Shown in pieces: positions 1 to 64,000 of a stretch of 64,000 nucleotides of DNA (position 1 is its first letter; each line of letters begins with the position of its first letter). A program made the translations under genes and the position numbers. The stretch is from Neisseria arctica (GTDB taxonomy: Bacteria > Pseudomonadota > Gammaproteobacteria > Burkholderiales > Neisseriaceae). The notes under the pieces were generated by a model. That model was not told the DNA's origin and made no database searches. It saw nothing but the letters and a program-made list of their open reading frames with translations. The stretch spans positions 744,001 through 808,000 of the forward strand of contig NZ_CP091510.1 in NCBI RefSeq assembly GCF_022870905.1, in the 5' to 3' direction.

Positions 1-288
1 GCGGGGAGGCCGCTAGACCTTGTAATTTGCGATATGGCCCCCAATATGTCGGGCAATGCAGTAACGGATCAGGCCCGTAGCTTCTACTTGTGCGAGTTGG
101 CCTTGGATTTTGCGGCCAACCACCTGAAGCCTGGCGGTATGTTTTTGGTTAAAGTATTTCAAGGTGCCGGTTATCAGGAGTATCTGTCGGAAATGAAGAA
201 AGTTTTCACTACAGTACAGACGCGCAAGCCCGAAGCTTCACGCAATCGTTCCAGTGAGATTTATCTATTAGGTAAAAATAAACGCTGA
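1..288 (+). CDS. rlmE: 23S rRNA (uridine-2'-O)-methyltransferase, 3' part
   Basis: This is the C-terminal end of RlmE (FtsJ/RrmJ), which methylates the 2'-O of U2552 in the 23S rRNA A-loop using SAM. The frame is open from the first base of the window, so the gene starts upstream. Three of the four residues of the family's K-D-K-E catalytic tetrad are visible: Asp in CDMAPNMSG, Lys in FLVKVFQG and Glu in SSEIYLLG. The stop codon is 64 bases before the ftsH start, the usual rlmE-ftsH neighbourhood in proteobacteria. The N-terminal SAM-binding half lies outside the window. Confidence 0.93.
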
Positions 289-352
289 CAATGCACCTGC
301 CCTGATTTAAAATTCATTTTTCATTTTCACCCTATTTATGGAGCCTGTTTCA

Positions 353-2350
353 GTGGGGAATACCGTTAAAAACTTATTGGTCTGGCTGGTTTTGGCCGTG
401 TGTTTGATGGCAGCATTCAATGCCATCACCGACAAACAGGAAAACAAACAGCAGATCGAATACTCGCAATTTATCGAACAAGTTAATAAAGGTGAAGTAG
501 CCAGTGTCAATATCGAAGGTTCGGTAGTTAGCGGCTATATGATCAAAGGCGAGCGTACCGACAATACGCCTTTCTTTACCAATGCTCCGTTGGATGACAA
601 TCTTGTTCCTACGCTTTTAGAGAAAAAAGTGCGTGTGCAGGTAACGCCGGAAGAAAAGCCGAGCATGTTTACTAGCGTGCTATTTAGCTTGCTGCCTGTA
701 TTGCTGCTGATCGGCGCATGGTTTTATTTTATGCGCATGCAAAGCGGCGGTGGCGGCAAGGGCGGAGCTTTTTCATTCGGCAAGAGCCGCGCCAAGTTGC
801 TGGATAAAGACAACAATAAGGTAACTTTTGCAGACGTGGCAGGTTGCGATGAGGCTAAAGAGGAGGTGCAGGAAATTGTTGATTACCTAAAAGCACCCAA
901 CCGTTACCAAAGTTTGGGCGGACGTGTGCCAAGAGGCATTTTGCTGGCTGGTAGCCCGGGTACCGGTAAAACTTTGCTGGCCAAGGCGATTGCAGGCGAA
1001 GCGCAAGTACCGTTTTTCAGCATTTCGGGCTCGGATTTCGTAGAAATGTTTGTCGGCGTGGGTGCCAGCCGTGTACGCGATATGTTTGAGCAGGCCAAGA
1101 AGAATGCGCCGTGTATTATCTTTATTGATGAAATCGATGCGGTAGGCCGTCAGCGCGGAGCAGGCTTGGGCGGTGGTAATGACGAGCGTGAACAAACCTT
1201 GAACCAACTGCTGGTTGAAATGGATGGTTTCGAAAGTAATCAAACTGTTATTGTGATTGCTGCTACCAACCGTCCGGATGTGTTGGATCCGGCGTTGCAA
1301 CGTCCCGGACGTTTTGACCGCCAAGTAGTTGTGCCGTTGCCGGATATTCGCGGACGTGAGCAGATTTTGAAAGTGCATGCGAAAAAAGTACCGCTAGATG
1401 AATCTGTGGATTTAAAAACTTTGGCAAAAGGTACCCCGGGTTTTTCAGGTGCGGATTTGGCCAACTTAGTGAATGAAGCCGCCTTATTTGCAGGCCGTCG
1501 CAATAAAATCAAAGTAGACCAAAGCGACTTTGAAGATGCTAAAGACAAAATCTATATGGGGCCGGAGCGCCGTTCGATGGTGATGCACGAAGATGAGAAG
1601 CGGGCCACTGCTTATCATGAGGCAGGTCATGCCATCGTAGCTGAAACATTGGAAGGAACGGATCCTGTTCATAAAGTTACCATTATGCCGCGTGGTCGTG
1701 CTTTAGGTTTGACTTGGCAGTTACCTGAACGTGACCGCATCAGTCTATATAAAGATCAAATGCTGAATCAGATTTCGATTCTGTTCGGCGGTCGTATTGC
1801 CGAAGATATTTATGTAGGCCGTATTTCGACAGGGGCTTCTAACGATTTTGAGCGTGCTACTCAGATTGCGCGTGATATGGTTACCCGTTACGGTATGTCG
1901 GAAAAAATGGGGCCGATGGTGTATGGCGAGAACGAAAGCGAAGTATTTTTGGGTCGTTCGGTAACTCATTCGCAAAATATCTCCGAGCGGACTATGCGCC
2001 AGGTTGATGCCGAAATCCGCCGTATTATCGATGAACAGTATGCGGTTGCTTACAAAATCTTGAGTGAAAACCGCGATAAAATGGAAACCATGACCAAAGC
2101 TTTGATGGATTGGGAAACCATTGATCGTGATCAGGTGCTGGAAATTATGGCAGGTAAACAGCCCAGCCCGCCTAAAGATTACAGTCATAATATCCGTACT
2201 GAAGAAGTTGTTGAAACTCCTGCTTCTGAAGAGGCTGTGCAGGCTGAGTCTTCAGAGCATGTACAACCTACAACAGGTTCTGCGGATATTGAGACAGGGC
2301 GTCCTAATCCTGATGGAGATCAACCGCATCAGCCTTCGGATAAAATTTGA
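353..2350 (+). CDS. ftsH: ATP-dependent zinc metalloprotease FtsH
   Basis: FtsH is a membrane-anchored AAA+ protease that degrades misfolded membrane proteins and short-lived regulators. Counting from the upstream in-frame ATG at 338, there are two membrane segments (about 13-28 and 107-130), Walker A GSPGTGKT (about 205-212), Walker [11 protein letters not shown], an arginine-finger region and the zinc motif HEAGH (about 427). The C-terminal tail is acidic and low in complexity. I prefer the GTG at 353: GGAG at 340-343 sits nine bases before it, while the ATG at 338 has no Shine-Dalgarno and overlaps that GGAG. From the GTG the protein has 665 residues and begins (M)[10 protein letters not shown], close to other FtsH N-termini. 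Confidence 0.95.
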
Positions 2351-2360
2351 TGGCAATACA

Positions 2361-2391
2361 AAACAGCAGCTTGAAAGGCTGCTGTTTTTTT
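2361..2391 (+). terminator. Rho-independent terminator after ftsH
   Basis: Arms AACAGCAGC and GCTGCTGTT flank a short loop and run into a T tract. It lies 11 bases after the ftsH stop, so folP probably has its own promoter. Confidence 0.85.
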
Positions 2392-2707
2392 ATGGTATTG
2401 AATGGGCGTATGAATAGATTATTTTACCTAGCCTGTCGGATCAGGAATGGCTTCAGACGGCCTAGGAAGAAATCAAGATTTTGATACTTATAAGGAAATA
2501 GTAGTTATCCATAAATAAAATCACATCACTTTGATATTTATTAATGACTCGGATGCCCTATATGGTATCGTTTGTAGTTTCCATAATTATATAATATGCA
2601 AATTTTATCAATGTAGTGGCGATCGCCGAAGACCTGACGTTGTAGTAAAGATTAAAGCATATTGAGTTTTTATTTTCGCTATCTTGATGTATTTGTAAAA
2701 GAAACCT
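2392..2707. other. Intergenic region before folP
   Basis: This AT-rich spacer holds one uptake sequence on the minus strand (around 2453-2465). I see no gene or RNA in it. It presumably carries the folP promoter. Confidence 0.5.
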
Positions 2708-3571
2708 ATGAAAAATTATCAATGGCAATGTAACCGTTTTACTCTCGATTTGGCAGAAACCAAAATTATGGGTATCGTGAATTTAACGCCTGATTCGTTT
2801 TCAGACGGCGGTGTTTATTCGCAATCAATTCAGTCATCTTTAAAGCATGCCGAGCAATTGCTTAAGGATGGTGCGGATATATTGGACATAGGCGGCGAGT
2901 CTACCCGTCCCAGTTCGGATTACGTGTCGCCAGAGGAAGAATGGACACGAGTAGAACCCATATTGGAAGAAGTTGCAAAATGGAATGTACCTGTTAGCTT
3001 GGATAGCCGGCGTACTATTGTCATGCAGCGGGTTTTGTCAAATGGTTGGGTAGATATTATTAATGACGTGTCGGCATTGTCCGATACAGGTGCGGTTGAT
3101 CTGCTGGCAGGGTACGATAAGGTAGGCGTGTGCTTGATGCATATGCAGGGAGAACCGAAAACTATGCAGCAAAATCCGACCTATCAGGATGTGGTGGCGG
3201 AGGTGGCCGCTTATTTGGATGAGCGGGTTCGTATTTGTGAGGAGGCCGGTATCGCAAAAAATAGAATTGTGGCAGATCCGGGGTTCGGTTTTGGTAAAAC
3301 TTTGCAGCATAATATTGCTTTGATGGAGCATTTGGAAGAATTAGGAGCCAGTATTGATTTGCCGTTGCTGGTTGGGATTTCTCGAAAAAGAATGATTGGC
3401 GAGCTAACCGGAGAAGGTAATGCGGAGCTTAGGGTTTACGGAAGTGTTGCGGCTGCTTTGGCTGCTGCCGCACGCGGCGCCCAAATACTGAGGGTACATG
3501 ACGTAAAAGCCACTTCGGATGCGTTGAACGTATGGCGCGCATTAGGTGTCTATAGTCGGTCCGTCAGATAA
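2708..3571 (+). CDS. folP: dihydropteroate synthase
   Basis: FolP condenses p-aminobenzoate with hydroxymethyl-dihydropterin pyrophosphate in folate synthesis and is the sulfonamide target. Both family signatures are present: [16 protein letters not shown] near residue 20 and [12 protein letters not shown] near residue 60. DPGFGFGKT and GISRKRMIG follow further on. At 287 residues it is a full-length TIM-barrel DHPS. It lies between ftsH and glmM, the conserved order also seen in E. coli. The Shine-Dalgarno is weak (AAGAAA). Confidence 0.96.
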
Positions 3572-3870
3572 AACCAAAGAAGTAAATTTTCAGGTTTAAG
3601 CGGCATAGGATTTAGCAGTAAAAAATATTTCAGTTGCAGATGGCATAAGTAATGGTTATTGGGATAAAAACCGTATAGATAACCGTTTGAACGCTACAAG
3701 CAGCCAGCTGTCCTGATTATGCTTTCTTATTTGGATTAGTAGCAGATAATAGTGAAGTATTTTCAAAAGCGGAAAGACTATGCCTGCCTGGGGCAAAAGC
3801 GGATAAACCGCTAGCTGCTTTGGTTGTGCTGATTTAGAATGTCTACTGAATTAAATGGAGACTCCATAAT
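3572..3870. other. Intergenic region between folP and glmM
   Basis: No gene, RNA or clear terminator is recognisable in these 299 bases. A GGAG at 3856-3859 serves the glmM start. Confidence 0.4.
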
Positions 3871-5220
3871 ATGGCGAAAAAATATTTTGGTACCGATGGC
3901 GTTCGCGGCGAAGTCGGCCAATTTCCGATTACCCCTGATTTTGTATTAAAGCTGGGTTATGCCGCCGGCCAAGTATTGGTGCAGCATGATAGCGAACAAA
4001 AGCCGACTGTGATTATCGGTAAAGATACCCGCATTTCAGGCTATATGTTGGAAGCGGCATTGGTGGCGGGCTTTACCGCTGCCGGTGTAAATGTGATTCA
4101 AACCGGCCCGCTGCCGACGCCGGGCGTAGCATATTTAACCAAGGCTTTACGCCTTTCTGCCGGCGTGATGATTTCCGCTTCGCATAACGTTTATTCCGAT
4201 AACGGCATTAAATTTTTTGCAGAAGGCGGCGTTAAGCTGAGCGATGAGATTGAGTTGGAAATCGAAGCTAAGCTGGATGAAGAAATGAAAACCCAACCTT
4301 CTTCCGGTTTGGGTCGGGCCCGTCGTATTAATGGTGCGGATGACCGCTATATCGAATTCTGTAAATCAACCTTTCCCTCGCAAATGGACTTGCGTGGTCT
4401 GAAATTGGTAGTAGATACAGCTAACGGCGCAGGATACCATGTCGCCCCTAAAGTATTCCATGAGTTGGGTGCCCATGTCATTACCATCGGTGGAGAGCCA
4501 AATGGCTATAACATCAACGAAAAAGTAGGCGCTACCCACCCGAAAGCATTGCAGGCGGCTGTTCTGCAAAACGAAGCCGATTACGGTATTGCATTGGATG
4601 GTGACGGCGATCGTTTGATTATGGTGGATAAAAACGGGAAAGCCTACGACGGCGACAGCCTAATTTATGTAGTGGCCAAAGCCCGCGCCAAAGAAGGGGT
4701 TGATATAGGTGGCGTAGTAGGAACTGTGATGACCAATATGGCGATGGAGTTGGCCTTGCAAGAGCAGGGTATACCGTTTGCCCGTGCTAAAGTGGGTGAC
4801 CGCTATGTCTTGGAGCAGCTTCATAAACGCGGATGGTTGATTGGCGGTGAAGCCAGCGGCCATATTTTGTGTATGGACAAACACAATACCGGAGACGGTA
4901 TTATTTCGGCTTTGCAAGTGCTGGCCGCTCTCAAAACCCTTGAGCAGGATTTGGCAACGGTATGCGCCGATTGGCAGCCGTTTCCTCAAACCATGATTAA
5001 CGTACGCATCCAAAAAGGCCAGGATTGGCAAACTGCTTCGAAAGATGTATTGGCCGAAGTAGAGAAAGAGCTTGAAGGTAAAGGACGTGTCGTGTTACGG
5101 GCGTCCGGTACAGAGCCTGTAGTGCGTGTGATGGTAGAGGCGCGCCAAACCGATTGGGCTAAGCACGGTGCGGAGCGGATTGCGGCAGCAATCCAAGGCA
5201 CTAAAGCGACAAAAAAGTAA
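3871..5220 (+). CDS. glmM: phosphoglucosamine mutase
   Basis: GlmM interconverts glucosamine-6-phosphate and glucosamine-1-phosphate, the step feeding UDP-GlcNAc for peptidoglycan and lipooligosaccharide. The phosphoserine loop MISASHN places the catalytic Ser at about residue 104. The metal-binding loop DGDGDRL lies near residue 245, and the C-terminal phosphate-binding [14 protein letters not shown] is intact. The N-terminus [11 protein letters not shown] is typical and the length (449 aa) is standard. A GGAG sits 11 bases upstream of the ATG. Confidence 0.97.
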
Positions 5221-5252
5221 AGTAAGCGGACAGTATAGTTGCCGCTGTTTTG

Positions 5253-5264
5253 AGGCCGTCTGAA
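5253..5264 (+). other. DNA uptake sequence (AG-DUS)
   Basis: AGGCCGTCTGAA stands alone in the glmM-dedA spacer, with no inverted partner. DUS are recognised by the ComP minor pilin during natural transformation in Neisseriaceae. Confidence 0.85.
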
Positions 5265-5401
5265 ACGCGGCCTGGAAACCGGATATTGTACCGAGGGAGG
5301 CCTTAGCGATTAGTAGGGTTTATCGGTACAATATTTCTGTAGTTACCGGTTTCTTCGTTATAATAACGAATTGACTTTTCTCATCAGGGAATCCGATCTG
5401 C

Positions 5402-6073
5402 ATGTTAGCCTTATTAGAAGCTTTTTTCACCCAATACGGATATGCAGCCGTATTTTTCGTACTGGTTGCTTGCGGTTTCGGCGTACCGATTCCGGAAGAC
5501 ATAACACTGGTAGCCGGAGGGGTGATTTCTGGTCTGGGCTATGCCAATGTGCACATCATGGTTTTGATCGGAATGTTGGGGGTGCTGGTAGGGGACGGAC
5601 TGATGTTTACGGCCGGCCGCATCTACGGCCATCGTATTTTGAAAGTTCCTTTTATTGCCAGGGTTATGACCCCGAAGCGCTATGCACAGGTACAGGAAAA
5701 ATTTGATAAATACGGCAACCGCGTATTGTTTGTTGCCCGTTTTTTACCCGGATTGCGCACGCCGATTTATATTACCGCGGGTATCAGCCGCAAAGTATCC
5801 TATACCCGTTTTTTACTGATGGATGGCTTTGCCGCCCTGATATCGGTTCCCGTATGGATATACCTTGGTGCATATGGTGCAGAGCAAACCGATTGGCTTA
5901 TGGAAAAAGTACATCAATTCCAGTCCGGTTTGTTTGTATTAATTGGTATAGGTGTGGCGATATTGCTTTATTTCTGGTGGAAAAAGCGTCAGCGTTTACG
6001 TTTTTACCGTCAGCACTTAAGCGAGCTGCGGGCCAAGCGCAAAGCTGAGCGGGCCGCAAAAAAAGCCCGATAG
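5402..6073 (+). CDS. DedA family inner-membrane protein
   Basis: This DedA/SNARE-associated (VTT domain) integral membrane protein belongs to a family linked to undecaprenyl-phosphate and phospholipid flipping and to envelope homeostasis. The N-terminal motif FGVPIPEDITLVAGG (about residues 23-40) and the ARFLPGLRTPIYITAG segment (about 113-130) are typical of the DedA re-entrant region. Several hydrophobic helices follow, and the tail is highly basic (KRKAERAAKKAR). The length is 223 aa. A TATAAT at about 5359-5364 may be its -10 box. The paralogue cannot be assigned from sequence alone. Confidence 0.88.
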   Translation: MLALLEAFFTQYGYAAVFFVLVACGFGVPIPEDITLVAGGVISGLGYANVHIMVLIGMLGVLVGDGLMFTAGRIYGHRILKVPFIARVMTPKRYAQVQEKFDKYGNRVLFVARFLPGLRTPIYITAGISRKVSYTRFLLMDGFAALISVPVWIYLGAYGAEQTDWLMEKVHQFQSGLFVLIGIGVAILLYFWWKKRQRLRFYRQHLSELRAKRKAERAAKKAR

Positions 6074-6089
6074 TAAGTTTGTTTGTTAC

Positions 6090-6120
6090 AATGCCGTCTG
6101 AAATGTTTCAGACGGCATTT
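6090..6120 (+). terminator. DUS-pair terminator after dedA gene
   Basis: An ATGCCGTCTGAAA arm and its exact complement are separated by two bases and followed by T residues. Inverted uptake sequences used as terminators are characteristic of Neisseria. Confidence 0.85.
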
Positions 6121-6280
6121 ATACCGCCTAGACTTCAAACAGTACGATATCGATACATCATCAATAATTCTGTATGCTCCTGTTATGAGGGAGCGGGCTA
6201 TTTGAAATCTTATTTGCCGATATGGAAATTGGTTTCCGTGTAATGCATTTACGATAAAACAGAAGTAAAGGATCATCTCA

Positions 6281-7246
6281 ATGACTGAAAAAATTTACGG
6301 CGACGGCGCGTTTCGCCGGGAATCGTTGAAAGGCTCGACTATTGAAAACACGTATGCCGGTGCGCTGTCGTTTATGCGCCGCCGTTATACTCGTGATTTG
6401 AGTGGTGCGGATGTAGTGGTTTCAGGTGTGCCGCTTGATCTGGCAACGACTTTTCGTCCGGGAGCCCGCTTAGGGCCGGCCGCGATTCGGGCGGCCAGCG
6501 TGCAATTGGCCGAGTTGAATTTGTTTCCTTGGGGTTTTGATCCGTTTGATGATTTGGCCGTTATTGATTACGGCGACTGCTGGTTTGATGCGCATAAGCC
6601 GTGGGGCATACGCGAAACCATCAAGCAGCATGCTTTGGATATTATCACCAACAGTGATGCCAAAATGCTCACTTTGGGTGGCGATCATTTCATTACATAT
6701 CCTTTATTGCAGGCACATGCCGAAAAATACGGTAAGCCGCTCAGCCTGCTGCATTTCGATGCACATTGCGATACCTGGCCTGACGATGATCCCGAATCAT
6801 TGAACCACGGTACGATGTTTTATAAAGCGGTGAAAGACGGTTTGATTAATCCGGCTACTTCCGCACAAGTCGGTATCCGTACTTGGAACAGCGACTTTAT
6901 GGGTATGAATATGCTGTTTGCACCGTGGGTAAATGAAAACGGCGCAGAAGCTACTGTAAAACGGATTTATGAAATTATCGGTGATAATCCCGTTTATATC
7001 ACTTTTGATATCGACTGCCTTGATCCCGCTTTTGCTCCGGGTACGGGTACGCCTGTTCCGGGCGGATTGGATTCGCATACGGCTTTGAGCATTGTACGCT
7101 CGTTGGGTGATTTGAATATTGTCGGTATGGATGTGGTAGAGGTATCGCCTGCTTATGATAATGCGGAAATCACCGCCATTGCTGCTGCGCATGTGGCCGC
7201 CGATATGCTGTGCTTGATGCGTAATAAAAAAGTAGCCGGGAAATAA
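6281..7246 (+). CDS. speB: agmatinase (ureohydrolase)
   Basis: SpeB hydrolyses agmatine to putrescine and urea with a binuclear Mn centre. The ureohydrolase metal motifs are in order: GGDHFITYP (about 132-140), HFDAHCDTW (about 159-166) and FDIDCLDP (about 242-249). The substrate-region sequence GTGTPVPGGL is also present. The 321-residue length and the N-terminal FRPGARLGPAAIR favour agmatinase over arginase or formimidoglutamase. No arginine decarboxylase lies nearby, so the source of agmatine is unknown from this window. Confidence 0.9.
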   Translation: MTEKIYGDGAFRRESLKGSTIENTYAGALSFMRRRYTRDLSGADVVVSGVPLDLATTFRPGARLGPAAIRAASVQLAELNLFPWGFDPFDDLAVIDYGDCWFDAHKPWGIRETIKQHALDIITNSDAKMLTLGGDHFITYPLLQAHAEKYGKPLSLLHFDAHCDTWPDDDPESLNHGTMFYKAVKDGLINPATSAQVGIRTWNSDFMGMNMLFAPWVNENGAEATVKRIYEIIGDNPVYITFDIDCLDPAFAPGTGTPVPGGLDSHTALSIVRSLGDLNIVGMDVVEVSPAYDNAEITAIAAAHVAADMLCLMRNKKVAGK

Positions 7247-7391
7247 TTTGTAATAACGGGATATGTCGGGTTGTAGTGCACCGTTATATTTCGCGCTGAT
7301 AGCGGTAGCGGGATACTTATTGCATATATCGGCATGGTTGGTATCGGCTTGCGTGATCCGCAGGCCGATATGCATATTCAGGATAAGGATG

Positions 7392-8387
7392 ATGGCATTG
7401 AAAAAGCGTATTTTCGTACTTTATACGGGCGGTACGATCGGCATGTGCCAAAGTGCCGAGGGTTTGCGCCCTGATACCGCATTGGTTGGGAGGGCATTGA
7501 AACCATTTTCAGACGGCCTTGATTTCGATTGGCACGTTTGCAGCCCTTTGATTGATTCGTCTGCGGTAACATTGGCTGATTGGCAGCAATGGTTGGATTT
7601 GTTGGCCGATAAGATACCTCAATATGACGGTATTTTGGTACTGCATGGAACGGATACACTGGCTTATACTGCCAATATACTGGCTTTGGGGTTGCAGAAT
7701 TTGGATAAGCCTGTGGTATTGACCGGTGCCCAATGGCCGTTTGATAGCGAGGGCAGCGATGCGCCTTTCAATTTGGCAACGGCAGTAGCAGCTTTTGAGC
7801 TGCCCGATTTGCGTGAAGTAGCAGTAGCATTTAACGGAAAGCTTTTTGCGGCGGTGGGCAGCAGTAAAATCAGTACGGAAACATCTGAAGGTTTTGGTAA
7901 CCCGCATTTTGGCATACTGGGGGAGTGGGTGGAGCGGCAAGGTTGGCAGAATCTGGATATCAGGCCGTCTGAAAACTGCGGGGGCGGTTTTTTTGCCCGG
8001 TCGTTGGACTCCTCTGCCAAGGTGTGGTGCCATACGCTAACGCCCGGTTTTTCCTCGCATATACTGGCATTTCAGTTGGCAAAGACAGATGCCCAAGCCG
8101 TGATACTGCAAAGTTACGGTCATGGTAACGCGCCTGCGGAGGAAGATTTTATTGGTGCCGTATCGGCTTTTACCGGGCATGGCGGTTTGGTGTTGAATAT
8201 CAGCCAAGTGCAGCAAGGGTGTGCCGCGGCGGTTTATGCACAAGGTGATGCTTTGCGTCGGGCTGGTGTGGTGAATGGCGGTAAGGCCAATCTGGAAACT
8301 GCGCTAGCTTTGTTAACGTGGGCGGTATCGTTAAAATGGAGTAAAGCGCGTTTGGAAGAAGAACTGCAATTTTTGAAATTAGTATAA
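7392..8387 (+). CDS. ansA: L-asparaginase, type I-like
   Basis: The enzyme hydrolyses asparagine to aspartate and ammonia. The two catalytic signatures are clear: LYTGGTIGM with the nucleophilic Thr at about residue 12, and LHGTDTLAYTA with the Thr-Asp pair. There is no signal peptide, consistent with the cytoplasmic type I enzyme, and the length (331 aa) fits. I choose the ATG at 7392 because AGGA at 7380-7383 is eight bases upstream; the frame is open further left but that extension has no family similarity. Two DUS cores (about 7510 and 7969) lie inside the coding region. Confidence 0.9.
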   Translation: MALKKRIFVLYTGGTIGMCQSAEGLRPDTALVGRALKPFSDGLDFDWHVCSPLIDSSAVTLADWQQWLDLLADKIPQYDGILVLHGTDTLAYTANILALGLQNLDKPVVLTGAQWPFDSEGSDAPFNLATAVAAFELPDLREVAVAFNGKLFAAVGSSKISTETSEGFGNPHFGILGEWVERQGWQNLDIRPSENCGGGFFARSLDSSAKVWCHTLTPGFSSHILAFQLAKTDAQAVILQSYGHGNAPAEEDFIGAVSAFTGHGGLVLNISQVQQGCAAAVYAQGDALRRAGVVNGGKANLETALALLTWAVSLKWSKARLEEELQFLKLV

Positions 8388-8405
8388 GCATTTTGCCGTC
8401 GTATA

Positions 8406-8448
8406 AAAAAACATGCCGTCCGAACGATTTCAGACGGCATGTTTTTTA
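8406..8448. terminator. Imperfect DUS-pair terminator between convergent genes
   Basis: The arms AAACATGCCGTCCGAA and TTTCAGACGGCATGTTT pair with one C-A mismatch and have A/T tracts on both sides. It can serve both the asparaginase gene (+) and the transporter gene (-). Confidence 0.8.
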
Positions 8449-8457
8449 CATTACGAA

Positions 8458-9864
8458 TCAGGCATAAACAAAGTAAGCCCAGAAGCCGACTAAAAGAATA
8501 CATAAGATATTCAGCAGCATCCCTGTCCGCATCATTTCGCGTTGCTGGATTAACCCCGTGCCAAATACGATGGCATTAGGCGGAGTGGCAACCGGCAGCA
8601 TAAAGGCGCATGAAGCACCGATACCGATAACAAATACCAATACTTCTTTAGGTAATCCCATTTGGGTGGCAATGCTGGCAAAAATCGGTACCAACAATGC
8701 GGCAGAAGCCGTATTACTGGTAAATTCGGTCAGGAAGATAATAAAAGTCGCTACGGCCAAAATCACGATTAAAGGATGGGCGAGGACGAAAGTCGTTGCA
8801 ATTTGCTGTCCGAGCGCTAATGAAGCGCCTGATTTTTGCAATAGGCTGCTCAGTGCGATACCACCACCGAACAGCATCAATACGCCCCAATCGGTATTGC
8901 GGGCAATTTCTTTCCAACGGGCCACGCCGAATACGACTACGGCAATTGCGGCAATTAAAGCTACAACGGTATCAGGATTACTGATGCCGAAAGCAGTTTT
9001 AATTTTGTCGCCCGAGATCCACGCAACAACCGCACCAATGAAAATCAACATGGCTAATACACGGTGGAGGGTCCAAGGAATTTCTTCATTGGTAACGGTA
9101 ACTTTTTCGCTCAAATTCGGGCGTAGGATAACAAACAACGAAATCAACATCAGCGGCAGAATCAGCAGCATCATGGGCAGACCCATTTTCATCCAACCGG
9201 CAAAATCCAAATCAAGTGCTTTGGCGGCGATTGCATTGGGCGGAGAACCAACTACGGTTCCCAGGCCGCCGATGCTAGCGCAATAGGCGATCCCGAGTAA
9301 GACAAAAACAAACGTTTTACGGTCTTTCTCACGGTCTAGGTGGTCCATCATACCAAGAGCAAGCGGCAGCATCATGGCTGCCGTGGCAGTGTTGCTGATC
9401 CACATCGAGAGAAACGCCGTAACGCCGAAAATAGCCAAAACGGCGATTTTCATATTACCGCCTGAAAGCGAGATCAACCATAAGGCGATTTTGCGGTCGA
9501 GACGTTGCATATGCAGGGCTGTCGCCAATGCGAAACCGCCGAAGAAAATATAAATAATCGGATCGGCAAAACCTGCCAGAGCAGTTTTCGTATCCATTTC
9601 CGGAATGCCGATAATGGCGGCCAATACCGGAATCATCAGCGCGGTCACGGTAATATGTACGGCCTCGGTAAACCATAAGATGGCTACGAAAATTAATACG
9701 GCGATACCTTTGTTGGCATTTGTTTCATAGGGAAGAATCTGATAAATCAAAAAACTGACAATAGCGGCAATAAAGGTGATCAGCAGCCCTTTGAAATTAG
9801 TAATCGGCAGCTGCGCGCTTAGTAGCTCGACATTGTCGGGGCGTTGGTCTTTCTGTTGGGTCAT
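8458..9864 (-). CDS. DASS/SLC13 family anion:sodium symporter
   Basis: This is a polytopic inner-membrane transporter of the divalent anion:Na+ symporter family. It has about a dozen hydrophobic segments and the paired Ser-Asn-Thr motifs of the family: SNTATAAMMLPLALG near residue 155 and TSNTASAALLVP near residue 390, each followed by a proline-rich loop (GSPPNAIA, VATPPNAIV). Substrates in the family include succinate, citrate, malate and sulfate, and sequence alone does not decide between them. The length is 468 aa. AGGAG lies five bases before the ATG. Confidence 0.88.
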   Translation of the reverse strand: MTQQKDQRPDNVELLSAQLPITNFKGLLITFIAAIVSFLIYQILPYETNANKGIAVLIFVAILWFTEAVHITVTALMIPVLAAIIGIPEMDTKTALAGFADPIIYIFFGGFALATALHMQRLDRKIALWLISLSGGNMKIAVLAIFGVTAFLSMWISNTATAAMMLPLALGMMDHLDREKDRKTFVFVLLGIAYCASIGGLGTVVGSPPNAIAAKALDLDFAGWMKMGLPMMLLILPLMLISLFVILRPNLSEKVTVTNEEIPWTLHRVLAMLIFIGAVVAWISGDKIKTAFGISNPDTVVALIAAIAVVVFGVARWKEIARNTDWGVLMLFGGGIALSSLLQKSGASLALGQQIATTFVLAHPLIVILAVATFIIFLTEFTSNTASAALLVPIFASIATQMGLPKEVLVFVIGIGASCAFMLPVATPPNAIVFGTGLIQQREMMRTGMLLNILCILLVGFWAYFVYA

Positions 9865-10111
9865 TGTTTCTCCTGGTCATATAGGCGCGGATAATTTGAA
9901 GTTAATTGCAGTATAAAACGTGATTTTGGCTGGTTTTGCTGCAAATTCACCGATTTATTATAAATGTAACTGTATGTAATTGTAAAGATATTGTTAAGCT
10001 GTCTATTGTGATTTGACGATGATATGCAGATGGTTTTAATTGTCGGCGTGTCGCTTCATATTTTAAAAGCAGTTGGTACTGGTCGGGTGCAGTCGGCAGA
10101 GAGCAAGACAA

Positions 10112-10142
10112 AAGGCCTTCCTTGTTAAAGAAGGCCGTCTGA
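10112..10142 (-). terminator. Terminator after cysA
   Basis: On the minus strand, GGCCTTC and GAAGGCC close a short loop and TTTTG follows. A DUS (10132-10143) overlaps one arm. Confidence 0.7.
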
Positions 10143-10157
10143 AACAATACGGGCTGT

Positions 10158-11237
10158 TTAAATCGAATAATCAATCAGCTCGTTTTGCGAGAATATATAA
10201 ATTTGTTTGGGGGTGAGTGCGATTTCTTGTCCGACTCCCAAGCCTCGGTGGGCAACTTCACTGTCGGCAAAGCTGACATGGATATCGCGCTTGTCGTGCA
10301 GCGGCTGCATAGTCAGATGGGTAAGTGCGCCTGCAGCATGGATTTTTTTTATACGGGCTTGCAGCATCGGGGTATTACCATTTTCGGCAATCGCCCATTC
10401 GTGCGGGCGGATATAGCCGGTGGCGGTCTGCTCCTGCCAGGCTGCAGTGCTATCCAGCGACCACTTGAAGCCGTTGTATGTCCAAGCACCTTTCTCAATA
10501 CGCCCTTCGAAGGCATCGGTTTCACCGAGAAACTCGGTAACGAAAGCATTGGCCGGGCGGCGGTAGAGTGTGTCGGCAGTGCCTATTTGTTCGATGCAGC
10601 CGTGGTTCATCACAACGATTTCATCGGATACTTCCAGTGCTTCTTCTTGGTCGTGTGTAACTAAAATACTAGTGATGTCCAGCTCGTGGTGGATATCGCG
10701 CAACCAAACGCGCAATTCTTTGCGTACTTTGGCATCTAACGCGCCGAACGGCTCATCGAGCAGCAACAATTTCGGCTTGACTGCCAATGCGCGTGCCAAG
10801 GCGATGCGTTGGCGTTGGCCGCCTGATAGCTGGTGCGGGTAAGACTTGGCCAAATGGGAAAGTTGTACCAGCTGCAGCAGCTCTTCGACACGCGCGCGGA
10901 TTTCGGCTTTACCCGGGCGTTGAGCTTTTGGCAGCACGGTCAGGCCGAAAGCGATATTATCGAATACGTTCATGTGACGGAACAGAGCGTAGTGTTGGAA
11001 TACGAAGCCTACCTTACGCTCGCGTACATGTTTGTCGGTAACGTCTTGCCCGTCGAACAGGATTTTACCGCTGTCGGCATTTTCCAAACCGGCAATAATA
11101 CGCAGCAGGGTAGTTTTTCCGCAACCGGAAGGGCCCAGTAGGGAAGTGAGCTTACCTGTAGGTACGTTGAGGTTGATATTGTTGAGCGCACGAAAGTTTT
11201 GGAAAGATTTGTTCAAATTTTGGATGGTGATGCTCAT
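10158..11237 (-). CDS. cysA: sulfate/thiosulfate ABC transporter ATPase
   Basis: CysA is the nucleotide-binding subunit of the sulfate/thiosulfate importer. Walker [10 protein letters not shown] (about 34-42), signature [15 protein letters not shown] (about 138-152), Walker [13 protein letters not shown] and switch His in VTHDQEEA are present. A regulatory TOBE-type domain follows at about 240-359. The N-terminal [12 protein letters not shown] and the downstream sequences are characteristic of CysA. Its ATG overlaps the end of cysW by four bases (ATGA), so translation is probably coupled. No periplasmic binding protein gene (sbp or cysP) lies in the operon. Confidence 0.95.
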
Positions 11238-12094
11238 ACGCTGCTCCTTTCGGCGGCGGCAAGTTTACGTTCTTGAATGCGGCTGATGATGTTTTGTACG
11301 GCAAGGGTGGCCAAAGCCAGCAGTGCCAAGATGCTTGATAAGGCAAACGCGCCGGTAAAGTTGTATTCGTTGTAGAAAATTTCGACCAGCAGCGGCACGG
11401 TATTGGTTTCGCCGCGGATATGCCCTGAAACAACGCTGACTGCGCCGAATTCGCCCATAGAGCGGGCATTGGTCAGGATAATGCCGTACAGCAGCGCCCA
11501 TTTAATGTTGGGCAGGGTGATGCGCCAAAACATCTGCCAGCCGGATGCACCTAAAATCAGTGCGGCTTGCTCTTCACTATCGCCTTGTGCCTGCATCAGC
11601 GGAATTAGCTCGCGCGCGACAAAGGGAAAAGTAACAAACAGGGTGGCCAGAATAATGCCCGGAATGGCAAAAATGATTTGGATGCCTTGTGCTTCAAGCC
11701 AGCCGCCGAATGCGGTGTGTGCGCCGAAAAGCAGAACAAACATCAAACCGGCAACAACGGGCGACACGGAAAACGGTAAATCCAGCAAGGTAGTGAGAAG
11801 CTGTTTGCCGCGAAAATCGAAACGGGTCAATAGCCAGGCCATGGCTACGCCTAGTACAGCGTTAACGGGCACCACAATGGCTGCGGTAATTAATGTCAGG
11901 CGGATGGCAGACCAAGCTTCAGGATCGGTTAGCGATTGAAGATAAAGGTTCCAGCCACCTTTCAAAGCCTCGTAGAATACGGCGGCCAGCGGTACCACCA
12001 GCATCAGCAGTAAAAAGGTGAGCGCAGTGCCAATCAGGATACCGCGCAGCCATTTCGACTCGGTTAGGTTAGGATTGGAAATATTCGTTTTCAT
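11234..12094 (-). CDS. cysW: sulfate ABC transporter permease CysW
   Basis: CysW is one of two inner-membrane permeases of the sulfate importer. It has six predicted membrane segments and the EAA-type loop ([33 protein letters not shown] region, about residues 150-185) that docks on CysA. The motif [13 protein letters not shown] is typical of sulfate permeases. The length (286 aa) fits. It is the middle gene of cysT-cysW-cysA. Confidence 0.94.
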
Positions 12095-12152
12095 GTTTCT
12101 CTACTTTTTGTCTTTATTATTTTCAGACGGCCTTTTTTTAGCCTTATAAAAG

Positions 12153-12989
12153 CTAGGCTTTTGCACCGGCCCGTTTGCTCAAAGCCCATTGGCCGATATT
12201 AAGGGCGAATAAAATCACAAATGAAATTATCAGCATGAATAGGGCTACTGCCGAGGCGCCGGTTACGTCGAATTGTTCGAGTTTGCCGGTAATGATAAGA
12301 GGCAAGATTTCCGACACCATGGGGATATTGCCGGCGATAAAAATCACGGAGCCGTATTCTCCCGTAGCACGGGCAAACATCATGCCTGCGCCGGTAAGCA
12401 GAGCAGGGGTGATTTCGGGCAGTAGTACGCGGCGGAACGTGGTGAAGCGGCTTGCGCCCAACGTGGCGGCGGCTTCTTCATATTCGCCGGAAAGCTCTTC
12501 CAAAACAGGCTGTACCGCCCGCACGATAAAGGGGAGGCTGACAACAACCAATGCAATCCAAATACCAATGGGTGTGAAAGCGATTTTGATATCAAACGGA
12601 ACAAACCAGCGGCCTAGCCAGCCGTTAGGCGCATAGAGTGTGGCCAATGCGATGCCGGTTACCGCAGTAGGTAGGGCAAAAGGTAGATCAACCAAAGCAT
12701 TGACCAAGCTTTTGCCGGGAAAGTCGTAACGTACCAATACCCACGCTACTAATGTGCCGAAGACAATATTGGTAAGCATGGCGTAAAAAGACATTTTCAG
12801 ACTGAGCCATACGGCGGCTAAAACATTTGGCTCGGAAATGGTACGCCAAAAGCCGTTCCAACCGATATCTGCCGCCTGAACCGCCATCATGGCAAAGGGC
12901 AGCACCACCAGCAGCGAAAGGCATAAAACGGTTAGGCCGAAGCTGATTTTGAAGCCGGGTAGTACGCTCGGGGTTTTCAGTAGCAACAT
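12153..12989 (-). CDS. cysT: sulfate ABC transporter permease CysT (CysU)
   Basis: This is the partner permease of CysW. It has an N-terminal membrane segment, further helices and the EAA loop with EEAAATLGASRFTTFRRV at about 170-187. ATGEYGSVIFIAGN corresponds to the same motif in CysW. The length is 278 aa. It is first in the operon; the 58-bp gap to cysW holds a DUS on the minus strand. Its upstream region carries the leader element shared with cysN and cysD. Confidence 0.94.
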   Translation of the reverse strand: MLLLKTPSVLPGFKISFGLTVLCLSLLVVLPFAMMAVQAADIGWNGFWRTISEPNVLAAVWLSLKMSFYAMLTNIVFGTLVAWVLVRYDFPGKSLVNALVDLPFALPTAVTGIALATLYAPNGWLGRWFVPFDIKIAFTPIGIWIALVVVSLPFIVRAVQPVLEELSGEYEEAAATLGASRFTTFRRVLLPEITPALLTGAGMMFARATGEYGSVIFIAGNIPMVSEILPLIITGKLEQFDVTGASAVALFMLIISFVILFALNIGQWALSKRAGAKA

Positions 12990-13019
12990 AATCGTAAAGT
13001 AAGGGAATTTTGATGATGC

Positions 13020-13090
13020 TTACTTTAGCGAGGCCGTCTGAAAAAGGGAAAGAATGGTTTATTGTATGTAAATGAAGTTTGGTTATATAC
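13020..13090 (-). promoter_or_regulatory. Shared cys leader element, cysT copy
   Basis: This block of about 70 bp ends about 31 bases before the cysT start. It closely matches blocks upstream of cysN and cysD, including ACTTTA, an AG-DUS, AAAAAGGGAAAGAATG and, at the distal end, GGTTATAT (all as read on the plus strand). It probably contains the promoter and a regulator site. CysB, the LysR-type sulfur regulator, is an obvious candidate, by inference only. Confidence 0.7.
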
Positions 13091-13234
13091 CCCGGGTGTA
13101 TGGTGCGTAAGCCGGGCGCTTTTCTGGATTCGTTTCGTTAAAGAGCGGTAAAAATGGTGGGAATATTGAGGTAAAAGTCAGTAACAAAATAGGATAGCCA
13201 ATACGGATTATCCGACTGATATTTATAAACGATA
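13091..13234. other. Rest of the cysT-cysN spacer
   Basis: No gene or RNA is seen between the shared element and the cysN terminator. Confidence 0.4.
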
Positions 13235-13270
13235 AAAGATGCCGTCTGAAACATTCAGACGGCATCTTTA
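13235..13270 (-). terminator. DUS-pair terminator after cysN
   Basis: Sixteen-base complementary arms built around ATGCCGTCTGAA are separated by a few bases, with a T-rich flank on the minus strand. Confidence 0.85.
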
Positions 13271-13316
13271 AATAAATAGAGTGTGTTTGCCGGTCATTCA
13301 ACCAAATAGTAGCCGG

Positions 13317-14627
13317 TTAAATTTCAAATGTACTTTGTGCCTGCGTGCTGCTGATCATGCCTGCAGCAACGGTGTGGTGTGTCGCTTCGTCGATCAGGAT
13401 AAACGAGCCGGTAGCCGGATTTTCTTCATATGTGCTAGCAGTAAGCGGTTGCTGTGTTTTCAGGCTGATGCTGCCGATATCGTTTAGTTTCAGTTCGGTG
13501 GCGGACTGCACGTGGCTTAATGTATGTACATCCCAAATGTAGGAAATTTCATTGATTTTTACGGCGGTAGTTTGTGTGGCTTGTTTCAGCAGATATTTAC
13601 GGCGCAGATTGAGCGGCGTTTCGTCAAACCAGCATAAGGCCGCCTGAAAGTTTTGACCGGGGCGGGCGGTGTGGGTGGTGGCTAAAATACTGTCGCCGCG
13701 GGAAATATCAATATCTCGATCAAGCGTGATAGTGAGGGTTTCACCTGCTTCGGCAGATTCGGTTTCACCGTCCGGGTTGTAAATTGCGCCGATACGGGCG
13801 TTTTTTCCAGAGGGCTGTATAACCACTTCGTCGCCTTTTTTCAGGCGGCCTGACTCCAAGCGGCCTTGATACCCGCGAAAGTCGTCACTGCTGCTGCCGT
13901 CTTGGCGGGCAACGCGCTGAACGGGAAAATGAGCAGGCAAGTCGGCACGGCCTTGGCCGGCGACGGGCAGACTCTCGAGCAGCGGCAGCAGCGGTTGGCC
14001 TTGATACCAAGGTGTATGCGGGCTGGTTGAAACGATATTGTCGCCTTGCAATGCGCTAATCGGCAGATAATAGATAGTTGCTTGTAAGCCGATTTGGGCG
14101 GCTAAGGCGGCATAGGATTCGGTAATCGCACGGTAACGGTTTTCGTCAAAATCAAGTAGATCCAGCTTGTTTACCGCTACGATGATATTCGGGCAGCCCA
14201 GCAGTTTTAAAATCGCACTGTGGCGTTTTGTTTGCGGTAGCAAGGCGGCGGGCGAGGTGGAAAAGTCCACGCGGGTGGCGTCAATCAAAATAATCGCGGC
14301 ATCTGCGGTGGATGCTCCGGTTACCATGTTGCGGGTGTATTGTTCGTGACCGGGCGTATCGGCAATGATGAATTTACGCTTGGCGGTGGCAAAATAGCGG
14401 TAGGCCACATCGATGGTAATGCCTTGTTCGCGTTCGGCGGCGAGGCCGTCGGTCAGGCTGGCGAAATCTATATTGCGGCCCTCGGCTGCATCCCGGTTGA
14501 GCTTTTCGAGTTGGTCGGTGAGCAGGGTTTTGCTGTCGTAAAGCAAACGGCCGATGAGAGTAGATTTACCGTCATCAACGCTGCCGGCTGTGATAAAGCG
14601 CAAAACGGGTGCGGTATTTGCGGACAT
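13317..14627 (-). CDS. cysN: sulfate adenylyltransferase subunit 1 (GTPase)
   Basis: CysN is the GTPase subunit that works with CysD to form adenosine-5'-phosphosulfate. G1 GSVDDGKST (about 15-23), G3 DTPGHEQY (about 92-99) and G4 NKLD (about 148-151) are intact, followed by two beta-barrel domains as in elongation-factor-like GTPases. The length is 436 aa and no APS kinase domain is fused. Usually cysD directly precedes cysN; here the neighbour on that side is ackA, and cysD lies at 46.9-47.9 kb. Its leader matches those of cysT and cysD. Confidence 0.95.
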   Translation of the reverse strand: MSANTAPVLRFITAGSVDDGKSTLIGRLLYDSKTLLTDQLEKLNRDAAEGRNIDFASLTDGLAAEREQGITIDVAYRYFATAKRKFIIADTPGHEQYTRNMVTGASTADAAIILIDATRVDFSTSPAALLPQTKRHSAILKLLGCPNIIVAVNKLDLLDFDENRYRAITESYAALAAQIGLQATIYYLPISALQGDNIVSTSPHTPWYQGQPLLPLLESLPVAGQGRADLPAHFPVQRVARQDGSSSDDFRGYQGRLESGRLKKGDEVVIQPSGKNARIGAIYNPDGETESAEAGETLTITLDRDIDISRGDSILATTHTARPGQNFQAALCWFDETPLNLRRKYLLKQATQTTAVKINEISYIWDVHTLSHVQSATELKLNDIGSISLKTQQPLTASTYEENPATGSFILIDEATHHTVAAGMISSTQAQSTFEI

Positions 14628-14662
14628 GGCTTTTTCCTTTTGCAGATGGCTTGAAATTTGGG

Positions 14663-14736
14663 CTTTACTTTAGCGAGGCCGTCTGAAAAAGGGAAAGAAT
14701 GGTTTGTTTTAATAAAATGCAATTTCGTTATATATA
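14663..14736 (-). promoter_or_regulatory. Shared cys leader element, cysN copy
   Basis: This is the second copy of the leader block, ending about 36 bases before the cysN ATG. The order of ACTTTAGCG, AG-DUS, the AAAAAGGGAAAGAATGG run and the distal CGTTATAT is the same as upstream of cysT. The central run of more than 30 bases is identical to the cysT copy. Confidence 0.7.
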
Positions 14737-14832
14737 TGACGGATTAGTTGTTTTAGATGGCTTTAGGTGCAGAGGATATGCTGATTGCAGGTGTTCCGGC
14801 TTTATTAATATAAGCTGTCATGTATTAGGGAT

Positions 14833-14870
14833 AAAAATAAAAAAATCCCCTGTTTTAAACAGGGGATTTG
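14833..14870 (-). terminator. Rho-independent terminator after ackA
   Basis: On the minus strand, AAATCCCCTGTT and AACAGGGGATTT form a strong stem followed by a T tract. Confidence 0.92.
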
Positions 14871-14885
14871 CAAAGGGAAAAGTGG

Positions 14886-16085
14886 TTATGCCAAACCGGA
14901 TAGAGCAGCAGTATCTTGTGCAATCATCAGCTCTTCGTTAGTCGGAATTACAACTGCTACGGGGCCGTTGCCGGTAGCGGTGATAACGCCCGCATTGCCG
15001 AAGCGTGCTTTTTGGTTGGCTTCCGCATCTGCGTTGAAGCCCAAGAATGCTAGATAACCCAATACTTTGGCGCGGATAACGTCTGAGTTTTCACCAATAC
15101 CGCCGGTGAATACCAGCGCATCGATGCCACCTGCCGCAACGGCCATGCCGGCAACGTACTTGGCCAAACGGTAAGCAAAGATTTCCAGTGCCAATACGGC
15201 ACCTTCGTGGCCTTTGGCAGCTTCTTCTTCAATAGTGCGGCAGTCGCTAGAGAGTTCGGAAATACCCAGTAGGCCTGATTTTTTGTTCAGCAAATCGGTA
15301 ATTTCGGTGATGGTCATGCCTGTGTTTTGAGCCAGGAAAGAGAACACGCTCGGATCGATATCACCGCTGCGGGTGCCCATAACCAAGCCTTCCAGAGGGG
15401 TTAAGCCCATGCTGGTATCGCGGCATTCGCCGTTTTGAATGGCGGCGATAGATGCACCGTTACCGAGGTGGGCGATTACCATGCGCAGGCTGTTTTTGTC
15501 TTTACCCAAGAAACGGGCGGCTTCGTCGGCAACAAAACGGTAGCTGGTACCATGGAAGCCGTAACGACGCAGGCCGTATTTGCGGTAAAGTTCGCGTGGT
15601 ACGGCGTAAGTGTAGGCGTGTTCGGGCATGGTTTGGTGGAATGCGGTATCGAATACGGCTACATTGGGCAGACCGGGGAAAATGGTTTGTACGGCGCGGA
15701 TACCCAGTAGGTTGGCAGGGTTGTGCAGCGGTGCCAGCGGGATACATTTTTCGATACCGGCTATAACGTCTTCATTAATCAGGATTGAATCGCTGTACGT
15801 TTCGCCGCCGCTTACTACACGGTGGCCAACGGCGGCTACGCGGTCGGCCAGGTTGCGGGTTTTCAATTCTTCCATCAGCGCGCCTACGGCACCGGTGTGG
15901 TCGGGTTGTTGGGTTAATTCTACTTTGTGTTTTTCGCCGTTTGCTTTAAAGGTGATGTAGGCATCCGGCAGATTTAGTTTTTCCGCCAAGCAGCTCAGGA
16001 TCACTTCGCCGCTGCCATTGTCGAGCACGGCGCCTTTTAAAGAAGAACTGCCGCAGTTTAATACCAAAATCAGTTGGGAAGACAT
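14886..16085 (-). CDS. ackA: acetate kinase
   Basis: AckA interconverts acetyl phosphate plus ADP with acetate plus ATP. Family motifs are visible: LVLNCGSSSLKG (about 6-17, containing the conserved Asn), VFDTAFHQTMP with the catalytic Asp, HLGNGAS, and the C-terminal FTGGIGENSD (about 325-334). The length (399 aa) is standard. AGGAG lies six bases before the ATG. No pta gene lies alongside in the window. The gene stands between cysN and an NlpC/P60 lipoprotein with separate control signals. Confidence 0.96.
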   Translation of the reverse strand: MSSQLILVLNCGSSSLKGAVLDNGSGEVILSCLAEKLNLPDAYITFKANGEKHKVELTQQPDHTGAVGALMEELKTRNLADRVAAVGHRVVSGGETYSDSILINEDVIAGIEKCIPLAPLHNPANLLGIRAVQTIFPGLPNVAVFDTAFHQTMPEHAYTYAVPRELYRKYGLRRYGFHGTSYRFVADEAARFLGKDKNSLRMVIAHLGNGASIAAIQNGECRDTSMGLTPLEGLVMGTRSGDIDPSVFSFLAQNTGMTITEITDLLNKKSGLLGISELSSDCRTIEEEAAKGHEGAVLALEIFAYRLAKYVAGMAVAAGGIDALVFTGGIGENSDVIRAKVLGYLAFLGFNADAEANQKARFGNAGVITATGNGPVAVVIPTNEELMIAQDTAALSGLA

Positions 16086-16235
16086 TAAAAACTCCTAGTG
16101 TTTAGTTTGGATTTATCATAAAAAATAGAATGATAAAGAAAAGTGATTGTTGAGCGGGCTATATTCTAACAAAATTTCTTGTCCGGCGGCATTTTGCTTG
16201 AAATAGTGTTATAAAATTTCTGTTTTTGGGGCTAA

Positions 16236-16751
16236 TCAGAAAAATGTACCGGCACCGACATAACGGTCGGCAAAATAACGATTGTTCATTTGTTCGGTAC
16301 GGATGGTTCCTCTGCTTGAGGGCGCGTGGATGAATTGGCCGTTGCCGATATAAAGGCCAACGTGGGAATATTTACTGGAGCCGCCGGTGTTAAAGAAAAC
16401 CAAATCTCCCGTTTTAAGGTTTTTGGGGGAAATAGGGCGGGCGGCCGCAGCCATATCGCGTGCGGTACGGGGCAGTTGTATGCCGAGAGCGTTTTGATAA
16501 ACAAACTGTACCATACCGCTGCAATCAAAACCTGTAGCCGTGCTGTTGCCACCATATTTATAAGGTGTGCCGATCAGGCTCATGCTGTGTAACATCAGCT
16601 CTTGAGAGGCCTGATCACGGCCGATGTGGGTGATTCTGATTTTCTGAGTTTGAATACTGCTTATTTTGGTTTTAGGTGCTTTGCTACTGCCGCAGGCGGC
16701 CAGTTGGAGAATGGAAACGGCGAGAATGGTGGATTGGAACAGGGTTTTCAT
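16236..16751 (-). CDS. NlpC/P60 family lipoprotein (putative murein endopeptidase)
   Basis: This is a predicted outer-membrane lipoprotein with a lipobox LAAC (Cys20) followed by a short linker and an NlpC/P60 cysteine peptidase domain (about 50-171). The catalytic Cys77 is in FDCSG, His130 in YSHVG and His142 in FIHAP. The family cleaves D-Glu-mesoDAP or related cross-links in peptidoglycan. At 171 aa it is the size of Spr/MepS-type enzymes, but orthology to a named enzyme is not claimed. Confidence 0.9.
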   Translation of the reverse strand: MKTLFQSTILAVSILQLAACGSSKAPKTKISSIQTQKIRITHIGRDQASQELMLHSMSLIGTPYKYGGNSTATGFDCSGMVQFVYQNALGIQLPRTARDMAAAARPISPKNLKTGDLVFFNTGGSSKYSHVGLYIGNGQFIHAPSSRGTIRTEQMNNRYFADRYVGAGTFF

Positions 16752-17036
16752 TAGGATGACTTAATCGATGGCAGTGGAATACTATTGATTATAGTAGAAC
16801 TAGGCGATTAGGCAGGTAAACAGTTTGCGGATATGCATTTTATTGTTGTATTTGCTGTTTAAGCAGATTTGTTTTTCGGCTTTTTAGAGGCCGTCTGAAA
16901 CTTTACAAGAATAGTTTGTAGCCGTGTAATAGCCGCGGGGAATAATCTTTTTATCGGCATAATATAAATATGTATGTAAGCCTGTTACCGATATTAGATA
17001 TGATGTGTTTTCTATTTTATCGGGTTATAAATATTG
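16752..17036. other. Intergenic region between the NlpC gene and smc terminator
   Basis: It contains a single AG-DUS at about 16888-16899 and AT-rich sequence. No gene or RNA is recognised. Confidence 0.45.
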
Positions 17037-17080
17037 AGGCCGTCTGAATTTTCTTATAGATATTTCAGACGGCCTGTTTC
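17037..17080 (-). terminator. Possible DUS-pair terminator after smc
   Basis: AGGCCGTCTGAA and its complement flank a 15-base loop just after the smc stop. The minus strand has only a weak T tract, so termination is less certain than at other DUS pairs here. Confidence 0.5.
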
Positions 17081-17092
17081 AATTGTGGCAAA

Positions 17093-20000
17093 TTATGCAG
17101 GCTCGGCCATACTGAGTGCTTGTTGGATATCAACGGCCACAATACGCGATACGCCTTTTTCCTGCATGGTTACGCCGATCAGCTGTTCGGCCATTTCCAT
17201 GGTGAGCCGGTTATGGGAAATATAGAGGAACTGGGTTTGTGCCGACATTTCTTTCACCAGATTGCAGAAGCGGCCGGTATTGGCATCATCCAGCGGTGCA
17301 TCGACTTCGTCCAGCAGGCAGAAAGGTGCTGGATTGAGACTGAAGAGTGCGAACACCAAGCTCATGGCAGTAAGGGCTTTTTCTCCGCCGCTGAGCAGGT
17401 GGATGGTGCTGTTTTTCTTGCCGGGCGGGCGCGCCATGATGGATACGCCCGCTGAGAGCAAATCGTCACCTATCATATGCAGTTTTGCTTCTCCGCCGCC
17501 GAAAAGGGTCGGGAAGAAGGTTTGTACCTTTTCATTAACCGCATCAAAGGTTTCTTTAAAGCGTGCTTTTGTTTCGTTGTCGATTTGAGAGATGGCTTCT
17601 TCGAGCAAATCAATAGCGGATTGTACGTCTTCGCTTTGGCTTCGGTAATAGCCGTCGCGTTCACGTGCTTCTTCCAGCTCTTCCAGTGCGGCCAGGTTTA
17701 CGGCACCGAGTGCTTGGATTTTTTGTGCCAAATTGCCGATATCTTCGCTTAGTGCGTTGAGATTACCCGAGGCATCCGCGAGGTTTTCAAGTTCACTTAG
17801 ATCAGCATTGCGAACGGCGAGATTTTCGTGGAAACGTTTGGCATTAAGCAAGGCTTCTTGCTGTTGCAGCAGGGCGGTTTGTGTGGCGGCTTGCAGTTGG
17901 GGCAGTTTTGCCGATAGAGCCTGCTGCTGTGTATATTGTTGACGCCCTTGTTTCTGTGTGGCCGAAAGCTGATCTTGGATACCGAGATACGCTTCATCCA
18001 AGGTTTGTACTTCTTCACCCAAACTTTGTAGTTTGATGTGTTGTTCGTCATTTTGCTGTTCGGCTTCGTAAGCCAGTGCCAGTTCGCTTTGGCGTTCCTG
18101 CCAGTCAAGCGTTTGTTGCTCGAGCTGGGCAAGCTGCTGCTCTCGACTTTGTTTTTGCTGTTGCAGTTTGTGTACGGCTACTTCGACCAAACCATATCGG
18201 CGGTTGGCCTCTAGAAGGGCGAGTTGCGCCTGCTTGAGTTGGTTTTGTTGCTGTTGGCGGCTGCCTGAAGTGGTTTGTTGTTGTGTTTCCAGCTCCGAAC
18301 ATGCTTCGGTGAGTGTGGCGATGTCGTCTTCGAGGCCGTCTGAAGTTTGCTCGAGTATCAGCTGCTCTTCTTCGAGTTGCAGTAGTTCCCGGGTGATATG
18401 TTCGCGACGGATTTGCCCTTGGTTGGTACGGGCCAGTAGTTCGGCTGCACGGGTTTGAGCGGCCTGGTACTGTTGATTGTGTTGCTTCTGCTGCTGTTGT
18501 AGGTTTTTATAGTGTTGTTCGGCGGCAAGAAGGGCGCTATGACTTTGGTTACGTTGTTGTTCTGCTGCCGCCAGCTTTGGTGTGAGTGTAGCCAATTCGG
18601 TGTTAAGCTCGTCTAAGCGGGCCTTACGGGAAATCAGATTTTCTTGCCCCGCCTCTGCGTAAAGTAATACGCCGGCTCGGTCGACTTGGTGTCCTTCTGG
18701 AGTAAGCCAAAGTTGTTTGCCTTGTAAGTCGCCTTGGTGGGCAAGGGCATAGTCTAGATCCGGGGCGCATAATACGCCGTCCAACCAATGGTGCAAAGCA
18801 GCTTGGAATGCGCCTTGAGCATGAATTTGGTTAAGAAGGGCCTGAGCCGGCAGTGATTTTTTTAGGCCGCCGCTGAGTTTGTTGTCGATCCAAGCTGCCC
18901 GCCCGTTCGGTAGAGGGGTAGGAGGGTGGAATGTAACTGGTACGGCTCGGGCATGCAGTCGTTCGGCCAGAAATGCACTTAGGGCATGCTGCCATTGGGC
19001 TGGTGCTTGTATGTGTTGCCAAAGTTGGGGCATTTCTACAGCGTCGGTATGCTGCCAGAAATCGCTGTTGGCATTGTCTTGCGCAAGTAATTGGGTAAGG
19101 GCCTGTTGTTGGGCGGTTAGTGTGATGTGTTGCTGTTGAATGGTCTGATGATTCGCCGAGGCCGTCTGAAAATCATTTTGCAGGGTTTCAAGTTGTGTTT
19201 CCGCAGCCAGCAATTGTTCTTCGTAATGTTCTTGTTGGCTTTGCAATAAGGCTGCCTGCTCTTGCGCTGCTTCGGTATCTGCTCCGGCGGGCAGGTTCAA
19301 GGCCTTATTTTCTTCGTCTAAGCGTTGGCGGCGCTGAGCATGCTGTTTGACGGTTGCTTGGGCGTGAGTCAACTGTTGTTGTTTGAGAGCCAATTCACGC
19401 TTGATACGGTTGTATTCGTCTTGTTGAGCTTGGAATGCATTGTTTAAATTAGATTGTGCTTCTTCAAGCTCGGGCAGGCGTTCTTCATGCTCGGCAACTT
19501 GCATTGCCAGTTCGGCTAGCTCAACTTGCTTGTTTTCAATTTGGATATCGTGCTCTTCAATCTCCGCATGAATTTCTTGCTGTTGCTGGTGGATACGCTG
19601 CAACTGGGCTTGTGCCGCTGCTTTATCACGTTCGATACGCTGGTGTAGGGTTTGTTGGTGGCGGATTTGTTCTTCTAGGCGGGCGATTTGTTCACGCAGC
19701 ACACTGCGACGGTTGCTGATATCTTGTACTTGTATCTGTTGCGCTTGCTCTGTAGCTTGCAGTGCATGAATTTGTTCTGTCAAAGCTTGGATTTGCGCGG
19801 CCATTTCGTCTTGTTGTTGTTGGAACTGCCGGTGTTGTGCAGTAGCTTTGTCTGCATTAGCCAAGGCTTGTTGCCATTGCAGGTAATCCAGTAAATCTTG
19901 TTGCTTTGATAGCTGTTGTGTAAGGGTTTTGTAGCGTTGGGCCGTTTCGGCTTGCTTTTCAAGTTTTTCAACCTGGCGGGCCAATTCGTTTTGCAAATCT

Positions 20001-20584
20001 GCCAAACGTTGCAAATGCTCGCGGGTATCTTTCAGACGGCCTTCTGTTTCTTTGCGCCGCTCTTTATATTTAGATACGCCTGCCGCCTCCTCTATATATG
20101 CACGTAACTCTTCGGGGCGTGCTTCGATAATCCGGGAAATCATGCCTTGTTCGATAACGGCATAACCACGCGCGCCCACACCCGTTCCCAAGAAAAGGTC
20201 GGTGATATCTCGGCGGCGGACAACTTGATTATTGATAAAGTAGGTGGATTCTCCTTGTCGGGTCAGTTGGCGTTTGATACTGACTTCAGCATATTGCCCC
20301 CATGGTCCTTGTAGAGAGTGGTCTGCATTATTGAAAACAAGCTCTACAGAAGCGCGTGGAGCGGGGCGGCGGGTCGCCGCACCATTAAAAATCACATCCT
20401 GCATGCTTTCACCGCGTAATTGCTTGGCGGAAGCCTCTCCCAGTACCCAGCGAACTGCATCGATTACGTTGGATTTTCCGCAGCCGTTTGGGCCTATTAC
20501 TGCAACGAGTTGTCCCGGTACGTGAATGGTTGTGGGATCGGTAAAAGATTTAAACCCTGCAAGTTTAATATGGGTAAGGCGCAT
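17093..20584 (-). CDS. smc: chromosome segregation protein SMC
   Basis: SMC is the structural ATPase of condensin, which compacts and aligns chromosome arms. The N-terminal head has Walker A GPNGCGKSN (about 32-40). Long Gln/Glu/Ala-rich coiled coils run from about 170 to 500 and 660 to 980 around a hinge near 500-660. The C-terminal head carries the signature LLSGGEKALTAMSLVFA and Walker B FCLLDEVDAPLDD. The length (1163 aa) is normal. Three DUS cores fall inside the coding region (about 18334, 19159 and 20032). The ScpA and ScpB genes are not in the window. Confidence 0.96.
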   Translation of the reverse strand: MRLTHIKLAGFKSFTDPTTIHVPGQLVAVIGPNGCGKSNVIDAVRWVLGEASAKQLRGESMQDVIFNGAATRRPAPRASVELVFNNADHSLQGPWGQYAEVSIKRQLTRQGESTYFINNQVVRRRDITDLFLGTGVGARGYAVIEQGMISRIIEARPEELRAYIEEAAGVSKYKERRKETEGRLKDTREHLQRLADLQNELARQVEKLEKQAETAQRYKTLTQQLSKQQDLLDYLQWQQALANADKATAQHRQFQQQQDEMAAQIQALTEQIHALQATEQAQQIQVQDISNRRSVLREQIARLEEQIRHQQTLHQRIERDKAAAQAQLQRIHQQQQEIHAEIEEHDIQIENKQVELAELAMQVAEHEERLPELEEAQSNLNNAFQAQQDEYNRIKRELALKQQQLTHAQATVKQHAQRRQRLDEENKALNLPAGADTEAAQEQAALLQSQQEHYEEQLLAAETQLETLQNDFQTASANHQTIQQQHITLTAQQQALTQLLAQDNANSDFWQHTDAVEMPQLWQHIQAPAQWQHALSAFLAERLHARAVPVTFHPPTPLPNGRAAWIDNKLSGGLKKSLPAQALLNQIHAQGAFQAALHHWLDGVLCAPDLDYALAHQGDLQGKQLWLTPEGHQVDRAGVLLYAEAGQENLISRKARLDELNTELATLTPKLAAAEQQRNQSHSALLAAEQHYKNLQQQQKQHNQQYQAAQTRAAELLARTNQGQIRREHITRELLQLEEEQLILEQTSDGLEDDIATLTEACSELETQQQTTSGSRQQQQNQLKQAQLALLEANRRYGLVEVAVHKLQQQKQSREQQLAQLEQQTLDWQERQSELALAYEAEQQNDEQHIKLQSLGEEVQTLDEAYLGIQDQLSATQKQGRQQYTQQQALSAKLPQLQAATQTALLQQQEALLNAKRFHENLAVRNADLSELENLADASGNLNALSEDIGNLAQKIQALGAVNLAALEELEEARERDGYYRSQSEDVQSAIDLLEEAISQIDNETKARFKETFDAVNEKVQTFFPTLFGGGEAKLHMIGDDLLSAGVSIMARPPGKKNSTIHLLSGGEKALTAMSLVFALFSLNPAPFCLLDEVDAPLDDANTGRFCNLVKEMSAQTQFLYISHNRLTMEMAEQLIGVTMQEKGVSRIVAVDIQQALSMAEPA

Positions 20585-20729
20585 GTCGGTGAAGTTTGCT
20601 TTGAAAAAAGACTGCTATTTTAGCTGAAAATTATTATTAAGTGATGGATTTTTCGGATAGAAAATACTTAGATATATAGTGCAAGACGGGTTTAAATTTC
20701 AAGTGAAATATTTGATCGGTCGCCGGATA

Positions 20730-20747
20730 AATTTGAATATTCAAATT
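20730..20747. promoter_or_regulatory. 18-bp perfect palindrome, candidate operator
   Basis: AATTTGAATATTCAAATT is identical to its reverse complement. It stands about 290 bases upstream of the OmpA-lipoprotein gene and 145 bases upstream of smc. A dimeric regulator site is possible; no regulator is known. Confidence 0.4.
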
Positions 20748-20917
20748 ATATCCTAGGCTGCCTACTCTAAATTACTTGTGTGAAGCGGATTGTTGCAGAA
20801 AAGTAACGGGTGAAACTACCACTTGTCAGGTTAACTAACCGTATAGGTATGCTAAAGAAATGCGAGATAAAATGCCTTTATCATCTTAAACATAGTAAAG
20901 GGGTTATTATCTATTGT

Positions 20918-20950
20918 CTGCCGATTTGCTGGGGATTTTGTTTCGGCAGA
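20918..20950 (+). promoter_or_regulatory. Leader hairpin upstream of the OmpA-lipoprotein gene
   Basis: TCTGCCGA and TCGGCAGA can form an 8-bp stem around a 17-base loop in what is probably the 5' leader. No T tract follows, so it is not an obvious terminator. Its role is unknown. Confidence 0.35.
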
Positions 20951-21039
20951 TATATCGGGGATGTTTCTGTCTTAAGTTAACCTCTTAAAATTAAAACAAT
21001 TTATTAAAATTTATATTCAAATAAAATTAGGAGCCTGTC

Positions 21040-21942
21040 ATGATGTTTTCTCGTCGCCATTTAGTTTGGGTTTTGTTGCCGTTTTTCGCTACAGGTTGCG
21101 TCACTCACTCTAAAGTGACTTGGGTTGATACTAAAGACATTGTATACAGCACTTCAGTTCCAGAGGGGCGCTCTTCAGTAGTGTTTTACCGATCTAGTGA
21201 CGCAATTGACGGACCAACGGTAAATATTTATGTAAATGGTGAATATCTAGGTTCGCTGCAGCCCAATGCATACCGTCAGGAAACAGTATGTGCGCAAAAT
21301 CAACGTTTCCATGCGGATTTTACAAATCAAGATCGCGCATATCGTAAAAAGGCCGACTTAGGGGATTACTATAATCTTCCTGAGGCGGCTGTATCTTTCT
21401 TTAAAATTACCAACAATAATGGACAACCGGCTTTGGAACCCGTAACTCCGGAGCAGGCTGAGGCTGATTTAAAAGGTGTTCAGCAGCAAAACCATACTTT
21501 GTCACGCGTATCAAAAGCCAGCCAATGTGCCGAAGTATTGAAAAAATACAGCTTGCAGGCTTCGGCTTTATTTAAATTTGATCGTTCCGAATATAAAGAT
21601 ATGTTGCCTCAGGGTAAACGTGAGGTAGCTGCAGTTTCTGATGATATCAAGCAAAATCTCAATCGGGTCAGCAGCATTTCCGTAATCGGTCATACCGATC
21701 CGGAAGGTAGTGATATTTATAACAATAAATTGTCGACTGCTCGTGCTGCTACTGTGAAAAAAGCGTTGATGGAAAGTGGCCTCCAAGGTGGAATGATTGT
21801 TGCCGAGGGACGCGGTAAAAAAGAGTTGTTGGTAACTAACTGCCGTGCTCAACATCCGAAAAATGCCAAAGCTCGCCAAGAGTGTGATCAGCCTAATCGT
21901 AGGGTAGAGATTCTGCTTCATGGTGAAAAAGCTGCAAAATAA
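21040..21942 (+). CDS. OmpA-family lipoprotein preceding the giant adhesin
   Basis: This is a predicted lipoprotein of 300 aa. The signal peptide ends in ATGC (Cys20). A domain of about 130 residues that I do not recognise follows, and then an OmpA-like peptidoglycan-binding domain (about 175-296) with ISVIGHTDPEGSDIYN and a C-terminal CDQPNRRVEILL. It probably anchors in the outer membrane and contacts peptidoglycan. AGGAG is five bases upstream. The stop is 55 bases before the adhesin ATG with no terminator between, so the two are likely co-transcribed and may work together in surface display. That partnership is inferred. Confidence 0.85.
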   Translation: MMFSRRHLVWVLLPFFATGCVTHSKVTWVDTKDIVYSTSVPEGRSSVVFYRSSDAIDGPTVNIYVNGEYLGSLQPNAYRQETVCAQNQRFHADFTNQDRAYRKKADLGDYYNLPEAAVSFFKITNNNGQPALEPVTPEQAEADLKGVQQQNHTLSRVSKASQCAEVLKKYSLQASALFKFDRSEYKDMLPQGKREVAAVSDDIKQNLNRVSSISVIGHTDPEGSDIYNNKLSTARAATVKKALMESGLQGGMIVAEGRGKKELLVTNCRAQHPKNAKARQECDQPNRRVEILLHGEKAAK

Positions 21943-21997
21943 ATTAGTAAAAATAAATACATATATCAAATAAAATAGAAAAGATAAGGTGAATCAA

Positions 21998-24900
21998 ATG
22001 GCGAAAAACATTACGCTCAATATTAATAATGCTAAAGAAGTAGTGGAAAGCATCAAAATTCAGACTGCCAGTGGTGAGGCTGTCCGTATTGCGGCGCAAC
22101 CGGGTGTGAATTATCAATTTATTGATGACCTAACTCAGTTCGGCCCTGAAAATATCATGATTAAGCGTGTTGGGGACGACTTGTTTGTAGCGGTTGAAGG
22201 TACAGATATTGCTAATCCCGATTTAGTGATTGAGGGATACTACTCGGGTAAAACCAGTGCGTATAAAGATAGCTTGCTGATCGGGCAGCATGAGAACGGT
22301 AATATTTATCCCTATATCCCTGAAAGTACCCTTCCGGAGGATGCGGTAACCTTGCTGGCTGAAGAAGTGCAAGCCGGTCAAGCTTTGGGTGGAGAAGTGA
22401 TCCAAGCTTTATGGATGCCGAATCCATTATGGTTATTGGCTTTGATGCCGTTGGCCGCATTGGGAGCGCAAGGGGGTAATAATAACGATACTCCAGTTCC
22501 AGAGCTTCCTGCTCCTGAAATCACAGTTGATGCGCCAGACCTGACTAATGATAATACCCCGACTATTAGTGGTAAGACTGATGCTGAGCCGGGACAAACA
22601 GTTTCTGTATTGATTACAGACGCGGAAGGCAAGCAGCAAACAGTTACTACTACAGTTAAAGATGACGGCACCTATGAAGTGGATGTAAAAGAGCCTTTGG
22701 CTGATGGAGAATATACTGCTGAAGCAACTGTGAATAATAAGGCTGGTAAAACAGCTACTGCTACTGATCCTGGAACGGTAGATACAATGGCGCCAAGTGC
22801 TCCTGTTGTAACTATTATCGAAGATAAAAATAATGATGGCTATATCAGTTCTGATGAATTAGATGGTGATATCAATGTAACTGTAACGTTGCCACGAGAT
22901 GCCGTAGCGGGAGACACGCTGAACGTCGACACCAACGGCGACGGCAAACCCGACTTCAGCCATGTACTGACCGCAGCCGACATCGTTAAAGGCAGCGTAG
23001 ACGTACCGGGCGTTAAGAATCCCGGCGAAGGTAAGACCCTGACCGTAGAGGCCTGGGTGACCGATCCTGCCGGCAACAGCGGCGAGAAAGGCCGCGACAG
23101 CGCCGAAATCGACACCCAAGCACCGGGTGCGCCGACGGTTGAAATCAAAGACGGCGGCGACGGCTATGTGAACGGCGAAGAAGCCAAAGGCGGCGTAGAA
23201 GTATTGATCACCCCGCCGAAAGACGCGAAGCCGGGCGACGTATTGGAAGTTGACTATGACGGCGACGGCAAACCGGACTTTACCAAAGAGCTGACGCCGG
23301 AAGACATCGCGGGCGGGGTAACCGTAACCGTACCGGAAGACAAGATTCCGACGGACGGGCCGCTGGAAGTAAGCGCGACCGTAACCGACGCGGCTGGCAA
23401 TACCGGCCCCAAAGGCAGCGACAGCACCCAAGCCGATACTGCCGTACCGAACAACGGCGTAGCACCGGTAGTGGAAATCACCGAAGATGCCAACAACGAC
23501 GGCTTCATCAACCGCGAAGAGCTGGATGGTGCGGTAGACGTTAAAGTCAGCTTCGACGGAGACAAAGTATCCGTAGGCGACGTTGTGAAAGTGACTTCGG
23601 GCGGCGTTACCAAAGAAGTGATCGTTACGGCCGAAGACAAAGCCAAAGGCTACGTGACCACCGAATTCGACGCACCGGCACACGGCAGCGAAATGGTTGT
23701 GACCGCAGTGATCGCAGACAAAGCCGGCAACGTTTCCGAGGAAGGCCGCGACAGCGCCAAATTGGATCTGAGCGATTTGGTTTCAGACGGCGTCAGCATC
23801 GTGATTGACGAAGATGCCAATAACGACGGCTTCATCAGCAAAGAAGAGCTGCAAGGTACCATCGACGTTACCGTTACTCTGCCCAAACAGGCAGTGGCGG
23901 GTGATCTGCTGGTCGTGACCGCCACGGGCAATACCCCGAAAGAAATCACGCTGACCCAGGCCGATATCGATGCGGGCAAAGTCAGCACCAGCTTCACCGC
24001 ACCGGGCAACGGCACCGAGTTTGTCGCCACAGCGCAAGTGAGCGATGCCGCAGGCAATAAGAGCAATGTTGCCGAAGACAAAGCGACGTTGAAACTGGAC
24101 GAGCCTGGCGCACCGGTAGTGACCATCGTTGAAGACAAAAACAACGACGGCTACATCAACGCGGACGAATTGGACGGCGACATCAACGTATCGGTAGAGT
24201 TGCCGAAAGGAGCGGTTGCGGGTGATACCCTGACCGTCACCGACAACGCCGGTAACGAACAAAAAGTCGTACTGACGCCCGAACAAATTGCCGCAGGCAA
24301 AGTAGAAGTTACCCTGCCGGCACCGCAAGACGGCGGTAAGATCGAAGTAAGCGCGACCGTAACCGACGTAGCCGGTAACACCGGTCCGGCGGGTACCGAT
24401 TCCGCCACCGTAGACACTACCGTATACAAAGGTCTGGTGATCGAAATTACCGAAGATGCCAACAACGACGGCTACATCAACGCGGCCGAGCTGAAAGGCA
24501 ACGACATCGACGTACGCGTTACCCTGCCGGAAGGCGCGGCAGCCGGCGATACCCTGACGGTAAGCGGCAGCGGCAATACCGACAAAGTGATCACGCTGAC
24601 ACCGGAGCAAGTAAAAGCCGGTTACGTGGACGTGAAATTCAATCCGACGGGTGACAACACCGACTTCGTAGCGACCGCCTCTATCCGTGATGTGGCAGGC
24701 AACAGCGCCGGTCCGGTTAACGACAGCGCCCGTCTGCAACTGAGCGCGCCGGGCAAACCGATCGTGACCATTACCGAAGACGCGAACAACGACGGCTTCA
24801 TTAACGGTAAAGAACTGAACGGCGACATCGGCGTCAACGTAGCGCTGCCGGCGACAGCCGTAGCGGGAGACACGCTGAACGTCGACACCAACGGCGACGG

Positions 24901-27900
24901 CAAACCCGACTTCAGCCATGTACTGACCGCAGCCGACATCGTTAAAGGCAGCGTAGACGTACCGGGCGTTAAGAATCCCGGCGAAGGTAAGACCCTGACC
25001 GTAGAGGCCTGGGTGACCGATCCTGCCGGCAACAGCGGCGAGAAAGGCCGCGACAGCGCCGAGATCGACACCCAAGCACCGGGTGCGCCGACGGTTGAAA
25101 TCAAAGACGGCGGCGACGGCTATGTGAACGGCGAAGAAGCCAAAGGCGGCGTAGAAGTATTGATCACCCCGCCGAAAGACGCGAAGCCGGGCGACGTATT
25201 GGAAGTTGACTATGACGGCGACGGCAAACCGGACTTTACCAAAGAGCTGACGCCGGAAGACATCGCGGGCGGTGTTACCGTAACCGTACCGGAAGACAAG
25301 ATTCCGACGGACGGCCCGCTGGAAGTAAGCGCGACCGTAACCGACGCGGCTGGCAATACCGGCCCCAAAGGCAGCGACAGCACCCAAGCCGATACTGCCG
25401 TACCGAACAACGGCGTAGCACCGGTAGTGGAAATCACCGAAGATGCCAACAACGACGGCTTCATCAACCGCGAAGAGCTGGATGGTGCGGTAGATGTTAA
25501 AGTCAGCTTCGAAGGCGACAAAGTATCCGTAGGCGACATTGTTAAAGTGACCTCAGGCGGCGTTACCAAAGAAGTGATCGTTACCGCGGAAGACAAAGCC
25601 AAAGGCTACGTGACCACCGAATTCGACGCACCGGCACACGGCAGCGAAATGGTTGTGACCGCAGTGATTGCCGACAAAGCCGGCAACGTTTCCGAAGAAG
25701 GCCGCGACAGCGCTAAACTGGATCTGAGCGATTTGGTTTCAGACGGCGTCAGCATCGTGATTGACGAAGATGCCAATAACGACGGCTTCATCAGCAAAGA
25801 AGAGCTGCAAGGTACCATCGACGTTACCGTTACTCTGCCCAAACAGGCAGTGGCGGGTGATCTGCTGGTCGTGACCGCCACGGGCAATACCCCGAAAGAA
25901 ATCACGCTGACCCAGGCCGATATCGATGCGGGCAAAGTCAGCACCAGCTTCACCGCACCGGGCAACGGCACCGAGTTTGTCGCCACAGCGCAAGTCAGCG
26001 ATGCCGCAGGCAATAAGAGCAATGTTGCCGAAGACAAAGCGATGTTGAAACTGGACGAGCCTGGCGCACCGGTAGTCACCATCGTTGAAGACAAAAACAA
26101 CGACGGCTACATCAACGCGGACGAATTGGACGGCGACATCAACGTATCGGTAGAGTTGCCGAAAGGAGCGGTTGCGGGTGATACCCTGACCGTCACCGAC
26201 AACGCCGGTAACGAACAAAAAGTCGTACTGACGCCCGAACAAATTGCCGCAGGCAAAGTAGAAGTTACCCTGCCGGCACCGCAAGACGGCGGTAAGATCG
26301 AAGTAAGCGCGACCGTAACCGACGTAGCCGGTAACACCGGTCCGGCGGGTACCGATTCCGCCACCGTAGACACTACCGTATACAAAGGTCTGGTGATCGA
26401 AATTACCGAAGATGCCAACAACGACGGCTACATCAACGCGGCCGAGCTGAAAGGCAACGACATCGACGTACGCGTTACCCTGCCGGAAGGCGCGGCAGCC
26501 GGCGATACCCTGACGGTAAGCGGCAGCGGCAATACCGACAAAGTGATCACGCTGACACCGGAGCAAGTAAAAGCCGGTTACGTGGACGTGAAATTCAATC
26601 CGACGGGTGACAACACCGACTTCGTAGCGACCGCCTCTATCCGTGATGTGGCAGGCAACAGCGCCGGTCCGGTTAACGACAGCGCCCGTCTGCAACTGAG
26701 CGCGCCGGGCAAACCGATCGTGACCATTACCGAAGACGCGAACAACGACGGCTTCATTAACGGTAAAGAACTGAACGGCGACATCGGCGTCAACGTAGCG
26801 CTGCCGGCGACAGCCGTAGCGGGAGACACGCTGAACGTCGACACCAACGGCGACGGCACACCCGACTTCAGCCACGTACTGACGGAAGCCGACATCGTTA
26901 AAGGCAGCGTAGACGTACCGGGCGTTAAGAATCCCGGCGAAGGTAAGACCCTGACCGTAGAGGCCTGGGTGACCGATCCTGCCGGCAACAGCGGCGAGAA
27001 AGGCCGCGACAGCGCCGAGATCGACACCCAAGCACCGGGTGCGCCGACGGTTGAAATCAAAGACGGCGGCGACGGCTATGTGAACGGCGAAGAAGCCAAA
27101 GGCGGCGTAGAAGTATTGATCACCCCGCCGAAAGACGCGAAGCCGGGCGACGTATTGGAAGTTGACTATGACGGCGACGGCAAACCGGACTTTACCAAAG
27201 AGCTGACGCCGGAAGACATCGCGGGCGGTGTTACCGTAACCGTACCGGAAGACAAGATTCCGACGGACGGCCCGCTGGAAGTAAGCGCGACCGTAACCGA
27301 CGCGGCTGGCAATACCGGCCCCAAAGGCAGCGACAGCACCCAAGCCGATACTGCCGTACCGAACAACGGCGTAGCACCGGTAGTGGAAATCACCGAAGAT
27401 GCCAACAACGACGGCTTCATCAACCGCGAAGAGCTGGATGGTGCGGTAGACGTTAAAGTCAGCTTCGACGGAGACAAAGTATCCGTAGGCGACGTTGTGA
27501 AAGTGACTTCGGGCGGCGTTACCAAAGAAGTGATCGTTACGGCCGAAGACAAAGCCAAAGGCTACGTGACCACCGAATTCGACGCACCGGCACACGGCAG
27601 CGAAATGGTTGTGACCGCAGTGATCGCAGACAAAGCCGGCAACGTTTCCGAGGAAGGCCGCGACAGCGCCAAATTGGATCTGAGCGATTTGGTTTCAGAC
27701 GGCGTCAGCATCGTGATTGACGAAGATGCCAATAACGACGGCTTCATCAGCAAAGAAGAGCTGCAAGGTACCATCGACGTTACCGTTACTCTGCCCAAAC
27801 AGGCAGTGGCGGGTGATCTGCTGGTCGTGACCGCCACGGGCAATACCCCGAAAGAAATCACGCTGACCCAGGCCGATATCGATGCGGGCAAAGTCAGCAC

Positions 27901-30900
27901 CAGCTTCACCGCACCGGGCAACGGCACCGAGTTTGTCGCCACAGCGCAAGTCAGCGATGCCGCAGGCAATAAGAGCAATGTTGCCGAAGACAAAGCGATG
28001 TTGAAACTGGACGAGCCTGGCGCACCGGTAGTCACCATCGTTGAAGACAAAAACAACGACGGCTACATCAACGCGGACGAATTGGACGGTGACATCAACG
28101 TATCGGTAGAGTTGCCGAAAGATGCGGCGGCAGGCGATACCCTGACCGTAACCGACAACGCCGGCAACGAACAAAAAGTCGTACTGACGCCCGAACAAAT
28201 TGCGGCAGGCAAAGTAGAAGTTACCCTGCCGGCACCGCAAGACGGCGGCAAGATCGAAGTAAGCGCGACCGTAACCGACGTAGCCGGTAACACCGGTCCG
28301 GCGGGTACCGATTCCGCCACCGTAGACACTACCGTATACAAAGGTCTGGTGATCGAAATTACCGAAGATGCCAACAACGACGGCTATATCAACGCGGCCG
28401 AGCTGAAAGGCAACGACATCGACGTACGCATCACCCTGCCGGAAGGCGCGGCAGCCGGCGATACCCTGACGGTAAGCGGCAGCGGCAATACCGACAAAGT
28501 GATCACGCTGACACCGGAGCAAGTAAAAGCTGGTTACGTAGACGTGAAATTCAATCCGACGGGTGACAACACCGACTTCGTAGCGACCGCCTCTATCCGT
28601 GATGCGGCAGGCAACAGCGCCGGTCCGGTTAACGACAGCGCCCGTCTGCAACTGAGCGCGCCGGGCAAACCGATCGTGACCATTACCGAAGACGCGAACA
28701 ACGACGGCTTCATTAACGGTAAAGAACTGAACGGCGACATCGGCGTCAACGTAGCGCTGCCGGCGACAGCCGTAGCGGGAGACACGCTGAACGTCGACAC
28801 CAACGGCGACGGCACACCCGACTTCAGCCACGTACTGACGGAAGCCGACATCGTTAAAGGCAGCGTAGACGTACCGGGCGTTAAGAATCCCGGCGAAGGT
28901 AAGACCCTGACCGTAGAGGCCTGGGTGACCGATCCTGCCGGCAACAGCGGCGAGAAAGGCCGCGACAGCGCCGAAATCGACACCCAAGCACCGGGTGCGC
29001 CGACGGTTGAAATCAAAGACGGCGGCGACGGCTATGTGAACGGCGAAGAAGCCAAAGGCGGCGTAGAAGTATTGATCACCCCGCCGAAAGACGCGAAGCC
29101 GGGCGACGTATTGGAAGTTGACTATGACGGCGACGGCAAACCGGACTTTACCAAAGAGCTGACGCCGGAAGACATCGCGGGCGGGGTAACCGTAACCGTA
29201 CCGGAAGACAAGATTCCGACGGATGGCAAACTGGTGGTTGAAGCGACCGTAACCGACGCGGCCGGCAACACCGGCCCCAAAGGCAGCGACAGCACCCAAG
29301 CCGATACTGCCGTACCGAACAACGGCGTAGCACCGGTAGTGGAAATCACCGAAGATGCCAATAACGACGGCTTCATCAACCGCGAAGAGCTGGATGGTGC
29401 GGTAGACGTTAAAGTCAGCTTCGACGGAGACAAAGTATCCGTAGGCGACGTTGTGAAAGTGACTTCGGGCGGCGTTACCAAAGAAGTGATCGTTACGGCC
29501 GAAGACAAAGCCAAAGGCTACGTGACCACCGAATTCGACGCACCGGCACACGGCAGCGAAATGGTTGTGACCGCAGTGATCGCAGACAAAGCCGGCAACG
29601 TTTCCGAGGAAGGCCGCGACAGCGCCAAATTGGATCTGAGCGATTTGGTTTCAGACGGCGTCAGCATCGTGATTGACGAAGATGCCAATAACGACGGCTT
29701 CATCAGCAAAGAAGAGCTGCAAGGTACCATCGACGTTACCGTTACTCTGCCCAAACAGGCAGTGGCGGGTGATCTGCTGGTCGTGACCGCCACGGGCAAT
29801 ACCCCGAAAGAAATCACGCTGACCCAGGCCGATATCGATGCGGGCAAAGTCAGCACCAGCTTCACCGCACCGGGCAACGGCACCGAGTTTGTCGCCACAG
29901 CGCAAGTGAGCGATGCCGCAGGCAATAAGAGCAATGTTGCCGAAGACAAAGCGACGTTGAAACTGGACGAGCCTGGCGCACCGGTAGTGACCATCGTTGA
30001 AGACAAAAACAACGACGGCTACATCAACGCGGACGAATTGGACGGCGACATCAACGTATCGGTAGAGTTGCCGAAAGGAGCGGTTGCGGGTGATACCCTG
30101 ACCGTCACCGACAACGCCGGTAACGAACAAAAAGTCGTACTGACGCCCGAACAAATTGCCGCAGGCAAAGTAGAAGTTACCCTGCCGGCACCGCAAGACG
30201 GCGGTAAGATCGAAGTAAGCGCGACCGTAACCGACGTAGCCGGTAACACCGGTCCGGCGGGTACCGATTCCGCCACCGTAGACACTACCGTATACAAAGG
30301 TCTGGTGATCGAAATTACCGAAGATGCCAACAACGACGGCTACATCAACGCGGCCGAGCTGAAAGGCAACGACATCGACGTACGCGTTACCCTGCCGGAA
30401 GGCGCGGCAGCCGGCGATACCCTGACGGTAAGCGGCAGCGGCAATACCGACAAAGTGATCACGCTGACACCGGAGCAAGTAAAAGCCGGTTACGTGGACG
30501 TGAAATTCAATCCGACGGGTGACAACACCGACTTCGTAGCGACCGCCTCTATCCGTGATGTGGCAGGCAACAGCGCCGGTCCGGTTAACGACAGCGCCCG
30601 TCTGCAACTGAGCGCGCCGGGCAAACCGATCGTGACCATTACCGAAGACGCGAACAACGACGGCTTCATTAACGGTAAAGAACTGAACGGCGACATCGGC
30701 GTCAACGTAGCGCTGCCGGCGACAGCCGTAGCGGGAGACACGCTGAACGTCGACACCAACGGCGACGGCAAACCCGACTTCAGCCATGTACTGACCGCAG
30801 CCGACATCGTTAAAGGCAGCGTAGACGTACCGGGCGTTAAGAATCCCGGCGAAGGTAAGACCCTGACCGTAGAGGCCTGGGTGACCGATCCTGCCGGCAA

Positions 30901-33900
30901 CAGCGGCGAGAAAGGCCGCGACAGCGCCGAGATCGACACCCAAGCACCGGGTGCGCCGACGGTTGAAATCAAAGACGGCGGCGACGGCTATGTGAACGGC
31001 GAAGAAGCCAAAGGCGGCGTAGAAGTATTGATCACCCCGCCGAAAGACGCGAAGCCGGGCGACGTATTGGAAGTTGACTATGACGGCGACGGCAAACCGG
31101 ACTTTACCAAAGAGCTGACGCCGGAAGACATCGCGGGCGGTGTTACCGTAACCGTACCGGAAGACAAGATTCCGACGGACGGCCCGCTGGAAGTAAGCGC
31201 GACCGTAACCGACGCGGCTGGCAATACCGGCCCCAAAGGCAGCGACAGCACCCAAGCCGATACTGCCGTACCGAACAACGGCGTAGCACCGGTAGTGGAA
31301 ATCACCGAAGATGCCAACAACGACGGCTTCATCAACCGCGAAGAGCTGGATGGTGCGGTAGATGTTAAAGTCAGCTTCGAAGGCGACAAAGTATCCGTAG
31401 GCGACATTGTTAAAGTGACCTCAGGCGGCGTTACCAAAGAAGTGATCGTTACCGCGGAAGACAAAGCCAAAGGCTACGTGACCACCGAATTCGACGCACC
31501 GGCACACGGCAGCGAAATGGTTGTGACCGCAGTGATTGCCGACAAAGCCGGCAACGTTTCCGAAGAAGGCCGCGACAGCGCTAAACTGGATCTGAGCGAT
31601 TTGGTTTCAGACGGCGTCAGCATCGTGATTGACGAAGATGCCAATAACGACGGCTTCATCAGCAAAGAAGAGCTGCAAGGCAGCATCGACGTTACCGTTA
31701 CTCTGCCCAAACAGGCAGTGGCGGGTGATCTGCTGGTCGTGACCGCCACGGGCAATACCCCGAAAGAAATCACGCTGACCCAGGCCGATATCGATGCGGG
31801 CAAAGTCAGCACCAGCTTCACCGCACCGGGCAACGGCACCGAGTTTGTCGCCACAGCGCAAGTCAGCGATGCCGCAGGCAATAAGAGCAATGTTGCCGAA
31901 GACAAAGCGATGTTGAAACTGGACGAGCCTGGCGCACCGGTAGTCACCATCGTTGAAGACAAAAACAACGACGGCTACATCAACGCGGACGAATTGGACG
32001 GCGACATCAACGTATCGGTAGAGTTGCCGAAAGGAGCGGTTGCGGGTGATACCCTGACCGTCACCGACAACGCCGGTAACGAACAAAAAGTCGTACTGAC
32101 GCCCGAACAAATTGCCGCAGGCAAAGTAGAAGTTACCCTGCCGGCACCGCAAGACGGCGGTAAGATCGAAGTAAGCGCGACCGTAACCGACGTAGCCGGT
32201 AACACCGGTCCGGCGGGTACCGATTCCGCCACCGTAGACACTACCGTATACAAAGGTCTGGTGATCGAAATTACCGAAGATGCCAACAACGACGGCTACA
32301 TCAACGCGGCCGAGCTGAAAGGCAACGACATCGACGTACGCGTTACCCTGCCGGAAGGCGCGGCAGCCGGCGATACCCTGACGGTAAGCGGCAGCGGCAA
32401 TACCGACAAAGTGATCACGCTGACACCGGAGCAAGTAAAAGCCGGTTACGTGGACGTGAAATTCAATCCGACGGGTGACAACACCGACTTCGTAGCGACC
32501 GCCTCTATCCGTGATGCGGCAGGCAACAGCGCCGGTCCGGTTAACGACAGCGCCCGTCTGCAACTGAGCGCGCCGGGCAAACCGATCGTGACCATTACCG
32601 AAGACGCGAACAACGACGGCTTCATTAACGGTAAAGAACTGAACGGCGACATCGGCGTCAACGTAGCGCTGCCGGCGACAGCCGTAGCGGGAGACACGCT
32701 GAACGTCGACACCAACGGCGACGGCACACCCGACTTCAGCCACGTACTGACGGAAGCCGACATCGTTAAAGGCAGCGTAGACGTACCGGGCGTTAAGAAT
32801 CCCGGCGAAGGTAAGACCCTGACCGTAGAGGCCTGGGTGACCGATCCTGCCGGCAACAGCGGCGAGAAAGGCCGCGACAGCGCCGAGATCGACACCCAAG
32901 CACCGGGTGCGCCGACGGTTGAAATCAAAGACGGCGGCGACGGCTATGTGAACGGCGAAGAAGCCAAAGGCGGCGTAGAAGTATTGATCACCCCGCCGAA
33001 AGACGCGAAGCCGGGCGACGTATTGGAAGTTGACTATGACGGCGACGGCAAACCGGACTTTACCAAAGAGCTGACGCCGGAAGACATCGCGGGCGGTGTT
33101 ACCGTAACCGTACCGGAAGACAAGATTCCGACGGACGGCCCGCTGGAAGTAAGCGCGACCGTAACCGACGCGGCTGGCAATACCGGCCCCAAAGGCAGCG
33201 ACAGCACCCAAGCCGATACTGCCGTACCGAACAACGGCGTAGCACCGGTAGTGGAAATCACCGAAGATGCCAACAACGACGGCTTCATCAACCGCGAAGA
33301 GCTGGATGGTGCGGTAGACGTTAAAGTCAGCTTCGACGGAGACAAAGTATCCGTAGGCGACGTTGTGAAAGTGACTTCGGGCGGCGTTACCAAAGAAGTG
33401 ATCGTTACGGCCGAAGACAAAGCCAAAGGCTACGTGACCACCGAATTCGACGCACCGGCACACGGCAGCGAAATGGTTGTGACCGCAGTGATCGCAGACA
33501 AAGCCGGCAACGTTTCCGAGGAAGGCCGCGACAGCGCCAAATTGGATCTGAGCGATTTGGTTTCAGACGGCGTCAGCATCGTGATTGACGAAGATGCCAA
33601 TAACGACGGCTTCATCAGCAAAGAAGAGCTGCAAGGTACCATCGACGTTACCGTTACTCTGCCCAAACAGGCAGTGGCGGGTGATCTGCTGGTCGTGACC
33701 GCCACGGGCAATACCCCGAAAGAAATCACGCTGACCCAGGCCGATATCGATGCGGGCAAAGTCAGCACCAGCTTCACCGCACCGGGCAACGGCACCGAGT
33801 TTGTCGCCACAGCGCAAGTCAGCGATGCCGCAGGCAATAAGAGCAATGTTGCCGAAGACAAAGCGATGTTGAAACTGGACGAGCCTGGCGCACCGGTAGT

Positions 33901-36900
33901 CACCATCGTTGAAGACAAAAACAACGACGGCTACATCAACGCGGACGAATTGGACGGTGACATCAACGTATCGGTAGAGTTGCCGAAAGATGCGGCGGCA
34001 GGCGATACCCTGACCGTAACCGACAACGCCGGCAACGAACAAAAAGTCGTACTGACGCCCGAACAAATTGCCGCAGGCAAAGTAGAAGTTACCCTGCCGG
34101 CACCGCAAGACGGCGGTAAGATCGAAGTAAGCGCGACCGTAACCGACGTAGCCGGTAACACCGGTCCGGCGGGTACCGATTCCGCCACCGTAGACACTAC
34201 CGTATACAAAGGTCTGGTGATCGAAATTACCGAAGATGCCAACAACGACGGCTACATCAACGCGGCCGAGCTGAAAGGCAACGACATCGACGTACGCGTT
34301 ACCCTGCCGGAAGGCGCGGCAGCCGGCGATACCCTGACGGTAAGCGGCAGCGGCAATACCGACAAAGTGATCACGCTGACACCGGAGCAAGTAAAAGCCG
34401 GTTACGTGGACGTGAAATTCAATCCGACGGGTGACAACACCGACTTCGTAGCGACCGCCTCTATCCGTGATGCGGCAGGCAACAGCGCCGGTCCGGTTAA
34501 CGACAGCGCCCGTCTGCAACTGAGCGCGCCGGGCAAACCGATCGTGACCATTACCGAAGACGCGAACAACGACGGCTTCATTAACGGTAAAGAACTGAAC
34601 GGCGACATCGGCGTCAACGTAGCGCTGCCGGCGACAGCCGTAGCGGGAGACACGCTGAACGTCGACACCAACGGCGACGGCAAACCCGACTTCAGCCATG
34701 TACTGACCGCAGCCGACATCGTTAAAGGCAGCGTAGACGTACCGGGCGTTAAGAATCCCGGCGAAGGTAAGACCCTGACCGTAGAGGCCTGGGTGACCGA
34801 TCCTGCCGGCAACAGCGGCGAGAAAGGCCGCGACAGCGCCGAGATCGACACCCAAGCACCGGGTGCGCCGACGGTTGAAATCAAAGACGGCGGCGACGGC
34901 TATGTGAACGGCGAAGAAGCCAAAGGCGGCGTAGAAGTATTGATCACCCCGCCGAAAGACGCGAAGCCGGGCGACGTATTGGAAGTTGACTATGACGGCG
35001 ACGGCAAACCGGACTTTACCAAAGAGCTGACGCCGGAAGACATCGCGGGCGGTGTTACCGTAACCGTACCGGAAGACAAGATTCCGACGGACGGCCCGCT
35101 GGAAGTAAGCGCGACCGTAACCGATGCGGCCGGCAATACCGGCCCCAAAGGCAGCGACAGTGTTAATGTTGATACCAAAGCACCTACTATAGACATTAAC
35201 CATATTGCCGGTGAGAACCAAGGTGCGACGGATGCCGACGGTTATGCTGTAATCAATGCGGCGGACAAACAAAACGGCTTCAACGTATCGGGTGTAACCG
35301 ATGCGGAGAACGGTCAGACCGTAGTTGTGAAAGTATTGGATGGCAACACAGAGGTGGCCAGCTATACCACTACCGTGACTAACGGTACATGGAGTGCTGC
35401 CGTACCTGCGGGAGCTGCTTGGGTTGCCGACGGTAAAGCGTATAGCTTCAGCGCCAGCGTTACCGATAAAGCAGGTAATACAGCTACTGACGTAGACGTA
35501 ACCAAAGCTACCGACTTGACTGCTCCGAATGCCAATACGACCAAACTGGTTATCAGCAGTGTGGCAGGTGATGACGTATTGAACGGCCAAGAATCTGCTG
35601 CTACTGAAGTTCCGGTGGTAGGCAAAGTAAGCGGTGAATTTAAAGCCGGAGACGTCGTAACCGTAGTGGTTAACGGCAACAGTTACACAAGCAAAGTAGA
35701 TGCACAAGGTAACTTCACCGTTAAAGTCAAAGGTAGCGATTTGGCGGCCGATGCGGATAAGGTAGTAGATGCCAGCATCACGACTACAGACGCGGCAGGC
35801 AATACCGGTACGATAACTGCTACCCGTCCGTACACCGTGGATGGAAAAGTTTCTATCGACATCAACCATATTGCCGGTGAGAACCAAGGTGCGACGGATG
35901 CCGACGGCTATGCTGTAATCAATGCGGCGGACAAACAAAACGGCTTCAACGTATCGGGTGTAACCGATGCGGAGAACGGTCAGACCGTAGTTGTGAAAGT
36001 ATTGGATGGCAACACAGAGGTGGCCAGCTATACCACTACCGTGACTAACGGTACATGGAGTGCTGCCGTACCTGCGGGAGCTGCTTGGGTTACCGACGGT
36101 AGAGCGTATAGCTTCAGCGCCAGCGTTACCGATAAAGCAGGTAATACAGCTACTGACGTAGACGTAACCAAAGCTACCGACTTGACTGCTCCGAATGCCA
36201 ATACGACCAAACTGGTTATCAGCAGTGTGGCAGGTGATGACGTATTGAACGGCCAAGAATCTGCTGCTACTGAAGTTCCGGTGGTAGGCAAAGTAAGCGG
36301 TGAATTTAAAGCCGGAGACGTCGTAACCGTAGTGGTTAACGGCAACAGTTACACAAGCAAAGTAGATGCACAAGGTAACTTCACCGTTAAAGTCAAAGGT
36401 AGCGATTTGGCGGCCGATGCGGATAAGGTAGTAGATGCCGGCATCACGACTACAGACGCGGCAGGCAATACCGGTACGATAACTGCTACCCGTCCGTACA
36501 CCGTGGATGGAAAAGTTTCTATCGACATCAACCACATTGCCGGTGATAACCAAGGTGCGAAGGATGCCGACGGCTATGCTGTAATCAATGCGGCGGACAA
36601 ACAAAACGGCTTCAACGTATCGGGTGTAACCGATGCGGAGAACGGTCAGACCGTAGTTGTGAAAGTATTGGATGGCAACACAGAGGTGGCCAGCTATACC
36701 ACTACCGTGACTAACGGTACATGGAGTGCTGCCGTACCTGCGGGAGCTGCTTGGGTTACCGACGGTAAAGCGTATAGCTTCAGCGCCAGTGTTACCGATA
36801 AAGCAGGTAATACAGCTACTGATGTAGACGTAACCAAAGCGACTGATTTGACTGCTCCGAATATTACTGTGGATGCTCCTGATAACAGTAATGACAATAC

Positions 36901-39223
36901 ACCGACTATTACAGGTACGACGAATGCACCTGCCGGTTCGGTAGTAACTATTTCTGTTACAGACAGCAATAGCCAAGTACAAACCTTCACGGCAGTAGTG
37001 CAGCAAGATGGTACATACCGTGCAGATGTTCCGAATCCGCTTGCGGACGGTAATTATCTTGCAACAGTTACCGTAAAAGATCCGGCCGGTAATGAAGCAA
37101 GGGCACGAGATTTAGGTAGTATTGATACTGTTAATCCGACTGTATCTGTGAATGACGCCAATCTTGCAGTGAAAGAGGCTTCAGGTGCTAGCGTAAGCGG
37201 TATTATTAAAGTTAGCGATAGTAATGGTGTAGCTTCCGTGACCGTTGGTGGCAAAGATGTAACTTCTGCTACTACTTCTACGCCTGTAGTTATTACCACT
37301 GCTAAAGGTACCTTGACGATTACCGAATACAATGCTTCTACCGGTGTGGTTTCTTACACTTATAAAGAAGCTAATAAAGCACAAGATCACAGCCAGGGAG
37401 ATTTATCAGTACGTGACAGCTTCATCGTAACCGTACGTGATAAAGCGGGCAATATGGTGATGGACAGCTTGGATGTTGTCATTACAGATACTGCTCCGGT
37501 TGCTGCGAATGATACAAAAGCAATCAATGAAGGAGACATTAGCGTAAGTGGCAATTTGTTGGCTAACGATACAATTGGTGCAGATGCGCCAGTCACTGTG
37601 AGCATCGCCAAATCTGCCGGTAATTATGGTGTACTGACCGTAGATGCTTCTGGTAACTATAAGTATGACTTGAACTCTGCGAATCCTGCTGTTAAAGCAT
37701 TGAAAGACGGCGAGACTCTGAAGGAAACCTTCAGCTACACAGTAACCGATGCAGACGGCGACAGTAGTACTGCCCAGCTGACTATTACGATTAATGGTGC
37801 CAGCGATAAATCTGTTATTGGCACTAACAAGCCTGATGTTATTACAGGTGGCAATGGAGATGATGTACTGGTCGGCGATACAGGTGGTTCTGAAATCATC
37901 ATTACCCCGGGGGCTAATTACAATGTAATGATCCTCTTGGATAATTCGAACAGTATGAACTTCTTTAAAGCGGCTAATGGTTTGACTTATGGAGAGATGG
38001 CTAAGAAATCATTGTTGAAGTTGGCAAATGATTTGGCCGGGCATGATGGTAAGATTAACGTTGCATTCATGACTTTCAACAAAGTATCAAATATGCAGTT
38101 GAGCATAAAAGACTTGAATGGCAGTAATGTTGATCAATTAATCAATAAGATTAATAGCTTAGCATTTACGGATGCAACCAACTATGATGATGCTTTCCGT
38201 GATGCGACAACTTGGCTAAATAGCGTTTCATCAAATGGCTATAAGAATGTTACTTATTTCTTAACTGATGGTGAACCGACTACTTATGGTACAACTGGTT
38301 GGATTAATGGTGCTTATGTAACACAAACATCAATGGATGCCGCCTTGTCTAGCTTTAAAGGGCTGAGTGCGATTTCAGATGTACATGCCATCGGCTTCTC
38401 TAAAGGTGTTGGTAACAATACACTGAAATATTTCGATAATACTTCCGATAGTGATTTGGTGTATAACCAAGAATGGCAAAATTATTTTGCACCGTCAGGT
38501 TACAACACTGTTAAATTGAGCGGTTATACCGGTGAGTCTGCGATTGTAAGTAACCCTGATGAACTGGATGCTGCATTGCAACACGGTACTACTCAAATTC
38601 ATTTGGATAGTGTTTCAAATGATGTAATCAGTGGTGGTGCAGGTGATGATATTCTGTTTGGTGATACAATCAACACGGATCATCTGTCTTGGGTGAACAC
38701 TAGCACAGGTGTGGCGTACACTTCTGATAACCATGACGGTCAAAGCATTAATGCGCTGAAAGAGTACATTAAATGGACCGATAACAGTGGTGCAGATGCT
38801 ACCAGCGATCAAATCAACAGTTATGTCCGCAGCAACTGGCAGGATCTGTTGGATGGTCGTAGTGATGGCGGAGACGATACGCTCAACGGTGGCAGCGGTA
38901 ATGACATTCTGTTTGGTGGAGCCGGAAACGATACGCTGACTGGCGGTGAAGGTGCTGATCAGTTTGTATTCCTGGCCAACAGCAACAGTGGTCAAGATAT
39001 CATTACTGATTTTGAGGCCGGTGTGGATAAAGTAGTGTTTGCCGACTTGGTAAGCCCTGCTCAGTTGAAAGGTGCTGTTTGGAATGATGCAACCCATACC
39101 TTAAGCTTTACCGGTGTGGGCAGTGATGGCCAAACTTACAACAACAGTATCACTTTCAAAGGAATGGCTTCGGGCCAAACCCTAAACATTATTTTGGACA
39201 ACCATGTTGAATTTATCGGTTAA
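21998..39223 (+). CDS. giant repetitive Ig-like/RTX adhesin (BapA-like), type I secreted
   Basis: This is a predicted surface adhesin of 5741 aa. I choose the ATG at 21998 because AAGG (21986-21989) precedes it properly; a GTG at 21989 overlaps that site. In order: a BapA-like N-terminal module with a hydrophobic stretch (about 140-156); one Ig-like domain (174-264); 6.27 tandem units of 652 residues (about 268-4388), each with six Ig-like modules opening with EF-hand-type loops such as [12 protein letters not shown]; 222-residue repeats (about 4399-4952); another Ig-like domain; a VCBS-like region (about 5165-5273); an RTX patch; a von Willebrand A domain with MIDAS DNSNS (D5315); further RTX nonapeptides; and a T1SS-type C-terminus. 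There is no Sec signal. Likely roles are adhesion or biofilm formation, with calcium stiffening the rod. No exporter genes lie nearby. Confidence 0.88.
22901..35160 (+). repeat. Tandem array of 1956-bp units (6.27 copies)
   Basis: Near-identical units recur every 1956 bp inside the adhesin gene. Units in phase with the Pro-Gly-Lys-Pro module start at about 22793 (first part divergent), 24749, 26705, 28661, 30617, 32573 and 34529 (partial). Identity to the next copy begins at 22901 and is lost after 35160. Each unit encodes six modules of about 108 residues, and units differ at only a few positions. Confidence 0.95.
35192..36855 (+). repeat. Second tandem array, 666-bp period (2.5 copies)
   Basis: A pair of domains (one starting [10 protein letters not shown], the other [14 protein letters not shown]) repeats at 35192, 35858 and 36524. 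The third copy keeps only the first domain. Copies are almost identical in DNA. Confidence 0.93.
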
Positions 39224-39248
39224 AGTTGTCTGAATATATCCCACTATC

Positions 39249-39280
39249 AAAGCCCTGCCGAAAAAGCAGGGCTTTTATTA
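39249..39280 (+). terminator. Rho-independent terminator after the adhesin gene
   Basis: AAAGCCCTGC and GCAGGGCTTT close a seven-base loop and run into TTTT. It sits 26 bases after the stop. Confidence 0.92.
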
Positions 39281-39558
39281 TTTATTTAGATAAGGCTGTC
39301 TGAACATAAGGTTGCTTGGAAGATAAAAGATATAGGTGATATGGTTACCATGTTTTGAGTGTTTCAAATAATGTTTTGAATAAATGGTAAACTTTGTTTG
39401 CAGAAAAAAATTTTATGGGGTGAAAATATATTCAAGCCAAAAAATTTCTAAGATAGAAGGGGACTAATAATTTTTCTAAATAGGTTTACTTTCTAACTTT
39501 ACCTTTACAATACAGTCGGATTAAGATGCCGTCTGAAAAGATTAGAGAAACAAATAAT
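39281..39558. other. AT-rich spacer before folA
   Basis: There is no gene. A TACAAT (about 39506-39511) may be a folA -10 box. An AT-DUS occupies 39526-39537. Confidence 0.45.
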
Positions 39559-40074
39559 ATGCCTAAAATTACTTTGATTGCCGCTTATGCGGCGCACCGC
39601 TGTATCGGTATTAATAACAGTATGCCGTGGCATTTGCCCGAAGACTTTGCTTTTTTCAAACAATATACTCTCGGCAAACCGGTTGTTATGGGTAGGAAAA
39701 CATGGGAATCGCTGCCTAAAAAGCCATTGCCGGGTAGGCGTAATATTGTTATCAGCAGGCAGGCAGGTTATATTGCTGAAGAGGCGGAAATTGCAGCTAG
39801 CCTTCGGGAGGCTTTTGAAAAATGTTTGCATGCTGAAGAAATCATTGTGATGGGGGGGGAGCAGATTTATCGCCAGAGCCTGCCGTTTGCAACCGATTTA
39901 AGAATTACCGAAGTGGATTTGGATGTGCAGGGCGATGCGTTTTTTCCGGAAATTTCCCGTAAAGAATGGGAAGAAGTTTCCCGAGAGGTATATCAAAGCA
40001 GTAAAAACATCCGTTATGCTTTCGTTCACTACAAAAGAAAAGATACTGCTAAGCTTGATGTGGCTTGCGGATAA
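39559..40074 (+). CDS. folA: dihydrofolate reductase
   Basis: FolA reduces dihydrofolate to tetrahydrofolate with NADPH and is the trimethoprim target. The N-terminal ITLIAAYAAHRCIGINNSMPWHLPED region, the NADPH-binding GRKTWESLP and the IIVMGGEQIYRQ motif are all present. From the ATG at 39559 the protein has 171 residues, near the usual length. An in-frame ATG at 39526 is the first codon of an ATGCCGTCTGAA uptake sequence and is unlikely to be the start. An eight-G run lies in the coding region at 39852-39859. Confidence 0.95.
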   Translation: MPKITLIAAYAAHRCIGINNSMPWHLPEDFAFFKQYTLGKPVVMGRKTWESLPKKPLPGRRNIVISRQAGYIAEEAEIAASLREAFEKCLHAEEIIVMGGEQIYRQSLPFATDLRITEVDLDVQGDAFFPEISRKEWEEVSREVYQSSKNIRYAFVHYKRKDTAKLDVACG

Positions 40075-40246
40075 AAAGTAGAGCTTAAAAACCGTTTATT
40101 GACCATGCCGCTATCTTGCTATATTTTTCAGACGGCTTTACTTTATTCATGATCGCGTAAAATATATTATCTGATATTAAACTTATTGCCAGAGTTTCAC
40201 AAATAGGCAGCGGCAAAACAAATATTAAAATTCAGGAATCTAACCA

Positions 40247-41899
40247 ATGACCGAAACAATCCAACGTGACAGCATGCAATATGATGTTGTAATTGTCGGG
40301 GCAGGGCCTTCAGGCTTAAGTGCAGCCATCAAGCTCAAACAGTTGGCTGAAAAAGCAGGCCGTGAGATCAGTGTTTGCGTTGTAGAAAAAGGCTCCGAAG
40401 TTGGTGCGCATATTTTATCCGGTGCCGTAATTGATCCGAAAAGCCTTACCGAGCTACTGCCGGATTGGAAAGAGCAGGGCGCGCCGCTTACCCGTAGCGT
40501 TACCGAAGACAAGGTATTATTTCTCACAGCCCAAAAAGCACATAAATTAATTACCCCGCCCAGTTTTCAAAACCATGGCAACTACATCATCAGCTTAGGG
40601 CAGTTAACACGCTGGCTGGCCGAACAAGCCGAGAGTTTGGGCGTGGAAATTTATCCCGGGTTTGCCGCTTCGGAAATACTTTATCACGAAGACGGTTCTG
40701 TAAAAGGTATTGCGACCGGTGATATGGGTATCGGTAAAGACGGTCAACCCACGGCAAATTACCAGCCCGGTATGGAATTATGGGCGCAGCAAACTATTTT
40801 CAGCGAAGGTTGCCGTGGTTCGTTAACCAAGCAGGTGATTAAGCGTTTTGCCTTGGATCGAGACAGCCAGCCGCAAACTTACGGTATCGGTATTAAAGAA
40901 ATCTGGGAAGTCCCCGAAGCACAATGCAAGCCGGGTTTGGTTATCCATACGATAGGATGGCCTTTGGACAACCAAACCTATGGCGGTTCGTTTATTTATC
41001 ATTTGGATAATAACCAGGTAGCCGTAGGATTTGTAGTTGGCTTGGATTATCAAAATCCCTATTTATCGCCGTTTGAAGAATTACAACGTTTTAAAACACA
41101 CCCTGAAATACGCAAAACCTTCGAAGGCGGGCGCCGCATTGCTTACGGAGCTCGAGCCTTAAGCGAAGGAGGCTTGCAGAGTTTGCCCAAACTCAGTTTT
41201 AAAGGTGGCGTATTGGCGGGCGATTGTGCAGGCTTTTTGAATGTACCGAGGATTAAAGGCATTCATACCGCCATGAAATCCGGAATGCTGGCGGCAGAGG
41301 CCGTATTTGGCGTATTAGGCGAGAGCGTTGAAATAGAAAGCGGTAAGGAGGCTTCGGGCTTGAACGAATTGTTCAAACAAAGCTGGCTTTACCGTGAGCT
41401 TTACGAGGTACGCAATATCCGCCCCTCATTCAGATACGGACTTTGGCCCGCCATGATTTACACGGCTCTCGAGCAATACGTTTTCAAAGGCAAGGCGCCG
41501 TGGACACTTCCTCACCATGGTAGCGATCACAGCAGCTTACGTAAAGCCGCTGCTTGCCATCCGATTGATTATCCGAAGCCGGATAATGTGCTGACTTTCG
41601 ACCGCCTCAGCAGCGTATTTTTGGCAAACCTCAGTCATGAAGAAAACCAGCCGGTACATTTGAAATTGGCCAATTTCCAATTAGCGTTGGATGTGAACAA
41701 AGCCGATTATGCTTCTCCGGAAACAAGATATTGCCCGGCTGCGGTATATGAAATCGTAGAGGCAGAAGGCAAACTGGCTTTGCAGATTAACGCGCAAAAC
41801 TGCGTACATTGCAAAACCTGTGATATTAAAGACCCGACCCAAAACATCACTTGGGTTTGTCCTGAAGGTGGAAGCGGCCCGAATTACGGTGCTATGTAA
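40247..41899 (+). CDS. electron transfer flavoprotein-ubiquinone oxidoreductase
   Basis: ETF-QO passes electrons from reduced ETF to the quinone pool. An N-terminal FAD-binding motif, VVIVGAGPSGLSAAIKL (about 10-26), is followed by CVVEKGSEVGAHILSGA. The C-terminus carries the 4Fe-4S ligands in CVHCKTCDIKDP and WVCPEGGSGPNYG. The length (550 aa) matches the family. AGGA lies upstream of the ATG. The ETF subunit genes are not in this window. Confidence 0.95.
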   Translation: MTETIQRDSMQYDVVIVGAGPSGLSAAIKLKQLAEKAGREISVCVVEKGSEVGAHILSGAVIDPKSLTELLPDWKEQGAPLTRSVTEDKVLFLTAQKAHKLITPPSFQNHGNYIISLGQLTRWLAEQAESLGVEIYPGFAASEILYHEDGSVKGIATGDMGIGKDGQPTANYQPGMELWAQQTIFSEGCRGSLTKQVIKRFALDRDSQPQTYGIGIKEIWEVPEAQCKPGLVIHTIGWPLDNQTYGGSFIYHLDNNQVAVGFVVGLDYQNPYLSPFEELQRFKTHPEIRKTFEGGRRIAYGARALSEGGLQSLPKLSFKGGVLAGDCAGFLNVPRIKGIHTAMKSGMLAAEAVFGVLGESVEIESGKEASGLNELFKQSWLYRELYEVRNIRPSFRYGLWPAMIYTALEQYVFKGKAPWTLPHHGSDHSSLRKAAACHPIDYPKPDNVLTFDRLSSVFLANLSHEENQPVHLKLANFQLALDVNKADYASPETRYCPAAVYEIVEAEGKLALQINAQNCVHCKTCDIKDPTQNITWVCPEGGSGPNYGAM

Positions 41900-42073
41900 T
41901 AACAAACTTTCTATGGTTGTCAGGCTGGTAGTGAAATAGTCTTTGGCAGATAAGTCGATGTTATCTTGTCTCGTTCCAAAGGCCGGCAGTATGATAGTGA
42001 TGCCGAATCAAAGAAAGCTTGCGTACCGTTATCGCTAGAAGCTGACCAATATTTCATATCTGCTCTTAAGATG

Positions 42074-42106
42074 AAGAGTACCTGATTACAGGTACTCTTT
42101 ATTTTT
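42074..42106 (+). terminator. Strong terminator downstream of the ETF-QO gene
   Basis: Perfect 11-bp arms (AAGAGTACCTG and its complement) with a four-base loop are followed by a T-rich run. It lies 175 bases after the ETF-QO stop and may originally have belonged to a lost gene. Confidence 0.88.
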
Positions 42107-42149
42107 TGTGCGATGATAAGCGGAGATAGAAGGAAAGAATTTAAACATT

Positions 42150-43026
42150 TACTTGATGTTCAAACCAATTACAGCACAATCACCATATAATACTGATAAT
42201 AAGCCGCTATTTTTTGATTTTTTTTTCACTGTAATTATGCCACTGTTCCCTTTGTGTTTGATCTCTTCAAACACAATAAAACTGTGCGCCATATCCAGCA
42301 GCGTTACCCAACTGAGCAGCTTTTGCATCAATACCTCCAATTCGGACTCGTTGTAGTGTGCCTCACTTTCGCTCGAGTGTGTTTTCCATGTCATATAGCG
42401 ACTGAGATCCGCTGGAGTCTTACCTGCTCTTGCTTCTAGGCCGTCTGAAACAACATTGAACGTATTGCAAACAAACAGTTCGGGCAGCTTGCCTGATAAG
42501 TTTGAATCTGATTAAACGCCCCTCTTACGGCCGCTTGGGCATCCGCCGCATTTTTCAGCATCCAGCACCACCAGCGGCAAACCGTTTACAAATAAAACCA
42601 CATCAGGCCTGCGCTCTGTGCGTTGGTTTTTGATGGTGAGTTGATTTATCACCCGCAAACAGGTTGTCTAGCGGATAATCCCAATAGACCAGCCAAGCCA
42701 GCTTGCCTTGCGTATGGCCGTTTTCGTAGCTCTCCAGCTTCACGCCCTCGGTCAGCATCCTGTGGAAAGCCTAATTGCCTGCCGTTAAACCCTGAGCGTA
42801 AACGCTTTCCGCCTCGCGTATTACCTGCGCAACCTGTTTATCGGTTAAATCTGGATTAATCGCCGCTACAGCCTATTACAACACCGGTTGAGCAAAGCTT
42901 GCGAATACGCGCATTGAAAGGCTGCCGCTTGGCTCAAGCGGCTGAGACGTGATGATATTCATCGCCTAGGGACTGCAACATCTCAACAGCTATTTGTTAG
43001 ATATCTGATTCGTAGATTCTGCTCAT
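42150..43026 (-). pseudogene. hsdR: type I restriction endonuclease subunit R, decayed remnant
   Basis: Reading the minus strand from an ATG at 43026 (AAGGA upstream) and moving between frames recovers the N-terminal third of an HsdR protein. The pieces are MSRIYESDI, FHRMLTEGVKLESYENG, NQLTIKNQRTERRPDVV, FVNGLPLVVLELKNAAD, ARAGKTPADLSRYMTWK and LLDMAHSFIVFEEIKHKG. Lesions include stop TAA at 42997-42999, stop TAG at 42771-42773, and frame changes near 42645, 42558 and a nine-base A/T run near 42220. The ATPase/helicase part is missing and no hsdM or hsdS is present. It is non-functional. Confidence 0.85.
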
Positions 43027-43243
43027 ATTCCGTTTTCCTTTTCAGACGGCATGCTGAAAGATATATTTTTATTTTTAATGCATAAATGTGTTTTTAGACA
43101 GGATTTGGCGATATTTAGGCCATCTGAAAAATTAGGGAAGCTGTGCGTTGGTTTCGGTGTAACTGCTGGTGGCGTAGACTTTATCGGATTTGCAAATTTT
43201 TAAACAGGCGGCGACCTTGATATTTATATGGAAAAGAAGAAGA
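43027..43243. other. Spacer between hsdR remnant and ssrA
   Basis: It contains one intact DUS on the minus strand (about 43041-43051) and a degenerate copy (GGCCATCTGAAAA near 43119). No gene is seen. Confidence 0.4.
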
Positions 43244-43279
43244 CAATAAAAAAAGACCTTGAAGAAATCAAGGTCTTTT
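43244..43279 (-). terminator. Terminator after ssrA
   Basis: On the minus strand, AAAGACCTTGA and TCAAGGTCTTT form an 11-bp stem followed by seven T residues. Confidence 0.92.
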
Positions 43280-43288
43280 CTTTGTAAC

Positions 43289-43650
43289 TGGTGGAGGCGG
43301 GGGGAATTGAACCCCCGTCCGAAAGCCCTCTACAAAGCGTTCTACATACTTAGTCGAATCTATTTGAATCTTGTTTCCATTCCGCCGACCGACAGGCTGT
43401 TTGGAAACCAGTTACCTTAAATCTTATTTCCTGCCAAGTAACCCGACAGAAAACCAGCCAATGTAAATGACGTTGCCGTAGGTTTTACCCTACACAGCCC
43501 ATCGGCCAACTGTTGCAACGGCAGGCCTTAAGCGGCCAGTGCGTAAGTTTCGTCGTTTGCGACTATTTAATTTCAGTGTTTTACGGGAATCTGAGACCCC
43601 GGTATGCCCGCATCTGCTTCGCAACCCCCGTCGAAACCAAGATCGCCCCC
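43289..43650 (-). ncRNA. ssrA: transfer-messenger RNA (tmRNA)
   Basis: tmRNA rescues stalled ribosomes with SmpB and tags the nascent peptide for proteolysis. The 5' end GGGGGCGATC pairs with the 3' CGCCTCC before an encoded CCA, leaving the G-U wobble at the third pair that alanyl-tRNA synthetase recognises. The T-arm GGGGGTTCAATTCCCCC is clear. The tag frame (43528-43560, minus) reads ANDETYALAA followed by TAA. The length is 362 nt, like E. coli. A TATAAT on the minus strand at 43666-43671 is a likely -10 box. Confidence 0.97.
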
Positions 43651-43738
43651 AGATAGGAATCGCCGATTATACGCGCTTTGCGGCAAAAACGCTACCGGAG
43701 GGCGTACGGCGGAGGGTAAGAAGGCACAGTATTTCGGT

Positions 43739-43744
43739 TATAAT
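43739..43744 (+). promoter_or_regulatory. -10 box for the DUF1841-lemA-M48 unit
   Basis: TATAAT lies 28 bases before the DUF1841 ATG, back to back with the ssrA promoter. No convincing -35 hexamer is seen. Confidence 0.5.
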
Positions 43745-43772
43745 GTCAAAATATTTGTAAGGATTGATGATT

Positions 43773-44276
43773 ATGTATGACGTAAACACGCAAGACGTGC
43801 GCCGCTTTTTTGCGGATGTGTGGCAGAAGCGTTTTTTGCCTTTGGAATTGGACGCCTTGCAGCAGAAGGCTTTGCGTATTATCGAAGCGCATCCCGAATA
43901 TCATCATTTTTTAGAGAATATCGAGGATTATCTGGAAACGGTGTGGACACCCGAAAAAGGTGAAACCAATCCCTTTTTACATATGTCGCTGCATTTATCC
44001 GTGCAGGAGCAGGCGGGAATCGACCAGCCGCCGGGCATCCGCGAAATCCACCGTCGCTTGTGTGCGAAATTCAATGATGATTGGGTGGCGGCTGAGCACG
44101 GCATGATGGAGGCTTTGGCCGAAACGGTATGGGAAGCCCAGCGTTTCGGGCGAGGCTTGGACGTGAATGCTTATATGACCCGTCTTCGCAAATTGTTGGG
44201 CTTAGGGCAGGAGGATAACGCCCGTATCAATCCGCATGAAGTGGCTGTTTCCGATAAAATCAGTAGTCGTGATTAG
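43773..44276 (+). CDS. DUF1841 family protein
   Basis: This is a conserved cytoplasmic protein of unknown function (167 aa). The family core NPFLHMSLHLSVQEQ followed by IDQPPGIREIHRRL is present at about 65-95. I choose the ATG at 43773 (MYDVNTQDVRRFF) because AAGGA lies nine bases upstream; in-frame TTG and ATG codons just before it are too close. It is followed 72 bases later by lemA on the same strand and may share its transcript. Confidence 0.85.
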   Translation: MYDVNTQDVRRFFADVWQKRFLPLELDALQQKALRIIEAHPEYHHFLENIEDYLETVWTPEKGETNPFLHMSLHLSVQEQAGIDQPPGIREIHRRLCAKFNDDWVAAEHGMMEALAETVWEAQRFGRGLDVNAYMTRLRKLLGLGQEDNARINPHEVAVSDKISSRD

Positions 44277-44348
44277 ATGATTGGTAAAGGTTGTATGGTT
44301 TTCAGACGGCCTTTCAAAAGCGAAAATAAAAAAGGGAGGGAGCTGACA

Positions 44349-44939
44349 ATGGGTATCGTCTTAACACTATTTCTGGCTGCAGTTTTTATCGTGCTGCCGG
44401 TAATGATTTACAACCGCTTGGTGCGCGCGCGTAATGAATACCGCAATGCGTTGGCGCAAATTCAGGTTCAGCTGAAGCGGCGTCATGATTTGGTGCCTAA
44501 TTTGGTAGAGGCAGCCGCAGCGGCGTTAAAACACGAGCGGCAAACGCTTGAAGCGGTGATGACTGCGCGCAATCAGGCGGCTGCCGTATTGCAGTCTTCT
44601 ATGGGTAGCGGTGAAACGGCGGCATTGGCGCAAAGCGAAAATGCGCTGACCTCGGCTTTGCGCGGATTGAATGTGGCGGTTGAGGCTTATCCTGAATTAA
44701 AAGGCAATGAAACGATACAGGCTCTAACCGAAGAATTATCGAGCACGGAAAACCGTGTGGCGTTCGCGCGGCAGGCCTACAATGATTCGGTGATGTCGTA
44801 CAACAATACCCGCGAAACGTTTCCGGCTTCTTTGCTGGCTGATTTCTTCGGCCACAAGAAAAACGCTCCCTTGCTGCATTTTGATGATTATGCGGCTATT
44901 CGGCATGCGCCTAAAGTACATTTGGATTTAAACGGGTAA
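44349..44939 (+). CDS. LemA family membrane protein
   Basis: LemA proteins have one N-terminal membrane helix (about 3-22 here) and a helical-bundle domain. The family motif YNRLVRARNEYRNA and QLKRRHDLVPNLVEAA are evident at about 22-55. The length (196 aa) is typical. The ATG at 44349 has a strong GGGAGG upstream. The function is not established; LemA genes often neighbour M48 peptidases, as here (3-bp gap), which suggests a shared envelope role. Confidence 0.92.
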   Translation: MGIVLTLFLAAVFIVLPVMIYNRLVRARNEYRNALAQIQVQLKRRHDLVPNLVEAAAAALKHERQTLEAVMTARNQAAAVLQSSMGSGETAALAQSENALTSALRGLNVAVEAYPELKGNETIQALTEELSSTENRVAFARQAYNDSVMSYNNTRETFPASLLADFFGHKKNAPLLHFDDYAAIRHAPKVHLDLNG

Positions 44940-44942
44940 AGT

Positions 44943-46781
44943 ATGCGCTTTCTCGAGCATCAGCAAAAAGCACGCCGCTTAAGTGGTGTGCTTTTGCTGT
45001 TTTATATGTTGTCGGTGGTTGCCGTATCGGTGTTGGCGGCGGTATTGACGGCTTGGGTCAGCTCTATAGGTATCAGTATTTCTGCCGATAATAGCCGAAG
45101 CCGTTATGAAACCGTTTTTATTTTGTCTTTTCTACTCACCGGAGTAGTAGTGGCCGGTTGCAGTTGGTTCCGGATGCGCCGTCTTGCCAAAGGCGGCAAG
45201 GTGGTGGCCGAAGCTTTGGGCGGACAGAGATTACGCAGGCACGAAGCGGATTTGGGTGGGCAGCGTTTGTTGAATGTGGTGGAGGAAATGGCGGTGGCTT
45301 CATCAATGCCCGTTCCCGCGGTGTATATTCTGCCGGAGAAAAGTATTAATGCCTTTGCCGCCGGTATGACGCCTGCCGATGCGGTAATCGGTATTACTTA
45401 CGGTGCAGTGCGCATGCTGAACCGTAATGAATTGCAGGCCTTGGTAGCGCATGAGTTTAGTCATATTGTAAACGGCGATATGCGTAGCAATATGCAGCTT
45501 TCGGGTTGGTTGTTCGGTTTGCAGGCGATCAGCGTAGCGGGACGATTGCTGACTTTTGGTGATACGCAGGAAAGTTTCTGGGATTCGGCAAATTCGGTTT
45601 TGAATAAAAAGCAGGATGATGCACAGTTTCTGCCGACAGCCGTTTTGGGTATTCCTTTGCAGATTTTAGGTTGGTTCGGCTCATGGCTGGCGGGCTTGAT
45701 TCAGGTGGCTATCAGCAGACAGCGCGAGTTTTTGGCCGATGCGTCGGCAGTGCAGTTTACGCGGCAAACAGAAGGCTTGGCCTCGGCTCTGTATAAAGCG
45801 GCAACGGCAGAAGATACTCGTTTCCATGCTGTTCATGCAGCGGAATATGCTCATTTTATGTTTTGCAGCATTGACGGCAGGCGCAGATTTTGGGCGGATT
45901 GGTTGGCGACGCATCCCGATGTAGTCGAACGCATCCGCCGCATCAGCGAATACCGTGCGCGTCGTTGGGAAAACGCTATCAGAAGGGCGGAGGAAAATGC
46001 GGCGGTGGTTGTGTTTGATGTGGAAAGCGGTATTTCCGGCTTTGCACCTGCCGCTTATTCTGAGCAGGCTGGTTCTCGTGAAAGGCACTATCTTTTGCAG
46101 GCAGTGCGTGCGGCTGATGCGGATTACGATATGCGGCAGCAGTGCTGGGCGGATTTCCTGGGAGCGGAGCGTTGGCAAAGCGCGGCAGGTGATGCCGAGC
46201 GATTGTTGGTGGCATTTGCCGTTTTATGGCTGCCTGACGGCATAGCCGATGAAACATTATCTCTTTGGGAGCGGCATTATCCGGTACGTGCCGCGTGGTA
46301 TCGGCGTTTGCGGCAAAACCAACTGCACGGCCAGGTACGCTTGGCGATATTTGAACAACTACTTCCTTCTTTGGCATGGTTATCTGTGCAAGAAAAGCAG
46401 GTGCTGCAACAGGAGTTGATGCGTGTGTTGCAAGGCCGGGTTTTATCGCCGTCTGAATCTTGGCAGTGGTTGATGGTATGCGCTTATACCGCTAATAGTG
46501 AATCATTGTTGTCGATTGAAACGGCAGGTATAAGGGCGGAAAACATATTAGAAAAAGTCGCGGCATGGGCAGCGGGAGGCGGTAGTTTGGCTGCTCCCTT
46601 GTTAGACAAATTGCCTGACGTTTTACAAACTGCCGCCGCATGGCAGCCTGAGCAGAGGCATAAACTTTACGATGCATGCCGTTATGCCCTTGCGGGGCAG
46701 TCGGATGAAGAATGGCGGAGCGGTGCGGAGGCAGCGTTGGGTTTGTACCTTTTGGATAAGGGGCTTAGGTGTAAACGATAA
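44943..46781 (+). CDS. M48 family metallopeptidase (HtpX/Ste24-like)
   Basis: This is a membrane-embedded zinc protease of 612 aa. Two membrane segments lie near the N-terminus (about 16-40 and 58-75). The M48 catalytic motif is HEFSH (His170, Glu171, His174), and the third ligand is probably Glu262 in REFLADASAV. Two more hydrophobic segments lie between them. About 300 C-terminal residues form a helical region that I do not recognise. The gene is tightly coupled to lemA. HtpX-type enzymes act in membrane-protein quality control; the substrate here is unknown. Confidence 0.88.
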   Translation: MRFLEHQQKARRLSGVLLLFYMLSVVAVSVLAAVLTAWVSSIGISISADNSRSRYETVFILSFLLTGVVVAGCSWFRMRRLAKGGKVVAEALGGQRLRRHEADLGGQRLLNVVEEMAVASSMPVPAVYILPEKSINAFAAGMTPADAVIGITYGAVRMLNRNELQALVAHEFSHIVNGDMRSNMQLSGWLFGLQAISVAGRLLTFGDTQESFWDSANSVLNKKQDDAQFLPTAVLGIPLQILGWFGSWLAGLIQVAISRQREFLADASAVQFTRQTEGLASALYKAATAEDTRFHAVHAAEYAHFMFCSIDGRRRFWADWLATHPDVVERIRRISEYRARRWENAIRRAEENAAVVVFDVESGISGFAPAAYSEQAGSRERHYLLQAVRAADADYDMRQQCWADFLGAERWQSAAGDAERLLVAFAVLWLPDGIADETLSLWERHYPVRAAWYRRLRQNQLHGQVRLAIFEQLLPSLAWLSVQEKQVLQQELMRVLQGRVLSPSESWQWLMVCAYTANSESLLSIETAGIRAENILEKVAAWAAGGGSLAAPLLDKLPDVLQTAAAWQPEQRHKLYDACRYALAGQSDEEWRSGAEAALGLYLLDKGLRCKR

Positions 46782-46801
46782 AGGGCAGATTAGAGATATT
46801 T

Positions 46802-46834
46802 AAGGGCCGTCTGAAAATTTCAGACGGCCCTTTC
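46802..46834. terminator. DUS-pair terminator between M48 gene and cysD
   Basis: AAGGGCCGTCTGAAA and its complement are nearly contiguous and flanked by T/A tracts. It lies between convergent genes and can act on both strands. Confidence 0.85.
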
Positions 46835-46943
46835 ACAAAAGTATTGTGTGTCACAAAGGCGCAAGGTCATTCTTATGAACAATAGCTGTATATAAAGCGG
46901 TACCCGCAAAGATTTTTAGGATACCGCTGCTGATTTTAGGTGG

Positions 46944-47858
46944 TTAGAAATAACCGGCTTTCTTGCGTTCTTCCATTGCAGCTTCTGATGTGCGGTCGTC
47001 CATACGGGTGGCGCTGCGTTCGGAAATGGTGGCGGCGGCGGTTTCGGCAATAATTTCAGACGGCGTGGCGGCAGTGCTGGCAACGGGACAGGTACATGAA
47101 ATATCACCGACAGTACGGAAGCGGACACTTCTTACCGAAGCGGTTTCTCCATCACGTTTGGGGGTAAGCGGGGTAACGGGAACTAGCAAACCGTTGCGTT
47201 CGACTACTTCGCGTTGGTGCGCGTAATAAATCGGCGGTAGTGCGAGGTTTTCACGTTCGATATATTGCCAGATATCCAATTCTGTCCAGTTGGATATCGG
47301 GAAAACGCGCATATTCTCACCGGCAAACAAACGGGTGTTATACAAGCTCCACAGCTCGGGGCGTTGGTTTTTCGGATCCCACTGGCCGAACTCATCGCGG
47401 AAAGAGAAAATCCGCTCTTTAGCACGTGCTTTTTCTTCGTCGCGGCGCGCGCCTCCCATTAGAGCGTCGAAGCCGTGTTCTTCGATTGTTTCCAATAGCG
47501 TAACGGCTTGCGCGGCATTACGAGAATCGGTTTCCCTGCGCAAAACCACTGTTCCTTTTTTGATAGAGTCTTCTACATGGCCGACAACAAGTTTTACGCC
47601 GGTGCGGGCGACGGTTTCATCCCGAAAGCGGATGACTTCGGGGTAGTTGTGTCCGGTATCGACGTGCAGTAGTTTGAAAGGCAGATTGAGCGGGCGGCCG
47701 GGAATGCGGAAGGCTTTGACTGCCAGCGAAAGCAAAACAACCGAATCTTTTCCGCCGGAAAATAATAGGGCGGGATTTTTCGATTCGGCGATCACTTCGC
47801 GGATAATGTAAATGGATTCTGCTTCAAGCCAATCGAGGTGTCGATTTTGAATGGGCAT
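46944..47858 (-). CDS. cysD: sulfate adenylyltransferase subunit 2
   Basis: CysD is the ATP-pyrophosphatase-type subunit that adenylates sulfate, driven by GTP hydrolysis on CysN. The PP-loop LLFSGGKDSVVLL lies at about 31-43. LHVDTGHNYPEVI and the C-terminal RTVGDISCTCPV region fit the family. The length is 304 aa. AAGGA precedes the ATG. It stands alone here, about 32 kb from cysN, but carries the same leader element as cysN and cysT. Confidence 0.95.
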   Translation of the reverse strand: MPIQNRHLDWLEAESIYIIREVIAESKNPALLFSGGKDSVVLLSLAVKAFRIPGRPLNLPFKLLHVDTGHNYPEVIRFRDETVARTGVKLVVGHVEDSIKKGTVVLRRETDSRNAAQAVTLLETIEEHGFDALMGGARRDEEKARAKERIFSFRDEFGQWDPKNQRPELWSLYNTRLFAGENMRVFPISNWTELDIWQYIERENLALPPIYYAHQREVVERNGLLVPVTPLTPKRDGETASVRSVRFRTVGDISCTCPVASTAATPSEIIAETAAATISERSATRMDDRTSEAAMEERKKAGYF

Positions 47859-47895
47859 AATGATTCCTTTTCGGGCGATGTCTTGAATAGGTTAG

Positions 47896-47967
47896 GCTCT
47901 ACTTTAAACAGGCCGTCTGAAAAAGGGAAAGAATGCTTGGTTGTAATAAAATGCGCTTTGGTTATAT
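47896..47967 (-). promoter_or_regulatory. Shared cys leader element, cysD copy
   Basis: This is the third copy, ending about 38 bases before the cysD ATG. It has TCTACTTTAAACAGG in place of TTTACTTTAGCGAGG, then the same DUS, AAAAAGGGAAAGAATG, an AATAAAATG stretch and the distal GGTTATATG. Confidence 0.7.
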
Positions 47968-48019
47968 GAAGAGGTGGAGTGGATTTGCTTGGCTTTATTT
48001 CTTAGATAGTTTTGCCATT

Positions 48020-48056
48020 GAAAAAGGCCGTCTGAAAATTTCAGACGGCCTTTTTT
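48020..48056 (-). terminator. DUS-pair terminator after lolA
   Basis: AAAAAGGCCGTCTGAAA and its complement are separated by one base, with T tracts on both strands. It follows the lolA stop. Confidence 0.88.
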
Positions 48057-48070
48057 GTATGCAGCGGATA

Positions 48071-48691
48071 TTAATTGCTCAATACGTCTACACCTTTGGG
48101 CGGTGTGAATTTGAAAGTATTGCGTGAAAGGTTCGGCTTGGTATTGAGGTTGCTGAAGCTAATGCTGGTTTCGTTGCCGAAGCTGTCTTTCAACTGCATG
48201 GCGGCCAGATTGTCTCCCTTGAAGCCGATTCGGATATATTGGTAGCCGGCGTTGTTGCGTTTAGGCTGTGCCAATACATAATCGATACCGTTGCTGCTGC
48301 CGTCTTCTTTCAGGTTGTAGCTGCTTTCAAGCGCGGTTTTATTTGAAAGGATGGCGGCGGGACTGTCGCCGATGGTTTGGTTTTGCGATGATTTGGTTAC
48401 TTGTGCCAAGTCAACATCGTAAAGCCAAATGGTTTTGCCGTCGCCAACGATGGTTTGTTTGTAGGGGCGTGTGTATTCCCATTTGAACAGGCCGGGGCGG
48501 AGGATTTGAAAGGAGCCTTGCGTGGTTTGGGTGCGCTTTTTGCTTTTCACGGTTTGGCTGAAGTTTCCGCTGATGCCGTCCGTATCGGCATTAAATTTTT
48601 TCAGCGCATCAATAGCGCCTGCTTGTGCAAAGCTGATGACACCGGTAAGCGCCAATGCGGTAAAGGTTCGGATGATGCGTTGTTGTTTCAT
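48071..48691 (-). CDS. lolA: outer-membrane lipoprotein carrier protein LolA
   Basis: LolA is the periplasmic chaperone that takes lipoproteins from LolCDE to the outer membrane. A Sec signal peptide ends FAQA (about residue 23). The mature domain shows GNFSQTVKSKKRTQTTQGSF and RPGLFKWEY, typical of LolA. The length is 206 aa from the ATG at 48691, which has AGGAG five bases upstream; an upstream in-frame Met lacks such a site. The matching LolC/E and LolD genes lie at 54.6-56.6 kb. Confidence 0.93.
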   Translation of the reverse strand: MKQQRIIRTFTALALTGVISFAQAGAIDALKKFNADTDGISGNFSQTVKSKKRTQTTQGSFQILRPGLFKWEYTRPYKQTIVGDGKTIWLYDVDLAQVTKSSQNQTIGDSPAAILSNKTALESSYNLKEDGSSNGIDYVLAQPKRNNAGYQYIRIGFKGDNLAAMQLKDSFGNETSISFSNLNTKPNLSRNTFKFTPPKGVDVLSN

Positions 48692-49024
48692 AATGCTCCT
48701 TTTTGGATGGGACAACATGTGTGTTGCCATTATGGCGTGTTGTCGGAAAATTTCCAGTAGCCGGATACGGGCGGCAGTTGTTTCAGATAGTGGTTATGCG
48801 GCAGGATAAATTGTGTAAACGGCTAAACCTTAACACAATCGGTTGAGTTCAAGAGGATTTTATTTTTGCCTGAAAGCGGCTGTTTACGTTTATTTAAATG
48901 CCGTTGGTATGGTAAAGCAGCGGGCAAAAAAATGTAAATTCAAAATTCATTGTGATTTTTAAATGATTTTCGGGCTTGCGCTATAATGGTAGATTATTTG
49001 TAAGAAGAGTATTTTGTACGAAAC
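48692..49024. other. Divergent spacer between lolA and the DUF455 gene
   Basis: No gene is supported. A TATAAT at 48982-48987 is a likely -10 box for the DUF455 gene. The rest is AT-rich. Confidence 0.45.
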
Positions 49025-49876
49025 ATGGATTCTATTTATCCGTTTTTGGAAGCGGTGCTTTTAGCAGAAGACGCTGTTGAAAAATGTCGTTTGACAAATG
49101 AGATTTACCAAGCCCGGCAAGCTGGGCGGTTGGGGTGTTTGGCTGCCGGGGCAGTGGCTGATTTCCGTTTTGCCGGTCGGCCGCGGCGCCCTTTATTGGT
49201 GCCTCCGGCACAAGTTCGGCAGCGTAAAATGAGCACGAAAGAGGGATATGCGGCCATGCTGCATGCCATCTGCCATATAGAGTTCAACGCCATTAACTTG
49301 GCTTTGGATGCGGCTTATCGTTTCCGCCTGTTACCGGAAGCTTTTGCCGACGACTGGCTGCGGGTAGCCAAAGAGGAAGCTTACCATTTCAGCCTGATGC
49401 GCGGGCGCTTGAATGATCTGGGTTATGACTACGGTGATTTCGAAGCGCATAATCATTTATGGGACATGGCTTATAAAACCGCTTTTGATCCTTTGTTGCG
49501 TATGGCGTTAGTGCCGCGTGTGTTGGAAGCGCGCGGATTGGATGTTACACCGGGAATACGGGCCAAAGTTGCCCAGCGCGGTGATGATGAAACGTGTGCG
49601 GTTTTGGATATTATTTATCGTGATGAAGTCGGCCATGTACAGATCGGCAATTATTGGTATCAGTACCTTTGCCGGAAGCGGGGCTTGGAACCGGTGGCTT
49701 TGTTCAGGCGTTTGTTGAGTAGGTATGATTTGTTTGTTTTCCGCGGTTATGTGAATTTGGAAGCAAGAGAGCGTGCAGGTTTTAGCCGTTTTGAGCTGGC
49801 AATGTTAGAAGATTTTGAAGCATCTTTAAAAGTCCGGCCGATGCAGGGGAGTTGGCAGCAGGCATTAAGCCGTTAA
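49025..49876 (+). CDS. DUF455 ferritin-like protein
   Basis: This conserved protein of 283 aa has a ferritin-like four-helix fold. Candidate di-metal ligands are in HIEFNAINLALDA (about 87-99), KEEAYHFSLMRGR (about 116-128) and IYRDEVGHVQIGNYW (about 198-212), the spacing typical of DUF455 and related to MiaE. The reaction is unknown. The N-terminal part contains the conserved RPRRPLLVPP. There is no operon partner; convergent purE follows. Confidence 0.85.
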   Translation: MDSIYPFLEAVLLAEDAVEKCRLTNEIYQARQAGRLGCLAAGAVADFRFAGRPRRPLLVPPAQVRQRKMSTKEGYAAMLHAICHIEFNAINLALDAAYRFRLLPEAFADDWLRVAKEEAYHFSLMRGRLNDLGYDYGDFEAHNHLWDMAYKTAFDPLLRMALVPRVLEARGLDVTPGIRAKVAQRGDDETCAVLDIIYRDEVGHVQIGNYWYQYLCRKRGLEPVALFRRLLSRYDLFVFRGYVNLEARERAGFSRFELAMLEDFEASLKVRPMQGSWQQALSR

Positions 49877-49928
49877 CATTCAATGGGTAATATTTTGTGC
49901 TGTTTGCATTATCACTATAAATCCTCTT

Positions 49929-49961
49929 AAAAAATGCCGTCTGAAATTTCAGACGGCATTA
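49929..49961. terminator. DUS-pair terminator between DUF455 gene and purE
   Basis: AATGCCGTCTGAAA and its complement abut each other. The minus strand has a longer T tract, favouring purE termination. Confidence 0.85.
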
Positions 49962-50039
49962 GTATTAGGCAAGACCGGTTTAACTGTCTATCAAAACAGT
50001 GCAGGCCGAGATGCCCGCAATTTTTTATCAGTTATGGGT

Positions 50040-50528
50040 TTACACCGTTTCGGGTAATTCCATATTCAAAACGGCTTGTTCTTGAGCGGTGCGGAATTTT
50101 GCCAGTTTTTCTGCCAGTTCGGCATCTTCGTTAGCCAAAAGGGAAACGGCGAATAAAGCCGCGTTGGCCGCGCCTGCTTCGCCAATGGCAAAGGTGGCAA
50201 CCGGTACGCCCTTTGGCATTTGTACGATGGATAGCAGGGAGTCTTCGCCGCGCAGATATTTGCTCGGTACGGGTACGCCCAAAACGGGCACGATGGTTTT
50301 GGCAGCGACCATGCCGGGCAGATGGGCTGCGCCGCCTGCTCCTGCAATGATGGCTTTAATCCCGCGCTCACGGGCAGTTTCTGCGTATTCGAACATTAAA
50401 TCGGGTGTGCGGTGTGCGGAAACCACACGGGCCTCAAAGGATACGCCGAATTGCTGTAGGAATTGGGCGGCATGTTGCATTACCGGCCAATCGCTGTTGC
50501 TACCCATAATAATACCGACTTGAACCAT
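50040..50528 (-). CDS. purE: N5-carboxyaminoimidazole ribonucleotide mutase
   Basis: PurE converts N5-CAIR to CAIR in purine synthesis. The N-terminal [16 protein letters not shown] and VVSAHRTPD (catalytic His) are intact, followed by [15 protein letters not shown] and [18 protein letters not shown]. The length (162 aa) is standard. AAGGA precedes the ATG. No purK lies in the window. Confidence 0.96.
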
Positions 50529-50581
50529 GGTGTGTTCCTTTAAATATAAATATCAAACGCGCTTTAAGAAGGGCGGTGTTT

Positions 50582-51283
50582 TCAACGTTGGTTGAGTTGG
50601 ACGGCCGCACGCTTGGCGGCGGCACTGTCAGGATAGGTTTGGATAAGTTTGCGTAAGGTATCGCGTGCGATATCCCGCTGCTGCATCCGCTGTTGGCACA
50701 AGCCTACGTTATAGAGCGCATCGGGAGCATCTGGGCTGCTGCGGAAACGGTTGGCGTAGCGGTTGCCGATATTGATCACGGATTCGCAGTTTGATAAGCG
50801 GTAATGGCTCTGCATCAGAAGAAACATACTGAGACGGTCTGTTTCGCTGCCGTTGCCCCCGCCTTCCGCATCATTGAGCAGGTTTACGGCGGCAGTGTAG
50901 CGCCCCTGGTTGTATTGTTGGCGGGCTTGCAGATAGCGGTCTTGGTCACGGGTATTGTTTGTTCGGGCGGGTACGGAGCTGGTATTGCTCCGGTTATCTT
51001 TTCGCGCTGCGGGGCGAGCGGTACGGGCGGGTACTGATGAAGCGCGTTCGAGTTGTTGAATGCGCTGCTGCAAGCTTTCGATTTGTTGTTGCATGCGTGC
51101 GACGTGTATGCCCAAGCGTTCGATTTCGGATTGCGTATCAACGGTGGGATAGGGTACCGGTTTGGTTTCGCGTATGTAAGGCGGCGGATTGCCGGTATCC
51201 GGAGCGACTGCCGAAGGTTGTGCCGTAACGGCGCATGCACTTAGAAAAATACTGGAAAGACTGACAAGACAGGTTTTTTTCAT
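50582..51283 (-). CDS. CpoB/YbgF-like TPR lipoprotein
   Basis: This predicted lipoprotein has 233 aa with lipobox LSAC (Cys17). A short coiled coil (IERLGIHVARMQQQIESLQQ, about 52-80) is followed by a Pro/Thr/Arg-rich linker and C-terminal tetratricopeptide-like repeats (about 115-230; YNQGRYTAAVNLL, DALYNVGLCQQRM). The coiled coil plus TPR layout resembles CpoB of the Tol-Pal/PBP1B system, but no tol genes are nearby. The ATG at 51283 has AGGA upstream; the open frame continues further left without family similarity. Confidence 0.75.
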   Translation of the reverse strand: MKKTCLVSLSSIFLSACAVTAQPSAVAPDTGNPPPYIRETKPVPYPTVDTQSEIERLGIHVARMQQQIESLQQRIQQLERASSVPARTARPAARKDNRSNTSSVPARTNNTRDQDRYLQARQQYNQGRYTAAVNLLNDAEGGGNGSETDRLSMFLLMQSHYRLSNCESVINIGNRYANRFRSSPDAPDALYNVGLCQQRMQQRDIARDTLRKLIQTYPDSAAAKRAAVQLNQR

Positions 51284-51300
51284 AATGTTTTCCTGCGGGT

Positions 51301-51969
51301 TTATTTTTTGAGCAACAGGGTTAGACCATCGCCCACGGGCAGGGTGATCGGAATGATACGGGTATCGTGCGGTAAGGATTCGTTGAAATCTTGCAGAATT
51401 TTCAGACTGGGCGGGTTGTCTGCCGCCGGCGGATTTATAACCCGACCGTTTAGCAATACATTGTCGATAGCTATCAGGCCGCCTTTGCGTACCAATCGCA
51501 GGCAATATTCGTAATATTGCGGGGTGGGCGGTTTGTCCGCATCAATAAAGGCGATGTCATAGCTTTCTGCTTCGCCATCGTCCAGCAGCTCTTCTAAAGT
51601 GAGTAAGGCCGGTTGGAGATGGAGCGTGATTTTATCAGCCACGCCGGCACGTTCCCAACTTTGGCGGGCGATATCGGTAAAGCTGACGTTGATATCGCAT
51701 GCGGTAATTTTACCGTGGGGCGGCAGAGCCAAGGCCATGGCGGTACTGCTGTATCCGGTGAATACGCCGATTTCGAGATATCGTTCGGCGCACATCAAGC
51801 GTGCAAGCCATGCGAGCAGAGAGGCCTGTTCGGGGGCAATCGCCATATTGCCCAAGCGGTGCTGTGCGGTTTGGCTACGCAACTCGGTAAGGGCGGGATG
51901 CTCGGGTTCGCTGATGCGGCGAAGATAATCAATAAGGCCGGGGTGGATATTGCCGGTGTTTATGGTCAT
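51301..51969 (-). CDS. class I SAM-dependent O-methyltransferase
   Basis: This protein of 222 aa belongs to the catechol-OMT-like family (Methyltransf_3). The SAM-binding motif YLEIGVFTGYSSTAMALALP lies at about 63-82, DIAFIDADKP at about 137-146 and AIDNVLLNGRV at about 168-178, including the metal-binding Asp and Asn residues. The substrate is unknown. It lies 17 bases upstream of the lipoprotein gene in the same direction. Confidence 0.9.
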   Translation of the reverse strand: MTINTGNIHPGLIDYLRRISEPEHPALTELRSQTAQHRLGNMAIAPEQASLLAWLARLMCAERYLEIGVFTGYSSTAMALALPPHGKITACDINVSFTDIARQSWERAGVADKITLHLQPALLTLEELLDDGEAESYDIAFIDADKPPTPQYYEYCLRLVRKGGLIAIDNVLLNGRVINPPAADNPPSLKILQDFNESLPHDTRIIPITLPVGDGLTLLLKK

Positions 51970-51990
51970 GACTGAGGCCGTCTGAAATAA

Positions 51991-52176
51991 TCAGTCGGGT
52001 TGGTAGGCATAAGGTTTTTTTGGCAGAGCGGCTGCTGCAAAGTCGGCCTGTTCTTCGGGGTTGAGTTCGACATCCCACAATAAGGCGCGGTTTTTCAGGC
52101 GTTGTTCGGCTTCTTGCGGGTTTTTATCCAGGTATTCTTCGATAAATTGGGTAGCTTCGGATTTGTAGTTGTACAT
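51991..52176 (-). CDS. small DUF3460 family protein
   Basis: This 61-residue protein starts MYNYKSEATQFIEEYL and has RALLWDVELNPEEQ, features of the DUF3460 family of betaproteobacteria. Its function is unknown. It is the first of a minus-strand cluster with the O-methyltransferase and the TPR lipoprotein; the 21-bp gap to the methyltransferase gene includes a DUS (about 51976-51987). AGGAGC lies before the ATG. Confidence 0.75.
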   Translation of the reverse strand: MYNYKSEATQFIEEYLDKNPQEAEQRLKNRALLWDVELNPEEQADFAAAALPKKPYAYQPD

Positions 52177-52291
52177 GCTGTGTGCTCCTGATAAAAATCG
52201 GCTGTCCCTAACCGTATGCTTCAGTATTCGGGGCTTGGCTCGGGTGGCGCTTATTATAGCCGATAAATTTTTTTCGAGGCAGTCTTTAAGG

Positions 52292-52297
52292 TATAAT
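52292..52297 (+). promoter_or_regulatory. Likely -10 box for pcnB
   Basis: A perfect TATAAT lies 17 bases before a large hairpin in the pcnB leader. The -35 region is T-rich and poorly conserved. Confidence 0.55.
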
Positions 52298-52313
52298 TAT
52301 CGTTTTGAAATTT

Positions 52314-52408
52314 AAGGCCGTCTGAAACCTTTGCAGGAATATTTTAAATAAAGATATCCCTGCAAAGGTTTCGTTTGGCAAACCGCTGCGTTTCAGACGG
52401 CCTTTTTT
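52314..52408 (+). promoter_or_regulatory. Nested hairpin/terminator in the pcnB leader
   Basis: An outer stem pairs AAGGCCGTCT (52314-52323) with AGACGGCCTT (52395-52404) and runs into TTTT. Directly inside it, GAAACCTTTGCAGG (52324-52337) pairs perfectly with 52359-52372. GGTTT (52367-52371) could instead pair with AAACC (52380-52384). The arrangement, between a promoter-like TATAAT and the pcnB start, looks like a transcription attenuator. This is inference. Confidence 0.55.
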
Positions 52409-52428
52409 CCCGTATGGTGGACAAGTTT

Positions 52429-53790
52429 ATGTTGAAAAAATGGCTGCACAAAGTGCTGCCCGGCGGGCGCGGGCGTGTGCAAAAGCAGGTGTTGGAATTT
52501 GCGGAGCACGGCATTCGTGCCGATATGATTAGCTTTGCCGCTGAAAAGGTGGTGAAAAGACTGCATCAGGAAGGATTCCAGGCTTATGTGGTGGGCGGAG
52601 CAGTGCGCGACCTGCTGCTGGGGATCGATCCGAAAGATTTTGATGTGGCTACCGATGCGACTCCTGAGCAGGTACGCAAGGTGTTTCGCCGTAGCCGCAT
52701 TATCGGACGCCGTTTTCAAATCGTGCATGTGATGGTGGGGCCGGAAACGATTGAAGTAACGACTTTCCGCGGTGGTAGTAAGGTTCAGCAAAACGAGCAC
52801 GGCCGCATCATGAAAGACAATACTTACGGCAGTATTGAAGAGGATGCCATGCGTCGGGATTTTACTTGCAATGCCTTGTATTACGACCCTATTCGCCAGC
52901 AGTTATTAGATTTCCACTGTGGGGTGGAGGCGGTGCGTGCGCGTAAATTGGTGATGATAGGAAATCCGGCGGCGCGCTATCAGGAAGATCCGGTTCGGGT
53001 TTTGCGCGCAGTACGCCTTTCGGGCAAATTGGGCTTCGAGGTTGATGCGCCTACGGCTGAGCCTATCCCGCATGAGGCAGGCCGCCTGAAGCAAGAACCG
53101 GTGGCCCGGTTGTTTGACGAAATTATGAAACTGCTGTTTTCGGGGCATGCTCTCCAATGCTTGCAACAGCTGAAAATATTGGGGGTGGATGCGAATATTC
53201 ACCCGTTGCTGAATGCCTTGTGCCAAAGTGCGCAGGAGAACGGTCAAAACATTGTTACTTTGGCCCTTCATAATACGGATGCACGCCTGCGTGCCGATAA
53301 GTCGGTATCGGTGGGGTTTGTATTGGCAGCGGTATTATGGCCGCAGCTGAACGGGCGTTGGCGACAATATTTGATGCAGGGGCAGAAACCGGCAGGCGCC
53401 ATGAATTCGGCGATTGCCGATTTTCGAGATGAAATGGAAAAGGGTTGGGGCGTACCCCAGCGTTTTGCTGCGACTATGCGCGAAATTTGGGTATTGCAGC
53501 CTCAGTTTGAATACTGCAAAGGTGCACGGCCACACCGGTTATTGGCGCAGCAGCGCTTCCGTGCAGCTTACGATTTTTTAATATTGCGCGCGCAAATGGG
53601 TGAAGTAGATGAGGCGTTGGCCCAATGGTGGACGGCTTTCCAACATGCCGATGAGGTTTTGCGTAATGAAATGGCGCAAAGCAGTATGCGTAGCGAGAGC
53701 GCTTCATGGGATGATGGCGGAGAGGTTGCCGTAAAGAAAAAACGCCGCCGCAAGCCGCGCAAACGGAAACCTAAGGCGGAAGCGGCATAA
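52429..53790 (+). CDS. pcnB: poly(A) polymerase I
   Basis: PcnB adds 3' poly(A) tails that promote RNA decay. The nucleotidyltransferase core has VVGGAVRDLLLG followed by DFDVATDATP with metal ligands Asp70 and Asp72. FRRSRIIGRRFQIVHVM and RRDFTCNALYYDP follow. The very basic C-terminus (KKKRRRKPRKRKPK) suits the PcnB subfamily rather than CCA-adding enzymes. I take the ATG at 52429 (453 aa), with GGTGGA upstream; ATG 52414 is possible. Earlier in-frame codons lie inside the leader hairpin. Confidence 0.93.
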   Translation: MLKKWLHKVLPGGRGRVQKQVLEFAEHGIRADMISFAAEKVVKRLHQEGFQAYVVGGAVRDLLLGIDPKDFDVATDATPEQVRKVFRRSRIIGRRFQIVHVMVGPETIEVTTFRGGSKVQQNEHGRIMKDNTYGSIEEDAMRRDFTCNALYYDPIRQQLLDFHCGVEAVRARKLVMIGNPAARYQEDPVRVLRAVRLSGKLGFEVDAPTAEPIPHEAGRLKQEPVARLFDEIMKLLFSGHALQCLQQLKILGVDANIHPLLNALCQSAQENGQNIVTLALHNTDARLRADKSVSVGFVLAAVLWPQLNGRWRQYLMQGQKPAGAMNSAIADFRDEMEKGWGVPQRFAATMREIWVLQPQFEYCKGARPHRLLAQQRFRAAYDFLILRAQMGEVDEALAQWWTAFQHADEVLRNEMAQSSMRSESASWDDGGEVAVKKKRRRKPRKRKPKAEAA

Positions 53791-53880
53791 CAGATATATT
53801 TGTTGTAATTGGTAAAACATTTAAAACAATATTCGGCTTGGCTATATAATGCCCCGCCAAACGATTTTTAGGAGTATTTA

Positions 53881-54225
53881 ATGCAAATCTTACCTTTCCA
53901 AAAAGAGATTGCCGAACGTATGTTGGCTGGTACGGAAGGTGAAATCATTCATCCCGAATCGGTATTCGTGCAAACGGAAAACGGCTATTGGGTGGCATGG
54001 CATGAAGGGCTGGCAGCCGTTTTGGCTCCGGACACTCCGCCTGATATTCCTTGCGATTGGGTGGAGGGCGCACATTCTCTGGAAGAAATGGTAGCGTTGC
54101 TCGAAAGCGGCGAGTATGCCGAAGTAATGGAGTTTGACGGCGATGACGAAGCATGGCAAGAGGCGTTGGCAGAATGCGGCGAAGATCATGACCATACTGA
54201 AAGCTGTTGCCATACTAAAAATTAA
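53881..54225 (+). CDS. unrecognised small acidic protein
   Basis: This is a 114-residue protein with AGGAG upstream and a TATAAT near 53845. It is strongly acidic, especially in the second half (EFDGDDEAWQEALAEC), and ends in a His/Cys-rich tail with CGEDHDHTESCCH that could bind a metal. There is no signal peptide or membrane segment. I do not recognise a family. Codon use resembles its neighbours, so it looks like a real gene. Confidence 0.7.
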   Translation: MQILPFQKEIAERMLAGTEGEIIHPESVFVQTENGYWVAWHEGLAAVLAPDTPPDIPCDWVEGAHSLEEMVALLESGEYAEVMEFDGDDEAWQEALAECGEDHDHTESCCHTKN

Positions 54226-54447
54226 TTTGGTTTTGTGATATCGGATTAATGTATTTAAATTTAGAATAAATTTTACGGCGGCTCTGTTTGGGCCGCCATT
54301 GTCTTAATCTGCCGATGGGGAATGTTTAAAACCGTAGGCACGCTGTCGGTAGTATTTATTTAGGAGTTTCAAGCCAAACTAATTCTTTTGGTTTGCGGAG
54401 AACGCATAAGGTGCGGATTCTGCTGTTTTGTATTTTGGATTTGTTTG
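54226..54447. other. Spacer after the acidic-protein gene
   Basis: A GGCGGC/GCCGCC hairpin at 54277-54297 without a long T tract may end the preceding gene. Nothing else is recognised. Confidence 0.4.
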
Positions 54448-54486
54448 AATATGCCGTCTGAAATTTTTTCAGACGGCATATTTTAT
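54448..54486 (+). terminator. DUS-pair terminator upstream of lolC/E
   Basis: ATATGCCGTCTGAA and its complement surround a T-rich loop, and TTTTAT follows. Confidence 0.8.
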
Positions 54487-54630
54487 GGGATTGCCTTGGA
54501 TAAATAGGGTTTTAAAAAATAATTAAACAATTGTACGGCGCAGGGAGCTTCTTACCATACGCTAAACAGATTTAACCTGTTTTACGGTACAATGCCGGAT
54601 TATCTTGACTAAAAAAGGGTTGCCGCACAG

Positions 54631-55881
54631 ATGGCTTCTTTAGAAACCTGGATCGGCCTGCGCTATCTGCGGGCAAAAAAGCGCAACGGCTTTATGTCGT
54701 TCATTACAATGATTTCGATTGCCGGTATCGCTTTGGGCGTTATGGCGCTGATTGTGGTGCTGTCGGTGATGAACGGTTTTCAGAAGGAAATCCGCGGGCA
54801 GTTGCTGAATGTGGCGCCGCATGCGGAAATCGGTTATTACGATTCTTCTGCCGGAGAATCATGGCAGGATTTGCGCAAATATATAGCCGGTAAAAAAGAA
54901 GTATTGGCAACGGCGCCTTATGTCGCCGACCAGGCTTTGCTGGCTAACGCCGGTGAAGTGCGCGGTGTACAGTTGCGCGGTATTCTTCCTGATGAAGAAC
55001 AGGCAGTGGTGGATTACGGCCAAAATATGCCACAAGGCAGCTTTAAAGATTTGAAAGCGGGTGAGTTCGATATTATTCTCGGCCAAGGTTTGGCGGAAGC
55101 CTTGGGGGCAGAAGCCGGCGGTAAAGTAACCGTGATTACGCCTGAAGGCAATGTTACGCCAGCCGGCGTGGTACCTCGTTTGAAACAATTTAATGTAGTC
55201 GGTATTGTGAAGACGGGGGTGTATGAGGTCGATAACTCGCTGGCGATGACGCATTTGCAGGATGCGCAGGTACTCTACCGCATGGGCGACGGCGTAGGCG
55301 GTTTGCGCTTGAAGTTGGCCGATCCGCAAAATGCCCCGTCGTTCACCGCCAATCTGATTCCGAAAGCAGAGCAGGACAAAGTATGGGTGCGCGATTGGAC
55401 TTTTTCCAACCGCAGTTATTTTGAGGCGGTAGAATTGGAAAAACGTATGATGTTTATCATTCTTACGCTGATTATCGCGGTGGCGGCTTTTAATTTAGTT
55501 TCGTCTTTGGTGATGGCGGTTACCGAAAAACAAGCCGATATTGCGATTTTGCGTACCTTGGGTCTGTCGCCCGGCGGCGTGATGAAGATTTTTATGGTAC
55601 AAGGTGCGTTTGCAGGCTTTTTTGGTACTTTGATAGGCGTGGTGTTGGGAGTATTGTTGGGCTTGAGCGTAGGCCGAATCGTGGCTTTCTTTGAAAACCT
55701 TTTCGGTGTTCATCTGATCAATTCACAAATTTATTTTATCGATTATCTACCCAGTGACGTAAATCCGCGTGATGTGGTGGTGATTGCTTGTATTTCGCTG
55801 TTGTTGGCATTTTTAGCCACCCTTTACCCGAGCTGGCGGGCGGCGAAAACCCAACCTGCGGAGGCTTTGCGTTATGAGTAA
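54631..55881 (+). CDS. lolC: lipoprotein-releasing ABC transporter permease (LolC/E)
   Basis: This is the permease of the Lol complex, which extracts outer-membrane lipoproteins from the inner membrane and passes them to LolA. It has one N-terminal membrane helix (about 22-45), a large periplasmic domain (about 50-265) and three C-terminal helices (about 270-300, 318-350 and 377-400). [21 protein letters not shown] is typical of LolC/E. The length is 416 aa. Only one permease gene precedes lolD, so it may be the single LolC/E hybrid type (LolF) known in some bacteria. Confidence 0.9.
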
Positions 55882-56563
55882 TGTAGTTTTGTCGTGCAAC
55901 CGTGTCAGCAAAAGCTATCGTGATGGCGAGTTAAATGTAAACGTGTTGCAAAACCTTGATTTCCAAGTGGCGGCGGGTCAGAGTGTGAGTATTATCGGTG
56001 CTTCGGGTAGCGGTAAATCAACTTTGCTGCATATTTTGGGCGGTTTGGATATGCCCAGTTCGGGCAGCGTCAATCTGATGGGTCATGATTTGAGTAATAT
56101 GAGCCAGAAGACGTTGGGCGACTTGCGCAATCAATACTTGGGCTTTGTTTACCAGTTTCACCACCTGTTACCGGAGTTTTCGGCTTTGGAAAACGTGATG
56201 ATGCCGCTTTTGATCGGTAAAAAGCCTAAGGTGGAAGCCGAAAGCCAAGCTGCGGCTATGCTGGAAAAGGTCGGGCTAAAACAGCGTATGCTGCACCGCC
56301 CGAGCGAGCTGTCGGGGGGGGAGCGCCAACGTGCGGCGATCGCCCGCGCATTGGTTACCCGTCCGAAATGTTTGTTGGCTGATGAACCGACCGGTAATCT
56401 TGACCGTAAAAATGCCCAAAATATTTTGGATATGATGCTGGATTTGAAAAACGAGCTGGGTACTGCTTTGGTAGTGGTAACACACGATGACGAACTGGCT
56501 GCCCGTTTCGATCGGGTAATGCTGATGAGCGACGGTTATCTGGCAGATAAACCTGTTGCGTAA
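55874..56563 (+). CDS. lolD: lipoprotein-releasing ABC transporter ATPase
   Basis: LolD powers lipoprotein release. Walker [10 protein letters not shown] (about 43-51), the LolD-typical [19 protein letters not shown], signature [16 protein letters not shown] and Walker [13 protein letters not shown] are intact. The length is 229 aa. It overlaps the permease gene by eight bases, so translation is coupled. The signature motif is encoded by an eight-G run at 56314-56321. Confidence 0.95.
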
Positions 56564-56589
56564 CCGTATTGTAGCGGTATGTTTTGCTG

Positions 56590-56627
56590 AAAAAAGCCGT
56601 CTGAATAATTTTTCAGACGGCTTTTTT
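56590..56627 (+). terminator. DUS-pair terminator after lolD
   Basis: AAAAAAGCCGTCTGAA and its complement with a six-base loop end in a T tract. Confidence 0.88.
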
Positions 56628-56875
56628 GCAGAATAAGCCAATCTATAAACAGTAACCACTAAAAAAGCTTTATTTTAGAGCCAATTCAAGAAAATGAGCT
56701 GCTTTGATGCCTTTAGGTAAGGATATAGGCGGCTTTCTGTATAATGAAGGCAGAAATATTTATATGGAAGCTTTCCGGCCGATGATTACATAAACTTAAA
56801 TATGTATCGTTTGAATGTGCGAGAAGCCTCTATGCAATATTCTCACGATAACAATACCCAATTATAGGAGAACTC
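56628..56875. other. thiD upstream region
   Basis: TATAAT at 56740-56745 is a plausible -10 box. I looked for a thiamine riboswitch and found none of its conserved elements. No gene is seen. Confidence 0.4.
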
Positions 56876-57697
56876 ATGCAGCAGAAACCTTTTCCCCGCG
56901 TTTTAACTATAGCCGGATCTGATTCAGGCGGAGGGGCAGGCATTCAGGCGGATTTGAAAACCTTCGGAGCGTTAGGCGCTTACGGAGCCAGCGTAATTAC
57001 GGCGGTAACGGCTCAGAATACGCGCGGTGTGCAGGGTGTGCATGTGATACCGCCGCAGATGATTGGGCAGCAGTGCGAGTCGGTATTTAGCGATATACGC
57101 ATTGATGCGGTGAAAATCGGTATGCTGCCTGATGCCGCCAGTATTCGTGTGGTGGCAGATATGTTACGCCGCTATACCGTTCCTTTTGTGGTGTTGGATC
57201 CTGTATTGGTGGCAACCTCAGGCGACAAGCTGGCCTTGGAAGATACGGTGGAAGTAATGTGCAGCGAGCTGCTTCCTTTGGCTGATGTCCTGACACCGAA
57301 TTTAAGTGAGTTGGCGGCTTTGACGGGTAATCCGCTTGCCACGGATGAAAAAGAGATGTTGGTGCAAGGCGAAAAATTGTTGGATTCGGGAGCAAAAGCC
57401 GTTTTGCTCAAAGGCGGGCACTGGCAAAGCCAAGAAGAGGCCCGTGATTGGTTGGTACAACAATCGGCGCAGCCGCAATGTTTTGTGAATGCGCGTGTTC
57501 CGACTCAAAATACACACGGTACGGGTTGCACGCTGTCGGCGGCAATTGCGGCTTTGTATCCGCATAGGGGCAATTTGAATTTTGCCGTAGCCTCAGCCAA
57601 AAGCTATCTGCATGGGGCGATAGAGGTCGGCCAATATTGGCATCTCGGCAGCGGGTATGGTCCTCTGGCACATTTTTGGCGTACGGTTCGGGATTGA
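56876..57697 (+). CDS. thiD: hydroxymethylpyrimidine/phosphomethylpyrimidine kinase
   Basis: ThiD phosphorylates HMP and HMP-P in thiamine synthesis. It is a ribokinase-fold protein with TIAGSDSGGGAGIQADLKTF at about 11-30, DPVLVATSGDKL, and the catalytic GTGCTLSAAIA at about 216-226. The length (273 aa) is standard. GGAG lies five bases before the ATG. It appears to be monocistronic. Confidence 0.95.
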   Translation: MQQKPFPRVLTIAGSDSGGGAGIQADLKTFGALGAYGASVITAVTAQNTRGVQGVHVIPPQMIGQQCESVFSDIRIDAVKIGMLPDAASIRVVADMLRRYTVPFVVLDPVLVATSGDKLALEDTVEVMCSELLPLADVLTPNLSELAALTGNPLATDEKEMLVQGEKLLDSGAKAVLLKGGHWQSQEEARDWLVQQSAQPQCFVNARVPTQNTHGTGCTLSAAIAALYPHRGNLNFAVASAKSYLHGAIEVGQYWHLGSGYGPLAHFWRTVRD

Positions 57698-57747
57698 TTG
57701 CCGGTGTTTATCCAAAATAAGTAAAGCTTAAAAGCCGCTATTTTACG

Positions 57748-57780
57748 AGGCCGTCTGAAATTTTCAGACGGCCTGTTGTT
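57748..57780 (+). terminator. DUS-pair terminator after thiD
   Basis: AGGCCGTCTGAAA and its complement are one base apart, with T-rich sequence following. Confidence 0.8.
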
Positions 57781-57898
57781 TTCATGTTTCGATATGGCGG
57801 CTTTATACGCCGAACCCCGGTTTTATACCGCTGGCTCTGTTTGCCAAACGATGCCGTCTTGTATCAAAAAAAGCATATCGGCTATATAATCCGGTCCT

Positions 57899-58675
57899 AT
57901 GAAAACGATTACTTCCGCACAAAACGAACAATTGAAGCGCTTGGCCAAACTGCTTGGTTCTGCCAAAGCACGCCGGGAGACGGCCCAAACGGTATTGGAA
58001 GGCATACATTTACTGCAAACCTATCTGCAAAACGGCTTTGAGCCTTTGCAGGTGTATGTTCCCGAATCTAAATTACAATTTGAAGAGGTTCAATCCTTAT
58101 TGGTACTTTTGCCGCCGGAAAAGGTGGTGTGCGTAAGCAAGGATGCTCTGGGAAAAATTACCAGCCTGGCCGAAGGCGAAGACGTGATGAGCCTGATTGC
58201 CATTCCGGCTGAAGAGGCATTACCGCAAAACGGAGATTGCGTAGTGTTGGAGCGGGTACAGGATCCGGGCAATGTCGGTACGATTTTGCGTAGTGCTGCC
58301 GCATCAGGAGTTTCGCAGGTGGTGTTGAGCGAGGACAGCGCCGATGTTTGGTCGCCGAAAGTATTGCGTGCCGGGATGGGAGCGCATTTTTTATTGAAGC
58401 TTTTCCGCGGCGATTTATTGCAATGGCGTCAGGCTTACAAGGGCAAGGTTTGGGCGACCGCTTTGAGCGAAAAGCGTCATTACAGTTTGTACGAAATGCC
58501 CGAGCATATGCCTTGCGCGTGGGTGTTCGGCAACGAAGGCAGCGGAGTAAGCGATTCTATGCTGGATTCGGCGGATGGTACGGTAAAAATTCCGATGGCT
58601 GGAGCAACCGAGTCGCTCAATGTGGCGATGGCGGCGACTATATGTTTGTTCGAACAGATGCGGCGGCGTTTATAG
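57899..58675 (+). CDS. TrmH/SpoU family RNA 2'-O-methyltransferase
   Basis: This is a SPOUT-class methyltransferase of 258 aa. An N-terminal substrate-binding domain (about 1-95) is followed by the trefoil-knot domain with RVQDPGNVGTILRSAAASG (about 118-136), WVFGNEGSGVSD (about 203-214) and IPMAGATESLNVAMAAT (about 228-244), the three SpoU motifs. The target nucleotide (rRNA or tRNA) cannot be assigned. A possible -10 box, TATAAT, lies 13 bases upstream of the ATG. Confidence 0.9.
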   Translation: MKTITSAQNEQLKRLAKLLGSAKARRETAQTVLEGIHLLQTYLQNGFEPLQVYVPESKLQFEEVQSLLVLLPPEKVVCVSKDALGKITSLAEGEDVMSLIAIPAEEALPQNGDCVVLERVQDPGNVGTILRSAAASGVSQVVLSEDSADVWSPKVLRAGMGAHFLLKLFRGDLLQWRQAYKGKVWATALSEKRHYSLYEMPEHMPCAWVFGNEGSGVSDSMLDSADGTVKIPMAGATESLNVAMAATICLFEQMRRRL

Positions 58676-58743
58676 GCTGTTTGATGTGATGGCGAAATAG
58701 CGGTATTTATAGTGCCGATGACAATTTGAAAATAGGAAAAATA

Positions 58744-59406
58744 ATGCAATTACAAACATTTGATGATGCGGCTGCGAAACGTTTGGCCGGGCTTTTGGAT
58801 AGCAAGGCCGAAAACGGCAATGCTATGCGTTGCGACGAAGTACAAGGCTTTATGATGGCTTTGCTTTCCGGTCCGGACGCTTTGAATACGGCCGAATGGC
58901 TGCCCGAGGTGCTGGGTGATGAAGAGTTGTTTGACGAGGCAGAGAAGGCCGAAGTTGAAAAGTTGGTTTTGAGCTGGGCGGCCGATATGAAACAGCAGCT
59001 GGCGGCGAAAAAACTGCCGGAGTTATGTTTGTATGATGATGAACAGGGCAACAGCGATTTTTTCAGCTGGTGTAATGCCTATCTCTATGCTCTTGACGTC
59101 GTGCCTACCGACTGGTTTGCCGAGGCTGATGATGAAGAATTTGAAGACTTGTTTTATCCGTTGATGGCATTGGCCGGGTTTTACGATGAAGACGAAGAAG
59201 GGCGCACCGTACTTTCCCTCAGTGATAAAGAGCTGACGGCATTAGAAAGTGAAGTTCCGCATACCTTGCTGGATATTTACGGTTATTGGCAGGCGGTGAT
59301 TAACAAACCTAAAACCGTGCGTCGGGAAGGCGAAAAAATCGGACGTAACGATGCTTGCCCGTGTGGCAGCGGCAAAAAGTACAAAGCCTGCTGCGGTAAA
59401 AACTAA
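58744..59406 (+). CDS. UPF0149/YecA-like protein with C-terminal SEC-C zinc motif
   Basis: This 220-residue protein has an N-terminal YecA/UPF0149-type helical domain (about 10-170, with a very acidic stretch [20 protein letters not shown]) and a C-terminal SEC-C motif, [14 protein letters not shown]. That Cys-x-Cys...Cys-Cys zinc finger resembles the one at the end of SecA. YecA-type proteins can associate with ribosomes or translocation machinery; the role here is unproven. AGGAAAA precedes the ATG at 58744. Confidence 0.87.
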
Positions 59407-59498
59407 GCTTTTGAAGGACGTTTCTAGAACGTTATTCCTGCTGTTTGCCGTTCGGTTTTGCATCGGGTGCCAGTTGTAAATTAAGTGCTTTTAGCATG

Positions 59499-59531
59499 AA
59501 AGGCCGTCTGAAAGTTTCAGACGGCCTTTTC
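59499..59531 (+). terminator. DUS-pair terminator after the SEC-C protein gene
   Basis: AAAGGCCGTCTGAAA and its complement are one base apart, followed by TTTT. Confidence 0.87.
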
Positions 59532-59651
59532 CCATATTTGCAGTTTCTATATATGCAAGCTTTATTACTGTTTTGAAAAAGACTACAATAAAATAAAATT
59601 TCCTCAAAAAATTAAGCCTTTGAATATGACAAACGACCATATTAAATACTA

Positions 59652-61466
59652 ATGAAATTTTCCTCTTTTCGCTCCGTTTTGATAGCAGTATTACTGACCT
59701 CTTTGGCTTACAGCTTTTGGAAAAGTCCGGCGTGGCTGCAACTTTGTTATGGCTTGGCTTTGTTTTTATTTGGCATGCAGTGTATTGAAGAAGGTTTGCG
59801 TAATGCCGCAGGAGGTACCTTAGAACGATTGATGGCGCAGAGTACGGCAACCCCGGTGCGGGGCATGTTGTTCGGCATGGGTGCGACTTTTATCCTGCAA
59901 TCCAGCACGTTGGTATCTCTGCTGACCATTGCTTTTTTAAGTACGGGACTGATCGGTTTGGCAGGCGGCATAGCCGTATTGCTCGGTACCAATTTGGGGG
60001 CGACCAGCGGTATTTGGCTGCTGGCTTTGGCCGGGCAGAGTATCAGCCTCAGTCCCGTGGCCGTGCCGATGCTGGTGTTCGGCATTCTGATCGGTTTTTT
60101 CAAAGGAAAAATGAAGGCGATAGGGCGGGTTTTGGTTGGTATTGCCCTGATTTTTATCGGTATTGATGCGATTAAAAACGGTTTTCAAAATGTTGGCGAC
60201 CAAGTCGATTTTGCTATGTTGGCCGCCGGCGGTGCGCTCGAAGTAGCCGTATTTAGCGGCATCGGGTTATTGCTTACCATCATTCTCCAATCCACACATG
60301 CAACCCTCATTCTTACGCTGGCGGCATTGGCCGGAGGGCAAATCAGCTTGGAGCAAGGGTTTGCCATTGCCGTCGGTTCAAACGTCGGCAGCAGCATTTC
60401 TACTGCTTTAGTCGGTATGCTGGGCAGCCAGCGCAGCGGTAAGCGGCTGGCTTTGGCACATTTGCTGTTTAACGTGGTAACAGCCGTGTTGTCATTATTA
60501 TTATGGCTTCCGCTTACGGGCGGAGTAAAAATGTTGGCCGGATGGGTCGGTTTGAACAATTTACTACAGCTGGCATTGTTTCATACCTTGTTCAATCTGT
60601 TGGGATTGGCGGTTTTTTGGAAACTGCAAAACCGCTTGGCCGATATGCTGATGCGCTGGCTGCCTGAGAAGCCTGAAGAGGTGTTGATTGCCAGTGAAAT
60701 AGAAAGTAAAGCCCGTAAACCCCAAAAAGAACCGGTGAGCCATGCGCTTTACCTTTCCAAGAATATGCTTAAATCCAGCGATACCGCTGTGATGGCAGTC
60801 CATCAGGAGTTACGTCATTTCGGGGCGCTTTGTTTGGAAGTTATTTGCCATGTTTTATTTGTTTCCTCTAAGCAGCTTTACGAATATGCGGAACAAGAAC
60901 TGCCGCCTCCGGAACCGCCGTTGGAGCTCGACGCCGAGCAGCTTTACCGTTGCCACATTAAGCCTGTATACAGTGAGTTGTTGGATTTTACCAGCCGTGC
61001 TGATTTTGAAGATGCACAACAGCAGCATTTGATGATGCAGGCGCAATTGGCTGCATTGCATATGGTGGAAACGGTGAAGGACAGTAAGCATTTGCAGAAA
61101 AATATGCGCCATTATCTGCAACAACCCGATCACAGCCTATATCCCCATTACCTCGACTTGCGCAAACGTTTGTTTGATATTTTGGTTTTATTTAGGCAGA
61201 CTGCCGCCCAACCTTTGTATAGCGAAGATTGGTATGCCGGTGTCGCACGCTTGGAAGAATATACCGTTATGCTTGACACCGCTTTCCGCAGCCAAGTTTT
61301 ATTGTTGTTGAGAGACAAACAGATTGATGGCTGGGGCAGTAGCTCGTTGATGAACGATATCAACTATGCCCGCCGCATCGGTAGCGGTTTACTGGAAATT
61401 TTATGTGTAGCCGAAGACAAATTACTGGATGAAACCGAAGAAGATACAAAAATTTTGCATGTTTGA
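59652..61466 (+). CDS. Na/Pi cotransporter family protein
   Basis: This is a sodium-dependent phosphate transporter-like membrane protein of 604 aa. Two inverted Na_Pi_cotrans repeats occupy about 1-330, with the paired Gln-Ser-Ser-Thr motif FILQSSTLVSLLT near 76 and the related IILQSTHATLILT near 213. GTNLGAT and GSNVGSSIST follow these. The C-terminal third (about 350-600) is a cytoplasmic helical region, probably PhoU-like. Transport of phosphate is inferred from the family. Confidence 0.88.
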   Translation: MKFSSFRSVLIAVLLTSLAYSFWKSPAWLQLCYGLALFLFGMQCIEEGLRNAAGGTLERLMAQSTATPVRGMLFGMGATFILQSSTLVSLLTIAFLSTGLIGLAGGIAVLLGTNLGATSGIWLLALAGQSISLSPVAVPMLVFGILIGFFKGKMKAIGRVLVGIALIFIGIDAIKNGFQNVGDQVDFAMLAAGGALEVAVFSGIGLLLTIILQSTHATLILTLAALAGGQISLEQGFAIAVGSNVGSSISTALVGMLGSQRSGKRLALAHLLFNVVTAVLSLLLWLPLTGGVKMLAGWVGLNNLLQLALFHTLFNLLGLAVFWKLQNRLADMLMRWLPEKPEEVLIASEIESKARKPQKEPVSHALYLSKNMLKSSDTAVMAVHQELRHFGALCLEVICHVLFVSSKQLYEYAEQELPPPEPPLELDAEQLYRCHIKPVYSELLDFTSRADFEDAQQQHLMMQAQLAALHMVETVKDSKHLQKNMRHYLQQPDHSLYPHYLDLRKRLFDILVLFRQTAAQPLYSEDWYAGVARLEEYTVMLDTAFRSQVLLLLRDKQIDGWGSSSLMNDINYARRIGSGLLEILCVAEDKLLDETEEDTKILHV

Positions 61467-61625
61467 ATAATCTGCCTTTTATTTGATTTCCGCCCGGGTA
61501 GTGTTTGTCCGGGCGGATTTTTGTTTACATACACCTCCGTACAAAATAAAACAGCCAAAAGCACTTGATACTTTTCAGACGGCCTTTATATGAAAAATGC
61601 ACACCATTCAAAAAAAGGAAAAATC

Positions 61626-62624
61626 ATGAAAGCCGTTTCCATGCTCAACCTTGTGCCGGTGCGTGCAGGGCAGACTAATGCCGAAGCCATCGGATCTATG
61701 GTTAAGCTGGCAAAGGAAGCCGAAAAACTCGGTTATGCGCGTTATTGGATTGCCGAACACCATAATACGGGCAGCTTGGTCAGTTCGGCCACACAATTGT
61801 TGATTGGCCATACTTTGGCGCATACGGAAACCATCCGCGTTGGTTCGGGCGGTGTCATGCTGCCTAACCATAGTCCGTTGTTGGTTGCCGAACAATACGG
61901 CACGTTGGCTACCATCTATCCAAACCGTGTTGATCTCGGGTTGGGGCGCGCACCCGGCACCGATCAATTGACGGCAGCAGCCTTGCGCCGTAACGAGCGG
62001 GATGTTTCGCTGAATTTTCCCGATGATGTCCGTGCCTTGCAGCGTTATTTTGGCCCGGCAGACAAACAAGGTTATGTGAAAGCATTTCCGGGCGTGGGCT
62101 TGGAAGTGCCGCTGTATATACTCGGCTCGAGTACCGAAAGCGCATACCTTGCGGCGGAGTTGGGTTTGCCTTATGTCTTTGCCGCACATTTTGCCCCGCG
62201 TATGCTGGAAATGGCCGTAGAAATTTACCGGCGCGGTTTCAAACCTTCGGCAGTGCTTGATAAGCCCGAAGTGATAGTGTGTTTGAATGCTATTGTGGCC
62301 GACAGCGATGAAGAAGCCGCTTATTTGGCAACCTCACAAGAGCAATTTTTTCTGAATGTGGTGCGAAATACGCGCAATCCTTTGCCCTTGCCGGTAGAAA
62401 GCATGGAGGGAGTATGGAGCCATCCGGAAGAAGCAATGGTAAGACAAATGCTTTCTGAATCTTTGGTTGGCAGCAAAGAGAGGGTGGCCAAACAGCTTGA
62501 ATCATTCCAAAACCGTTTGCATGCGGACGAAGTGATGGCGGTCAGCTATATTTATGATGAAGAAAAGCAATACCGTTCCTACAGCTTGCTAAAAGAAATA
62601 GTTTCTGATGGCTGTATCGGGTAA
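61626..62624 (+). CDS. LLM class flavin-dependent oxidoreductase (luciferase-like)
   Basis: This is a bacterial-luciferase-like TIM barrel of 332 aa. YARYWIAEHHNTGSLVSSA (about 38-56), VGSGGVMLPNHSPL and VDLGLGRAPGTD are characteristic of the YhbW/MsnO8 subgroup. The family uses reduced FMN; the substrate is unknown. I choose the ATG at 61626 because AAGGA lies upstream; an in-frame ATG at 61590 has no such site. It is followed by a DUS-pair terminator. Confidence 0.9.
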   Translation: MKAVSMLNLVPVRAGQTNAEAIGSMVKLAKEAEKLGYARYWIAEHHNTGSLVSSATQLLIGHTLAHTETIRVGSGGVMLPNHSPLLVAEQYGTLATIYPNRVDLGLGRAPGTDQLTAAALRRNERDVSLNFPDDVRALQRYFGPADKQGYVKAFPGVGLEVPLYILGSSTESAYLAAELGLPYVFAAHFAPRMLEMAVEIYRRGFKPSAVLDKPEVIVCLNAIVADSDEEAAYLATSQEQFFLNVVRNTRNPLPLPVESMEGVWSHPEEAMVRQMLSESLVGSKERVAKQLESFQNRLHADEVMAVSYIYDEEKQYRSYSLLKEIVSDGCIG

Positions 62625-62638
62625 GTAGAAAATAATAT

Positions 62639-62674
62639 AAATGCCGTCTGAAAATATTTTCAGACGGCATTTAT
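62639..62674 (+). terminator. DUS-pair terminator after the LLM oxidoreductase gene
   Basis: AATGCCGTCTGAAAA and its complement are nearly contiguous and followed by TTTATTAT. Confidence 0.85.
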
Positions 62675-63266
62675 TATATTAGGGCTTGCGAGGGTGTGTT
62701 GTTAAAACAGATTGGCTGGAAAGTTTGCAATAGGTTCTTTACGGACAGGAAAATATTGTTATCTGAGAGTAGCTGGTGAAGGTTAATTGTTAATTTGGAG
62801 CTTTTTCAAGCTATTTTGGAAATTATTCGACAGCCGAGAAGTTTAGGCGGTTTGATAGGCGGATTGTGTTGGCCGGTAAGTGTGTAGCCAAATTTAAATA
62901 TTTAAGAAGTTTGCAAATGGCTGTTTGGAAATTGGTTTTAGGTTTTATTAGTATCAAGATCAAGCCCGTCTGGATCTTAAAAGTAAAGTGAGCCGGATTT
63001 TCTTTAGTTAAGAAGATTTTCAGTATTGTTTGCACTTACGGATTTAAAACAGGTCGTTTAAGCCGAGATAGCGCACTGCGCACAGTAATTTAATGTGAAA
63101 CACAAAAAGTAGTTATCAAAAGAGTATTCGTTTATTTTAAATGTTTGGGTATAGCCGGGCAGCACACCTATGTTCAATTTACAGACAAATTAAAACATAC
63201 CGTATCCTTATAGCTATCCGATTTCATCTGTATGAAATTGAAATGTCCTATAGATATAAAGGGTAT
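62675..63266. other. Gene-poor AT-rich stretch
   Basis: No intact gene is supported. On the minus strand near 62935-63000, a short stretch read across a stop gives SLYF*DPDGLDLDTNKT, reminiscent of the end of a VOC/glyoxalase-fold protein, so a decayed gene is possible. The rest is unassigned. Confidence 0.4.
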
Positions 63267-63779
63267 TTAAACGGGAGTTTTCAAGCTGCGTGCAAGAGCT
63301 AAAGTATCGGCGATCATACCGTTTCCGCTACTGATTTTACTGGCAGTTTCAATAATTAGCAGATTGGCAGGGCGGCCGGCATGAAGGCTCATGCGCATTT
63401 CAGCAGCGGTGAAGGGCAGGCCGCGGCTTTGGAGAAATGCTTGGGCGCGGCGGTTTGCTGTGGTCAGCATGGGCAACAAGGTAATGTCGAGGTGGAAGCG
63501 GCGTACCCCCAAAACAATGATGCGGGCGGCAAACCAGTCTGCTTCTTCAGTGAAAGTATCGGGGCTTGGCGCATCGAATTTATGACGCATCGCTGCAATC
63601 AGCATGGCTACGGTACGGATTTGAGGCAACATCGCTTCGCTGATCATCGGGTGCTCGCCGGTAGTTGCAGGTAATGTAGTTTGGCATAAATCGGCACGGT
63701 GGCTGTTGCCGTCTACAATCAGGTGGGTGCAGTGTAAGGGTTCTGTTTGCGGAAGGGTTTTCAAGGTCGCTGCTTTCAT
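63267..63779 (-). CDS. hypothetical protein, unrecognised
   Basis: This 170-residue protein starts at the ATG at 63779, with GGAGC seven bases upstream. It has no signal peptide or clear membrane segment. Its composition is ordinary, with a region FHLDITLLPMLTTANRRAQAFLQ and a C-terminus ending LALARSLKTPV. I do not recognise a family. The codon use and good ribosome site suggest a real gene. Confidence 0.6.
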   Translation of the reverse strand: MKAATLKTLPQTEPLHCTHLIVDGNSHRADLCQTTLPATTGEHPMISEAMLPQIRTVAMLIAAMRHKFDAPSPDTFTEEADWFAARIIVLGVRRFHLDITLLPMLTTANRRAQAFLQSRGLPFTAAEMRMSLHAGRPANLLIIETASKISSGNGMIADTLALARSLKTPV

Positions 63780-63816
63780 TTTATTTGCTCCGGTTAGATT
63801 CGGCGGCAAATAAAAG

Positions 63817-63850
63817 AAGCCGCCTAAGTTTTCTTGGGCGGCTTTTTTCG
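63817..63850. terminator. Bidirectional terminator near the right end
   Basis: AAGCCGCCTAAG and CTTGGGCGGCTT form a 12-bp stem with one G-T wobble around TTTT. T-rich runs lie on both sides. It probably ends a transcript coming from beyond the window on the minus strand. Confidence 0.75.
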
Positions 63851-64000
63851 CGTTTGCTTATGTGGTTTTGCTGTGTTTCAGACAAGCGCAAAAGAGTACC
63901 GCACATTTGTGTGGTACCAATAAAAATAAGCAAAGGGGCGTAAATTAGATGTATTCATGGGCTTGAGATTAAAACAAAGCATCGAGTATTGTCAATATCC

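Follow-up and report, generated by a model that had tools for sequence, protein, structure and literature searches.

A predicted type I-secreted giant adhesin of Neisseria arctica with a DNA uptake sequence in each full unit of its repeat array

The window, a stretch of 64,000 nucleotides from the Neisseria arctica chromosome, holds a gene of 5,741 codons (21998..39223, plus strand) whose middle is an array of near-identical six-module units. Every full unit contains a single exact DNA uptake sequence (DUS). The product is predicted to be a type I-secreted RTX adhesin that resembles Bap and LapA; it is a variant within an established class, that of giant type I-secreted adhesins. We consider it probable that this giant adhesin is exported by an LssB-type system, anchored through its N-terminus and stiffened by Ca2+, with an arm whose length is set by recombination. 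To our knowledge, the way in which the arms of such adhesins alter their length or swap modules is largely an open matter.

The repeat array and its history

The array extends in frame on the plus strand from 22901 to about 35160, as 6.27 units of 1956 bp, or 652 codons. The sequence-only reading had proposed this period and extent, and both are borne out by unit alignment and by shift identity, since the self-identity of 22001-39223 is 0.76 at a shift of 1956 and 0.24 at shifts of 1955 and 1957. Near-identity begins sharply at 22901 and is lost gradually at ~35,140-35,165. Units 1 to 3 lie at 22901..24856, 24857..26812 and 26813..28768, units 4 to 6 at 28769..30724, 30725..32680 and 32681..34636, and a partial unit 7 at 34637..35160, all on the plus strand. 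Any two full units differ at 3-40 of their 1956 positions, in agreement with the few differences per unit claimed earlier, and there are 57 variable columns for the six full units alone or 62 when the partial unit is included. The six Ig-like modules of about 108 residues described for each unit were also recovered, our own cuts giving 110, 113, 111, 104, 108 and 106 residues, with 35-52% identity between modules of the same unit. The unit has no other occurrence in the 2,378,219-bp, one-contig genome. Tandem Repeats Finder, for which the longest period covered was 500, reported nothing.

The full units pair best as 1-4, 2-5 and 3-6, with 28 differences; the runner-up among the 15 pairings has 60, and 29 of the 57 variable columns fit the best pairing exactly. 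Unit 5 differs from unit 2 at 3 positions and unit 6 from unit 3 at 7, while unit 4, the partner of unit 1, has a short private tract at unit positions 456-501. The pairing is new to this analysis and points to a past duplication of three units (5.9 kb). Together with the private tract of unit 4, it supports the earlier suggestion of homogenisation or copy-number change, and recombination between near-identical six-module units, which would thereby be gained and lost, probably determines the length of the arm. We also looked for a donor of the private tract: among the loci compared, its core occurs in the window only at its own site and, beyond that, at two loci that copy this site, and no donor emerged.

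It is improbable that the number of units is an artefact of assembly, that is, the collapse or expansion of a longer or shorter array. Twelve kb of units that are about 98-99.8% identical are hard for short reads, but the genome is a single contig and 100% complete, and private differences such as the unit 4 tract and the changes in unit 5 are not producible by simple assembler copying. The extender has a GC3 of 0.67, compared with 0.36-0.48 in five neighbouring open reading frames (ORFs). A recent foreign origin was considered and dropped, because the extenders of relatives are often GC3-rich as well and the best matches among the scored giants are about 55% identical.

Anatomy, locus and predicted export of the adhesin

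The open frame covers 21989-39223, and the ATG at 21998 (MAKNI...), which is in register with the start sites of relatives, yields the 5,741 residues given in the earlier reading. A promoter and terminator scan of 20500-22100 returned nothing above shuffles. The first part of the protein (21998..22483, plus strand) is a conserved N-terminal anchor with a Bap-like prefix, in which a hydrophobic stretch comes after a beta domain. An AF2 model of the N-terminus has a mean pLDDT of 76.8, with residues 1-110 forming a block at 84-96 and the remainder low; the model had no match in the PDB at E <= 0.001, and the anchor profile had no meaningful match among PDB sequences.

The extender that follows is a tandem Ig-like array with Ca2+ motifs. 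A two-module AF2 model reached a pLDDT of 94.8 and a pTM of 0.76, and a Foldseek search with the module pair placed SiiE at the top (E 2.4e-8, 18% identity). The module profile matches MpAFP RII (4p99) with an E of 2.5e-11. VIA-align ranked many FnIII/Ig rows level with SiiE and MpAFP and singled out no single family, a single-sequence PDB search with the module pair found nothing at E <= 10, and PHROGs gave no match. The adhesin contains 31 strict EF-hand loops, 45 DxN/DxDG motifs and no Cys, and Ca2+ between the Ig-like modules is predicted to stiffen the rod. Beyond the array lies a region with approximate limits 35165..37360, again Ig-like (four NF012196 stretches; PF19077) and with an internal period of 666 bp. 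The tail then has a von Willebrand factor A (vWA) domain at 37925..38275 (PF13519, E 5e-9) and C-terminal RTX nonapeptide repeats, the best stretch of which is at 38864..38962 (PF00353, E 9.5e-16) and is followed by the C-terminal region, all on the plus strand. The PDB matches of the RTX stretch are the RTX parts of CyaA, proteases and epimerases. VCBS/Big and Ig_ice matches accompany those to RTX and vWA.

An OmpA-family gene (21040..21942, plus strand) lies just upstream, with 55 bp between it and the ATG of the adhesin. Its 300-aa product begins, judged by eye, like a lipoprotein (FATGC) and carries an OmpA domain at its C-terminus (PF00691, E 1.1e-14). The neighbours of the adhesin in the window are this gene, smc and DHFR. 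An OmpA-family gene stands upstream of the adhesin in all 20 other loci compared, with smc beyond it in 17 and the adhesin tail matched at 56-62% in 16. Its product is the predicted envelope partner of the adhesin, which would be anchored at the outer membrane via its N-terminus with the help of this lipoprotein. A role of the protein in adhesion is predicted.

In a genus sample of one genome per species, the anchor is present in 25 of 46 genomes (own included; one weakly). Close copies of the unit are absent from the 45 other genomes, five of which contain fragments only, at 31-46%. Other Neisseria, such as N. wadsworthii, N. canis and N. chenwenguii, share the order smc, OmpA-family gene, adhesin, and their adhesins share the anchor and the tail but have no close copy of the window's unit. 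Their strongest near-identical periods, given where one was found, are 279, 564, 762, 843, 852, 858, 1116, 1131 or 1686 bp, and their open frames reach about 3,600 codons, compared with 5,741 here.

The exporter genes are unlinked, about 1 Mb from the adhesin (G000:C1:1775357-1780117). An LssB-type ABC protein (TIGR03375, 888 bits; cut-off 693) and an HlyD protein (TIGR01843, 315 bits; cut-off 209) both score above their cut-offs, and a TolC-like protein scores below its own. An ortholog of the ABC gene occurs in 35 of the 46 genus genomes; the anchor is found in 25 of these 35 and in none of the 11 others (hypergeometric P 2.6e-5, kinship ignored), three of which are incomplete (68-85%). This co-occurrence is what would be expected if the adhesin leaves the cell through this LssB-type type I secretion system, as is likely.

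BapA and Bap proteins have an N-terminal prefix and then a hydrophobic stretch, tandem Ig-like modules and a C-terminal secretion region, and Salmonella BapA and Acinetobacter Bap thus share the general anatomy of the window adhesin. Four of the 14 members of the anchor alignment match Pfam BapA_N (PF22783; best E 7.1e-6) and one matches NF033677 weakly (E 0.1); the window anchor itself matches neither of these curated prefix models. An hhalign comparison of the anchor with the Acinetobacter N-terminus aligned only 25 columns, at 42% probability. The gene order on an Acinetobacter plasmid is that of the window, an OmpA-family gene preceding the Bap gene (annotated as BapA prefix-like); 28 plasmid records had a match, all below 60% identity. 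The window adhesin differs from BapA and Bap in its vWA domain and its one DUS per unit. Exporter genes are adjacent to bapA (PMC12153261), whereas the exporter here is unlinked.

With SiiE of Salmonella the window protein has in common an Ig-like array, Ca2+-binding in SiiE and predicted to be so here. SiiE presumably lacks the RTX and vWA domains found in the window adhesin and has a different exporter locus. LapA and MpAFP share more, namely the Ig-like extender with its predicted link to Ca2+, whose module profile matches MpAFP RII, the vWA and RTX domains and the LssB-type exporter. The extender modules of the giants P0002-P0006 are mostly 48-73% identical to those of the window, and P0002, P0003, P0004 and P0006 have, by eye, LapA-like N-termini. 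In P0003 (4,978 residues) the order m3-m4-m5-m6-m1-m3' recurs three times, every 650 residues, and matches five of the six modules of the window unit; P0006 (3,484 residues) has m3-m4-m5-m6-m1 three times over, every 539 residues. Identity to the window modules is about 48-71%. The module order of the window unit is thus not unique, and the earlier remark that the six-module unit could not be matched is not supported in that form. The assignment to the BapA, LapA and SiiE kind of giant adhesin fared better, agreeing with the domain, fold and profile matches.

Given the tail, the exporter and the fact that the closest extender modules belong to giants whose N-termini look LapA-like by eye, a LapA-type adhesin might be considered, which a LapG-like periplasmic protease controlled by c-di-GMP would free from the surface. 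This is very unlikely and was dropped, as the genome has no match to Peptidase_C93 (LapG, PF06035; over 14 control genomes, the search matched only Caulobacter) and the N-terminus falls in another, Bap-like set. The sequence-only reading had mentioned neither this missing LapG match nor the OmpA-family partner gene, the unlinked exporter or the DUS in each unit.

Uptake sequences and a possible exchange of units

The exact DUS is present once in each of the six full units, with no others in 19.5 kb. Its core, GCCGTCTGAA, lies on the minus strand at 23782..23791 in unit 1, where it codes S-D-G on the gene strand, and at 25738..25747, 27694..27703, 29650..29659, 31606..31615 and 33562..33571 in units 2 to 6. 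The whole genome has 2,013 copies of the exact 10-mer and 3 of the reversed pattern. Six copies in 12.3 kb give the array 0.49 per kb, compared with 0.30 in the other window ORFs (11 in 36.3 kb) and a genome average of 0.85; because the density is below this average, we dropped the idea that the array is enriched in DUS overall. Synonymous shuffling makes the DUS, counted as a single distinct site in the adhesin gene, only modestly improbable (P 0.034).

Uptake and recombination of DUS-bearing unit fragments could have duplicated, swapped and homogenised the units. We give an even chance to a simpler account that competes with this uptake part only, in which intrachromosomal unequal crossing-over and gene conversion did all the work and the DUS is a passenger copied with the unit. 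Crossing-over explains the three-unit duplication pattern without DNA uptake; DUS are spread over the genome, the other window ORFs included; and none lies inside the repeat arrays of six relatives (L086, L089, L093, L095, L096 and L103). At L105, from a genus of the sim/kingDUS dialects, own-dialect DUS are not richer than in the flanks (19 in 10.1 kb and 15 in 5.0 kb). Against a passenger stand the DUS in the extenders of several relatives, which occupy various protein sites that differ by species, and the 14 S-D-G sites coded as DUS over 21 genes, where codon use predicts 0.29. L105 counts against it too, as its 19 DUS are all of its own dialect, with none standard, and fall at 17 distinct sites where 0.40 are expected. 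These counts speak for DUS being selected or driven in such genes but not, as such, for a role in unit exchange.

A bolder proposal, which we hold only tentatively and regard as doubtful, is that the six-module unit is a self-tagged exchange cassette through which transformation remodels the arm while anchor and tail stay fixed. With every unit encoding a DUS in frame where two modules meet, a unit-sized fragment from a lysed neighbour would be a preferred uptake substrate and would land amid homology, so that transformation could lengthen, shorten, homogenise or replace the arm. The extender DUS at other sites and the dialect-full L105 would then represent a solution reached repeatedly.

Should the DUS prove a mere passenger, the locus would still be a clear example of concerted evolution in which a three-unit pattern can be read. 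At this one locus, anchor, tail and OmpA-family partner are conserved while no close copy of the extender turned up in the other genomes of the genus that were searched. The extender repeats of this and some other species bear the DUS preferred by their own uptake machinery, which may connect the evolution of a surface rod with natural transformation, and would do so in a testable form.

The repeat array and its modules

An array of near-identical 1956-bp units had been proposed within a giant adhesin, and the proposal is borne out: over 22001-39223 the sequence matches itself at 0.76 when shifted by 1956 bp, versus 0.24 when the shift is changed by one base in either direction. The open frame spans 21989-39223 on the plus strand, and from the ATG at 21998, which is in register with the starts of relatives, it encodes 5,741 residues, the longest among the relatives compared. 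The array starts at 22901 and its near-identity fades at ~35,140 to 35,165, giving 6.27 units in frame (six complete, the seventh partial). Any two full units differ at 3-40 of their 1956 positions, and the organism’s own genome (2,378,219 bp in one contig) has no further copy. On the 3′ side, at 35165-37360, lies a second, shorter repeat family with a 666-bp period and near-identical stretches, coding for 222-residue pairs of Ig-like domains.

Each unit does encode six Ig-like modules (m1-m6), cut here at 104-113 residues and sharing 35-52% identity. The unit was matched by Big_13 and EF-hand models in a domain search, and the protein contains 31 strict EF-hand loops, 45 DxN/DxDG motifs and no cysteine. 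The AF2 model of two modules is confident (mean pLDDT 94.8, pTM 0.76) with SiiE as its top Foldseek match (E 2.4e-8), and the module profile matches MpAFP RII (4p99; E 2.5e-11); a lone module pair, used as a single sequence with no profile, had no match in the PDB. PMC7493085 places Ca2+ in the inter-module linkers of solved adhesins of this kind. C-terminal to the array are further Ig-like domains, a VCBS/Big region, a vWA domain and RTX repeats. By its sequence the gene belongs to the type I-secreted (T1SS) RTX adhesin group and has a Bap-like anchor. The model of the anchor (21998-22483) shows a confident beta domain, then a region of low confidence that includes a hydrophobic stretch, and has no PDB match at E <= 0.001.

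The sequence-only reading could match the six-module unit to no described protein, and in that wording the view is not supported. Of 951 candidates scored among giant proteins (3,159-10,052 residues), 34 match, led by a Dechloromonas protein and unnamed giants at 53-56%; the window’s own protein was missing from the hits of these searches. P0003, one of these giants, has three runs of modules 3-4-5-6-1-3′ with a 650-residue period, and P0006 has three runs of 3-4-5-6-1 with a 539-residue period, so most of the unit’s module order is common to other giants. By eye, the N-termini of P0002, P0003, P0004 and P0006 look like that of LapA.

The locus across the genus and its probable export

The N-terminal 174 residues are present in 25 of 46 same-genus genomes, including our own, with one weak match (G031, E 4.6e-4). 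We compared 20 loci, 19 from the other 24 anchor-bearing genomes and one from another genus. An OmpA-family gene (21040-21942, plus strand, in the window) is immediately upstream in all 20 (identity 38-42% in L103-L105, 59-69% elsewhere), with smc on its far side in 17, and the vWA/RTX tail is found at 56-62% identity in 16, the four loci lacking a tail match including L102, which is cut by a contig edge. The 45 other genus genomes contain no close copy of the unit, with fragments at 31-46% identity in five; across 82 other family genomes, these 45 among them, G065 gives the best-scoring match, at 37% identity. The strongest near-identical periods of genus relatives, where found, are 279, 564, 762, 843, 852, 858, 1116, 1131 or 1686 bp, and their open frames reach ~3,600 codons. 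In L091 (G042) the frame stops after ~1,236 codons and array-like sequence goes on at the locus in different open frames. In L100 (G040) the frame that starts at the anchor is just ~565 codons long; its GC3 is very low and its repeats have short periods, in contrast to the Ig-module extenders of relatives. Seven genomes (G002, G010, G011, G020, G027, G044 and G045) also have a second set of frames, ~1,040-1,130 codons long, that match the anchor weakly (30-35% identity).

The OmpA-family protein, which starts like a lipoprotein and contains an OmpA domain, may be the adhesin’s anchor partner. An Acinetobacter plasmid shares this gene order, and its OmpA domain shows 39% identity across 127 residues, but its adhesin’s N-terminus aligns with the window’s over 25 columns only. 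No exporter gene was found among the adhesin’s neighbours; an LssB-type ABC protein, an HlyD-type adaptor and a TolC-like protein are encoded together ~1 Mb away. Orthologs of the ABC protein (best E 0, at least 76% identity) occur in 35 of 46 genomes, comprising all 25 with the anchor, and none of the 11 ortholog-less genomes, three of them incomplete, has an anchor (hypergeometric P 2.6e-5, or 5.3e-5 without G031, with relatedness of genomes ignored). Release by LapG appears unlikely, because LapG has no match in our genome. Elsewhere in the window, 43289-43650 is a tmRNA gene with the tag ANDETYALAA; this tag and the DNA uptake sequences described below both indicate Neisseria.

Uptake sequences in the units and in relatives

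DNA uptake sequences (DUS) are present in the array and spaced as its units are: each full unit has one exact core, on the minus strand, which on the gene strand is T-TCA-GAC-GGC (S-D-G) and sits at the m3-m4 boundary as cut here. No other exact DUS lies between those at 20031 and 39528, and if the six were absent this stretch would be a 19,497-bp gap; the window’s largest gap elsewhere is 2,455 bp. The genome has 2,013 DUS versus 3 of the reversed pattern. General DUS richness of the array is ruled out, since its density (0.49 per kb) is below that of the genome (0.85 per kb; other window ORFs, 0.30). Synonymous shuffling of the window gene alone gives P 0.034.

Leaving aside DUS near codon 24 and near the vWA domain, extenders contain DUS in L087 (8), L088 (12), L092 (11), L097 (4), L090 (2), L094 (1) and L091 (1, opposite strand), at several distinct protein sites, with one site type common to L087, L088, L090 and L094. 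There are none inside the repeat arrays of L086, L089, L093, L095, L096 and L103. Species of the wadDUS dialect (L098-L101) have their own dialect in the flanks and none within the gene. Across 21 genes, 14 S-D-G sites are coded as DUS versus 0.29 expected, though these are not independent events, because related genes have some in common. L105, from another genus (G065), has 19 sim/kingDUS at 17 distinct sites, versus 0.40 expected by synonymous shuffling, and no standard DUS; its 5.0-kb flanks contain 15, so the gene is no richer than its surroundings. These sim/kingDUS, in a gene of ~3,360 codons, mostly read LPE, GSL or SGS. An exact DUS near codon 24, in the anchor and read F-Q-T-A, is found in 10 of the 12 loci L086-L097 (L086-L092, L094, L096 and L097); at 22059 the window carries a version with one mismatch.

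History of the array

Of the 15 possible pairings of the six units, 1-4, 2-5, 3-6 gives 28 differences and the runner-up 60, and 29 of 57 variable columns fit it exactly; duplication of a three-unit block is therefore the most likely origin of this pattern, as read from the sequence. The pairing breaks down in the unit’s first 200 bases, where unit 4 groups with units 3 and 6, and positions 456-501 of unit 4 form a tract private to it, so later exchange between units is also likely. Variable codons are synonymous-only in 36 cases and change an amino acid in 13, with ~480 synonymous and 1,476 other sites, an excess that suggests purifying selection on the modules.

Among the titles and abstract openings listed, none dealt with DUS inside adhesin tandem repeats, and among the papers listed on Neisseria giant or T1SS adhesins none evidently concerned the present locus; with subscription journals thinly covered, both absences are weak. 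PMC2346458 reports that uptake sequences within genes are biased in their orientation; it nowhere uses the word “adhesin” (further literature: PMC3630211, PMC7643975, PMC12153261). We infer that units may have moved by transformation, and the uptake-tagged unit is the part of this locus that deserves a test.
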